64,000 bases of DNA from Xestospongia bergquistia (taxonomy: Eukaryota > Porifera > Demospongiae > Haplosclerida > Petrosiidae): positions 4,218,501 to 4,282,500 of the forward strand of contig OZ014412.1 of NCBI GenBank assembly GCA_963965975.1, in the 5' to 3' direction. The notes below the pieces were generated by a model. It made no database searches, was not told where the DNA came from, and saw only the letters and a list, made by a program, of their open reading frames with translations. A program made the position numbers and the translations under genes. This document shows, piece after piece, positions 1 through 64,000 of this stretch (position 1 is its first letter; each line of letters begins with the position of its first letter).

Positions 1-1079
1 AGAGATTATATTGTCTTAAATATATTAGTCTACAATCAATATAATTATAACTAAAGTCATATCTTTACCCAGAATATGATATAATTATAATTATGTTTAC
101 ATGAACTGAAGCATATAATGCAAACTAAGGTAAAACACTTTACAAAAACATTCAGGCTATAATAATATACTACGTATGTTATAAAAGCTGTACACACTGT
201 CCTGGAGGTGGTGGAATTAACTAGCTGTTACAGCTGTCACATTGTTACAACAATAGAACTAACATTTATTTTTCTATATTTTGCCAGCTGTTTTAAAATG
301 TTTGTGCAACTGTGAATGAAAAAGAAATGAATGTAATAGATGATACTATTAATTATTAATAATGAGAAAGGGTGGTGATAGAATTGACAGGTTATGTAAT
401 CTATGGCAGACACTTTAAGACATAAGCTGTTATTACTTTTAATAAAGAAGTTAAATATTGAATTAATTAATATTAAACTAGATTTATACATGCATGTAGT
501 AATCAAAAAAGTTACTTTCAATTTCAAATCCATACACACTGTCCTAAAGATGACCGAAATTAAGTAGCTATTACAAATGCAATAAATAATAGAACAAACA
601 CATCTACTTTTATATATTTTGCAGCTGTTCTCCGGTATGACTGAACACAGTACAAATATTGTATATCTTGTCTCCATCTTTCTCTGGACAAGAAATAATT
701 ACTATATAATCAAAAAAGAACTTAGATCTATTGATGAAGCAATCTAGCAATCCTTTTGTTAATTGCTGTTAATGTTTATTACATGTTTAATCTGGACTAT
801 GATAGAACTATGCAGCAGTCTCTCCTCTTTTTGCAATAGTTTGCCTACAAACTGAAAGAGAAAGACTGATAAGTCAGTTGTTTAGAAGAATGCATGTTTG
901 AACTACTCATTTCATTTTTTAATTTTGTGTGTATCGGCAAGATAACAGTTAAGTTGTTAAAACTAACAAACATTGTAACAATCACACAACATACTTGTAA
1001 ACTCAACTACACAACGTATTTGTAAAATTGAACATGTTTTTGCTATTATTGTCACAGCTTAGATATTTTAACAAAGCAT
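1..1079. other. Gene-free left edge
   Basis: I see no coding exon here. Two diverged direct repeats of roughly 110 bp lie at about 190-300 and 530-650; both begin with ACACACTGTCCT and share an AATAGAAC block and a 'CAGCTGTT' end. The stretch is the 3' flank of the minus-strand pseudocaspase-ApoL gene and would carry its 3' UTR and poly(A) site. Confidence 0.5.
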
Positions 1080-4000
1080 TTACCATAATGAAAAAAAAAT
1101 CAATATTGCCAAAATGGCAAAAACTATCACTGTTGTTCTGGATGCAGAATTCGAAAACCACCAGTGCAGCACATTGTTGCTTTCATCATTTTCTTCTGGT
1201 TCCATATTTTCAATGGTATTTTCAATGCGATGCAGCTCTCTTTTCATTTCTTTAATTTTGTCCATATACCACTTACAAGTCAAGTCTTTGTCATTTTCAC
1301 CATTTTTACCACTTTTTGCTAAATCATAGCCATTACTAGCAATCTGGTAAATATCAAGAGGTGTAGTAACAAGCAGTGCAACTCCACCAACAACTCCTCC
1401 AGCAATTGCAGCAGCTCGAAGTCCCACGGTGCCAACCCTAGCAATAACTCTGCCTGAAGTAAGTCCTATTTCAACAGCAGCTGCACCACTTTTAAAAACT
1501 CCAATACTAGCACGACTTCCAATACCCAATGTACCATGTGCTATGTCAGTTTTTTTCATTTTAGCCTTTTCTTTCGATTGAGCAGATTCATAAGCTCGAT
1601 TATATTCATTGGCTATATCATTAACATTTGAGGTAAGTTGTTGGTCAAGCTTGATTTGTTCATTTGCTTCCTTTAACCTGGAAGATTTCATTACTTTAGA
1701 GACAATAGCAGCACCAAATGATGTAGCTGTTCCTAGAGCTCCTACCCCAGCTCCTGCTAGCGTCAATCCAATAGATGCACCAAATGTAAATGGTATAAGA
1801 GCAAGACCAGTTATAGTAAGAGCACCTCCAGCAACTAGACTTGTTGCAGATCCAGCAATTTTAGCAATCCTAACATCTCTGACAATTTTTAATATCTCAT
1901 CTTTCTGATTAGTGAGTAATTCAATTGTTTGGCGACGAATAGGACACCAAATAACGAGAGATAATCGACGCCATTGGTCCAGATCTTGACAATATTGAGT
2001 GTCATCACTAAAAAATAACAAATGAATTAAATGTGAAAGCATTTTTACTATTGAAACAAAGTAAACAGATGACATAATTATTTAGGAGATCTGAACATAT
2101 ATACAAATACAAATGAGGGTAATGATGTTTGGCCATGCTTGAGAGTTTTGGGGCTTAGGTCTAGGGTAGCCTAGCAAGCTAGACTCTCCTCTTTTTGACA
2201 AGCTGATGGTTGATTAGGATCTAGAAGCAACCCAGGCTTAATGCCCCATTGGAATGATTGGAATGTGGGGTGGTACTGTAATGTTTATGTGGTGGTTATA
2301 AACAATTATTACATTGCTAGGTGACCCTAAATTATTTTTGTTTCCTTCCAAATTGGATGTTGTGATGTCAAGCTAACATGAAACCCAGGGACGTCTTATT
2401 GCAGTACTAAATAAACTTGTCAAAGAAAATGTTTCTGAGAGAATTCCAGGTTGTTACCATGTTACCTATAAACACTTTGACAGTTCATCCTTTCAAAAAA
2501 CAAATCCATATATCATAGGGTTTTACAAGTGGCTAACTAGAAAACAAAAATAACTATCCAAGTTATCAGATATATGCTATAAACACTATTTTCATATCAC
2601 TTAATTGTAAAAAAAATGAAAAATCATCTAAACCAATATCACTTTTGTCATAATCTTCTTTGTCTTCCTGGGCTGAAATACAGCATATAGAAGTTGGAGG
2701 TACAAACAATTTCAGGAGAGATATCAAAGTTTACCATTTATGCAGCAGCAACACCTTTTTCATTTAGTGCTTTCACTGATCTTTCATTAGAGCTAACAAT
2801 AGTGAAATAACTAATACAATTGATGAATGCTCATCAGAAGATATTGGTAGAATGTCATCATATTTTAAATAATATTCAATAGCAAATGAGAGAATTTGAA
2901 ATATTAGAAATAAAACAATGATTTCACTCTAAAGCTTGCATTCTCTGCCTGTTGTTAGATAATCACGAGTCATTTGAAGACAGTCTAATCAAAATTGAAT
3001 TCCAAAAAAAGGGACTATGATGACATTATCATGAAATGACACAAGTGATGTCATCATATATGATGACATCATCTTAACGATACATTCACACTACTATTAT
3101 TAATCCTATGACACATGTGATGTCATCATCATAGTACAAGTTACATTATCATACAAGTTACACCAAGAAGGACCTGCAAATAGCTTTTTTCCTCAATATA
3201 TAATACCACGTGGCAATTGTAATAACAATTTATAATCAATATGTAAACATTGTAGTACTGCCCCACATTACAATCATTCCAAAATGTCAGTAAGCTTATT
3301 TCTCTTCTAGACCCTCTTCCACCCATCAGTTTATCAAAGGAGAAGGGTCTGGCTCACTAGACTAGGTCTAAGTTGAGAAAACGGTTTATGTTGTTTTCAT
3401 CAAAACTTCTGGTTTATTAATTTATCGGCACCTAATTAAGGCAAAAACTGGTGCCAGCTACTTAGACACACCAAAAAGTTTTGACTGACTGTTAAAGTAG
3501 ATGAATATGTAAATTTTAGTGCATATAACTTACTTGTTGTGAGTTGGTCTAGTTGCTAAAATTCTGTTGCAAGGACGATCGAAATTTGTTCTAGACTCAA
3601 CACGACAATTTTGGTCTCTGAGTTCTTGTTTTATTTTATCAACTATTTCATCAATCGGTGTAGTAAAGCAAAGAGCTTTCATACGATCGACAAAAACTGG
3701 TACTTGTGATTCATTTGTAGGATATACAGAGAGAACTACGGAATTGGAAGGACTAGATATACGATGGTCAATAACGGCTCGATTTTTAGTCCGAATAGTT
3801 TGAAAAATAAACAGTTTTGGTTTGTACTTAAGCTGTGGACAGTTTTCATCGGAGAAATAGCCTAGTATATCTCCAATTGGTATAGCTTCATTATTACTGC
3901 CATATATCCCTGGTGCTTTTCCCTCGCTAAGAATAATCAGAACAAAGGCATTAAATTTTGCTCGAAACTCAGTTGCAATGTCCTGAACTATTGTAAGCAG

Positions 4001-4234
4001 ATCATTAAGAGCTTTACTTGAAAGACAATTGAAACATAAAACCAGAAAACCTAACGTATTCTTAAAATAATAGTTGAGATCATGTACTTCCTCGCGACGT
4101 TCCATCTGCACACTATTGGATTTATCTGCATTAGTTTCCACAACATTATCAACAATTATTGCAAACCCTGAAAATTAAGGGAAAATATCATGCAAGCACG
4201 TATGAGAGTCCATACCTTGTTCTTGTTTTGGCAT
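1080..4234 (-). CDS. Pseudocaspase-ApoL fusion protein with C-terminal membrane anchor (copy C0)
   Basis: Three exons: 4216-4234, 3534-4167 and 1080-2007, with GT-AG borders in phases 1 and 2, giving 526 aa. Residues about 7-205 match the caspase p20/p10 fold: 'GFAIIVDN' strand, 'FVLIILSEG', 'CPQLKYKPKLFIFQ', and a p10-like part with 'SNSVVLSVYP'. The catalytic SHG motif reads S87-E88-G89 and the QACRG motif reads Q129-T-I-R-T133, so His and Cys are both replaced and the domain should not cleave protein. Exon 3 encodes an apolipoprotein-L-type region with a Gly/Ala-rich hydrophobic hairpin ('LTITGLALIPFTFGASIG') and a second hydrophobic stretch. The protein ends in a single hydrophobic helix ('TTVIVFAILAILIFFSLW'), a likely tail anchor absent from the two plus-strand paralogs. 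The start is the only ATG before the donor and is matched by the paralogs' gene structure. The function is inferred to concern cell death or membranes, not shown. Confidence 0.8.
3046..3071. repeat. 26-bp perfect palindrome in intron 2 of C0
   Basis: The arms TGATGTCATCATA and TATGATGACATCA are exact reverse complements with no loop. Further TGATGACAT/ATGTCATCA words lie within about 100 bp on both sides (3018-3130), so this is a cluster of related inverted words inside a 1.5 kb intron, about twice the length of the same intron in the paralogs. The TGATGTCATCA word resembles bZIP (CREB/ATF-type) sites; a site role is only a guess. Confidence 0.7.
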
Positions 4235-4440
4235 TTTTTTTTAAAATTGCCACAGACAGTGAGTACTTTCTGTAGTGAGAAACGAACTTAAGCTTTTTTC
4301 GTATAATATAAGGCTAGAATACGATTATATCATAGATTGTGGGCTATTTATAATTTATTCTCACGATCAATGATGTATGTATAACGCGGCTTTAATCATA
4401 ATTAATATTACAATAATAGGAGTGGCTCAATGCTGGTTGT
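4235..4440 (-). promoter_or_regulatory. Conserved promoter/5' UTR block of C0
   Basis: Read on the minus strand, this stretch aligns with the region upstream of the two plus-strand paralogs although those genes have clearly diverged. Shared words include CAGCATTGAGCCACTCC, AGCCTTATAT and TTTCTCACTACAGAAA followed by TACTCACTGTCTG just before the ATG. Conservation of non-coding sequence between old paralogs suggests the core promoter and leader. CCTTATAT may act as a weak TATA-like element. Confidence 0.55.
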
Positions 4441-5510
4441 GAATTATGTATATGCATATGCAAGCTATACCTATTTGTATGATCAAATTGTAGATTAGGA
4501 TATATAAAACGTGAAAACGTTTTCTCGCTAAAAGAAAAAGTAAACTACAAATATTATTCATGCAAACGTACAATTTTTGATAGATCAGTGTACATAGATA
4601 GTTTTCAGTGATTTAACTACTAGTCCATTGTGATGTAAATCTCCATTGACATTGTCCTATGTGATTATGAATGTAAATAGGATAGAATAAGCACCACTTA
4701 CCTTTATCCTATTACAATCAATTATCATATGTGATATAATGCCAAAATTTTTACATAAAAGTTATTAGAGAAGAACACTAATATAATCCAAAACAACTCA
4801 CTGAGAGATAAAATCTATGAATAAAGAGTAACTTACATATTAGCATATGTTATTACATAAGGTCACCACTTCAACATCTTCCATTATCCTAATACAAAGA
4901 TAGTACTAATATTGATTTCTAATGACTACGGTACCCATGTGATCTAAATGTTACCATAACATTATTACTACCTGTTAGATCAGTAGGTTATAACCTAATA
5001 TATTATATAGAAAGACAAATTAAAGAGTAACTGACATATTAGCATAGAAAAACATTAAAGTAAGTATAAAGTTGTATACAAGAGCTATAAAAATTAATAT
5101 AATATATAGAACATTTCATCTCTCTAATTCAGAACACTTGTTCTGGAACCTTACTAATATTTATATTAAGGACATCTCTATACTAAGGACATTGTCCACA
5201 ATAAAAGAGATTCTTCAATATCAGGACTTTTCCATTATGTGCTCCTGACTGTACATTAGATTAAAAGTCTAATGTCAACAATGTCCTCTATCAGTGGAGG
5301 TTGTGTAAACATAGCATCAATCGCTATGAGGCATTTTGTCATTTATCAAAAATATTCGCAACAAAATCGCATACACTTAGTCATTTATACTGTACATGTA
5401 ATATATCTAATATTAAATTTATACATAAATAAAGTATAGGACGAGGTTGTATATTAACTATTGACCTAGAAGTTTCCAATGTACTTGTCCATTTGTGCAA
5501 TCCTTTTTTA

Positions 5511-8500
5511 ATTACCACATATCATTATAGTTACATAGAGTACATTCTAATATTATTAATGTATAAACTGACTAACTTATATTATAAATCTGACAATACA
5601 GTAAACCTCATATCATAACATGTACTTGAATTCAGTGGTACACAATTCTAGTGTATATAAAAGAGTGACATAATGAGTAATGGGCATGGACACTACTTAT
5701 CATGACAGTGAGTTATCTGTTGACATAATATACTCATAAGGAGTTTCTATGGTTATTATGAAAGGTTTCTAAGATAAATATATTTTATGTATAATAGAAA
5801 AGAAGCAGACTATAAACTTGTTATACTATCATTATAATAATTATTAATTGTTAATTATTACCAATAACAGTTGTTATACTATTATACTATTACTTTCAAT
5901 ACACATTTACTGTCCATGTAATAACAACATATTATAAACTCATATACTTCTTTCTACATATAATGCTCTTAGTTCTGTAAACTTTGTATCATAACAGATA
6001 CTTAATCCAATATTACACTAGTCCAGTATAGAGAAAAGATAGCATTATGGAAAATAGGCTATGTATATCTGATAGTCTAAAGCTTTATAGACAAAAGGAA
6101 GATGTTGGCCTTGACACATACTTCCACAAATTGTTATAATACTAGTGTGCTTTAAACATCTATCTTATATGAGTTCCAGGCAGTGATCCACATAGACTTT
6201 GGAGCGTGAGGCTGTGTAAAGACAGAGGTTCTACTAGCTATCTGCCAAGACATTTTTAGATAGGTTAGGAGCTCTTTTAGGCTCTATTGATTTGCATAAG
6301 CCAGTATCCTCTATAGTCAAGTGGAATGACCCTTTATAATATTATAAAATATCTTATATCTCTTAATGTAAACCTAAGTCTGGTTCTAAGTTTACCTTGA
6401 AGAATGTTATATGATATAGTAATAGCATAGATAGCCATATTACTGACATAATAGCACTTCATGTGTGCCACCTGAAATATTACACATATGTCCTACAATA
6501 TCACACACTTATGATAAAGGTTATTGTCTTGACTATAGTCAGAGTATGTCTTTATAAATATATAAAATTACACTAGACAACAAAACAACATACATTTAGT
6601 ACTTTATAATGTACATGTACATATATAACATAAACCTAATATTAATTAATACATGTATACATGTATAAAGTATAGGATGAGGTTACCAACAAAGTAGCCT
6701 ATATATTAACCACTTACCTAGAAGCTCCAAATGTACTTGTCCATTTGTCACATTAATTTAAAACACCTGAACAGATCATTAGTAGTATATAGTCTAATAT
6801 ATGGAGGAGAGATATGATAAAATAAGTAAATTTTTGTCATAATTAATTATGTCATATTAGCAACAATAATAATAATTGACATAAATGAATGTAAATTATA
6901 AATTAGATTATAATCACTTTAAGATAACAGTGAAGAATAATGTCTATTTGTTGATATTGTCTAAATATTTGACAATCCCTTTCCCACATATCATTATAGT
7001 TACATAGAGTACATTCTAATATTATTAATCTATATACTGACTAACTTATATTACAATACTGACAATACAGTAAACCTCATATCATAACATAGAAGCTCCC
7101 AATGTATTTGTCCATTTGTCATGTTTTACCATATATCACTATAGTTACATAGAATAGATTCTAATAATATCAATGTATAAACTGACTAACTTATATTATA
7201 ATACTGTCTGTTCAATAAACCTCATATCATAGTGTATACTTAATTTAATAGTACACAATTCTAGTGTATATAAAGAAGTGACATAATGAGTAATGGGCAT
7301 GGATGCTACTTATCATAACAGTGAGTTGTCTGTTGATATAATATACCCGCAAGGAGTTTCTATGGTTACTATGAAAGGTTTCTAAGATAAATATATTTTA
7401 TGTATAATAGAAAAAGAAGCAGACTATAAAGTTGTTAAACTATTATAATAAACATTATAATCATTTATTAATTGTTAATTATTACCAATAACAGCTGTTA
7501 TACTATTATACTATTATTACTTTCAATACGCATTTACTGTCCATGTAATAACAACATATTATAAACTCATATACTTCTTTCTACATATAATGCTCTTAGT
7601 TCAGTAAACTCTGTATCATAACAGATACTTAATCCAATATTACACTAGTCCAGTATAGAGAAAAGATAGCATGATGGAAAATAGGCTGTGTATATCTGAT
7701 AGTCTAAAGCTTTATAGACAAAAGGAAGATGTTGGCCTTGACACATACTTCCACAAATTGTTATAATACTAGTGTGCTTTAAACATCTATCTTATATGAG
7801 TTCCAGGCAGTGATCCACATAGACTTTGGAGCGTGAGGCTGTGTAAAGACAGAGGTTCTACTAGCTATCTGCCAAGACATTTTTAGATAGATTAGGAGCT
7901 CTTTTAGGCTCTATTGATTTGCATATGCTAGGATTGTAGCCAGTATCCTCTATAGTCAAGTGGAACGACCCTTTATAATATTATCAAATATCTTATGTCT
8001 CTTAATGTAAACCTAAGTCTGGTTCTAGATTTACCCCAAAGAATGTTATATGATATAGTAATAGCATAGGTAGCCATATTAATGACACAACAGCACTTCA
8101 TGTGGAATATTACACATATGTCCTACAATATCACACATTTATGATAAAGGTTATTGTCCTGATATAGTCAAAATATGTCTTTGTTAGGACATAATACATA
8201 AAATTACATTAGACAACAAAAAAACATACATTTAGTTATTTCTAATATACATGTACATATATAATATATCATATATTAATTAATACATGTATACATGTAT
8301 AAAGTATAGGATGAGGTTACCAACAAAGTAGCCTATATATTAACCACTTACCTAGAAGCTCCAAATGTACTTGTCCATTTGTCACATTAATTTAAAACAC
8401 CTGAACAGATCATTAGTAGTATATAGTCTAATATATGGAGGAGAGATGTGATATAAATTTTGATCATGATTAATTATGTCATATTAATGTACAGTAATAA

Positions 8501-10045
8501 TAATTGACATAAATATATGTAAATATAAATTAGATTTTAAGATTGTTGTCTAATGTAATCTAAATTAACACACACACACACACACTATACTATTGATATA
8601 TGTTGAGGAAGCCTTACCAATGTCAAAAGTTTATAATTCAGTACCAGAGTTAAGGACATTAGATTCCTGGAACTTTATCTTTTCTGGTATATTAACATCA
8701 TTTATAGTAAAACTTATCATCCCAATTATAGTCACATTTATGATAAAGGCTATTGTCTTGATTATAGTTGAAATATGTCTTTCATAATGCTTGTTTGGTA
8801 ATAATTAATAATTATTAATAATAATTATAATATTTATTATAATAGTGTTTGCTCAGATATACTAGTTTACCAAGTAGTTTTTGATGGGATGGACATAACA
8901 GTGAGTTATCTGTTGATATAGTCTACCCATAGGGAGTTTATAGTTACTACTATGAAAGGTTTCTAAAGTAATTCTATTTTATGTATAATAGAAAAAGAAG
9001 TAGACTATCAAGTTGTTATAGTACTAAAAGAGAATCCATATCTATATATTTTGACTAACATGTCCATTATATTTGAATGGTTGGACAGCTGATTGTAAAA
9101 CCAATCATTACTTTCAAGAAAGTAGTTAAATATTAAAATTAATATGACAACATCCTGAACAAACAGGGTGTCCTCAATTCAAATGATTTCCTATGTTTCA
9201 CTACAGTACATACATTGATATTAATATAACATTATGTATGCTAATAATCTACATTATATACAGACATTGATATGCAATATTATTTTATTACCTTATGATG
9301 AGGTCATTGTTAATATATAATTCATTAATTTTAAATATTTAGATAACAGTGAAGAGTAATGTCTATTTGTTGATATTGTCTAAACATTTGACAATCCCTT
9401 TCCCACATATCAGTATAGTTACATAGAGTACATTCTAATATTATTAATCTATATACTGACTAACTTATATTATAATACTGACAATACAGTAAACCTCATA
9501 TCATAACGTATACTTAATTCAATAGTACACCATTCTAGTGTGTATAAAAGAGTGACATAATGAGTAATGGGCATGGACACTACTTATCATGACAGTGAGT
9601 TATCTGTTGACATAATATACTCATAAGGAGTTTCTATGGTTACTATGAAAGGTTTCTAAGATAAATATATTTTATATATAATAGAAAAAGAAGCAGACTA
9701 TAAACTTGTTATACTATCATTATAATAATTATTAATTGTTAATTATTACCAATAACAGTTGTTATACTATTATATTATTACTTTCAATACACATTTACTG
9801 TCCATGTAATAACAACATATTATAAACTCATATACTTCTTTGTATATATAATGCTCTTAGTTCAGTAAACTTTGTATCATAACAGATACTTAATCCAATA
9901 TTACACTAGTCCAGTATAGAGAAAAGATAGCATGATGGAAAATAGGCTGTGTATATCTGATAGTCTAAAGCTTTATAGACAAAAGGAAGATGTTGGCCTT
10001 GACACATACTTCCACAAATTGTTATAATACTAGTGTGCTTTATAT
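5511..10045. repeat. ~1.6 kb long-period tandem repeat, about 2.5 copies
   Basis: Copy a starts near 5511, copy b near 7123 and a truncated copy c near 9402. Each opens with TATAGTTACATAGA and carries, in the same order, GACATAATGAGTAATGGGCA, a TTTCTATGGTTA block, GGAAGATGTTGGCCTTGACA and, in a and b, ACTTACCTAGAAGCTCCAAA near the end. Similar but rearranged fragments recur at about 15230-16020 and 46100-46900. No transposase-like frame and no clear termini were seen, so this may be a non-autonomous element or a satellite-like duplication. Confidence 0.7.
8895..9266 (+). repeat. Left arm of ~370-bp inverted repeat
   Basis: This arm is the reverse complement, with scattered changes, of 14331-14712 and of 45192-45565. 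It contains TTGACTAACATGTCC, CAATCATTACTTTCAAGAAA and GGGTGTCCTCAATTC. With the arm near 14.5 kb it brackets the block that holds the PhyH fossil and receptor pseudogene H1. Confidence 0.7.
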
Positions 10046-10264
10046 TATAATAAGACTAGTAACATACTAGACAGAGAGGGTGTCCTCAATTCAAATGATT
10101 TCCTATGTTTCACTACAGTACATACATTGATACTAATATAACATTATGTATGCTAATAATCAACATTATATACAGACATTGATACATAATAATTTTATTT
10201 GACAATGAAGTCATTACTGTTTTCCTGATTCAATTATAGTACAAACAAACCCCATATTATATTT

Positions 10265-11724
10265 TATTTATTATCAGTCCAGTTTGGATCAAACACAAGA
10301 GGGGAAAACCATCTCTACAATCATCTGTCCCTACAAGGAATATATAAACAATATTATGTAATAAAACATATCACAGTGATATGAAAGACTGATCTTATAA
10401 AAGTCAGATAAGATGACTAAATGTCCCTCCTCCATGTTTATTGAAATAGATAAGTCATTGAATTTGATTATTAAAGCACTAGTATCCAACTAACAATAGT
10501 CTCATAAATGTATATATTTTATACAGACAAACTGACCCAAATCTTGTAACTTTACATGTAGCAGTCTCAAGATAAAACGTTCTCCATAGATGAAATTCAA
10601 TGACTATCTAATACAATAAACACAAGGGAGGGATTGCTAGTTACCCAATCAGTACTAGTATATATATATACCAGTACCAACATAAACATATTTCTGTCAC
10701 CTGACTGAATTTTGTTTTTGATTAGTCTCCCTATTGTAATAAATAATGTTATACCTTTTTAATGATAAATACTCCGTTTAACAAACACTCATTAGTATTA
10801 GAACAGACACCATCAACAAAATAGTTAACAACACAAGCTCTTCTTGGTCTGTCTGATCTATAGTAGTTAGTATATGTTATTATTATTTAGTAAATGTAGT
10901 ACTAACTTGTTACTGTATGAACCATGTACCATAAGAGGATGATGAAAACTAACATGTCCTCTCTTTAAACCAGATGGAACAGGTTTGAACTGAGATAACT
11001 CATCATCAGTTAATACCTAATATTAGATAGTATGGTCTATTAATAGTATTGTGTTTTATATTATAGTATTATGTTTATATATATATATATATAGTATTGT
11101 GTAATAGTAATATTTTCTATAAGTAGTATTATGATATTGTTTTATAAATAGCATTATGTACTATAAATAGTATGTTCTATTAATGTTATTGTGTTTTATA
11201 ATATGGTTTTAGACCACACATTCATTTTTGTTGTATTATATTATTATATGTGACTATTGAATATCAAATACAATTAAATTACAAAAGAACAGATACAATA
11301 AATATATTACACACTACAACTAATGATTATCTATAATTATTATAACTAGTATAATAAATGAATAAAACTACTTAATTATATTGTTCTATCCTGTAAAGTT
11401 TTTATCTACTCTATTATTGTTCCTTGTTATAACTTATATTAGTACTATATTTAAAACAATATTTACTAATTATAAATTATAGTTTAATTATATAATGTGA
11501 TATTAATAAAGTATTAATGTGTTATGTATTATAGATACCTTTTTAATAGACTCCATATCACCAAATGAGGCATCAGTTATGGGGAGTGGTTTATTATTTC
11601 TATGCCATCTAATAATAAGACATTATAATAATAGGATTTACTAATAATATACTGACCTGTGTGATCCAGGTATAAAATGTAAACCACCAGTATCAAGAGT
11701 CTGGTCATCCAATGCAATATGTAC
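10265..11724 (-). pseudogene. PhyH-like dioxygenase fossil P0 (last five exons only)
   Basis: Exons equivalent to 7-11 of the intact paralog at 53.6-56.7 kb remain: 11657-11724, 11539-11608, 10907-11016, 10755-10857 and the terminal exon starting at 10330. They keep 'ALDDQTLDTGG', the 'FIPGSHR' strand and the distal 'HHPLMVHGS' motif. Exons 1-6 are gone, including the HQD iron-binding motif, so no active enzyme can be made. In the last exon an extra C in the run near 10300 shifts the frame and brings an early stop at 10289-10291. The missing 5' half is replaced at a minisatellite-like sequence by the start of the receptor pseudogene on the other strand. Confidence 0.75.
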
Positions 11725-11962
11725 CTATAGTAACAGCAATTAACAACATGTATCTATGGTAACAGCAATAATAATAACATGTATCTAATACTATCTATGG
11801 TAACAGCAATTAACAACATGTATCTATAGTAACAGCAATAACATATGGACAGTAGTATATATAAGGTCTATTATTAATTAGTGTGTCTAAACTTAGCAAG
11901 TACCTGAGCCTCAAATCTTATAGCTATTATTCTAATTCTCTATATATCGTCGATGTTCTATC

Positions 11963-13885
11963 ATGAAAGTAGTGAAGACAACATGTCTACTACTGATATT
12001 GTTAGTATCTATTATATTAAAATGTACAGGTATAATTATATTAATAACTAATGTACTATTTTATTTAGTTTTATTATATAGCTGTTCAGTTTATATTTAC
12101 TCCATCTCCTAACATTGGACTCTATCAACTAGCACATTACCAATGTTCAGTAGATCATACTGGTGTGGGTATTACTTGGTATGTTAATGGAACATCTTTA
12201 GGTCATAATGAGATCATCAAACTTGGTATAGTTACAAGTGAAGGATCACAAGAATCTAATCTTACCATAACTGGATATCCTCAATATAACAATACAGTAG
12301 TGAGATGTAATGCTTTTGGATCTGTAGATAAAAATATTTATTACAACTTCAATCAGTAAATCCGCTCCACAAAAACAAGGTATATTATACATTGATTTTT
12401 AATAATCTAACCACCTTTCTCTTTATCACTCACTCAGGTGAATTATCAGAATTAGAAAACTTAACAAGTACCCAACAAAGTCATTGTTGTATAAACTGTT
12501 CCTGATTTCCTCCTTTCTCTCTTGATGGAGTACCTATATATGGTTATATTATTAATGTCACTAATGAAGGAGATAATACACAATATACTACAACTAGTAG
12601 TACTACCAGCTGGATCTATTGTCCTAGTGGTCTATAGCTGGTAATAACTCAGCTGGAGAGGGAAAAACAAGTCTTAAAACAATTACATTACCTACAGGTA
12701 TGACTCATTGACTTGGGAATTCCTTTTAATAATATGCTTGTATCCATAGTAACCATATCTGAATATTCTGTAACTGCTGAAAGTTTAAATAGGAATTGGA
12801 CCATAAATTGTACCATTAAAGTAATATTTTATATTATTTAGTATGACCATATCACATTTTATTTAGAATACAACATTCCTGGACAACAAATCATTATATG
12901 TACTTGTCCACTTAACTCCTACTAATAATGACACATATCCTGTTAATGGTCAAGGTAGTGGACAGTTTGAAGGAGATACATTTATAGGAACTGTAAATAT
13001 AGGAGTCTTACCTGATAAAAAGAAATGGTTGATATCATTTAGTTTAGTATATAACAGTGGATTATATATCAATGTATCACAACCTATTGTATTTAGTAAG
13101 TTAATATATTATAATATATTAATGACTAGTTAATAACTTGTCTAATAGCTACATTCAATGTTCAAAGAGGTTATTTGACCATTAACAACTCATCTATTGG
13201 GAAGGTTTGTTTTACTTGTCACTTTGTCAATGGGAGTCAATCACGAGGATGTTTTGTTAAATACATATGTCATATAATAAGTCTTAATGGGAACATTACC
13301 ATAATGAGAACAACATTTGATGATAATACTGCTACTGAATGTGCCAGAGGAATATATACCAGTAACTATAATGTGACATTTTATGATATGGATGAGAACA
13401 ATAGTACATATTACAGAAATGATTTTGCTACAAGATTGACTAATCAGTCTGTGCCTGGACTATCTTTTACAACTTCCACATCATTAAGTGTATCTTCATC
13501 AACTGATGTTATATTATCATCTTCATCACCTACACCATATACAGACAATGATGATAGTAAGTTATTATAATTGTTATAGCAATATAATTTATTTGAAATG
13601 ACTACAGTGTCCAGTGATAAAGGACATCTACCATTAGTAATAGGTAGTAGTGGTAAGTTTATATTATACATAGAGCTCTTATTATGATTTGTTTTATAGT
13701 TGCTGCTGTTGCTTTGGTAACAATATTAGTATTGACTGTAATGACAGTAATAATAGGTAATGTCTATCTAAAACATGACAAAATCAAGACTGTGGAAAAA
13801 AAGTAATGTAATAAAGTCTCAAACAACATATTATATGTCAGTGTTATACATTATAGATGAATTGTCAATAGAGATAGAGTCATAA
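11963..13885 (+). pseudogene. Ig/FN3 type I membrane receptor pseudogene H1
   Basis: Exons: 11963-12029 (signal peptide), 12082-12379 (Ig), 12438-12697 (FN3), 12750-12820, 12867-13095, 13149-13556, 13608-13652, 13700-13756 (TM) and 13857-13885 (tail). The Ig domain shows Cys ('YQCSV'), Trp ('ITWYVNG') and Cys ('VVRCNAFG'). The membrane helix is 'VAAVALVTILVLTVMTVII' and the tail is about 10 aa. A 229-nt exon and the intron phases match the G receptors, so H and G are old paralogs. Breaks: a frameshift at the end of the Ig exon (the frame that meets the next exon is not the Ig frame, which stops at 12357-12359); TGA where FN3 has its core Trp; and a 19-bp deletion in FN3 relative to H2. Later exons stay open, so loss may be recent. 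Confidence 0.7.
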
Positions 13886-16699
13886 CAAGTTATTGTTAAC
13901 AAAGATGTCACTGGCTCTAATGAGGTTTATTGAAGAGTGATTGTTACAATAATATTATTATATTGTTTGCAAAATGAAAATATAATAGCTAACAGATTAT
14001 TAGATGCTAATTATTATTTATCATTAAAAAATCCGTACAAATTTTATGTAATATTTTCTTCTTTACAATATTTATGTATGATCACGAGACAAAGAGCAGG
14101 CATCATTTATCATTTTCATTCAAAATTGTTTGGATTGCGTAATTAATCATTTTTAAAAACAATTTTCATACCTAACATTATATATATGCATATAGTGTTA
14201 TGGAATACACAGATATATATATATACACAGTTATTAAGAACTGGTTCAATGTACACAATACTGAACTATATATCACTAACATTATCAGAGTCAACATAGA
14301 GATATTATAGTGGAATAGTGGAATTACTGTCTGTATATAATGTAGATTATTAATATATATATTGTTATATTAATATCAATGTATGTACTGTAGTGAAACA
14401 TAAGAGATGATATGAATTGAGGACACCCTCTTTGTTCAAGATGTTGTCATATTTTTTTATATTTAACTACTTTCTTGAAAGTAATGATTGGTTTTACAAT
14501 CAGCTGTTCAACCATTCAAGTTTAATGACATGTTAGTCAAAATATATAGATATGGATTCTTCATTAGTACTATAACAACTTGATAGGCTACTTTACCAGC
14601 TACATACATCAAACAAACCCAATAATCCAATATTTTTATTTCAGAAACCTTTCATAGTAACCAAAAACTCCCCATGGGTGGGCTATATCAATAGTATCCA
14701 TCCTACTTAGCCATTATGCCTCTCCTTTGTATACACTACTATGGTATAGTAACTATTTTAATGACAAACTATCAGGTATAATGACTGTACAATTTATATA
14801 TATCCCTAAATGTCAAAATCTATAATATATTAGAATCTAAACTACTGAACATGACAAATGGATCAGTATATTGGGAGTGGATTAGTGACATTAACTTCCT
14901 GTTTTAACAATCTCACTACATGTACACATGTATTATGTGTACATGTATACATTTAACATGTTAATGCTGATAGTTTAACGTTTCTATTATGTTTTAGTGA
15001 ACTGACAAATGAAGCAGTTTGAGTTCAATCTATAAATATTGTAACATAGTAAAACGCTATACTGTTGATATATGTTGAGGAGGCCTTACCAGTGTTAAAA
15101 CTTTCTAATTCAGTACCCAAGTTAAGGACATTAGATTCCTGGAACTTTAACTTTGCTGGTATATTAATGTCATTTATAAGAAAGGTTATTGTCCTGATTA
15201 TAGTCAAAGTATGTCTTTTGTTAGGACATAATACATAAAATTACATTAGACAACAAACCACATACATTTGGTCATTTATAATGTACAGGTACATATATAA
15301 TATATCTAATATTAATTAATACATGTATAAAGTATAGGATTAAATTATCAACAAAGTAGCCTATATATTAACCACTTACCTAGAAGCTCCAAATGTACTT
15401 GTCCATTTGTCACATTAATTTAAAACACCTGAACAGATCATTAGTAGTATATAGTCTAATATATGGAAGAGAGATAAGACAAAATAAGTAAATTTTAGTC
15501 ATAATTAATTATGTCATATCAGTATACATACAATAATAATAATTTACATAAATGAATGTAAATTATAAATTAGATTTTAAGATAGCATTGAAGATTAATG
15601 TCTATTTGTTGACATTGCCATTTCTCATGTTTATTACTTAATTAATTAATCAATCGCTTTATTAACAAAATAATTAATAAAAGGGAGTTTATGGCCTCAT
15701 TTGAACACAATGATTATAATATATATAAATTGTACAGTCATTATACATATAATCCTCCTAGTTCATCAACTTTATACCATAATATATACTTATTCCAATA
15801 GTACCTCATCGTAGTATATATAAGGGAGTGACATCATGGGTAATGGGCATGGACATTGCTCATCATAATAAAGAGTTATCTTTTTGATATAATCTATCCA
15901 CAGAAAGTCTGTAGTATTACTATTAAAAGGTTTCTGAAGTAATTCTATTTTATGCTTAATAGATAAAGAAGCTGACTATCAAGTTGTTATAGCACTAAAG
16001 AAGAATCCATGTTTATATATTTTGACTAACATGTCATTGAACTTGATTATTATATATTATTAAACACAGTTGATTGTAAAACATTAATATTATTGCCACA
16101 ACAGATTCTAAATTAACAGACACACACTATACTGCTAATATATGTTGAGGATGCCTTATCAGCGTTAAACGTTTATAATTCAGTACCAGAGTTAAGAATA
16201 TTAGATTCCTGGAATTTATCTTTTCTGGTATATTAACGCGATAAATAGTATAGGTTATTGTCCTGATTATAGTCAAAGTATGTCTTTCATAATGCTTGTT
16301 TGGTAATAATTAATAATTATTAATAATGTTTATTATAATAGTGTTTGCTCATTATAGTTTACCAAGTATGGAGAAAATTAAATCTGTCAATATTTTGTCA
16401 CAATGGAATAAATCTATTGGGAGGGAACATTGTGATATGCTCAAATACACCATCTTCATATAATTAGGAATACCTTACATGCATGTATACAGAGTCATTC
16501 AAATACTGTACTTCATTCAGCTGGTTCTGGTCATGAATTGCATGTCACAATGTGATTTTAAAGACAATATGTCCTTATATATATGATTAAACTTTGTTTA
16601 CAAATATAACAGTAATGACCATTTAAAATATGACTTGAATGGAATGTCAATTTTACATAATAATAATAATCTGTGAGTTACGAACCATTCCAAATTGTT
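13886..16699. other. Repeat-filled spacer after H1
   Basis: No supported exon. It holds the right arm of the inverted repeat (14331-14712), two copies of a ~180-bp repeat at about 15055-15220 and 16130-16290 (also near 8590-8790, 45918-46080 and 47000-47160), and rearranged pieces of the 1.6 kb repeat. Palindromic words around ACATGTATACATGT occur several times. Confidence 0.6.
14331..14712 (-). repeat. Right arm of ~370-bp inverted repeat
   Basis: Reverse complement of 8895-9266, carrying GAATTGAGGACACCCTCTTT and TTTCTTGAAAGTAATGATTG. A third copy in this same orientation follows H2. The outer end TCCATCCTACTTAG is not shared by all copies, so element borders are uncertain. Confidence 0.7.
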
Positions 16700-16919
16700 A
16701 GGTAGGATGCACAGCCAGCATTGAGCCACTCCCCATTATTGCAATGCTAATATTATGATGCAAGAGACGCGTCATAGATACTTATGTATAATTTTTTATA
16801 ACCATTGATTGTAGAGAATAAATACTCTACAATCTATAACGTATCTGGCCTTATATGAAAACGGTTCAAGTTCATTTCTCACTACAGAAAATACTCACTG
16901 TCTGCGGGAATTTAAAAAA
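16700..16919 (+). promoter_or_regulatory. Promoter and leader of pseudocaspase-ApoL copy 1
   Basis: Homologous to the C0 promoter (CAGCATTGAGCCACTCC at about 16713, CTGGCCTTATAT at 16845, TTTCTCACTACAGAAA before the ATG). A perfect 10-bp stem, GATTGTAGAG at 16807-16816 and CTCTACAATC at 16825-16834, encloses an AATAAATA loop; it is present in the copy at 47 kb and degraded in C0. It could bind a dimeric factor or form a cruciform; neither is shown. Confidence 0.55.
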
Positions 16920-19280
16920 ATGTCTCTAGAGCAAGGTATGTACTTTAATTTCATATATAGTATTTTCCCCTTAATTTTCAGAAACAGAAATCACTCCCGA
17001 AATAAAAGGGCTTGCAATAGTTGTTGATAATGTTGTAGAAACTAATGCAGATAAGTTTAATGGTCCGCAGGTGGAACGTCGTGAGGAAGTGCAAGATCTC
17101 AACTTTTTTTTAAAGGATAAGTTAGGCTTTCTGGTTTTATGTTTCAATGGTCTTTCTAGTAAAGCTCTTAAGGATCTGCTTAAAATAGTTCAGGACATTG
17201 CAACTGAGTTTCGAGCAAACTTTAATGCCTTTGCTCTGATTATTCTTAGTAAGGGAGGGGCACCAGAAATATATGGCAGTAATAATGAACCTATACCAAT
17301 TGGAGATATACTAAGCTATTTTTCTGATGAAAACTGTCCTCAGTTTATGAACAAACTAAAACTGTTTTTTTTTCAAACGATTTTAAATGAAGATGGACCT
17401 GTTCCACAACGTCGTATATCTATTCCTTCCAATTCCGTAGTTCTCTCTGTATATCCTACAAATGAATCTCAAGTACCCGTTTTTGTTGATCGTGTGAAAG
17501 CTCGTTGCCGCACTACACCGATTGACGAAATAGTTGATACAATCAAAGAACAACTCAGAGACCATAATTGTCGTGTTGAGTGTAGAAAAAATTTCGATCG
17601 TCATTGCAATAGAATTTTAGCAACTAGACCTACTCACAACAAGTAAGTTATATGTATTAAATCTTTATATGTTCATCTGGTTTAACAGTCAATCTATTTC
17701 CATGGACTGTGTCTAGATAGCTGCAATACAACGAATTTTTTCACCTTGGGTAGCCAACAAATTAATAAACCCAAGGTTTCATAAAACAGCAGAAACTGTT
17801 CCCTCAACCCTTAAGTGTGGCCTGTCATTGTCATTAATGAAATAAAAAAATAGGAAAAGCAAAATATTAGCGGTATTGAACCAACTTCCTCTCTAATTAT
17901 ACACCAGTTTCTTAATTACACCACCCAGAATCACACATTTGAAGGTAGTTGGCAGAGAAATGCCACACTTTTATGTAAAATTAGTACAATTAGGTTCCAA
18001 GGTTTAGGGTCTAGTGTATAGTACTAATTTCACGTTAAAGTATGACATTCTCTGCTAGCTACCTAGACTCAGCATATTAGCATTTATGGCAATAAAAATG
18101 TGTGGGCATGTATTAATTTAAACCTTCCACCTGCTGGTTACTGAATGCTCTATAGCCAGTGCCAGCTACCTAGACACAGTAATAATTTTCTATAATTTCA
18201 TCAGGTCATACATTATTAAAAACTTAAAACTTGCAGTTAGGGTCTGTACACTTAAAGTAAAGTGGTAAAAATTATCACCCTCATTATGAATTTGCATTTA
18301 ATTTGTATGTTCAGATCTCCTTAGACTACGTATAATTTTCATGTAGTTGTTTTACTAATAATCATGTCATCCTGTGTATACTGTTATTTTCACTAGTAAA
18401 TAAATTTAACTCGTTTGTTTTTAGTGATAACAATGAAGATTTGGACCAACAGTATCAGTTATCTCTCGTTATTTGGTGTCCTATTCGTCGCCAAACAATT
18501 GAATTTCTCGATAATCAGAAAGATGAGATATTAAAAATTGTCAGAGATGTTAGGATTGCTAAAATTGCTGGATCTGCAACAAGTCTAATTGTTGGAGGAG
18601 CTCTTACCATAACTGGTCTCATTCTTATACCATTTACATTTGGTGCATCTATTGGATTGACGCTAGCTGGAGCTGGGGTAGGAGCTCTAGGAACAGCTAC
18701 TTCATTTGGTGCTGCTATTGTCTCTAAAGTAATGACTTCTACCAGGTTAAAAGAAGCGCATGATCATATCAAACTTGACCAACAACTGAGCTCAAATGTT
18801 AATGATATAGCCAATGAATATAATCGAGCTCTTCAATCTGCTCAATCACAAGGAAAGGCTAAAATGAACAAAGCTGACATAGCACATGGTGCATTGGGTA
18901 TTGGAGCTCGTGTTAGCGTTGGTGCTGCTAAAGGTAGTGCAGCTGGTATTGAAATAGGACTTGCTTCAGGCGGAGCTATTGCTAGGGCTGGTACTGTGGG
19001 ACTTCGAGCTGCTGCAATTGCTGGAGGAGTTGTTGGTGGAGTTGCACTAGTTGTTACTGCACCTCTTGATATCTACCAGATTGCTAGCAATAGCTATCAT
19101 TTAGTAAAAAGCGGTAAAAATGGTGAAAATGAGAAAGATTTGAGCTATAAGTGGTATATGGACAAAATTAGAAAAATGGAAAGAGAGCTATATCGGATTC
19201 AACATACGGAACCAGAGGAAGATAATGATGAAAGTGATGATGAAACCAAGCATCTGATGGTTCAATCTACACGCACATAG
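16920..19280 (+). CDS. Pseudocaspase-ApoL fusion protein, copy 1
   Basis: Exons 16920-16935, 16982-17642 and 18425-19280 join in frame through GT-AG introns (phases 1 and 2) to a 510-aa protein. Residues 13-215 form a caspase-like domain: 'GLAIVVDN' strand, 'FALIILSKG', 'CPQFMNKLKLFFFQ', p10-like 'SNSVVLSVYP'. The catalytic His position is K96 and the Cys position is I139 (Q-T-I-L-N for QACRG), so it is a predicted pseudoenzyme. Residues about 232-470 form the ApoL region with hydrophobic hairpin at about 274-325 and a second Gly/Ala-rich hydrophobic segment near 420-455. The C-terminus is acidic ('EPEEDNDESDDE') and lacks the terminal TM helix of C0. AATAAA at 19404-19409 is a likely poly(A) signal. 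By analogy with inactive caspase homologs such as cFLIP it may be a scaffold or decoy in death signalling; this is inference. Confidence 0.85.
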
Positions 19281-19455
19281 TGTATGCACTAGATAATCAT
19301 GTGTTGATTCATAGAAAATAGTACTTACTTTTTTGGCAATTGTACTAATGACTACATGCATAACCTAAACATTCCTTTAATTGTTTTGCTGTATAGTTAT
19401 TAAAATAAAGCGTTACCTTAGGTTTAGGTCATGCATTCCCCACGCAAGCCTGGTT

Positions 19456-19828
19456 CGCCTACTCGAATTTTAATACAATAGTACGGTTTCGCCTACGGAT
19501 ACCGTAATTCTAATTAAACAAACATTTGCGATTTACAAATTACAAGACAAGAGCTAGTTGGAAAATTCAATTTTATTGCTTGTTTGATGTCAACTTCAAA
19601 GTCAACAACCACAGTGTCAGGTTCGAATTGTAGTTGTAGATTTTGAGCCTTCTCTTAAATAATATTTGTTAATCAAATCTTTGAATAATAATTACATTGA
19701 AAACTTCAAGGATTTCTATTAATTAGAATTACGGTATCCACAGGCAAACGCGTACCCCCCGGACCGTAAATTCCAATTTAGCGTTTTAAAAAAATGAATG
19801 TGCCATTGTATTAAAATTCGAGTAGGCG
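19456..19828. mobile_element. TIR element (MITE-like), copy 1
   Basis: The ends CGCCTACTCGAATTTTAATA and TATTAAAATTCGAGTAGGCG are perfect inverted repeats, and the inversion continues inwards for about 60 bp to GGATACCGTAATTCTAATTA and TAATTAGAATTACGGTATCC. There is no coding frame, so it is non-autonomous. The right arm carries about 50 bp of extra sequence (including a C-run at 19756-19761) absent from the copy at 49.9 kb. Target duplications are unclear; CCTG sits near both outer ends. Confidence 0.8.
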
Positions 19829-21859
19829 CCTGAGCAATAACACTAACAATATAAATGTAAAATTTCTGTGTATAGCATAAGAATGCATACTATTGCTGAA
19901 CTGGTTATAATAGACATCAACACTGAAGTCAAAAATTATCCCAATACATGAAAATAAAGACATTGCAACCAAATCTATTGGTACATCAACAGAAATTTAC
20001 TAAATTTTAAAAAAAATCCAATTTATTGCTGCAGAACTCATTATCTAGGTTGAAACATTACAGATTATAATTAGTTTTGGTTGGAAAAACAATTATCAAT
20101 CAGAAATAATCAAAGTGTGTTTAATTTTTACAATATATGATTAGTACAATAAACTACACACCTTTATAGGTATAGGCCAACAAAAATAATATTTTAACAT
20201 TTTTGGATTTTGCTAGGAAGAGACATCATACTTACTCCTGCAATGGTCTTGACTGTATTCGTACATAAAAAATACAAGTGAATTTTTTTAATACAATCAA
20301 CTATACACCTTTATACATACAAAATAGGAGTAAATGTGATAACATGATCAAGCATACACTTTAATAGGTCATCAAAAATAATTTGTTCAACATTTTCCAG
20401 TTTTGCTGGGAGGAGACACCACACCTACTTTTCGTAATGGTCTTGACTGTACTCGTACATACAAAATACATGTGAAAATAATAATACAATCAACTATACA
20501 CATACCTTAATATTTTTCAATGATTTTCAAGAAGACAACACACCCATAATGGTCTCAACTGTCTTTACTATAGGAAAAAGAGAAGTAAAAAATGAATAAT
20601 CATGTTCTTAGATCTTAACATATTTTTACAACATACTACTGTACTAAATTTAAAAGTAATAACAATGTATTGCAATTAAGGTGACTAGGTTATTACAATT
20701 AAGTATGTATGCAACATTTTGATCTTAATAATAAGTTAAAGGAGAATAATTTTAAAAAAACTTCAAAATGATTTAAGACAAAATCTCCTATGGATATGCC
20801 TGAAGTTGTAACTTAAGGATCTTTCACTGTTAAGCTTAGCGGTGCGTTCATGCTTGCTAGTGGGTGTGGTGAATGCGTATCATCTAGTCCCTAGTATAAA
20901 CATCTTCCTCTGATGTTTTGAACAACAATTTGAGCTGGTCATGTAAGCACTACATTTTGGTTACTTAAAACTAGTGCATATAAATACTGATATATCAAGT
21001 TCATCTTTGTCATAAACAATCAGTATTATTATCAGTACTGTGCACCTCCACAATAACATTGATCTTTCACTATATTCGATATTTGCTATTTAAGTTTCTA
21101 GCTGTCTACTGTGAGACATGTAGGCTTAGTCTAGCATAGCCTGACCACTCCCACCCTAAAAGGAGAAAGGTCTGGTCAAGGTAATAAACCGATTTTCCTG
21201 TGTCCAGATATGTACATCCCAATGAACTACTGCCATATCACTATGCTTATCATGCCTCCATGCTTATTGCTAGGCAGTCCATATAATATAGCAAGGCCAC
21301 AGTGAAACCTGTAGGATAATTACTGCTTTGGTATAAAATTAGTCAGCAATAGCTATACTTACTCTACATTTTACATGTATTTCAAGTTCTTACAATACTC
21401 ACAAAGCATCAATCAAACGTATCACAATTAAATAGGGGAGGTAATGAAACCATCATGTGGTAGTTGATCAATGATATCTGGACACGAGACAAGTTTATCT
21501 ATTGATTTAGATCAAAACAGCTCCCTTGTAGGGTGGAAATAGACATCTGAGTTTCAGTTAGTCGTTCATTTTGTACTAGCCTCACATTCAAATGATCGAA
21601 TTGAGTAGGCGTTGGGAATGTCTATGATGTGGTTTTCTTAAGGAATGTGAGGCCCAGCAATGTGATTTTCAAATTGTTACATGAAACACTCACGAGTTAT
21701 CATCCGGTCTAAAATAGACTCTACAAAGGAAGTGTTACTATAGGATAAGGAGGAGCATCAACTGTTGTATAAATAATTACTTAGATAGCTGTCATAACAC
21801 TATGCTAATAACTATACTCCTGTAAAGAGAACATTACCTTCTAAGTTGTCTGCAAACAA
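19829..21859. other. Spacer after pseudocaspase-ApoL copy 1
   Basis: Apart from the tandem repeat at 20150-20575 I see no gene. An imperfect inverted pair, GCCTCACATTC near 21579 and GAATGTGAGGC near 21643, encloses about 55 bp. The segment is repeated almost unchanged at 50196-52407. Confidence 0.55.
20150..20575. repeat. ~120-170 bp tandem repeat, about 3-4 decayed units
   Basis: Units share ACAATCAACTATACACCTTT, an AAAATAAT...CAACATTTT block, GGAGGAGACACCACACCTAC and TGGTCTTGACTGTA.TCGTACATA. The first and third are fullest, the others truncated. The corresponding array near 50.5-51.1 kb has at least one extra unit, so copy number changed after the cassette duplicated. Confidence 0.7.
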
Positions 21860-21860
21860 T

Positions 21861-22027
21861 ATGCTTCTTTATTTTCTTATAGCTGTGAGCTATTTCTCTG
21901 CAGTTGTTAGTCTGTGTAAGTTAAAACTGGTCAGCTGTTGTGGTTTTTTCTCTTTGTATATATGTAGAAATTATTAAGCATCCTGTATCAGTTAATGCAA
22001 CTTTGAATACACTCTGGGTAGATTAGA
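21861..22027 (+). pseudogene. Fragment of an Ig-type secreted/receptor gene (signal peptide plus Ig start)
   Basis: An ATG opens a strong signal-peptide frame ('MLLYFLIAVSYFSAVVSL') ending at a good donor (GTAAGTT at 21916). A short downstream stretch after an AG reads 'KIIKHPVSVNATLNTLW', which resembles the first strand of an Ig domain. Joining the two gives a stop at the junction and the Ig part ends after about 17 aa, so this looks like a truncated relic. The ATG part is cut further in the copy at 52408-52446. It could also be chance. Confidence 0.35.
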
Positions 22028-22254
22028 TCCTCTTAAGGTTATTTGAGTGATGACAAATAGTAAATGAGTTCAATTTACATTATCATGTGTACAAACGATC
22101 CAAATTTATAAAACTGCTCATCCAAACTTATAATAACCATACAAATCCTTTGTTAATTATTTAATCGTTTGCTATACATGGACAATGGCATATAAAAGGG
22201 AACTAGTTTACAATGACCTCATAGATAGTTTGTAGTCCACAATGGTATCATATA

Positions 22255-22576
22255 ATGAATTCCATCTTGTGCTGTATACTTGTAGGTAAAATTAATTTAA
22301 GATATTAATGTATATATAACAATTAGTAACTAACTTATTCTCTCTCTGTTTTCTTATATATCAGCAGTTACAATCCTGTTATGTCTTCTCTTTGCTCTCT
22401 ATCAAATATATCAATATGAACAATGTACTTATGCTCAACAAGCAATTGATCCAGGACTAAAGAGTGAGATGGTGTGTAATAATTACACTTGTTATATCTA
22501 TAGTTGTCCTATAATGGCCAGAGATGATGGAACTTTAAAGAAAAAACTTGTCTACTCTGTGTCTAAAGTCACATAA
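22255..22576 (+). CDS. Small Cys-containing membrane/secreted protein S0
   Basis: Two exons, 22255-22285 and 22368-22576, joined at a phase-1 GT-AG intron, encode 79 aa. A hydrophobic segment at residues 5-22 ('LVVTILLCLLFALY' core) is a signal peptide or type II anchor. The rest holds 'YEQCTYAQQAIDPGLKSEM', then 'CYIYSC' and 'MARDDGTLKKKLVY', with four Cys outside the membrane part. I do not recognise the family. Four copies exist in the window and, apart from the N-terminus, differ by few residues, which argues that the protein is real. S0 ends 'VSKVT' where the others end 'VSKFL'. It is missing from the second copy of this unit because of a ~1.6 kb deletion there. Confidence 0.6.
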
Positions 22577-24330
22577 ACACCACACTTTAATGAACTTAAT
22601 TTTATCATTATATGCAACTATATAAATGGACCAGTTAGTGTCATCCATTTATAATAATTACTACAGTAACCTTGTTATTTTCGCATAGTATGAATTTTGT
22701 GTACATTGCCATTGTTTGCAATTAATTTGCCACATGGCCAAATATTATTAACTGCAATGTAATGTTGTCCTTATTATGTATTAAGGAAGTTTTTGTGGAT
22801 GAACTCTTACAAACAAAACTTCCTTACCATGAAGCAGATATAGACTTGTATTATTTGATAATTAGTAACTAGTATCCCAATGTCAATTTAGATCCTACAA
22901 TTATGTTACATTGTTTGAAGACTATGAGCTAGCACATGTTATTATCCAATAATGTGTCAGATAGCTCAATGAACTGGTTGTGTTTTTATAACAAGTGTAC
23001 ACTCATGTGTTCATCATTTTAGACTATACTGTTAATGACCAATAATGAGGGTTTATTCTATATACCGCCAATAAGATAAGTGGTCTAAGACATTTTATAG
23101 ACTCTAAAGAAGTAAATAGTACCATAAACATTTATTAGGTCCAGAAAATTGCTCCATTAGATGCTATCACTAGGATAAGTTCAGTACCTAATTGAAAGAT
23201 TAATCACTTTATTAGATCCAATTAAGAGCTGTATAAGACCGAGATGACATGTTTGAGTAACTGTGAATAAGAGATAAGAGTGTGTAATATATGATATTAA
23301 TAATAACTATTAATAATAAGGGGGTGGAGCTAACATTGACTACGAATACACTATGTAATCTATGACAGACACTTCAAGGCCTTTAAACAGTCATGCTCTC
23401 AATAAAAATATTAAATTATATTATTATTGGACTAGTACCATCCTGAACAAAGAGGGTGTCCACACTTCATATCATCTCTTATGTTCCATTACAATACATA
23501 CATTGATACAAAATAATAATCTAGACAGTGACATACAATATTGTTTACCTATTAATGTTATCTATTAATGTTACTATAGTAACAATAATGCTGACTGACA
23601 TAATAGACTATAATGGATGCAATCCACCTGTAATATCACAAATGTTCATCAAATATTTTACATAATGATTACAATTAAAGATAAAGGAAATTGTCTTATG
23701 ACTAATATAACTATCAAAACATATACCATATATAGTCATATATATGTATGTGTGTGTACCTTACATAATAAAGGTGGATGCTATTGTCTTAGACTGATAT
23801 AATTATCAAAACATATAACCACATTATTACACTTACATTATTTTAAACTATATATTAGTTTGTACAAGTCTTGTCTCTGAGGAGTAATTGGTATTTGCTG
23901 TCAAAGTTCATTTACACAAGACAAGATCAATCTATAAGGTACAATGTATGTTAAACATGATCTCTGTTGTATTACTTCAGTTATATAACAGTGTTAGTTC
24001 TATTAACAACTTACTGATATTTGAGTAGAGAACGGTCTCCTTTAGTAAATTGTCATTAGTAATAAAGAGGTTAAATATTGAATTGTACACTAACATAAGA
24101 CTAGTAGCAGAGAGGGTGTCCTCAATAACATACATTGGTATTAATATAACAGTATGTATATTAACAATCTACATATACAGACATTGACATATAATATTAT
24201 TAATTTATTATAAGGCCATTATTAGTAAACTCAGCCCATAATACATCTCATACCAAAGGAGTTCAAGGTTCAAATAAACAAGATTTAAAATATTCATATT
24301 AATAGTTAGTACTTAGTATATTATATTTTT
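22577..24330. other. Spacer between S0 and PhyH P1
   Basis: No supported exon. It carries parts of the GAACAAAGAGGGTGTCC repeat (23445, 24110) related to the inverted repeat arms, and AATGTTATCTATTAATGTTA repeats near 23550. From about 23497 on it is closely matched at 52447-53428. Confidence 0.5.
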
Positions 24331-24388
24331 GTCCTGTTTGGATCAAACATAAGAGAAAAGAACTGCCCTTCAATTTTCCCTCCCAATG
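24331..24388 (-). pseudogene. Ghost duplicate of the PhyH terminal exon
   Basis: On the minus strand this resembles the true last PhyH exon 250 bp away (TTGATCCAAAC, GAAGGGCAGTTCTTT), but indels break the frame and the FDPNW end is lost. It is a decayed local duplication of the last exon. The same ghost lies at 53429-53487. Confidence 0.6.
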
Positions 24389-24491
24389 AAAAATATACAT
24401 ACAATCACAGTGACACCAAGGACCAATCCAATAAAGGGCCATTGTTGTTTTTCTGATATAAATATAGTACCATATAATATACAAAATAATA

Positions 24492-24518
24492 AGGTCAAAG
24501 GTCAAAGGTCAAAGGTCA
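24492..24518 (+). promoter_or_regulatory. Four AGGTCA half-sites spaced by one base (DR1 array)
   Basis: AGGTCA starts at 24492, 24499, 24506 and 24513, each separated by a single A. A direct repeat with one spacer base (DR1) is the classical site for HNF4/RXR-class nuclear receptors. The other PhyH copies have two half-sites at the same place (34524, 41291, 53590, 63164). It lies just downstream of the PhyH stop. It may instead be a short 7-bp tandem repeat. Confidence 0.5.
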
Positions 24519-24566
24519 GTAATACAGTATTAAAAATATTCATAGTAATATGTTAATTAGTTATAT

Positions 24567-27556
24567 TTATTTATTATCAGTCCAGTTTGGATCAAATACA
24601 AGAGGGAAAAACTGTCCTTCCATTTTCTGTCCCTATAAGGAATATATAAACAATATTATATAATAAAAAATATCACAGTGATATGAAAGACTGATCTTAT
24701 AAAGGTCAGATAAGGTGACTAAATGTCTCTCTCCAATGTTTATTGAAATAGATAAGTTGGTAAAATTGATTACCAAAACACTAGTATCCAACTAATGGAA
24801 GTCATTGTATTTACTTTATAATGACAAAACTGACCCACACCTGGTAACCTCACAAGTAGTAGTCTCAAGATACACATTCTCATTAAGATCAAATTTAATG
24901 ACTATTTCAATAAACACAGGGAGGGTTACCCAATCAATGTACTAGTATATATATACCAGTACCAACTATGATCTTGTCACCTGACTGAAGTGTTCTGGAT
25001 CAGTCTCACTATTATAATAAATAATGTTATACCTTTTTAATAATAGGTACTCCATTTAACAAACACTCATTAGTATTAGAGCACACACCATCAGCAAAAT
25101 AGTTAACAACACAAGCTCTTCTTGGTCTATCTGATCTGTAGTAGTTAATACATATTATTATCATTTAGTAAATGTAGTACTTACTTGTTAGCATATGAAC
25201 CATGTACCATAAGAGGATGATGAAAACTAACATGTCCTCTCTTTAAACCAGATGGAACAGGTTTGAACTGAGATAACTCATCATCAGTTAGTATGGTCTA
25301 TTAATAGCATTGTTTTCTATATATAGTATTATGTTTATATATAGTATTGCGTAATAGTAATATTTTCTATAAGTAGTATTATGATATTGTTCTATAAATA
25401 GTATTATGTTAGTTATAAAATATAGACAATTATTAGTTGTAGTGTGTAGTATATTTAGTATATGTATTCAAATGTAGTTTAATTGTATTTGATATCTTCA
25501 ATAGTCTATATTTACTAATTATAAATTACAGTTTAATTATATAATCTGATATTAATATTAATGTGTTATGTATTATAGATACCTTTTTAATGGACTCCAT
25601 ATCACCAAATGAGGCATCAGTTATGGGGAGTGGTTTATTATTTCTATGCCATCTAATAATAAGATATTATAATAATAGGATTTACTAATAATATACTGAC
25701 CTGTGTGATCCAGGTATAAAATGTAAACCACCAGTATCAGGAGTCTGATCATCCAATGCAATATGTACCTATAGTAACAGCAATTAATAACATGTATCTA
25801 TGGTAACAGCAATAATAATAACATGTATCTATGGTAACAGCAATAATAATAGCATTATCTATGGTAACAGCATTAATATATGGGCAGTAGTATATATAAG
25901 GTCTACTATTAATTAGTGAGTCTGAACTTAGCAAGTACCTCAGCCTCTAATCTTACAGCTATTATTCTGACATTCTATATATAGTCAATGTTCTATATTA
26001 TAGTCAATGTTCTATATATAGTTAATGTTCTATATATAGTTAATGTTCTATATATAGTTAATGTTCTATATATAGTCAATGTTCTATATTATAGTCAATG
26101 TTCTATATATAGCCAATATTTCATTAAGTCTACTATTAATCACTTATGTGTATTGAATTCAGTCATTTGAGCAACTATAATAACAAATACTATAAAATTA
26201 ATATTTATTAAACATTTAAATAACAGTCAATTAATAGTACATATTGATAACTTAATTCACTTACTGTAATATGTTTCATTGGTGTAGTACGTGTCCAATA
26301 ACTATAGTCTTGATGCCTAGAGAGGTAAAGAGGAGAGAGAGAGAAAGAAAGGATCTAACTCTTGTGTCATTGTACTTAATTACTAACCAGGCAACAACTC
26401 CACCATGTCTAGGAGGTTTTGAGAACAGCTGGTCATGCCAAAATCAAATGGCAACTTGTTCTTTACTTGGATCAATTAACTGAGATGCTGGGACCTGTAC
26501 TTGTAAAGAAACGACAAGATATATTTAATGATAGATTGACTTACAGCAATGTCTGGTTTAAAACAAATATCATGAAATGCTTTAGTAATTCTCCATTGAC
26601 CAAGTGCATGTAGGAGAACATTGTCTGGTTGTCCACTTTGATTACGATGGAACTCATAAAAGAGACCATGTCCAGGATGTAGTTCATCCTCATTCTAAAT
26701 GAATAGAAATTAATTATATAATAACTGAACATCATTAGTGATATAGAATCTGTGAATAAACTATAATATACTACTTCAATGATTTAGGATTTTAAAATCT
26801 CAAATAACTTTTAATTACATTGTTTTCTGTTATAATCTTATATTTTAAGAGTTGAAGTTAATTTTCTCTCTTTCTCTCTCTCTTTTGCTCTCTCTCTCTA
26901 TCATATAGAGAGTGAGAGATGAGTCATTAACAAGGTGCATATATTTATATCATTTGATACAAGAGAGACTGATTAAATTGATCACATGATTTAAATTAAT
27001 ACAGCTGTTAATTATGATCATTATATAAATATATAGGAGATAATATAAATGTCAATTGAAGTATTGAATTCTCTATTAGTAATAGAATATTGATTAATTA
27101 TAATTATTATCACAATATCAACATTGACCCACTCACTAAAAAGAGTTGATAATCTTTCAATAAAAGATCACATTCCTCATCAGATAGTATATGGATACCA
27201 GACAAGTACCCATCCCTCCAGTACTGATCAACTTGTTCTTGTGTCAGTTGAAATTTTGACCACTCTGAGGGGTCCTATAATCATATAAAATAAGGAGAGA
27301 TATCAAATGTTCTCTACTTACTTGTATTATATCACAGAGATAACCTAATGGATGATGTTCTAGTGATAGATCATGGAAGTCATCAGGTACAGCAATAGAC
27401 ACATGTCCTTTCTTGTGTTCCTCATTAACATACATTAACTTGTCCTCTTCATTGTCTTCTGTTAGCTTCTAGAGTGAAAGAGGAGATATATGGATTGCCA
27501 TTTATCATTGATATGATTGTACAAACCTGTTTCTTTGTTGCTGGGCTCTCAGTCAT
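24567..27556 (-). pseudogene. PhyH-like Fe(II)/2-oxoglutarate dioxygenase gene P1, with nonsense change
   Basis: Eleven exons: 27527-27556, 27322-27468, 27137-27274, 26545-26694, 26388-26494, 26265-26316, 25701-25768, 25583-25652, 25185-25297, 25033-25135, 24567-24632. The product would be a phytanoyl-CoA dioxygenase-family (cupin-fold) enzyme of about 346 aa: 'RDGYLSGI' start, 'WHQD' with the HxD iron ligands, '[11 protein letters not shown]', 'FIPGSHR', distal His in 'HHPLMVHGS' and the 'RPRRA' Arg for 2-oxoglutarate. Two lesions: exon 5 has TGA (26444-26446) where P2 and P4 have CGA, before the active site; and 9 bp including the exon 9 acceptor are missing near 25290, although an upstream AG would restore an in-frame start. 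It lies head-to-head with receptor G1. Confidence 0.75.
25980..26120. repeat. 17-18 bp minisatellite in PhyH intron 6
   Basis: About eight units of ATGTTCTATATATAGTCA and near variants (TTAA/TCAA, TATATTATAG). The PhyH paralogs carry the same array at 36003-36405 and 55070-55225 with different lengths. The H genes begin in leftover sequence of this repeat. Confidence 0.85.
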
Positions 27557-28950
27557 CTCCAGTCTTCAGCCACACCCTTCTTTCAGAAAGGCGTGACGAT
27601 TAATAATTAGTAATGAATTATTAATATTGTATTGTAGCTCTAGTACTATAGAATGATTATACTACACACAATGATATAACAATACAGAGAGATAACAATA
27701 ATATTATTGCTAATAGAGATACTGTGTAGCAGGAGTGACTCTATTATTATTAAAATAAATATATATAATAAATGAATTATGTATCACTTGTGGTCTGATT
27801 TTGGTTATAGAGGGATATATCAAGATGTGTTGTTTAAAGTTGTCACTTGTAATTAAAAGTTCAGATTACTCACTGATTGTTGATAGGTCTGTCTTAACAG
27901 AGTCTAAGTAAATTAAAGCATTGCAACATTTTTACAAAAACAATAGCTGTTCATACAGTATACAATATAGGAAATGTATACTGCAATGAGAACTTAGTAC
28001 TATACTCTAGTCCCTAAACTCTAAACATTAGATTCTAACTGTATTAATTTGTATTTAAATTTTCACTTTCTGTGGCATACTAATAGCCACTACATTATAT
28101 ATGAATAAACTATCATATCAGTTGTAGTGATAATTCTATTTAATAACATCACATTTAATTGTTTGCAATGACAAAGCATTAAAACTGTTGTTATGTATAT
28201 CACAACATCTATATAGTTTAATATGTATATATAATGTATGATAGTTACTTGTACAAATGGAAAAGTACAAAGTTGTGTTTAACATGTGATAAAATGGTAC
28301 ACACTTTGGTAATGTTTGGGATGTTAATAACTGATAACATGAAATGGAAAGTCCAAGGATATAGTTACTGTTGAAAAGATATTAGTCTTATTTGCTATTA
28401 TAAACATTCAATATATCAAATTACATTATTACAGCTATGTATAATGTAGTAATGTCATTAATTTAGTATATTACCATATGTAGTGATAAATTTGAATATA
28501 CATTGAACAGAAAGTCTACTAACTAAATGAACAGTATGAGTCATGAGATATTAAAGATCATGACTATATTATAATAAATAAAAATAGATATAATTAAATA
28601 AATGCAATACCTCAAGGTCAGATCACTCACTCTCCACACAAACTGTATATTTTTTGAAATTAAGTTATCTAATTCTTAAATAAAATTATATTACTATTGT
28701 TTATATCAATTAATACACTAAGTGATTATAGTGGTACACATGTAAACAAAATCATTGTACATCTTCAACTATTGCTTATTAGATGACAATGCATGTCACT
28801 GTACAATATACATATAATGAATCAGCATAGATATCTACATTCTAGATCTCATAAACAAGGCAATACTATTTGCATAATGAGCCACACCCATGCAGGATGC
28901 TCAGCTCTATAAATAGTAGACTAAATGTAAACGAATCATGTTATTTCAAG
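27557..28950. promoter_or_regulatory. Head-to-head intergenic region P1/G1 with TATA box
   Basis: The two start codons are about 1.4 kb apart and point away from each other. On the G1 side TATAAATAG lies at 28908-28916, about 35-43 nt before the ATG, and a CCACACCC box sits at about 28882. The same pair (CCACACCC, TATATAAATAG) precedes G3. A CTCTAGACC/TAAACTCTAAACATTAGA block at about 28010-28040 resembles a small inverted-repeat element also found near 57130. No exon was found. Confidence 0.6.
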
Positions 28951-31442
28951 ATGAGAAAGTAAGATATTGATATTCATATATATTAACTATGATGTTAATT
29001 TAAAGTACTATTACTGTAACAACATTATTCTTTCTTCATGTTGGTAAGTGCATATTATATAACTGATTATATTTTGAGTCAGATCCTGTTGTGAGGGTAT
29101 GGCTCACTAGACTAGATAACTCTTATTTCAGTCTTCTTGTAGTAGCTGCAGCTGATATCTTCACTATCGTACCAGAGACACAATATGTCTATCTCAATCA
29201 TAATGTGACATTTGAGTGTGCTACTAACTTAACAGGATATACTCTAACATTTTCTTATGGTGGATCTATAGCAGTAATAGTTGAAGAAACTAATTTACCT
29301 GATGGTGGTATAAAAGTCTCAACAATTTTCATTTTAACTAATTCACTCAATGGTACTAGTGTGAGATGCCATGCTGATGATGATACGAATCCACTTGTAT
29401 CTACTAGAACTTCAAAAGTATATGCTTATGCTCAAGGTCTGAATATATTAGGATGTATATTAATATCATAATATAAACCAGGTCCTCCCAAATCTGTCTC
29501 AAATCTCCAAGGATATCAGTTAGACCATTGTTGTGTTGTCTTCAACTGGTCTCTTCCATTCACATTAGGACAGTTAACTGTGTGGTATCAAGTGACATTA
29601 AGTGTGGGGGAAGAAGTGATGTCATCAGAAGTAATCTATACTACTAACTACACTTATTGTCCAATTGACCTAACTAATGGAGAATATAGACTTAATATTA
29701 CTACAATCAATGGAGCAGGAACTGGAATATGGAACAGTAACACTACAATGTTTAAAACAGGTAATATATATCAGATAGTTCAGTTAATAACAATAGATTT
29801 ATTTAGAATTCCTAAACTGTTAAGTAATATAGTAGTATCATACTGATTTCGATATGTTAGAATAACTAATTAATATTACATTCAGATTTAATGACTTCAT
29901 TCTTTATACTCTGACCTTGTACTCTGACCTCTACTTAATAAGCAAGATGACATATAAGTACACTATTTTCTATTTACAGTTTACACACTAAATGTTAATT
30001 ACTATAATGACATGATTTATCAGCAAAATAACAAGTGGACCTATTACTTTAAATTACCAGTAAGTGTCACATGATCTGTTGATATGTCACATGATTTACT
30101 CTTTTACAGTCCACTCAACTCTGTACTCAACCTATTATGAATACAATAGTGATGAATTGTAACTTAAAGAACTCATCTAATTGTTATAACAGTACTAATG
30201 TTACTATTATCACTGACTCTAATGGATATAAGACTATAATATCAGTAATTGATCTTCCTTCTAGAGAGAAGTTTAATACATTTGTATACTTACAATATAA
30301 GAGTAGACAGATATTTCAAACTACTCCAGTAGTTACCAGTAAGTATATTGTATGTGTTTGTATATATTATTAATAGTTTGTTTAAAGGTACTCATGATCT
30401 ACAAGGTATCACTGTTTGGAATACTTCAGATAATGTCCTCTGTCTTCAATTTAAGTTAGTTCATGGTAGACAAATAACTGAACTACATCTAGATATAAGA
30501 AGAGGAGATAAACATTATAATGTGATTATCTCTGACTACACACGTCATTTAATTGATAATGACAATATCTATTGTAACAATCAACTTATCTTTACTAAAT
30601 GTTTCAGTGATATACCTCCTAGTAATAATTGGACATTATATGCATGTGATGGAGTCCTACCTAATGTCAGCTATATATGTTCTAATCCAGCTGTCATATT
30701 AACTGATATTACTATCACTGGCAGAGTGTCTATAGAACCTTCTACAACATCTACTGTGATATCTACTAGTATCAGTGATAGTATTAGTGAAGTACCTACT
30801 ATAACAGGTAATGACCACTATTATATAATGTACTATAGTTAATATATCTTATCTTGTGTACATCTCTGGGAGGAGGGGTGAGCTCTGTATGTGTATATAA
30901 CTATATTCTTGTTTAAATTTATCAAACAATTAATATACTTATCTCTAGTTATATCTATTACTACCATATCTACTGATATATTACAATATTATAATAATGA
31001 GTTTACCATTAGTGGTAAGTGATATATATCTTATGTGATATTGTCTGTTATCATTATCATCTATAACATGTAGTGACTTTGTTTACTATATCAACTGTTG
31101 TCATGGTAATATCATTATTAGTTAATATTATTACAGTTGTCATATGTTATAGAAGATATATCAACAGTGAGTTAAAATTAATAGTAATATAATATTTATG
31201 ATAATATTGTAAATAACATACTTTAATGTGAAATGAATACATGTAGGGTCCAATATTTATTGGTTAGGGTTCTGGGTTTAATATTAATTTCACATTGAAA
31301 AACATAAAATATCATTCTAAGATCTTAAACTAATAAAATATTTCATTAATATATTATTATAGGAACTAAAAAGAGAGAAGTTATCACTGACATGATGACA
31401 ATGAAGGAGTGTGATGCATATGGTGTTATTATAAGACAATAA
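28951..31442 (+). CDS. Ig/FN3 type I transmembrane receptor G1
   Basis: Ten exons: 28951-28958, 29006-29043, 29143-29436, 29482-29760, 29980-30059, 30110-30338, 30388-30807, 30949-31014, 31074-31166, 31363-31442; 528 aa in one open frame. Order: signal peptide (1-16); Ig domain (about 20-113) with Cys in 'TFECATN' and 'SVRCHAD' but no typical core Trp; FN3-like domain (114-206, 'CCVVFNW', 'EYRLNITTINGAGTG'); two unnamed Cys- and N-glycosylation-rich domains (207-309, 310-430); Ser/Thr-rich stalk; TM helix (about 473-495); and a tail of about 30 aa with 'RRYIN' and a final 'YGVIIRQ' (Y-x-x-hydrophobic sorting type, not an ITIM). The exon 3 acceptor is ambiguous by one codon (GTAGTAG). AATAAA at 31507-31512. 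The likely role is cell-surface recognition; the ligand is unknown. Confidence 0.75.
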
Positions 31443-32579
31443 CTAACTAACTAACTAATTACAGTGTACTCTCTTTCGTCCTGTGTGTATGAGTTTTTAA
31501 TATGTTAATAAAATGTTGTTTAATTTGACAATATCTTAATGGGCAAGTTTAACTAATATATTTTCACATATGAACAAATGTTTTGAGTGTAAAAAATTCA
31601 TTTTAAGCTCACATACTTAAATTAATCTATTATGATATTAAGACATTAGATCCATACTGAGTTTATCATTACATCATTATTACATCACTGCAAATACACT
31701 GACAATATAATATAGATTACATAGCTTGCATAGTTTATATAATTTGAATTAATCTGTTATGTCTGTTTTACAAAGACGCCATCATGAAGTTGTGTGTTAG
31801 CATTTCAAGTTATCTAGCACTACATAATTAGGCTATATGTAACTCCTCATCATTCATGTTAATAGCTAATAACTGTTAGATACACAGATACTGTTACATT
31901 AATGCTTTGTGCTGATCAGTAAAACTCCTCAAGATACTGTGTAGTACTTAGTTATGTCTTAGTTGATATTACAGTTACTAAATAGTCAATGATTATACTA
32001 GACTATTCTAATATATGTACTACCAATTGATTGTATGCAGTCAATACCATATCTGTACAATTAAGCCAATATAATCAGCTGTTATTAGCGAAAGGACTTA
32101 CTTAGTATCCCAGAGAAAATATGTCTGTAGGAGTTGTTTAGTCATAAAGTAATGTTACTACCTACAACAGTATGTAGTGTGATCAGAGGTGATATAACAA
32201 CTCTATTGTAATCACATTACCACAATAAATTTGACTGAATAAATTGTTCATTATTTTCAAAGGGCTTGAGACAAGATGTACAATACTTGTAATGAACTAT
32301 TGTGTTATAGGTCCCACAACAACTGGATCAGAAGATGATACTGTCTCTGTTATACCTTAATTATAATATTACGTGTGTTAAAGTTATTATTGTTACCAAG
32401 TCAACTTCTAACATGTGAAGAGTTAAATAATAACAATATTCTCTTTATTCTTTGTGATGTTATAAATAGAAGTGGTATTTAATGTTGTTCAAAATGTTAA
32501 TACTGTCATACTCAATGTTAAATTTATAAATAACTAAGCACTGCATTAATTAAATATTTATAAGATTACTTAATTTTTA
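31443..32579. other. 3' flank of G1
   Basis: A TAAC tandem repeat follows the stop codon and a poly(A) signal comes about 65 nt later. The only coding candidate is the short exon at 32311-32360. The stretch is deleted in unit B' and well conserved at 60032-61170. Confidence 0.5.
32311..32360 (+). other. Possible alternative terminal exon of G1
   Basis: Preceded by TTGTGTTATAG, a 50-nt stretch reads from phase 1 as 'PTTTGSEDDTVSVIP' and then TAA. Its phase fits the end of G1 exon 9 (the TM exon), giving a different acidic cytoplasmic tail. The matching stretch at 60900-60949 is unchanged. It lies beyond the first poly(A) signal, so use would need exon 10 skipping and a later poly(A) site. Confidence 0.35.
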
Positions 32580-32889
32580 ATGAACAGTAAAATTTTAAAT
32601 AAACCACCATATCAGAAAGAACTTAAAGATTTGGTTACATTGAGAGTAGCACATAAATGTTTTCTTATTGGTATTGGACTTGGTATGAGTGAAGAACAAC
32701 TTGAAGAAATATGAGAAAATTCCAATAATATTCCTGATCGTTGCCTTGGTAACATGTTCTATGAAGAACCCTCACAAAGACAAACCATTTACTTGGGACA
32801 CTCTCCTTCAAGTACTGAGATCTGTTAGAGTTGGAGAGAAATCTCTTGCAAATGAACTGCAGGAACAACTTGATCAATGTGACAAATAA
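32580..32889 (+). pseudogene. Broken Death-domain exon DD1
   Basis: Across two frames this reads as a Death domain of the invertebrate kind: 'YQKELKDLVTLRVAHKCFLI', 'GIGLGMSEEQLEEI', 'NSNNIPDRCLGNMF', then 'NPHKDKPFTWDTLLQVLRS' and 'VGEKSLANELQEQL'. A TGA at 32712-32714 interrupts it where an Arg codon (CGA) would fit, and a frameshift falls between 'NMFYE' and 'KNPHKDK' near 32763. The copy at 61171-61480 has the same two lesions, so they predate the duplication. It may be a former cytoplasmic exon of the receptor upstream or a separate adaptor gene. An AG lies just inside the ATG, so splicing into it is possible. Confidence 0.65.
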
Positions 32890-33560
32890 CAGTGCACTAT
32901 TATATCTTTTTATTTTTTGTAGTTTTTGTAGTTTTGTATTTCACATTTTTGAGTTTTTCTTAATTTGATTTTTTAATTGTAGTGTTATTCTTTATTTTAC
33001 ATGTTTGATATCTTGATATAAAAGTTCATCTTTTTATCTCCATGTCAACATAAATAATAAAAGTTACAAATTTCATGTAAGTTGTGTCAATTCTGGTGGC
33101 ACCTTTGTGGTTTAACATTTTGTACATAGTTCTGTAAAGAAATATATATATAACTTTTAACACAAACATACTTCTCGAAGTAAACAAGTTCATTTCTATG
33201 ATTTCTCATATACTAAATTACTATAACTTAACCAAATAAATGTCTTTACTACATGTTAGTAATAACAAGAACAATAACTAAGTAACAATTATTATAACAA
33301 ATCAACTAATAAATAAATTGTCAATTATGACAGTTAACCTCTATCTAACCTATGACATCATATGTCCAGTTGAAGACAATAGTTGTTAAAGTTTATAATA
33401 ATTGTTATCAGATACAGAAATGATCACTATGATACTTCATCTGTTATTTAAAAACAATAATTGATTCATAGTTTGAATTACTTGTTACGAATATTGATAT
33501 ATAGAAAAAAAAGGAGGAACTACTGTCGTGACTAGTTGTAGTCTACAAAGCTATCATAAA
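32890..33560. other. Spacer DD1 to S1
   Basis: No exon. TTTTTGTAGTTTTTGTAGTTTTGTA runs and an AATAATAAAAG poly(A)-like signal near 33055 are seen. ATTGATATATAG near 33495 may be the TATA region of S1. Confidence 0.4.
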
Positions 33561-33878
33561 ATGAATTCTACCTTATGGTATCTACTTATAGGTAAGATTA
33601 ATTTGAAATTAATGTATTTATAATAATTAGTAATTCAATTCCATAACACTTTTCTATATACATTAACAGTTACAATTCTGTTATGTCTTCTCTTTGCTCT
33701 CTATCAAAAATATCAATATGAACAATGTACTTATGCTCAACAAGCAATTGATCCAGGACTAAAGAGTGAGATGGTGTGTAATAACTATAGTTGTTATATC
33801 TATAGTTGTCCTGTAATGGCCAGAGATGATGGAACTTTAAAGAAAAAACTTGTATATGCTGTATCTAAATTCTTATAA
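33561..33878 (+). CDS. Small Cys-containing membrane/secreted protein S1
   Basis: Exons 33561-33591 and 33670-33878 give 79 aa with the same phase-1 intron as S0. The hydrophobic segment is 'WYLLIVTILLCLLFALY', then 'KYQYEQCTYAQQAIDPG', 'CYIYSC' and C-terminal 'VSKFL'. It is too short in any single frame to be noticed without splicing. Family unknown; it lies downstream of each G receptor, in the same orientation. Confidence 0.6.
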
Positions 33879-34595
33879 ACATTATTTTAATGAGAATTAA
33901 TTATAAATTTAATTTTATCATTGTATACTTACATTATTCTTTTGAAAAAAACCATAATAGCAAGACTAACTATAATTTTATGTATTGCCTTTTGTATATT
34001 AATAGAGATCAAGTTATAATATAATCACTGAGCATAGGAGGAGCAGTTAGTGTCATCTATTTATGATAATTACTACAGCATATGTAACCTTGTTATTTTT
34101 GCATAGTATAAATTTTGAAGATAAAAGGTACGTTATCATTGGGTAAAATTTGGCATAATAGTTTTGTACATGGCAAAATATTAACTGCAATATAGTGCTG
34201 TGTTTGCAATTTTTTTGAAATAGCCTCGTCACTTCCTGACCATAAACATAAACAGATATAAACCATATCTTGTATTGTTTGATTATTATTGGCTAGTACT
34301 CCAATGTTAGTTTAGTTATTAAATTGTGCTATGTTGTCTAAATTGTCAGCAGTATAGATTATCATACAAAATGCATCAATACCTCAATGATCTGGTTGTG
34401 TTTGTATTTGTATTTGAAATACATTCCTGCTAGAAGCATTTGTATTTGTATTTTGTATGTCATATTTTGAGAGTATTTGTATTTAAATGTATTCATGTCT
34501 GTCATATAACACATACCAAAATAAGGTCAAAGGTCAATAATGCAGTATTAAAATATGTTCATAGCAAATATATTAATTAATTTATACATTATATA
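33879..34595. other. Spacer S1 to P2
   Basis: Holds a TGTATTTGTATTT-rich stretch (34393-34490), one copy of a TTAAATTGTGCTATGTTGTC unit that is tandemly repeated in the paralogous spacers, and a DR1 pair of AGGTCA at 34524-34536. Confidence 0.45.
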
Positions 34596-36984
34596 TTAGT
34601 GTTTATTAGTCCAGTTTGGATCAAAGACAAGAGGGAAAAATTGTCCTTCCATTTTCTGTCCCTATAAAGAATACACAAATAATATTAAGTAATACCACAA
34701 TATCACAGCAATATGAAAGACTGATATAGTAAAGGTCAGAAAAGGTGACGACTAGATGTCCCTCTCTCATGTTGATTGAAGTAGATAAGTCATTGAATTT
34801 GATTATCAAAATACAAATATGCAACTAACAACAGCTATTGTTAACTGACAAACTGACCCAAATCATGTGACCTTGCATGTAGCAATGTGCATTTTCCTTA
34901 ATTAAAATTCAATGACTATCTAACACACAGAGGGACAGTTAGTTACCAAACAATGTACATATGTATTAGTGCCAATAATGATATTATAAAGATACTCCTG
35001 TCACTTGACTGAAGTGTTTGGAATCAGTCTCCCTATTATAATAGTAATAATTGTTATACCTTTTTAATAATAGGTACTCCATTTAACAAATTCTCATTAG
35101 TATTAGAACACACACCATCAGCAAAATAGTTAACAACACAAGCTCTTCTTGGTCTGTCTGATCTATAGTAGTTAATACATATTATTATCATTTAGTAAAT
35201 GTAGTACTTACTTGTTAGCATATGAACCATGTACCATAAGAGGATGATGAAAACTAACATGTCCTCTCTTTAAACCAGATGGAACAGGTTTGAACTGAGA
35301 TAACTCATCATCAGTTAATACCTATAGTATGGTCTATTAATAGCATTGTTTTCTATATATAGTATTATGTTTATATATAGTATTGCATAATAGTAATATT
35401 TTCTATAAGTAGTATTATGATATTGTTCTATAAATAGTATTATGTTAGTTATAAAATATAGACAATTATTAGTTGTAGTGTGTAGTATATTTAGTATATG
35501 TATTCAAATGTAGCTTAATTGTATTTGATATCTTCAATAGTCTATATTTACTAATTATAAATTACAGTTTAATTATATAATCTGATATTAGTATTAATGT
35601 GGTATGTATTATAGATACCTTTTTAATGGACTCCATATCACCAAATGAGGCATCAGTTATGGGGAGTGGTTTATTATTTCTATGCCATCTAATAATAAGA
35701 CATTATAATAATAGGATTTACTAATAATATACTGACCTGTGTGATCCAGGTATAAAATGCAAACCACCAGTATCAGGAGTCTGATCATCCAATGCAATAT
35801 GTACCTATAGTAACAGCAATTAATAACATGTATCTATGGTAACAGCAATAATAATAATATATCTATGGTAATAGCAATAATAATAACATGTATCTATGGT
35901 AACAGCTTTAATATATGGGCAGTAGTATATATAAGATCTATTATTAATTAGTGAGTCTGAACTTAGCAAGTACCTCAGCCTCCAATCTTACAGCTATTAT
36001 TCTAATGTTCTATATATAGTCAATGTTCTATATTATAGTCAATGTTCTATATTATAGTCAATGTTCTATATATAGTCAATGTTCTATATATAGCTAATGT
36101 TCTATATATAGCCAATGTTCTATATATAATTAATGTTCTAGATATAGTCCATGTTCTATATATAGTTGATGTTCTATATATAGTCAATGTTCTATATATA
36201 GCTAATGTTCTATATATAGCCAATGTTCTATATATAATTAATGTTCTAGATATAGTCCATGTTCTATATATAGTTGATGTTCTATATTATAGTCAATGTT
36301 CTATATATAGTTAATGTTCTATATTATAGTCAATGTTCTATATATAGTTAATGTTCTATATTATAGTCAATGTTCTATATATAGTTAATGTTCTATATAT
36401 AGCCAATATTTCATTAAGTCTACTATTAATCAATTATGTGTATTGAATTCAGTCATTTGAATAACTATAATAACAAATACTATAAAATTAATATTTATTA
36501 AACATTTAAATAATAGTCAATTAATAGTACATATTGATGACTTAATTCACTTACTGTAATATGTTTCATTGGTGTAGTACGTGTCCAATAACTATAGTCT
36601 TGATGCCTAGAGAGGTAAAGAGGAGAGAGAGAGAAAGAAAGGATCTAACTCTTGTGTCATTGTACTTAATTACTAACCAGGCAACAACTCCACCATGTCT
36701 AGGAGGTTTTGAGAACAGCTGGTCATGCCAAAATCGAATGGCAACTTGTTCTTTACTTGGATCAATTAACTGAGATGCTGGGACCTGTACTTGCAAAGAA
36801 ATGACAAGATATATTTAATGATAGATTGACTTACAGCAATGTCTGGTTTAAAACAAATATCATGAAATGCTTTAGTAATTCTCCATTGACCAAGTGCATG
36901 TAGGAGAAGATTGTCTGGTTGTCCACTTTGATTACGATGGAACTCATAAAAGAGACCATGTCCAGGATGTAGTTCATCCTCATT
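34596..36984 (-). pseudogene. PhyH-like dioxygenase gene P2, 5'-truncated
   Basis: Exons 4-11 are present and open: 36835-36984, 36678-36784, 36555-36606, 35737-35804, 35619-35688, 35212-35321, 35060-35162, 34596-34661. The HQD motif, 'FIPGSHR' and the distal His are intact, and the C-terminus is 'FDPNWTNKH'. Exons 1-3 with the start codon and the promoter are lost in a ~2.1 kb deletion that fuses the region just upstream of exon 4 to exon 2 of receptor G2. A protein could be made only from an internal start, and would lack the N-terminal ~105 residues. Confidence 0.75.
36003..36405. repeat. Expanded minisatellite with higher-order repeat
   Basis: More than 20 units of the 17-18 bp ATGTTCTATATATAG(T/C)NA motif. 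A block of about 105 bp made of six variant units (AGCTA, AGCCA, AATTA, GATATAGTCC, AGTTGA, AGTCA) occurs twice in a row at about 36075-36180 and 36180-36285, so the array grew by copying a block. It lies in P2 intron 6; the + strand can be read as repeated 'VLYIVN' but is not coding. Confidence 0.85.
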
Positions 36985-37170
36985 CTAAATGAATAGAAAT
37001 TAACTATATAATAACTGAACATCATTAGTGATATAGAATCTGTGTGAAAACTATAATATAGTACTTCAATGATTTAGGATTTTTAAATCTTAATCAACTT
37101 CAGTGACAATTACATTGTTTTCTGTTATAATCTTATATTTTTAGAGTTGAAGTTAATTTTCTCTCTTTCT

Positions 37171-39612
37171 CTGTGACAAGACTATTCTTTCTTCATGTTG
37201 GTAAGTGTATACTATATAACTGATTATATTGAGTTAGATCCTGCTATATATGAGGGTTTGGCTACTAGTCTAGGAATCTCTTATTTTAGTGTTCTTGTAG
37301 TAGCTGTAGCTGGTATTTTCACTATTGTACCAGAGACACAATATGTCTACCTCAATCATAATGTGACATTTGAGTGTGCTACTAACTTAACTGGATACAG
37401 CCTCTCATTTAACCACATCTTTGGTGGTGGATCTATAACTCCAACATTTAAACAAACTAATCTACCTGATGGTGGTATAAAGGTCTCAACAACCTTCACT
37501 GTAACAAGTGCTAACAATGGTACTGGTGTAAGATGCCATGCTGAAAATGATGATACTAATACACTTATATATTCTTCAAAAGTATATGCTTATGCTCAAG
37601 GTCTGTATATAGTATTTATGTTAATATTTTAATACAAACCAGGCCCTCCTAAAGCTGTCTCTGATCTTCAAGGATATCAGTTAGATCATTGTTGTATTGT
37701 CTTCTCCTGGTCTCCTCCGTTCACATTAGGACAGTTAAGTGTGTGGTATCAAGTGACATTAAGTGTAGGAGAAGAAGTGATGTCATCAGAAGTAATCTAT
37801 ACTACTAACTACACTTATTGTCCTATTGATCTAACTAATGGAGAATATAGACTTAATATTACTACAATGAATGGAGCAGGAACTGGAATATGGAACAGTA
37901 ATACTACAATGTTTAAAACAGGTAATATATATCAAGTAGTTCAGTTAATAACAATAGATTTATTTATAGTTCCTAAACTGTTGTGTAGTAATATTATCGT
38001 TTCAATCTGTTGTAATACATTATAATAACTAATATTACATTCAGATTCAATGACTTCATTGTTATACTCTGACCTTGTACTCTGACCTCTACTTAATAGT
38101 GTTAAAAGCAAGATGACATATAATTACACTATTTATTTTCTATTCACAGTTTACACACTAAATGTTAATTACTATAATGACATGATTTATCAGCAAAATA
38201 ACAAGTGGACCTATTACTTTAAATTACCAGTAAGTGCCAACATGATCTGTTGATATGTCACATGACTTACACTCTTACAGTCCACTCAACTCTGTACTCA
38301 ACCTATTATGAATACAATAGTGATGAATTGTAACTTAAAGAACTCATCTAATTGTTATAACAGTACTAATGTTACTATTATCACTGACTCTAATGGATAT
38401 AAGACTATAATATCAGTAATTGATCTTCCTCCTAGAGAGAAGTTCAATACATTTGTATACTTACAATATAAGGGTAGACAGATATTTCAAACTACTCCAG
38501 TAGTTACCAGTAAGTATATTGTATGTGTTTGTATATATTATTAATAGTTTATTTAAAGGTACTCATGATCTACAAGGTGTCACTGTTTGGAATACTTCAG
38601 ATAATGTCCTGTGTCTTCAATTTAAACTTGTTCATGGCAGACAAATAACTAAACTACATCTAGATATAAGAAGAGGAGATAAACGTTATAATCTGATTGT
38701 CTCTGACTACACACGCCATTTAATTGATAATGACAATATCTATTGTAACAATCAACTTATATTTACTAAATGTTTCAGTGATATACCTTCTGGTAATAAT
38801 TGGACATTATATGTATGTGATGGAGTCCTATCTAATGTCAGCTATATATGTTCTAATCCAGCTATCATATTAACTGATATTACTATCACTGGCAGAGTGT
38901 CTATAGAACCTTCTAGAACATCTACTGTGATATCTACTAGTATCAGTGATAGTATTAGTGAAGTACCTACTATAACAGGTAATGACCTCTATTATATAAT
39001 GTACTATAGTTAATATATATTTTATCTTGTGTACATCATTGGGAGGAGGGGTGAGCTCTGTATGTGTATATAACTATATTCTTGTTTAACTTTATCAAAC
39101 AATTAATATACTTATCTCTAGTTATATCTATTACTACCATATCTACTGATATATTACAATATTATAATAATGAGTTTACCATTAGTGGTAAGTGATATAT
39201 ATCTCATGTGATATTATCTGTTATCATTATCATCTACAACACGTAGTGACTTTGTTTACTATATCAGCTGTTGTCATGGTAATATCATTATTAGTTAATA
39301 TTATTACAGTTATCATATGTTATAGAAGATATATCAACAGTGAGTTAAAATTAATAGTAATATAATATTTATGATAATATAAATAGCATACTTCAACGTG
39401 AAATTTATACATGTAGGGTCCAATATTTATTGGTTAGGGTTCTGGGTTTAATATTAATTTCACATTGAAAAACATAAAATATCATTCTAAGATCTTAAAC
39501 TAATAAAATATTTCATTAATATATTATTGTAGGAACTAAACAGAGAGAGGTTATCAATGACATGATGACAATGAAAAAGTGTGATGCATATGGTGTTATT
39601 ATAAGACAATAA
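37171..39612 (+). pseudogene. Ig/FN3 receptor G2, lacking its start
   Basis: Remaining exons: 37171-37200 (3' part of the signal peptide), 37301-37600 (Ig), 37643-37921 (FN3), 38150-38229, 38281-38509, 38559-38978, 39122-39187, 39247-39339 (TM), 39533-39612. All are open, and the protein is otherwise close to G1. A deletion has removed exon 1, the start of exon 2, the TATA box and the whole head-to-head promoter; the frame upstream of the remnant signal peptide meets a stop before any ATG. A second deletion after the stop codon removed the poly(A) signal, the alternative exon and the Death exon. The Ig domain differs from G1 and G3 mainly in the middle ('NHIFGGGSITPTFKQ'). Confidence 0.7.
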
Positions 39613-40307
39613 CTAACTAACTAACTAATTACAGTGTACTCTCTATCTTTATCTTTTTATTTTTTGTAGTTTTTGTAGTTTTGTAATTCACATTTTTGAG
39701 TTTTTCTTAATTTGATTTTTTAATTGTAGTGTTATTCTTTATTTTACATGTTTGATATCTTGGTATAAAAGTTCATCTTTTAATCACCATGTCAACATAA
39801 ATATTAAAAGTTACAAATTTCATGTAAGTTGTGTCAATTATGGTGACACCTTTGTGGTTTAACATTTTGTACATAGTTCTGTAAAGAAATATATATAATT
39901 TTTAACACAAACATACTTCTCGAAGTAAACAAGTTCATTTCTATGATTTCTCATATACTAAATTACTATAACTTAACCAAATAAATGTCTTTACTACATG
40001 TTAGTAATAACAAGAACAATAACTAAGTAACAATTATTATAACAAATCAACTAATAAATAAATTGTCAATTATGACAAGTTAACCTCTATCTAACCTATG
40101 ACATCATATGTCCAGTTGAAAACAATAGTTGTTAAAGTTTATAATAATTGTTATCAGATACAGAAATGATCACTATGATACTTCATCTGTTATTTAAAAA
40201 CACTAATTGGTTCATAGTTTGAATTACTTGTTATGAATATTGATACATAGGAAAAAAAAGGAGGAACTACTGTCGTGATTAGTTGTAGTCTACAAAGCTA
40301 TCATAAA
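39613..40307. other. G2 3' flank with deletion junction
   Basis: At about 39645 sequence matching 31443-31482 runs straight into sequence matching 32905 onwards, so about 1.4 kb present in the other two units is missing. The rest matches the S1 upstream spacer. Confidence 0.65.
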
Positions 40308-40625
40308 ATGAATTCTACCTTGTGGTATCTACTTATAGGTAAGATTAATTTAAAATTAATGTATTTATAATAATTAGTAATTCAATTCCCTAACACTTTT
40401 CTATATACATTAACAGTTACAATTCTGTTATGTCTTCTCTTTGCTCTCTATCAAATATATCAATATGAACAATGTACTTATGCTCAACAAGCAATTAATC
40501 CAGGACTAAAGAGTGAGATGGTGTGTAATAACTATAGTTGTTATATCTATAGTTGTCCTGTAATGGCCAGAGATGATGGAACTTTAAAGAATAAACTTGT
40601 ATATGCTGTATCTAAATTCTTATAA
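40308..40625 (+). CDS. Small Cys-containing membrane/secreted protein S2
   Basis: Exons 40308-40338 and 40417-40625, 79 aa. It differs from S1 at few positions ('AINPG' for 'AIDPG', one Lys to Asn near the C-terminus, 'QIYQ' for 'QKYQ'). The frame is intact although the neighbouring receptor and PhyH genes are damaged, which suggests it is kept on its own account. Confidence 0.6.
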
Positions 40626-41355
40626 ACATTATTTTAATGAGAATTAATTATAAATTTAATTTTATCATTGTATACTTACATTATTCTTTTGACAAAAACA
40701 TAATAACAAGACTAACTATAATTTTATGTATTGCCTTTTGTATATTAATAGAGATCAAGTTATAATATAATCACTGAGCATAGGGGGAGCAGTTAGTGTC
40801 ATCTATTTATGATAATTACTACAGCATATGTAACCTTGTTATTTTTGCATAGTATAAATTTTGAAAATAAAAAGTACGTTATCATTGGGTAAAATTTGGC
40901 ATAATAGTTTTGTACATGGCAAAATATTAACTGCAATATAGTGCTGTGTTTGCAATTTTTTTGAATTAGCCTCGTCACTTCCCGACCATAAACAGATATA
41001 AACCATATCTTGTATTGTTTGATTATTATTGGCTAATACTCCAATGTTAGTTTAGTTATTAAATTGTGCTATGTTGTCTAAATTGCCAGTTAAATTGTGC
41101 TACGTTGTCTAAATTGCCAATCTGATTATCATACAAAAATGCATCAATACCTCAATGATCTGGTTGTGTTTGTATTTGTATTTGAAATACATTCCTGCTA
41201 GAAGCATTTGTATTTGTATTTTGTATTTCATATTTTGAGAGTATTTGTATTTAAATTTTTCATGTCTGCCATATAACACATACCAAAATAAGGTCAAAGG
41301 TCAATAATGCAGTATTAAAATATGTTCATATATTAATTATTTTATACATTATATA
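40626..41355. other. Spacer S2 to P3
   Basis: Contains two tandem copies of a ~32-bp TTAAATTGTGCTA(T/C)GTTGTCTAAATTG(CC) unit (41058-41118), GTATTT-rich sequence at about 41165-41255 and a DR1 AGGTCA pair at 41291-41303. Confidence 0.5.
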
Positions 41356-42571
41356 TTAGTGTTTATTAGTCCAGTTTGGATCAAAGACAAGAGGGAAAAA
41401 TTGTCCTTCCATTTTCTGTCCCTATAAAGAATACATAAATAATATTATGTAATACCACAATATCACAGTGATATGAAAGACTGATATAGTAAAGGTCAGA
41501 AAAGGTGACGACTAGATGTCCCTCTCTCATGTTGATTGAAGTAGGTAAGTCATTGAATTTGATTATCAAAATACAAATATGCAACTAACAACAGCCATTG
41601 TTAACTGACAAACTGACCCAAATCATGTGACCTTGCATGTAGCAATGTGCATTTTCCTTAATTAAAATTCAACGACTATCTATTTCAACAAACACACAGA
41701 GGGACAGTTAGTTACCAAACAATGTACATATGTATTAGTGACAATAATGATATTATAAAGATACTCCTGTCACTTGACTGAAGTGTTCGGAATCAGTCTC
41801 CCTATTATAATAGTAATAATTGTTATACCTTTTTAATAATAGGTACTCCATTTAACAAACTCTCATTAGTATTAGAACAGACACCATCAGCAAAATAGTT
41901 AACAACACAAGCTCTTCTTGGTCTATCTGATCTGTAGTGGTTAATATATATTATTATCATTTAGTAAATGTAGTACTTACTTGTTAGCATATGAACCATG
42001 TACCATAAGAGGATGATGAAAACTAACATGTCCTCTCTTTAAACCAGATGGAACAGGTTTGAACTGAGATAACTCATCATCAGTTAATACCTAATATTAC
42101 ATATTATGGTCTATTAATAATGTTGTGTTTTGTATATAGTATCATATTTATATATAGTATATGTAATAGTATCATGTTCTATAAATAGCATATAATGTTC
42201 TATAAATAGTATTATGTACTATGTTCTATTAATAATATTGTAAAGTTTTTATCTACTCTATTATTGTTCCTTGTTATAACTTATATTAGTACTATATTTA
42301 AAACAATATTTACTAATTATAAATTATAGTTTAATTATATAATGTGATATTAATAAAGTATTAATGTGTTATGTATTATAGATACCTTTTTAATAGACTC
42401 CATATCACCAAATGAGGCATCAGTTATGGGGAGTGGTTTATTATTTCTATGCCATCTAATAATAAGACATTATAATAATAGGATTTACTAATAATATACT
42501 GACCTGTGTGATCCAGGTATAAAATGTAAACCACCAGTATCAAGAGTCTGGTCATCCAATGCAATATGTAC
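41356..42571 (-). pseudogene. PhyH-like dioxygenase fossil P3 (exons 7-11)
   Basis: Exons 42504-42571, 42386-42455, 41981-42090, 41829-41931 and 41356-41421 are open and end 'FDPNWTNKH'. Exons 1-6, with the HxD iron ligands, are absent as in P0. The last exon follows the unit B' type (like P2 and P5), not the frameshifted P0 type, so a recombination between unit types lies inside this gene relic. Confidence 0.7.
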
Positions 42572-42809
42572 CTATAGTAACAGCAATTAACAACATGTAT
42601 CTATGGTAACAGCAATAATAATAACATGTATCTAATACTATCTATGGTAACAGCAATTAACAACATGTATCTATAGTAACAGCAATAACATATGGACAGT
42701 AGTATATATAAGGTCTATTATTAATTAGTGTGTCTAAACTTAGCAAGTACCTGAGCCTCAAATCTTATAGCTATTATTCTAATTCTCTATATATCGTCGA
42801 TGTTCTATC

Positions 42810-44751
42810 ATGAAAGTAGTGAAGACAACATGTCTACTACTGATATTGTTAGTATCTATTATATTAAAATGTACAGGTATAATTATATTAATAACTAATG
42901 TACTATTTTATTTAGTTTTATTATATAGCTGTTCAGTTTATATTTACTCCATCTCCTAACATTGGACTCTATCAACTAGCACATTACCAATGTTCAGTAG
43001 ATCATACTGGTGTGGGTATTACTTGGTATGTTAATGGAACATCTTTAGGTCATAATGAGATCATCAAACTTGGTATAGTTACAAGTGAAGGATCACAAGA
43101 ATCTAATCTTACCATAACTGGATATCCTCAATATAACAATACAGTAGTGAGATGTAATGCTTTTGGATCTGTAGATAAAAATATTTATTACAACTTCAAT
43201 CAGTAAATCCGCTCCACAAAAACAAGGTATATTATACATTGATTTTTAATAATCTAACCACCTTTCTCTTTATCACTCACTCAGGTGAATTATCAGAATT
43301 AGAAAACTTAACAAGTACCCAACAAAGTCATTGTTGTATAAACTGTTCCTGATTTCCTCCTTTCTCTCTTGATGGAGTACCTATATATGGTTATATCATT
43401 AATGTCACTAATGAAGGAGATAATACACAATATACTACAACTAGTAATACTACCAGCTGGATCTATTGTCCTAGTAAATTTGGTAACTATACAGTGTCTA
43501 TAGCTGGTAGTAACTCAGCTGGAGAGGGAAAAACAAGTCTTAAAACAATTACATTACCTACAGGTATGACTCATTGACTTGGGAATTCCTTTTAATAATA
43601 TGCTTGTATCCATAGTAACCATATCTGAATATTCTGTAACTGCTGAAAGTTTAAATAGGAATTGGACCATAAATTGTACCATTAAAGTAATATTTTATAT
43701 TATTTAGTATGACCATATCACATTTTATTTAGAATACAACATTCCTGGACAACAAATCATTATATGTACTTGTCCACTTAACTCCTACTAATAATGACAC
43801 ATATCCTGTTAATGGTCAAGGTAGTGGACAGTTTGAAGGAGATACATTTATAGGAACTGTAAATATGGGAGTCTTACCAGATAAAAAGAAATGGTTGATA
43901 TCATTTAGTTTAGTATATAACAGTGGATTATATATCAATGTATCACAACCTATTGTATTTAGTAAGTTAATATATTATAATATATTAATGACTAGTTAAT
44001 AACTTGTCTAATAGCTACATTCAATGTTCAAAGAGGTTATTTGACCATTAACAACTCATCTATTGGGAAGGTTTGTTTTACTTGTCACTTTGTCAATGGG
44101 AGTCAATCACGAGGATGTTTTGTTAAATACATATGTCATATAATAAGTCTTAATGGGAACATTACCATAATGAGAACAACATTTGATGATAATACTGCTA
44201 CTGAATGTGCCAGAGGAATATATACCAGTAACTATAATGTGACATTTTATGATATGGATGAGAACAATAGTACATATTACAGAAATGATTTTGCTACAAG
44301 ATTGACTAATCAGTCTGTGCCTGGACTATCTTTTACAACTTCCACATCATTAAGTGTATCTTCATCAACTGATGTTATATTATCATCTTCATCACCTACA
44401 CCATATACAGACAATGATGATAGTAAGTTATTATAATTGTTATAGCAATATAATTTATTTGAAATGACTACAGTGTCCAGTGATAAAGGACATCTACCAT
44501 TAGTAATAGGTAGTAGTGGTAAGTTTATATTATACATAGAGCTCTTATTATGATTTGTTTTATAGTTGCTGCTGTTGCTTTGGTAACAATATTAGTATTG
44601 ACTGTAATGACAGTAATAATAGGTAATGTCTATCTAAAACATGACAAAATCAAGACTGTGGAAAAAAAGTAATGTAATAAAGTCTCAAACAACATATTAT
44701 ATGTCAGTGTTATACATTATAGATGAATTGTCAATAGAGATAGAGTCATAA
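42810..44751 (+). pseudogene. Ig/FN3 type I membrane receptor pseudogene H2
   Basis: Exons 42810-42876, 42929-43226, 43285-43563, 43616-43686, 43733-43961, 44015-44422, 44474-44518, 44566-44622, 44723-44751. Almost identical to H1, with the same frameshift at the end of the Ig exon and the same TGA in FN3, so both arose before duplication. H2 keeps 'KFGNYTVSIAGSNSAGEG', the FN3 end that H1 lost to a 19-bp deletion. If the TGA were bypassed by exon skipping (279-nt FN3 exon, frame-preserving) a shorter receptor could still be made, but the Ig-exon frameshift would remain. Confidence 0.7.
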
Positions 44752-47150
44752 CAAGTTATTGTTAACAAAGATGTCACTGGCTCTAATGAGGTTTATTGAA
44801 GAGTGATTGTTACAATAATATTATTATATTGTTTGCAAAATGAAAATATAATAGCTAACAGATTATTAGATGCTAATTATTATTTATCATTAAAAAATCC
44901 GTACAAATTTTATGTAATATTTTCTTCTTTACAATATTTATGTATGATCACGAGACAAAGAGCAGGCATCATTTATCATTTTCATTCAAAATTGTTTGGA
45001 TTGCGTAATTAATCATTTTTAAAAACAATTTTCATACCTAACATTATATATATGCATATAGTGTTATGGAATACACAGATATATATATACACAGTTACTA
45101 AGAACTGGTTCAATGTACACAATACTGAACTATATATCACTAACATTATCAGAGTCAACATAGAGATATTATAGTGGAATAGTGGAATTACTGTCTGTAT
45201 ATAATGTAGATTATTAATATATATATTGTTATATTAATATCAATGTATGTACTTTAGTGAAACATAAGAGATGATATGAATTGAGGACACCCTCTTTGTT
45301 CAAGATGTTGTCATATTTTTTATATTTAACTACTTTCTTGAAAGTAATGATTGGTTTTACAATCAGCTGTTCAACCATTCAAGTTTAATGACATGTTAGT
45401 CAAAATATATAGATATGGATTCTTCATTAGTACTATAACAACTTGATAGGCTACTTTACCAGCTACATACATCAAACAAACCCAATAATCCAGTATTTTT
45501 ATTTCAGAAACCTTTCATAGTAACCAAAAACTCCCCATGGGTGGGCTATATCAATAGTGTCCATCCTACTTAGCCATTATGCCTCTCCTTTGTATACACT
45601 ACTATGGTATAGTAACTATTTTAATGACAAACTATCAGGTATAATGACTGTACAATTTATATATATCCCTAAATGTCAAAATCTATAATATATTAGAATC
45701 TAAACTACTGAACATGACAAATGGATCAGTATATTGGGAGTGGATTAGTGACATTAACTTCCTGTTTTAACAATCTCACTACATGTACACATGTATTATG
45801 TGTACATGTATACATTTAACATGTTAATGCTGATAGTTTAACGTTTCTATTATGTTTTAGTGAACTGACAAATGAAGCAGTTTGAGTTCAATCTATGAAT
45901 ATTGTAACATAGTAAAACGCTATACTGTTGATATATGTCGAGGAGGCCTTACCAGTGTTAAAACTTTCTAATTCAGTACCCAAGTTAAGGATATTAGATT
46001 CCTGGAACTTTAACTTTGCTGGTATATTAATGTCATTTATAAGAAAGGTTATTGTCCTGATTATAGTCAAAGTATGTCTTTTGTTAGAACATAATACATA
46101 AAATTACATTAGACAACAAACCACATACATTTGGTCATTTATAATGTACAGGTACATATATAATATATCTAATACTAATTAATACATGTATACATGTATA
46201 AAGTATAGGATTAAATTATCAACAAAGTAGCCTATATATTAACCACTTACCTAGAAGCTCCAAATGTACTTGTCCATTTGTCACATTAATTTAAAACACC
46301 TGAACAGACCATTAGTAGTATACAGTCTAATATATGGAAGAGAGATAAGACAAAATAAGTAAAATTAAGTCATAATTAATTATGTCATATCAGTGTACAA
46401 TAATAATAATTGACATAAATGAATGTAAATTATAAATTAGATTTTAAGATAGCATTGAAGATTAATGTCTATTTGTTGACATAGCCATTTCTCATGTTTA
46501 TTACTTAATTAATTAATCAATCGCTTTATTAACAAAATAATTAATAAAAGGGAGTTTATGGCCTCATTTGAACACAATGATTATAATATATATAAATTGT
46601 ACAGTCATTATACATATAATCCTCCTAGTTCATCAACTTTATACCATAATATATACTTATTCCAATAGTACCTCATCGTAGTATATATAAGGGAGTGACA
46701 TCATGGGTAATGGGCATGGACATTGCTCATCATAATAAAGAGTTATCTTTTTGATATAATCTATCCACAGAAAGTCTGTAGTATTACTATTAAAAGGTTT
46801 CTGATCTGAAGTAATTCTATTTTATGCTTAATAGATAAAGAAGCTGACTATCAAGTTGTTATAGCACTAAAGAAGAATCCATGTTTATATATTTTGACTA
46901 ACATGTCATTGAACTTGATTATTATATATTATTAAACACAGTTGATTGTAAAACATAAATATTATTGTCACAACAGATTCTAAATTAACAGACACACACT
47001 ATACTGCTAATATATGTTGAGGAGGCATTATCAGCGTTAAACGTTTATAATTCAGTACCAGAGTTAAGGATATTAGATTCCTGGAATTTATCTTTTCTGG
47101 TATATTAACGCGATTAATAGTATAGGTTATTGTCCTGATTATAGTCAAAG
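44752..47150. other. Repeat-filled spacer after H2
   Basis: Copy of 13886-16300 with small indels. It includes the inverted-repeat arm at 45192-45565 and the ~180-bp repeat near 45918 and 47000. About 410 bp present upstream of copy 1 (about 16290-16705) are missing here, so the repeat abuts the promoter directly near 47158. Confidence 0.55.
45192..45565 (-). repeat. Third copy of the ~370-bp inverted-repeat arm
   Basis: Same orientation as 14331-14712 and near-identical to it. It lacks a facing partner on its left, because the sequence before P3 comes from unit B' instead. Confidence 0.65.
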
Positions 47151-47157
47151 TATGTCT

Positions 47158-47373
47158 AGGATGCACAGCCAGCATTGAGCCACTCCCCATTATTACAATG
47201 TTAATATTATGATGCAAGAGACGCGTCATAGATACTTATGTATATTTTTTTATAACCATTGATTGTAGAGAATAAATACTCTACAATCTATAACGTATCT
47301 GGCCTTATATGAAAACGGTTCAAGTTCATTTCTCACTACAGAAAATACTCACTGTCTGCGGGAATTTAAAAAA
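47158..47373 (+). promoter_or_regulatory. Promoter and leader of pseudocaspase-ApoL copy 2
   Basis: Matches 16700-16919: AGCATTGAGCCACTCC, the 10-bp stem at 47261-47270 and 47279-47288, CTGGCCTTATAT at about 47299 and the leader before the ATG. Confidence 0.55.
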
Positions 47374-49695
47374 ATGTCTCTAGAGCAAGGTATGTACTTT
47401 AATTTCATATATAGTATTTTCCCCTTAATTTTCAGAAACAGAAATCACTCCCGAAATAAAAGGGCTTGCAATAGTTGTTGATAATGTTGTAGAAACTAAT
47501 GCAGATAAGTTTAATGGTCCGCAGGTGGAACGTCGTGAGGAAGTGCAAGATCTCAACTTTTTTTTAAAGGATAAGTTAGGCTTTCTGGTTTTATGTTTCA
47601 ATGGTCTTTCTAGTAAAGCTCTTAAGGATCTGCTTAAAATAGTTCAGGACATTGCAACTGAGTTTCGAGCAAACTTTAATGCCTTTGCTCTGATTATTCT
47701 TAGTAAGGGAGGGGCACCAGAAATATATGGCAGTAATAATGAACCTATACCAATTGGAGATATACTAAGCTATTTTTCTGATGAAAACTGTCCTCAGTTT
47801 ATGAACAAACTAAAACTGTTTTTTTTTCAAACGATTTTAAATGAAGTTGGACCTGTTCCACAACGTCGTATATCTATTCCTTCCAATTCCGTAGTTCTCT
47901 CTGTATATCCTACAAATGAATCTCAAGTACCCGTTTTCGTTGATCGTGTGAAAGCTCGTTGCCGCACTACACCGATTGACGAAATAGTTGATACAATCAA
48001 AGAACAACTCAGAGACCATAATTGTCGTGTTGAGTGTAGAAAAAATTTCGATCGTCATTGCAATAGAATTTTAGCAACTAGACCTACTCACAACAAGTAA
48101 GTTATATGTATTAAATCTTTATATGTTCATCTGGTTTAACAGTCAATCTATTTCCATGGACTGTGTCTAGATAGCTGCAATACAACGAATTTTTTCACCT
48201 TAGGTAGCCAACAAATTAATAAACCCAAGGTTTCATAAAACAGCAGAAACTGTTCCCTCAACCCTTAAGTGTGGCCTGTCATTGTCATTAATGAAATAAA
48301 AAAATAGGAAAAGCAAAATATTAGCGGTATTGAACCAACTTCCTCTCTAATTATACACCAGTTTCTTAATTACACCACCCAGAATCACACATTTGAAGGT
48401 AGTTGGCAGAGAAATGCCACACTTTTATGTAAAATTAGTACAATTAGGTTCCAAGGTTTAGGGTCTAGTGTATAGTACTAATTTCACGTTAAAGTATGAC
48501 ATTCTCTGCTAGCTACCTAGACTCAGCATATTAGCATTTATGGCAATAAAAATGTGTGGGCATGTATTAATTTAAACCTTCCACCTGCTGGTTACTGAAT
48601 GCTCTATAGCCAGTGCCAGCTACCTAGACACAGTAATAATTTTCTATAATTTCATCAGGTCATACATTATTAAAAACTTAAAACTTGCAGTTAGGGTCTG
48701 TACACTTAAAGTAAAGTGGTAAAAATTATCACCCTCATTATGAATTTGCATTTAATTTGTATGTTCAGATCTCCTTAGACTACGTATAATTTTCATGTAG
48801 TTGTTTTACTAATAATCATGTCATCCTGTGTATACTGTTATTTTCACTAGTAAATAAATTTAACTCATTTGTTTTTAGTGATAACAATGAAGATTTGGAC
48901 CAACAGTATCAGTTATCTCTCGTTATTTGGTGTCCTATTCGTCGCCAAACAATTGAATTTCTCGATAATCAGAAAGATGAGATATTAAAAATTGTCAGAA
49001 ATGTTAGGATTGCTAAAATTGCTGGATCTGCAACAAGTCTAATTGTTGGAGGAGCTCTTACCATAACTGGTCTCATTCTTATACCATTTGCATTTGGTGC
49101 ATCTATTGGATTGATGCTAGCTGGAGCTGGGGTAGGAGCTCTAGGAACAGCTACTTCATTTGGTGCTGCTATTGTCTCTAAAGTAATGACTTCTACCAGG
49201 TTAAAAGAAGCGCATGATCATATCAAACTTGACCAACAACTGAGCTCAAATGTTAATGATATAGCCAATGAATATAATCGAGCTCTTCAATCTGCTCAAT
49301 CACAAGGAAAGGCTAAAATGAACATAGCTGACATAGCACATGGTGCATTGGGTATTGGAGCTCGTGTTAGCGTTGGTGCTGCTAAAGGTAGTGCAGCTGG
49401 TATTGAAATAGGACTTGCTTCAGTTGCTGCAATTGCTGAAGGAGTTGTTAGTGGAGCTTCACTAGTTGTTACTGTACCTCTTGATATCTACCAGATTGCT
49501 AGCAATAGCTATCATTTAGCAATAAGTGGTAAAAATGGTGAAAATGAGAAAGATTTGATCTATAAGTGGTATATGGACAAAATTAGAGAAATGGAAGAAG
49601 AGCTATATCAGATTCAACATACGGAACCAGAGGAAGATAATGATGAAAGTGATGATGAAACCAAGCATCTGATGGTTCAATCTACACCCACATAG
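47374..49695 (+). CDS. Pseudocaspase-ApoL fusion protein, copy 2
   Basis: Exons 47374-47389, 47436-48096 and 48879-49695 give 497 aa. The caspase-like half differs from copy 1 at a single residue (Asp143 to Val) and has the same dead site (K96, I139). The ApoL half has an in-frame 39-bp deletion near 49424 removing 13 residues of the second hydrophobic segment, plus about 16 amino-acid changes, several reversing charge ('REMEEELYQIQ' for 'RKMERELYRIQ'). Introns are nearly unchanged. AATAAA lies at 49819-49824. The protein is probably functional, since no frame break occurs, with an altered membrane-active part. Confidence 0.85.
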
Positions 49696-49870
49696 TGTAT
49701 GCACTAGATAATCATGTGTTGATTCATAGAAAATAGTACTTACTTTTTTGGCAATTGTACTAATGACTACATGCATAACCTAAACATTCCTTTAATTGTT
49801 TTGCTGTATAGTTATTAAAATAAAGCATTATCTTAGGTTTAGGTCATGCATTCCCCACGCAAGCCTGGTT

Positions 49871-50195
49871 CGCCTACTCGAATTTTAATACAATAGTACG
49901 GTTTCGCCTACGGATACCGTAATTCTAATTAAACAAACATTTGCGATTTACAAATTACAAGACAAGAGCTAGTTGGAAAATTCAATTTTATTGCTTGTTT
50001 GATGTCAACTTCAAAGTCAACAACCACAGTGTCAGGTTCGAATTGTAGTTGTAGATTTTGAGGCTTCTCTTAAATAATATTTGTTAATCAAATCTTTGAA
50101 TAATAATTACATTGAAAACTTCAAGGATTTCTATTAATTAGAATTACGGTATCCACAGGCAAAACCGTACAATTGTATTAAAATTCGAGTAGGCG
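49871..50195. mobile_element. TIR element (MITE-like), copy 2
   Basis: Same insertion as at 19456-19828, duplicated with the cassette. Here the two ~60-bp arms match nearly along their full length, so this 325-bp form is probably the original structure. Confidence 0.8.
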
Positions 50196-50509
50196 CCTGA
50201 GCAATAACACTAACAATATAAATATAAAATTTCTGTGTATAGCATAAGAATGCATACTATTGCTGAACTGGTTATAATAGACATCAACACTGAAGTCAAA
50301 AATTATCCCAATACATGAAAATAAAGACATTGCAACCAAATCTATTGGTACATCAACAGAAATTTACTAAATTTTAAAAAAATTCCAATTTATTGCTGCA
50401 GAACTCATTATCTAGGTTGAAACATTACAGATTATAATTAGTTTTGGTTGGAAAAACAATTATCAATCAGAAATAATCAAAGTGTGTTTGATTTTTACAA
50501 TATATGATT

Positions 50510-51100
50510 AGTACAATAAACTACACACCTTTATAGGTATAGGCCAACAAAAATAATATTAACATTTTTGGATTTTGCTAGGAAGAGACATCATACTTAC
50601 TCCTGCAATGGTCTTGACTGTATTCGTACATAAAAAATACAAGTGAATTTTTTTAATACAATCAACTATACACCTTTATAGGTCAACAAAATAAATATTT
50701 CAATATTCTTTCATTTTTTGTAGGGAGAAGACTCCACACCTACTTCTACAATGGTATCGACTGCTTTCAAACATACAAAATACAAGTGAATATGATTAAT
50801 AAAATCAACTATATACCTTAAAGCATATCCATAGGAGATTTCTCAACTGTATTCGTACATACAAAATAGGAGTAAATGTGATAACATGATCAAGCATACA
50901 CTTTAATAGGTCATCAAAAATAATTTGTTCAACATTTCCAGTTTTGCTGGGAGGAGACACCACACCTACTTTTCGTAATGGTCTTGACTGTACTTGTACA
51001 TACAAAATACATGTGAAAATAATAATACAATCAACTATACACATACCTTAATATTTTTCAATGATTTCAAGAAGACAACACACCCATAATGGTCTCAACT
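50510..51100. repeat. ~120-170 bp tandem repeat, expanded
   Basis: Holds the units seen at 20150-20575 plus an additional stretch (about 50680-50850) with its own ATCAACTATA and TCGACTGCTTTC variants. Fullest units carry GGAGGAGACACCACACCTAC. Confidence 0.65.
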
Positions 51101-53428
51101 GTCTTTACTATAGGAAAAAGAGAAGTAAAAAATGAATAATCATGTTCTTAGATCTTAACATATTTTTACAACATACTACTGTACTAAATTTAAAAGTAAT
51201 AACAATGTATTGTAATTAAGGTGACTAGGTTATTACAATTAAGTATGTATGCAACATTTTGATCTTAATAATAAGTTAAAGGAGAATAATTTTTAAAAAA
51301 CTTCAAAATGATTTAAGACAAAATCTCCTATGGATATGCCTGAAGATGTAACTTAAGGATCTTTCACTGTTAAGCTTAGCGGTGCGTTCATGCTTGCTAG
51401 TGGGTGTGGTGAGTGCGTATCATCTAGTCCCTAGTATAAACATCTTCCTCTGATGTTTTGAACAACAATTTGAGCTGGTCATGTAAGCACTACATTTTGG
51501 TTACTTAAAACTAGTGCATATAAATACTGAAATATCAAGTTCATCTTTGTCATAAACAATCAGTATTATTATCAGTACTGTGCACCTCCACAATAACATT
51601 GATCTTTCACTATATTCGATATTTGCTATTTAAGTTTCTAGCTGTCTACTGTGAGACATGTAGGCTTAGTCTAGCATAGCCTGACCACTCCCACCCTAAA
51701 AGGAGAAAGGTCTGGTCAAGGTAATAAACCGATTTTCCTGTGTCCAGATATGTACATCCCAATGAACTACTGCCATATCACTATGCTTATCATGCCTCCA
51801 TGCTTATTGCTAGGCAGTCCATATAATATAGCAAGGCCACAGTGAAACCTGTAGGATAATTACTGCTTTGGTATAAAATTAGTCAGCAATAGCTATACTT
51901 ACTCTACATTTTACATGTATTTCAAGTTCTTACAATACTCACAAAGCATCAATCAAACGTATCACAATTAAATAGGGGAGGTAATGAAACCATCATGTGG
52001 TAGTTGATCAATGATATCTGGACACGAGACAAGTTTATCTATTGATTTAGATCAAAACAGCTCCCTTGTAGGGTGGAAATAGACATCTGAGTTTCAGTTA
52101 GTCGCTCATTTTGTACTAGCCTCACATTCAAATGATCCAATTGAGTAGGTGTTGGGAATGTCTATGATGTGGTTTTCTTAGGAATGTGAGGCCCAGCAAT
52201 GTGATTTTCAACTGGGTAAATTGTTACATGGAATACTCACGAGTTATCATCTGGTCTAAAATAGACTCTACAAAGGAAGCGTTACTATAAGATAAGGAGG
52301 AGCATCAACTGTTGTATAAATAATTACTTAGATAACTGTCATAACACTATGCTAATAACTATACTCCTGTAAAGAGAACATTACCTTTTAAGTTGTCTGC
52401 AAACAATATGCTTCTTTATTTTCTTATAGCTGTGAGCTATTTCTCTACAATACATACATTGATACAAACTAATAATCTCTAGAGAGTGACATACAATATT
52501 GTTTACCTATTAATGTTATCTATTAATGTTACTATAGTAACAATAATGCTGACTGACATAATAGACTATAATGGATGTAATCCACCTGTAACATCACAAA
52601 TGTTCGTCAAATATGTTACATAATGATTACAATTAAAGATAAAGGAAATTGTCTTATGACTAATATAACTATCAAAACATATAACCATATATAGTCATAT
52701 ATATGTATGTGTGTGTACCTTATATAATAAAGGTGGATGCTATTGTCTTAGACTGATATAATTATCAAAACATATAACCACATATAGTCATGTAAATTTA
52801 TGTGGATGTGTGTAACTTAAATAATACAGGTGGACATATTACAACATTTATTTAGAACTCATGGTTCAACTTATGCTATTTTAAACTATATTTCAGTTTG
52901 TACAAGTCTTGTCTCTGAGGAGAAATTGGTATTTGCTGTCAAAGTTCATTTACACAAGACAAGATCAATCTATAAGATACAATGTATGTTAAACATGATC
53001 TCTGTTGTCTTATTTCAGTTGTATAACAGTGTTAGTTCTATTAATGTGTATAACAACTTACTGATATTTGAGTAGAGAACGGTCTCCTGTTATTAACCTC
53101 AGTCAAGTTGTCATTAGTAATAAACAGGTTAAATATTGAATTGTACACTAACATAAGACTAGTAGCAGAGAGGGTGTCCTCAATAACATACATTGGTATT
53201 AATATAACAGTATGTATATTAACAATCTATATAATATAGACATTGACATATAATATTATTAACTTATTATAAGGCCATTATTAGTAAACTCAGCCCATAA
53301 TACATCCCATCACAAAAGAGTTCAAGGTTCAAATAAACAACATTTAAAATATTCATATTAATAGTTAGTACTTAGTATAGTTAATTAATATTAATATTAA
53401 TAGTTAGTACTCAGTACATTATATTTTT
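51101..53428. other. Spacer after copy 2, with deletion junction
   Basis: Follows 20576-21897 closely, then at about 52447 jumps to sequence matching 23497, so about 1.6 kb including S0 is deleted. The relic signal-peptide ATG (52408) is cut by this junction. No exon supported. Confidence 0.6.
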
Positions 53429-53487
53429 GTCCTGTTTCGATCAAACATAAGAGAGAAGAACTGCCCTTCAATTTTCCCTCCCAATGA
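53429..53487 (-). pseudogene. Ghost duplicate of PhyH terminal exon (copy 2)
   Basis: Counterpart of 24331-24388, with broken frame, about 170 bp downstream of the true P4 stop. The DR1 pair of AGGTCA lies between them at 53590-53602. Confidence 0.55.
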
Positions 53488-53650
53488 AAAATATACATAC
53501 AATCACAGTGACACCAGGGACCAATCCAATAAAGGGCCATTGTTGTTTTTCTGATATAAATATAGTACCATATAACATACAAAATAATAAGGTCAAAGGT
53601 CAGTAATACAGTATTAAAAATATTCATAGTAATATGTTAATTAGTTATAT

Positions 53651-56600
53651 TTATTTATTATCAGTCCAGTTTGGATCAAATACAAGAGGGAAAAATTGTC
53701 CTTCCATTTTCTGACCCTACAAGGAATACATACACAATATTATATAATAAAACATATCACAGTGATATGAAAGACTGATCTTATAAAAGTCAGATAAGGT
53801 GACTAGATGTCTCTTTCCAATGTTTATTGAAATAGATAAGTCAGTAAATTTGATTACCAAAACACTAGTATTCAACTAATGACAGTCATTGTATTTACTT
53901 TATAATGACAAAACTGACCCACATCTTGTAAACTTACATGTAGTAGTCTCAAGGTACATATTCTTATTAAAATCAAATTTAATGACTATTTCAATAAACA
54001 CAGGGAGGGTTACCCAATCAATGTAGTAGTTTATATACACCAGTACCAACTATGATTTTGTCACCTGACTGAAGTGTTCTGGATCAGTCTCACTATTATA
54101 ATAAATAATGTTATACCTTTTTAATAATAGGTACTCCATTTAACAAACTCTCATTAGTATTAGAACAGACACCATCAGCAAAATAGTTAACAACACAAGC
54201 TCTTCTAGGTCTATCTGATCTGTAGTAGTTAATATATGTTATTATCATTTAGTAAATGTAGTACTTACTTGTTAGCATATGAACCATGTACCATAAGAGG
54301 ATGATGAAAACTAACATGTCCTCTCTTTAAACCAGATGGAACAGGTTTGAACTGAGATAACTCATCATCAGTTAATACCTATAGTATGGTCTATTAATAG
54401 CATTGTTTTCTATATATAGTATTACGTTTATATATAGTATTGCGTAATAGTAATATTTTCTATAAGTAGTATTATGATATTGTTCTATAAATAGTATTAT
54501 GTTAGTTATAAAATATAGACAATTATTAGTTGTAGTGTGTAGTATATTTAGTATATGTATTCAAATGTAGTTTAATTGTATTTGATATCTTCAATAGTCT
54601 ATATTTACTAATTATAAATTACAGTTTAATTATATAATCTGATATTAGTATTAATGTGTTATGTATTATAGATACCTTTTTAATGGACTCCATATCACCA
54701 AATGAGGCATCAGTTATGGGGAGGGGTTTATTATTTCTATGCCATCTAATAATAAGATATTATAATAATAGGATTTACTAATAATATACTGACCTGTGTG
54801 ATCCAGGTATAAAATGTAAACCACCAGTATCAGGAGTCTGATCATCCAATGCAATATGTACCTATAGTAACAGCAATTAATAACATGTATCTATGGTAAC
54901 AGCAATAATAATAACATGTATCTATGGTAACAGCAATAATAATAGCATTATCTATGGTAACAGCATTAATATATGGGCAGTAGTATATATAAGGTCTACT
55001 ATTAATTAGTGAGTCTGAACTTAGCAAGTACCTCAGCCTCTAATCTTACAGCTATTATTCTGACATTCTATATATAGTCAATGTTCTATATTATAGTCAA
55101 TGTTCTATATATAGTTAATGTTCTATATATAGTTAATGTTCTATATATAGTCAATGTTCTATATTATAGTCAATGTTCTATATATAATTAATGTTCTATA
55201 TATAGCTAATGTTCTATATATATAGCCAATATTTCATTAAGTCTACTATTAATCACTTATGTGTATTGAATTCAGTCATTTGAACAACTATAATAACAAA
55301 TACTATAAAATTAATATTTATTAAACATTTAAATAACAGTCAATTAATAGTACATATTGATAACTTAATTAACTTACTGTAATATGTTTCATTGGTGTAG
55401 TACGTGTCCAATAACTATAGTCTTGATGCCTAGAGAGGTAAGGAGGAGAATGAGAGAAAGAAAGGATCTAACTCTTGTGTCATTGTACTTAATTACTAAC
55501 CAGGCAACAACTCCACCATGTCTAGGGGGTTTTGAGAACAGCTGGTCATGCCAAAATCGAATGGCAACTTGTTCTTTACTTGGATCAATTAACTGAGATG
55601 CTGGGACCTGTACTTACAAAGAAATGACAAGATATATTTAATGATAGATTGACTTACAGCAATGTCTGGTTTAAAACAAATATCATGAAATGCTTTAGTA
55701 ATTCTCCATTGACCAAGTGCATGTAGGAGAACATTGTCTGGTTGTCCACTTTGATTACGATGGAACTCATAAAAGAGACCATGTCCAGGATGTAGTTTAT
55801 CCTCATTCTAAATGAATAGAAATTAATTATATAATAACTGAACATCATTAGTGATATAGAATCTGTGTGAAAACTATAATATACTACTTCAATGATTTAG
55901 GATTTTAAAATCTCAAATAACTTTTAATTACATTGTTTTCTGTTATAATCTTATATTTTTAGAGTTGAAGTTAATTTTCTCTCTTTCTCTCTCTCTTTTA
56001 CTTTCTCTCTCTCTCATATAGAGAGTGAGAGATGAGTCATTAACAAGGTGCATATATTTATATCATTTGATACAAGAGAGACTGATTAAATTGATCACAT
56101 GATTTAAATTAATACAGCTGTTAATTATGATCATTATATAAATATATAGGAGATAATATAAATGTCAATTGAAGTATTGAATTCTCTATTAGTAATAGAA
56201 TATTAATTAATTATATTATCACAATATCAACATTGACCCACTTACTAAAAAGAGCTGATAATCTTTCAATAGAAGATCACATTCCTCATCAGATAGTATA
56301 TGAATACCAGACAAGTACCCATCCCTCCAGTACTGATCAACTTGTTCTTGTGTCAGTTGAAATTTTGACCACTCTGAGGGGTCCTATAATCATATAAAAT
56401 AAGGAGAGATATCTAATGTTCTCTACTTACTTGTATTATATCACAGAGATAACCTAATGGATGATGTTCTAGTGATAGATCATGGAAGTCATCAGGTACA
56501 GCAATAGACACATGTCCTTTCTTGTGCTCCTCATTAATATACATTAACTTATCCTCTTCATTGTCTTCTGTTAGCTTCTAGAGTGAAAGAGGAGATATAT

Positions 56601-56665
56601 GGATTGCCATTTACCATTGATATGATTGTACAAACCTGTTTCTTTGTTGCTGGGCTCTCAGTCAT
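53651..56665 (-). CDS. PhyH-like Fe(II)/2-oxoglutarate dioxygenase P4 (intact copy)
   Basis: Eleven exons with good splice sites: 56636-56665, 56431-56577, 56246-56383, 55658-55807, 55501-55607, 55378-55429, 54794-54861, 54676-54745, 54269-54378, 54117-54219, 53651-53716; 346 aa. It belongs to the phytanoyl-CoA dioxygenase (PhyH) family: '[12 protein letters not shown]' at the start, iron ligands H192 and D194 in 'WHQDYSYW', '[20 protein letters not shown]' (about 212-231), distal iron ligand H285 in 'HHPLMVHGS', and Arg296/297 in 'RPRRA' to bind 2-oxoglutarate. Length fits the family. There is no clear PTS1 at the C-terminus ('WTDNK') and no signal peptide, so it is probably cytosolic. The substrate is unknown and need not be a phytanoyl-CoA. 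It is divergently paired with receptor G3. Confidence 0.85.
55070..55225. repeat. 17-18 bp minisatellite in P4 intron 6
   Basis: About nine ATGTTCTATATATAG(T/C)NA units, between the lengths of the P1 and P2 arrays. A second short repeat, AACATGTATCTATGGTAACAG, lies next to exon 7 in every PhyH copy. Confidence 0.8.
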
Positions 56666-57577
56666 CTCCAGTCTTCAGCCACACCCTTCTTTCCGAAAGG
56701 CGTGACGGTTAATAATTAGTAATGCATTATTAATATTGTATTGTAGCTCTAGTACTATAGAATGATTATACTACACACTAGGGCATATAATATATAACAA
56801 TACAGAGAGATAACAATAATATTATTGTTAATAGAGACACTATGTGGCAAGTCCAAATAAAGTGACTCTACTATTATTAAAATAAATATATATATATACA
56901 ATGAATTATGTATCACTTGTGAGTCCATGGTTTGGTTATAGTGGGATATATCAAAATGTGTTTTTTTAAAATTGTCACTTGTAATTAAAAGCTCAGATTA
57001 CTCACTGATTATTGATAGTGTCTTAAATTGCAGAGTCTAAGTAAATTATATCATTGCAACATTTGCACGAAAACAATGGCTGTTCATACAGTACAGAAAG
57101 TGCATACTTCAATAAGAAATTAATACTATACTCTAGACCCTAAATCCTAAACATTAGAACCCAACTGTATTAATTTGTGTTTAAATTTTCATTTTCAGTG
57201 CCATACTAATACCCACTATATTATATATGAATAAACTATCATATCAGCTGTAGTGATAATTCTATTTAATAACATCATATTTAATTGTTTGCAATGACAA
57301 AGCGTTAAAGGTGTTGTTATGTATATCACAACATCTATATAGTATAATATTTATATATAATGTGTGATATTTACTTGTTCAAATGGAAAAGTACAAAGTT
57401 GTGTTTAACATGTGTTAAAATGGTACACACTTTGGTAATGTTTGGGATGTTAATAACTGATAATATGAAATGGAAAGTCCAAGGATGTTGAAGAAATTAT
57501 TTTAATTGTATTAGTGACCACACCCATAACGCACGCTCTATATAAATAGCTGACTGATTTTTGAACCACAGTTCAAG
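56666..57577. promoter_or_regulatory. Head-to-head intergenic region P4/G3 with TATA box
   Basis: About 0.9 kb between divergent start codons, shorter than at P1/G1 because about 480 bp upstream of G1 are missing. TATATAAATAG at 57539-57549 lies about 30 nt before the G3 ATG, and a CCACACCC box lies at about 57519. Confidence 0.6.
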
Positions 57578-60031
57578 ATGAGAAAGTAAGAGATTGATAT
57601 TTACATATTTTAACTATGATGTTAATTTAAAGTACTATTACTGTCACAACATTATTCTTTCTTCATGTTGGTAAGTGTATATTATATAACTGATTTTATT
57701 GATTCAGATCCTGTTTGTGAGGATTTGGCTCACTAGACTAGATAACTCTTATTTCGGTGTTCTTGTAGTAACTACAGCTGGTATCTTCACTATTGTACCA
57801 GAGACACAATATGTCTACCTCAATTGTAGTGTGACATTTGAGTGTGCTACCAACTTAACTGGATATACTCTAACATTTTCTTATGGTGTAGCAGTAGATG
57901 AAACATTTAACCCAATTGATCTACCTGATGGTGGTAAAAAAGTCACAACAACCTTCATTGTAACTCATTCACTCAATGGTACTAGTGTTAGATGTCACGC
58001 TGATGATGATGATAATTCATTTATATCTACTTCAAAAGTATATGCTTATGCTCAAGGTCTGTATATTGATATCTTAATACATAAGGATGCATATTGATAT
58101 CTTAATACAAACCAGGTCCTCCTGAAGCTGTCTACGATCTCCAAGGATATCAGTTAGATTATTGTTGTATTGTCTTCTTCTGGTCTCCTCCATTCACATT
58201 AGGACAGTTAAGTGTGTGGTATCAAGTGACATTAAGTGTAGGAGAAGAAGTGATGTCACCAGAAGTAATCTATACTTCTAACTACACTTACTGTCCTATT
58301 GACCTAACTAATAGAGAATATAGACTTAATATTATTACAATCAATGGGGCAGGGACTGGAATATGGAACAGTAATACTACATTATATAAAACAGGTAATA
58401 TATATGAGATAGTTCAGTTAATAACAATAGATTTATTTATAAATCCTAAACTGTTGTGTAGTAGTATTATCGTTTCAATCTGTTGTAATGCATTATAATA
58501 ACTAACATTACATTCAGATTCAATGACTTCATCCTTTATACTCTGACCTCTACTTAATAGTGTTAAAAGCAAGATGACATATAAGTACACTATTTTCTAT
58601 TCACAGTTTACACACTAAATGTTAATTACTATAATGACATGGTTTATCAGCAAAATAACAAGTGGACCTATTACTTTAAATTACCAGTAAGTGCCAACAT
58701 GATCTGTTGATATGTCACATGATTTACTCTTTTACAGTCCACTCAACTCTGTACTCAACCTATTATGAATACAATAGTGATGAGTTGTAATTTAAAGAAC
58801 TCTTCTAATTGTTATAACAGTACTAATGTTACTATTATCACTGACTCTAATGGATATAAGACTATAATATCAGTAATTGATCTTCCTCCTAGAGAGAAGT
58901 TTAATACATTTATATACTTACAATATAAGAGTAGACGGATATTTCAAACTACTCCAGTAGTTACCAGTAAGTATATTGTATGTGTTTGTATATATTATTA
59001 ATAGTTTGTTTAAAGGTACTCATGATCTACAAGGTATCACTGTTTGGAATACTTCAGATAATGTCCTGTGTCTTCAATTTAAACTTGTTCGTGACAGACA
59101 AATAACTGAACTACATCTAGATATGAGAAATGAAGATAAACATTATAATCTGATTGTCACTAACATGACACATTCCCACTTTGATCAATGTTTCAGTGAT
59201 ATACCTCCTGGTAATAATTGGACATTATATGTATGTGATGCAGTCCTACCTAATGTCAGTGATACATGTTCTAATCCAGCTGTTATATTAACTGATATTA
59301 CTATCACTGGCAGAGTGTCTATAGAACCTTCTAGAACATCTACTGTGATATCTACTAGTATCAGTGATAGTATTAGTGAAGTACCTACTATAACAGGTAA
59401 TGATCTCCATTATATAATGTACCATAGTTAATATATCTTATCTTGTGTACATCTCTGGGAGGAGGCGTGAGCTCTGTATGTGTATATAACTATATCCTTG
59501 TTTAAATTTATCAAACAATTAATATATTTATCTCTAGTTATATCTATTACTACCATATCTACTGATATATTACAATATTATAATAATGAGTTTACCATTA
59601 GTGGTAAGTGATATATATCTTATGTGATATTATCTGTTATCATTATCATCTATAACATGTAGTGACTTTATTTACTATATTAGCTGTTGTCATGGTAATA
59701 TCATTATTAGTTAATATTATTACAGTTGTCATATGTTATAGAAGATATATCAACAGTGAGTTAAAATTAATAGTAATATAATATTTATGATAATATTGTA
59801 AATAACATACTTTAATATGAAATGAATACATGTAGGGTCCAATATTTATTGGTTAGGGTTCTGGGTTTAATATTAATTTCACATTGAAAAACATAAAATA
59901 TCATTCTAAGATCTTAAACTAATAAAATATTTCATTAATATATTATTATAGGAACTAAACAGAGAGAAGTTATCACTGACATGATGACAATGAAGGAGTG
60001 TGATGCATATGGTGTTATTATAAGACAATAA
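57578..60031 (+). CDS. Ig/FN3 type I transmembrane receptor G3
   Basis: Exons 57578-57585, 57633-57670, 57769-58056, 58116-58394, 58607-58686, 58738-58966, 59016-59396, 59538-59603, 59663-59755, 59952-60031; 513 aa. It has the same order as G1: signal peptide, Ig, FN3, two further ectodomains, stalk, TM, short tail ending 'YGVIIRQ'. The Ig domain has an extra Cys ('YLNCSVTFEC') and its own middle ('YGVAVDETFNPI'). The fourth ectodomain has a 39-bp in-frame deletion and neighbouring changes ('MTHSHFDQCFSD'). FN3 and domain 3 are nearly unchanged from G1. Poly(A) signal AATAAA at 60096-60101. It is probably functional. Confidence 0.75.
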
Positions 60032-61170
60032 CTAAGTAACTAACTAATTACAGTGTACTCTCTTTCGTCCTGTGTGTATAAGTTTTTAATATGCTAATAA
60101 AATGTTGTTCAATTTTACAATTTCTTAATGGACAAGTTTAACTAATATATTTTCACATATGAACAAATGTTTTGAGTGTAAAAAATTCATTTTAAGCTCA
60201 CATACTTAAATTAATCTATTATGATATTAAGACATTAGATCCATACTGAGTTTATCATTACATCATTATTACATCACTGCAAATACACTGACACTATAAT
60301 ATAGATTACATAGCTTGCATAGTTTATATAATTCGAATTAATCTGTTATGTCTGTTTTACAAAGACGCCATCATGAAGTTTTGTGTTAGCATTTCAAGTT
60401 ATCTAGCACTACATAATTAGGCTATATGTAACTCCTCATCATGCATGTTAATAGCTAATAGCTGTTAGATACACTGATATTGTTACATTAATGCTATGTG
60501 CTGATCAGTAAAACTCCTCAAGATACTGTGTAGTACTTAGTTATGTCTTAGTTGATATTACAGTTACTAAATAGTCAATGCTAATACTAGACTATTCTAA
60601 TATAGGTACTACCAATTGATTGTATGCAGTCAATACCATATCTGTACAATTAAGCCAATATAATCAACTGTTATTAGTGAAAGGACTTACTTAGTATACA
60701 AGAGAAAATATGTCTGTAGGAGTTGTTTAGTCATAAAGTAATGTTACTACCTACAACAGTATGTAGTGTGATCAGAGGTGATATAACAACTCTATTGTAA
60801 TCACATTACCACAATAAATTTGACTGAATAAATTGTTCATTATTTTCAAAGGGCTTGAGACAAGATGTACAATACTTGTAATGAACTATTGTGTTATAGG
60901 TCCCACAACAACTGGATCAGAAGATGATACTGTCTCTGTTATACCTTAATTATAATATATTACGTGTGTTAAAGTTATTATTGTTACCAAGTCAACTTCT
61001 AACATGTGAAGAGTTAAATAATAACAATATTCTCTTTATTCTTTGTGATGTTATAAATAGAAGTGGTATTTAATGTTGTTCAAAATGTTAATACTGTCAT
61101 ACTCAATGTTAAATTTATAAATAACTAAGCACTGCATTAATTAAATATTTATAAGATTACTTAATTTTTA
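60032..61170. other. 3' flank of G3
   Basis: TAAC repeat, poly(A) signal, then sequence near-identical to 31443-32579. Only the short exon at 60900-60949 looks coding. Confidence 0.5.
60900..60949 (+). other. Possible alternative terminal exon of G3
   Basis: Same as 32311-32360: AG acceptor, phase-1 start, 'SEDDTVSVIP' and stop, 50 nt with no indel between copies. Confidence 0.35.
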
Positions 61171-61480
61171 ATGAACAGTAAAATTTTAAATAAACCACCA
61201 TATCAGAAAGAACTTAAAGATTTGGTTACATTGAGAGTAGCACATAAATGTTTTCTTATTGGTATTGGACTTGGTATGAGTGAAGAACAACTTGAAGAAA
61301 TGTGAGAAAATTCCAATAATATTCCTGATCGTTGCCTTGGTAACATGTTCTATGAAGAACCCTCACAAAGACAAACCATTTACTTGGGGCACTCTCCTTC
61401 AAGTACTGAGATCTGTTAGAGTTGGAGAGAAATCTCTTGCAAATGAACTGCAGGAACAACTTGATCAATGTGACAAATAA
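61171..61480 (+). pseudogene. Broken Death-domain exon DD3
   Basis: Second copy of the Death-domain relic, with the same TGA (61303-61305) and the same frameshift before 'NPHKDKPFTW'. Only a few substitutions separate the copies, for example Trp-Asp to Trp-Gly after 'KPFT'. Confidence 0.65.
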
Positions 61481-62151
61481 CAGTGCACTATTATATCTTT
61501 TTATTTTTTGTAGTTTTGGTAGTTTTGTAATTCACATTTTTGAGTTTTTCTTAATTTGATTTTTTAATTGTAGTGTTATTCTTTATTTTACATGTTTGAT
61601 ATCTTGGTATAAAAGTTCATCTTTTAATCACCATGTCAACATAAATATTAAAAGTTACAAATTTCATGTAAGTTGTGTCAATTCTGGTGATACCTTTGTG
61701 GTTTAACATTTTGTACATAGTTCTGTAAAGAGAAATATATAATTTTTAACACACACATACTACTCGAAGTAAACAAGTTCATTTCTATGATTTCTCATAT
61801 ACTAAATTACTATAACTTAACCAAATAAATGTCTTTACTACATGTTAGTAATAACAATAGCAATAACTACGGTAACAATTGTTATAACAAATCAACTAAT
61901 AAATAAATTGTCAATTATGACAGGTTAACCTCTATCTAACCTATGACATCATATGTCCAGTTGAAGACAATAGTTGTTAAAGTTTATAATAATTGTTATC
62001 AGATACAGAAATGATCACTATGATACTTCATCTGTTATTTAAAAGCAATAATTGATTCATAGTTTGAATTACTTGTTATGAATATTGATATATAGAAAAA
62101 TAAAGAGGAGCTACTGTCGTGACTAGTTGTAGTCTACAAAGCTATCATAAA
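61481..62151. other. Spacer DD3 to S3
   Basis: Matches 32890-33560 and shows no exon. ATTGATATATAG near 62085 is a possible TATA region for S3. Confidence 0.4.
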
Positions 62152-62469
62152 ATGAATTCTATCTTGTGGTATCTACTTATAGGTAAGATTAATTTGAAAT
62201 TAATGTATTTATAATAATTAGTAATTCAATTCCCTAACACTTTTCTATATACATTAACAGTTACAATTCTGTTATGTCTTCTCTTTGCTCTCTATCAAAT
62301 ATATCAATATGAACAATGTACTTATGCTCAACAAGCAATTGATCCAGGACTAAAGAGTGAGATGGTGTGTAATAACTATAGTTGTTATATCTATAGTTGT
62401 CCTATAATGGCCAGAGATGATGGAACTTTAAAGAAAAAACTTGTATATGCTGTATCTAAATTCTTATAA
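62152..62469 (+). CDS. Small Cys-containing membrane/secreted protein S3
   Basis: Exons 62152-62182 and 62261-62469, 79 aa; hydrophobic start 'MNSILWYLLIVTILLC', then the conserved Cys-containing part ('CPIMARDDGTLKKK'). Same position behind the receptor as S1 and S2. Family unknown. Confidence 0.6.
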
Positions 62470-63235
62470 ACATTATTTTAATGAGAATTAATTATAAATT
62501 TAATTTTATCATTGTATACTTACATTATTCTTTTGAAAAAAAACATAATAGCAATACTAACTATAATTTTATGTATTGCCTTTTGTATATTAATAGAGAT
62601 CAAGTTATAATATAATCACTGAGCATAGGAGGAGCAGTTAGTGTCATCTATTTATGATAATTACTACAGCATATGTAACCTTGTTATTTTTGTATAGTAT
62701 AAATTTTGAAAATAAAAGGTACGTTATCATTGGGTAAAATTTGGCATAATAGTTTTGTACATGGCAAAATATTAACTGCAATATAGTGCTGTGTTTGCAA
62801 TTTTTTTGAATTAGCCTCATCACTTCCTGACCATAAACATAAACAGATATAAACCATATCTTGTATTGTTTGATTATTATTGGCTAGTACTCCAATGTTA
62901 GTTTAGTTATTAAATTGTGCTACATTGTCTAAATTGTCAGTTAAATTGTGCTACGTTGCCAGCTAAATTGTGCTACGTTGTCTAAATTGCCAATCTGATT
63001 ATCATACAAAAATGCGTCAATACCTCAATGATCTGGTTGCGTTTGTATTTGTATTTGAAATACATTTCTGCTAGAAGCATTTGTATTTGTATTTTGCATT
63101 TCATATTTTGAGAGTATTTGTATTTAAATTTTTCATGTCTGTCATATAACACATACCAAAATAAGGTCAAAGGTCAATAATGCAGTATTAAAATATGTTC
63201 ATAGCAAATATATTAATTATTTTATACATTATATA
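62470..63235. other. Spacer S3 to P5
   Basis: Here the TTAAATTGTGCTA(C/T)GTTG unit occurs three times (62909-62995), against one at 34.3 kb and two at 41.1 kb. DR1 AGGTCA pair at 63164-63176. GTATTT-rich sequence before it. Confidence 0.5.
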
Positions 63236-64000
63236 TTAGTGTTTATTAGTCCAGTTTGGATCAAAGACAAGAGGGAAAAATTGTCCTTCCATTTTCTGTC
63301 CCTATAAAGAATACATAAATAATATTATGTAATACCACAAAATCACAGTGATATGAAAGATTGATATAGTAAAGGTCAGAAAAGGTGACGACTAGATGTC
63401 CCTCTCTCATGTTGATTGAAGTAGATAAGTCATTGAATTTGATTATCAAAATACAAATATGCAACTAACAACAGCCATTGTATGTATTTTAACTGACAAA
63501 CTGACCCAAATCTTGTGGCCTCGCATGTAGCAATGTGCATTTTCCTTAATTAAAATTCAATGACTATCTAACACACAGAGGGACAGTTAGTTACCAAACA
63601 ATGTACATATGTATTAGTGCCATAGTGATATTATAAAGATACTCCTGTCACTTGACTGAAGTGTTTGGAATCAGTCTCCTTATTATAATAGTAATAATTG
63701 TTATACCTTTTTAATAATAGGTACTCCATTTAACAAATACTCATTAGTATTAGAACACACACCATCAGCAAAGTAGTTAACAACACAAGCTCTTCTTGGT
63801 CTGTCTGATCTGTAGTAGTTAATACATATTATTATCATTTAGTAATGTAGTACTTACTTGTTAGCGTATGAACCATGTACCATAAGAGGATGATGAAAAC
63901 TAACATGTCCTCTCTTTAAACCAGATGGAACAGGTTTGAACTGAGATAACTCATCATCAGTTAATACCTATAGTATGGTCTATTAATAATGTTGTGTTTT
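63236..64000 (-). CDS. PhyH-like dioxygenase P5, cut by the window edge
   Basis: Exons 11 (63236-63301), 10 (63707-63809) and 9 (63858-63967) are visible and open, with 'HHPLMVHGS', 'RPRRA' and the unit B'-type end 'FDPNWTNKH'. The 5' part lies beyond the window, so whether this copy is intact, truncated like P2 or a fossil like P3 cannot be said. Confidence 0.6.

Follow-up and report, generated by a model that had tools for sequence, protein, structure and literature searches.

The 64,000-nucleotide stretch of Xestospongia bergquistia DNA analysed here (the window) carries three predicted genes in which a caspase homologue that has lost its protease chemistry is joined in frame to an apolipoprotein-L (ApoL) domain. 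They belong to an old family, the predicted core of which is this protease-dead caspase followed by ApoL, the two being connected via one conserved phase-2 intron. As predicted gene structures, the anatomy of the three genes, designated A, B and C, and of their relatives is well supported and in our judgement nearly certain. Computation established the gene architecture, the loss of catalysis, the fold, the common ancestry and the action of selection.

The three genes share a layout comprising a tiny exon 1 of only five or six codons, a caspase-like exon and an ApoL exon. Gene B (16920-19280, plus strand) opens with an ATG, five codons and a phase-1 donor (exon 1, 16920..16935), joined in frame to the protease-dead caspase domain (exon 2, 16982..17642; PF00656, E = 9.8e-12). 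Intron 2 (17643..18424, phase 2) is the top-scoring frame-compatible junction and leads into the ApoL domain, with its hydrophobic hairpin, and the stop codon (exon 3, 18425..19280; PF05461, E = 5.9e-17). Gene C (47374-49695, plus strand) has an exon 1 identical in sequence to that of gene B (47374..47389, in-frame join), a protease-dead caspase exon at 47436..48096 (PF00656, E = 3.4e-11) and an ApoL exon at 48879..49695 (PF05461, E = 1.9e-13) that bears a 13-codon in-frame deletion relative to B. Gene A (1080-4234) lies on the minus strand, with exon 1 at 4216..4234 (in-frame join), the protease-dead caspase exon at 3534..4167 (PF00656, E = 5.4e-13) and, at 1080..2007, an ApoL exon (PF05461, E = 1e-14) to which hydropathy adds an extra C-terminal hydrophobic tail. 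The predicted spliced frames span 510 (B), 526 (A) and 497 (C) codons, each with a single terminal stop; the splice sites are intact, the frames are open throughout, and all six large exons exceed the curated Pfam cut-offs for PF00656 and PF05461. The first-pass annotation of this DNA had claimed that caspase-like and ApoL exons come into one frame after splicing in three genes, which the single predicted frames and the uniform phases across the family bear out; its coordinates and motif readings were correct. Its description of three separate genes needs qualifying, in that three are present but B and C arose by a recent duplication, their caspase-like exons being 99.5% identical in protein, and the family extends genome-wide. 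Gene A, alone of the three, has a strongly hydrophobic end (window 1080-1160) that could be a membrane anchor.

The family search covered the window's own genome, that of one species (146.46 Mb, 21 contigs), and located 25 ApoL places, 22 of which have the same dead-caspase exon upstream. The exon is missing upstream of L026 and L030, which are stand-alone ApoL genes, and of L018, which is degraded and retains a kinase remnant. The two stand-alone genes (L026 7551-8456 and L030 7181-8101) branch far away from the fused genes, and L030 also has a weak SseC match under its cut-off.

Splice junctions were scored with a simple home-made consensus in 20 dead-caspase/ApoL pairs, L021 and L029 being left out of the count because their ApoL frames are broken. 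In all 20 pairs the top frame-compatible junction falls in phase 2. It outscores both wrong-frame offsets in 19 of them, L025 failing narrowly; the margin is small in gene B (11.8 versus 11.6). The best acceptor into the dead-caspase exon is phase 1 in 19/19 scored. Retention of intron 2 brings in an in-frame stop after the exon-2 donor, as would suit two neighbouring genes and a nonexistent fusion protein. We rejected this reading as extremely unlikely, since the intron phases are uniform and, at L010, L012-L017 and L023 (eight loci, L016 being a near-copy of L015), the gap between the two exons measures just 57-101 nt. The position of the start codon also argues against it: the ApoL exons of A, B and C have no Met before the hydrophobic hairpin, their first one coming after it in A (residue 106) and B (residue 103) and within it in C (residue 79), so that none of the three is translatable whole on its own, an argument valid for the window type only, as most relatives on contig C1 have a Met near residue 12. 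Finally, the two halves diverge jointly (r = 0.886 over 18 genes, C being omitted as a near-copy), with 0 of 9999 permutations as high.

The dead-caspase half combines a PF00656 match with a caspase fold in the predicted structure, which was modelled with confidence as a complete caspase fold close to that of cFLIP-L. In the alignment, the catalytic His column is occupied by K in B and C and by E in A, and the catalytic Cys column by I in all three, in line with the substitutions reported by the first-pass annotation. None of the 20 aligned dead-caspase rows, among them A, B and C, keeps either residue or the substrate-binding loop, which reads MRD..GSWYI in the upstream caspases described below and is kept in 5/6 of these. 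With catalytic residues and substrate loop gone, the caspase half of A, B and C is, by sequence, a caspase homologue and not a caspase protease. An NCBIfam profile search returned no caspase match. The dead caspases group as one clade in a tree with long branches, apart from the upstream catalytic caspases, so loss of catalysis looks ancestral. We rejected an upstream catalytic caspase as a recent source of the dead one given the separate clades, which the long branches make less than certain. cFLIP-L (CFLAR), an inactive caspase-8 homologue, thus shares with the window genes an inactive caspase domain and its fold. cFLIP carries two N-terminal DEDs and no ApoL part, whereas the window genes lack tandem N-terminal DEDs and possess an ApoL tail; the window proteins are therefore not cFLIP, and a cFLIP-like action may be possible by analogy. 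Near these exons, L013 holds by eye a degenerate remnant of a second dead-caspase exon (2450-2830) between the linker and the open one, and a perfect palindrome of 64 nt lies where the dead-caspase exon of L027 begins (minus strand, oriented 6129-6192). Two large tandem clusters of caspase-like exons (L048-L051; G000 C11:6.28-6.47 Mb and C12:5.39-5.54 Mb) have no ApoL place nearby, and SHG and QACRG are absent from the four exons sampled there; the genome seems to hold many more candidate pseudocaspases beyond the fused family.

By profile, the third exons of A, B and C belong to the ApoL family. The PF05461 match begins at profile position 66 in all three, positions 1-65 being unmatched, and hydropathy of A and B reveals a hydrophobic hairpin, rich in glycine and built around a PFTFG turn, followed by a second hydrophobic stretch. 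The hairpin residues rank among the most conserved. The structure model of the ApoL half is of too low quality for use (pLDDT 47.6). The above-cut-off match from position 66 and the hairpin are common to the window exons and human APOL1-6 (PF05461), the differences being the unmatched positions 1-65 and the attached caspase-like domain; to our knowledge, no human APOL is joined to such a domain. In the accessible text of PMC7891394, a transmembrane hairpin is described in the APOL pore-forming domain and likened to those of colicins, diphtheria toxin and BCL2 proteins. Alpha-pore-forming proteins match weakly over the hairpin (E = 0.026 and 3.3e-4), far under any cut-off. The local hairpin matches to MakA/MakE-type bacterial proteins (E = 3.3e-4 and 0.0017) reach 19.8 and 17.4 bits against cut-offs of 360 and 320, and we claim no kinship. 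The collections searched for the ApoL alignment, prokaryotes and viruses, gave 56 pattern hits in prokaryote genome contigs and 31 in viral contigs with 0 confirmed in either, which says little on relatives elsewhere.

Both halves are under purifying selection, as estimated from coding sequence. The NG86 ratio is below 1 in both halves in 9/10 pairs, and pooling five chosen pairs gives an excess of synonymous change in each half (p about 1e-13 and 4e-13, changes being treated as independent). The two halves are equally constrained. Constraint is modest between A and B (dN/dS 0.54 and 0.68 for the two halves), and the short linker of L013-L023 has a ratio of 0.91 with the frame open in both. 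The exception is the ApoL half of the B-C pair, with 18 nonsynonymous changes against 1 synonymous: the ApoL exons (18425-19280 versus 48879-49695) differ at 19 positions in 856 nt in addition to the 13-codon deletion, compared with 2 differences in 782 nt of intron 2. This excess might mean that the effector half is under positive selection or relaxed constraint, or that it contains a conversion tract. The moderate A-B ratios, together with a stop in the ApoL exon of L021 and the split frames of L018 and L029, might suggest that the genes are decaying, functionless copies. We consider this very unlikely in view of the pooled purifying selection and of the fully open frames and intact splice sites of A, B and C, C having stayed in frame despite its deletion.

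Three front ends use the phase-1 entry into the core: the few codons of the window genes, a caspase with intact SHG and QACRG motifs plus a linker, and a protein kinase. An upstream caspase exon is present on contig C1 in L010, L012-L016, L022, L023 and L029, with split frames in L010 and L029. Relatives with active-site motifs are thus found in the sponge's own genome, as SHG and QACRG are intact in 5/6 aligned upstream caspases and both lost in L022; those of L010, L016 and L029 lie outside the alignment. A search for chains in eight loci top-ranked an in-frame caspase-linker-dead-caspase chain with phases 2 and 1 in six (L010, L013, L014, L015, L022 and L023); no such chain was obtained for L012, and the top-ranked chain of L029 has another phase. 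A tiny phase-1 exon apparently opens the caspase-headed genes too, as judged by eye in L012, L013, L014 and L022. Three loci (L011, L021 and L024) have a kinase exon whose conserved phase-1 donor, AG|GTATAT, lies just before the dead-caspase exon. The kinase frame of L021 contains a stop, and the exons of L024 and L011 match PF00069 with E-values of 1.8e-32 and 1.3e-32. Against the PDB, the L024 kinase comes closest to TNNI3K, followed by plant receptor-like kinases and CTR1, a set that we take to be TKL-like. No kinase match was found within the 64-kb window, and neither an upstream caspase nor a kinase exon was seen in ten genes (A, B, C, L009, L017, L019, L020, L025, L027 and L028).

Because the caspase-plus-linker block starts and ends in phase 1, it can be lost, gained or skipped without breaking the frame; this shows how the front-end forms could interconvert, not that they do. 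Comparing the regions upstream of the caspase exon (94 plus-strand matches) yielded no shared prodomain. Almost all of these matches fall among near-copies (L012/L014/L029, L010/L015 and L013/L023) and in several frames, like plain DNA similarity; the longest, a 246-codon L014 ORF with a signal-peptide-like start, is by eye a neighbouring gene. There was no Death match at the family loci among the best 150 of 983 candidates, none of the 32 DED places in the genome is at a family locus, and the genome search gave no CARD match there; with no such match near them, nothing here ties the window genes to a receptor.

We tentatively favour, at somewhat less than even confidence, a mechanism in which the dead caspase docks and ApoL acts on the membrane. 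Like that of cFLIP, the dead caspase would work without proteolysis, as a module for docking or dimerisation, and would tie a membrane-inserting ApoL effector, the output, to death or immune signalling. In the relatives, the input would be supplied in cis by the caspase with intact catalytic motifs plus linker, or by the protein kinase, either being spliced onto the core through the shared phase-1 entry. Recruitment of the window proteins, the minimal form with a few start codons plus the core, would happen in trans, pairing with a caspase domain being the simplest route, and would concentrate their ApoL part at a membrane or release it to insert there. The constant unit keeps its fold and has lost its chemistry, a membrane domain follows it, and the caspase or kinase in front is optional; a docking module with an ApoL output is the simplest account. 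Pairing, membrane insertion and a role in death of the core proteins are what we infer; as the best explanation overall, anatomy and mechanism taken together have about an even chance of being right. The caspase-8/cFLIP heterodimer (PDB 3h11) likewise pairs an active and a dead caspase, although here the intact-looking and the dead caspase occupy one predicted chain. Gasdermin and RIPK-MLKL executioners offer an analogy only, caspase or kinase input leading to a membrane effector; they differ in that input, dead caspase and membrane domain share one predicted chain here and the membrane domain is ApoL. It is possible, though doubtful, that gasdermins and MLKL have a further counterpart in this family, a membrane executioner coupled to caspases: within one chain an active caspase or a kinase would sense or pass on the signal, the dead caspase would be a built-in dimer partner, and ApoL, once unleashed, would make host or microbial membranes permeable. 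The window genes would then be stand-alone effector or brake subunits.

The window-type core could instead be an inhibitory decoy that pairs with caspase-headed relatives or other caspases and blocks them, ApoL only anchoring the brake. The loss of His, Cys and substrate loop from a fold kept near cFLIP-L would fit such a role, as would the window form being the caspase-headed form minus caspase and linker. We nevertheless find a decoy rather unlikely: the constraint on ApoL equals that on the caspase half, beyond an anchor's need, the conserved hairpin residues point the same way, and a kinase also precedes the same core. Unlikely too, and the less probable of the two, is a membrane-shaping or trafficking protein with no death role, in which the dead caspase would be a generic binding fold and ApoL would act on lipids. 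The accessible text of PMC10937811 reports non-lytic roles of APOLs, the human proteins being proposed to act in the membrane dynamics of Golgi and mitochondria, and the lack of Death (best 150 of 983 candidates), DED and CARD matches at the family loci is in keeping with this reading; several members, however, are headed by caspases with intact catalytic motifs, pointing to proteolytic signalling. The first-pass annotation had proposed a scaffold or decoy coupling death signalling to membrane action, a suggestion that the caspase- and kinase-headed relatives and the cFLIP-like fold strengthen while leaving it an interpretation.

All the domains are known; we could not find their arrangement, with an organised family behind it, or any caspase-ApoL fusion, described in the open-access literature that the search covered, and the term 'ApoL' does not occur in the accessible part of PMC8195603. 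In this family, cell-death signals appear to be coupled to membranes in a manner not described before. If so, an animal, a sponge, would have wired an ApoL membrane effector permanently to caspase or kinase signals via a fixed pseudocaspase adaptor, and APOL proteins, the basic function of which in humans is called poorly understood in the accessible text of PMC10937811, would gain an old partner in cell death. Single polypeptides would also let caspase/pseudocaspase pairing and membrane action be tested together.

Among the cathepsin genes of this genome, the two loci inspected for silicatein have an ordinary catalytic Cys (GSCWAF), which speaks neither for nor against a sponge source. Elsewhere in the window, a near-identical ORF block occurs in three copies (29067-30842, 37177-39013 and 57690-59431), the ORFs resembling Ig/fibronectin-type extracellular domains by eye.
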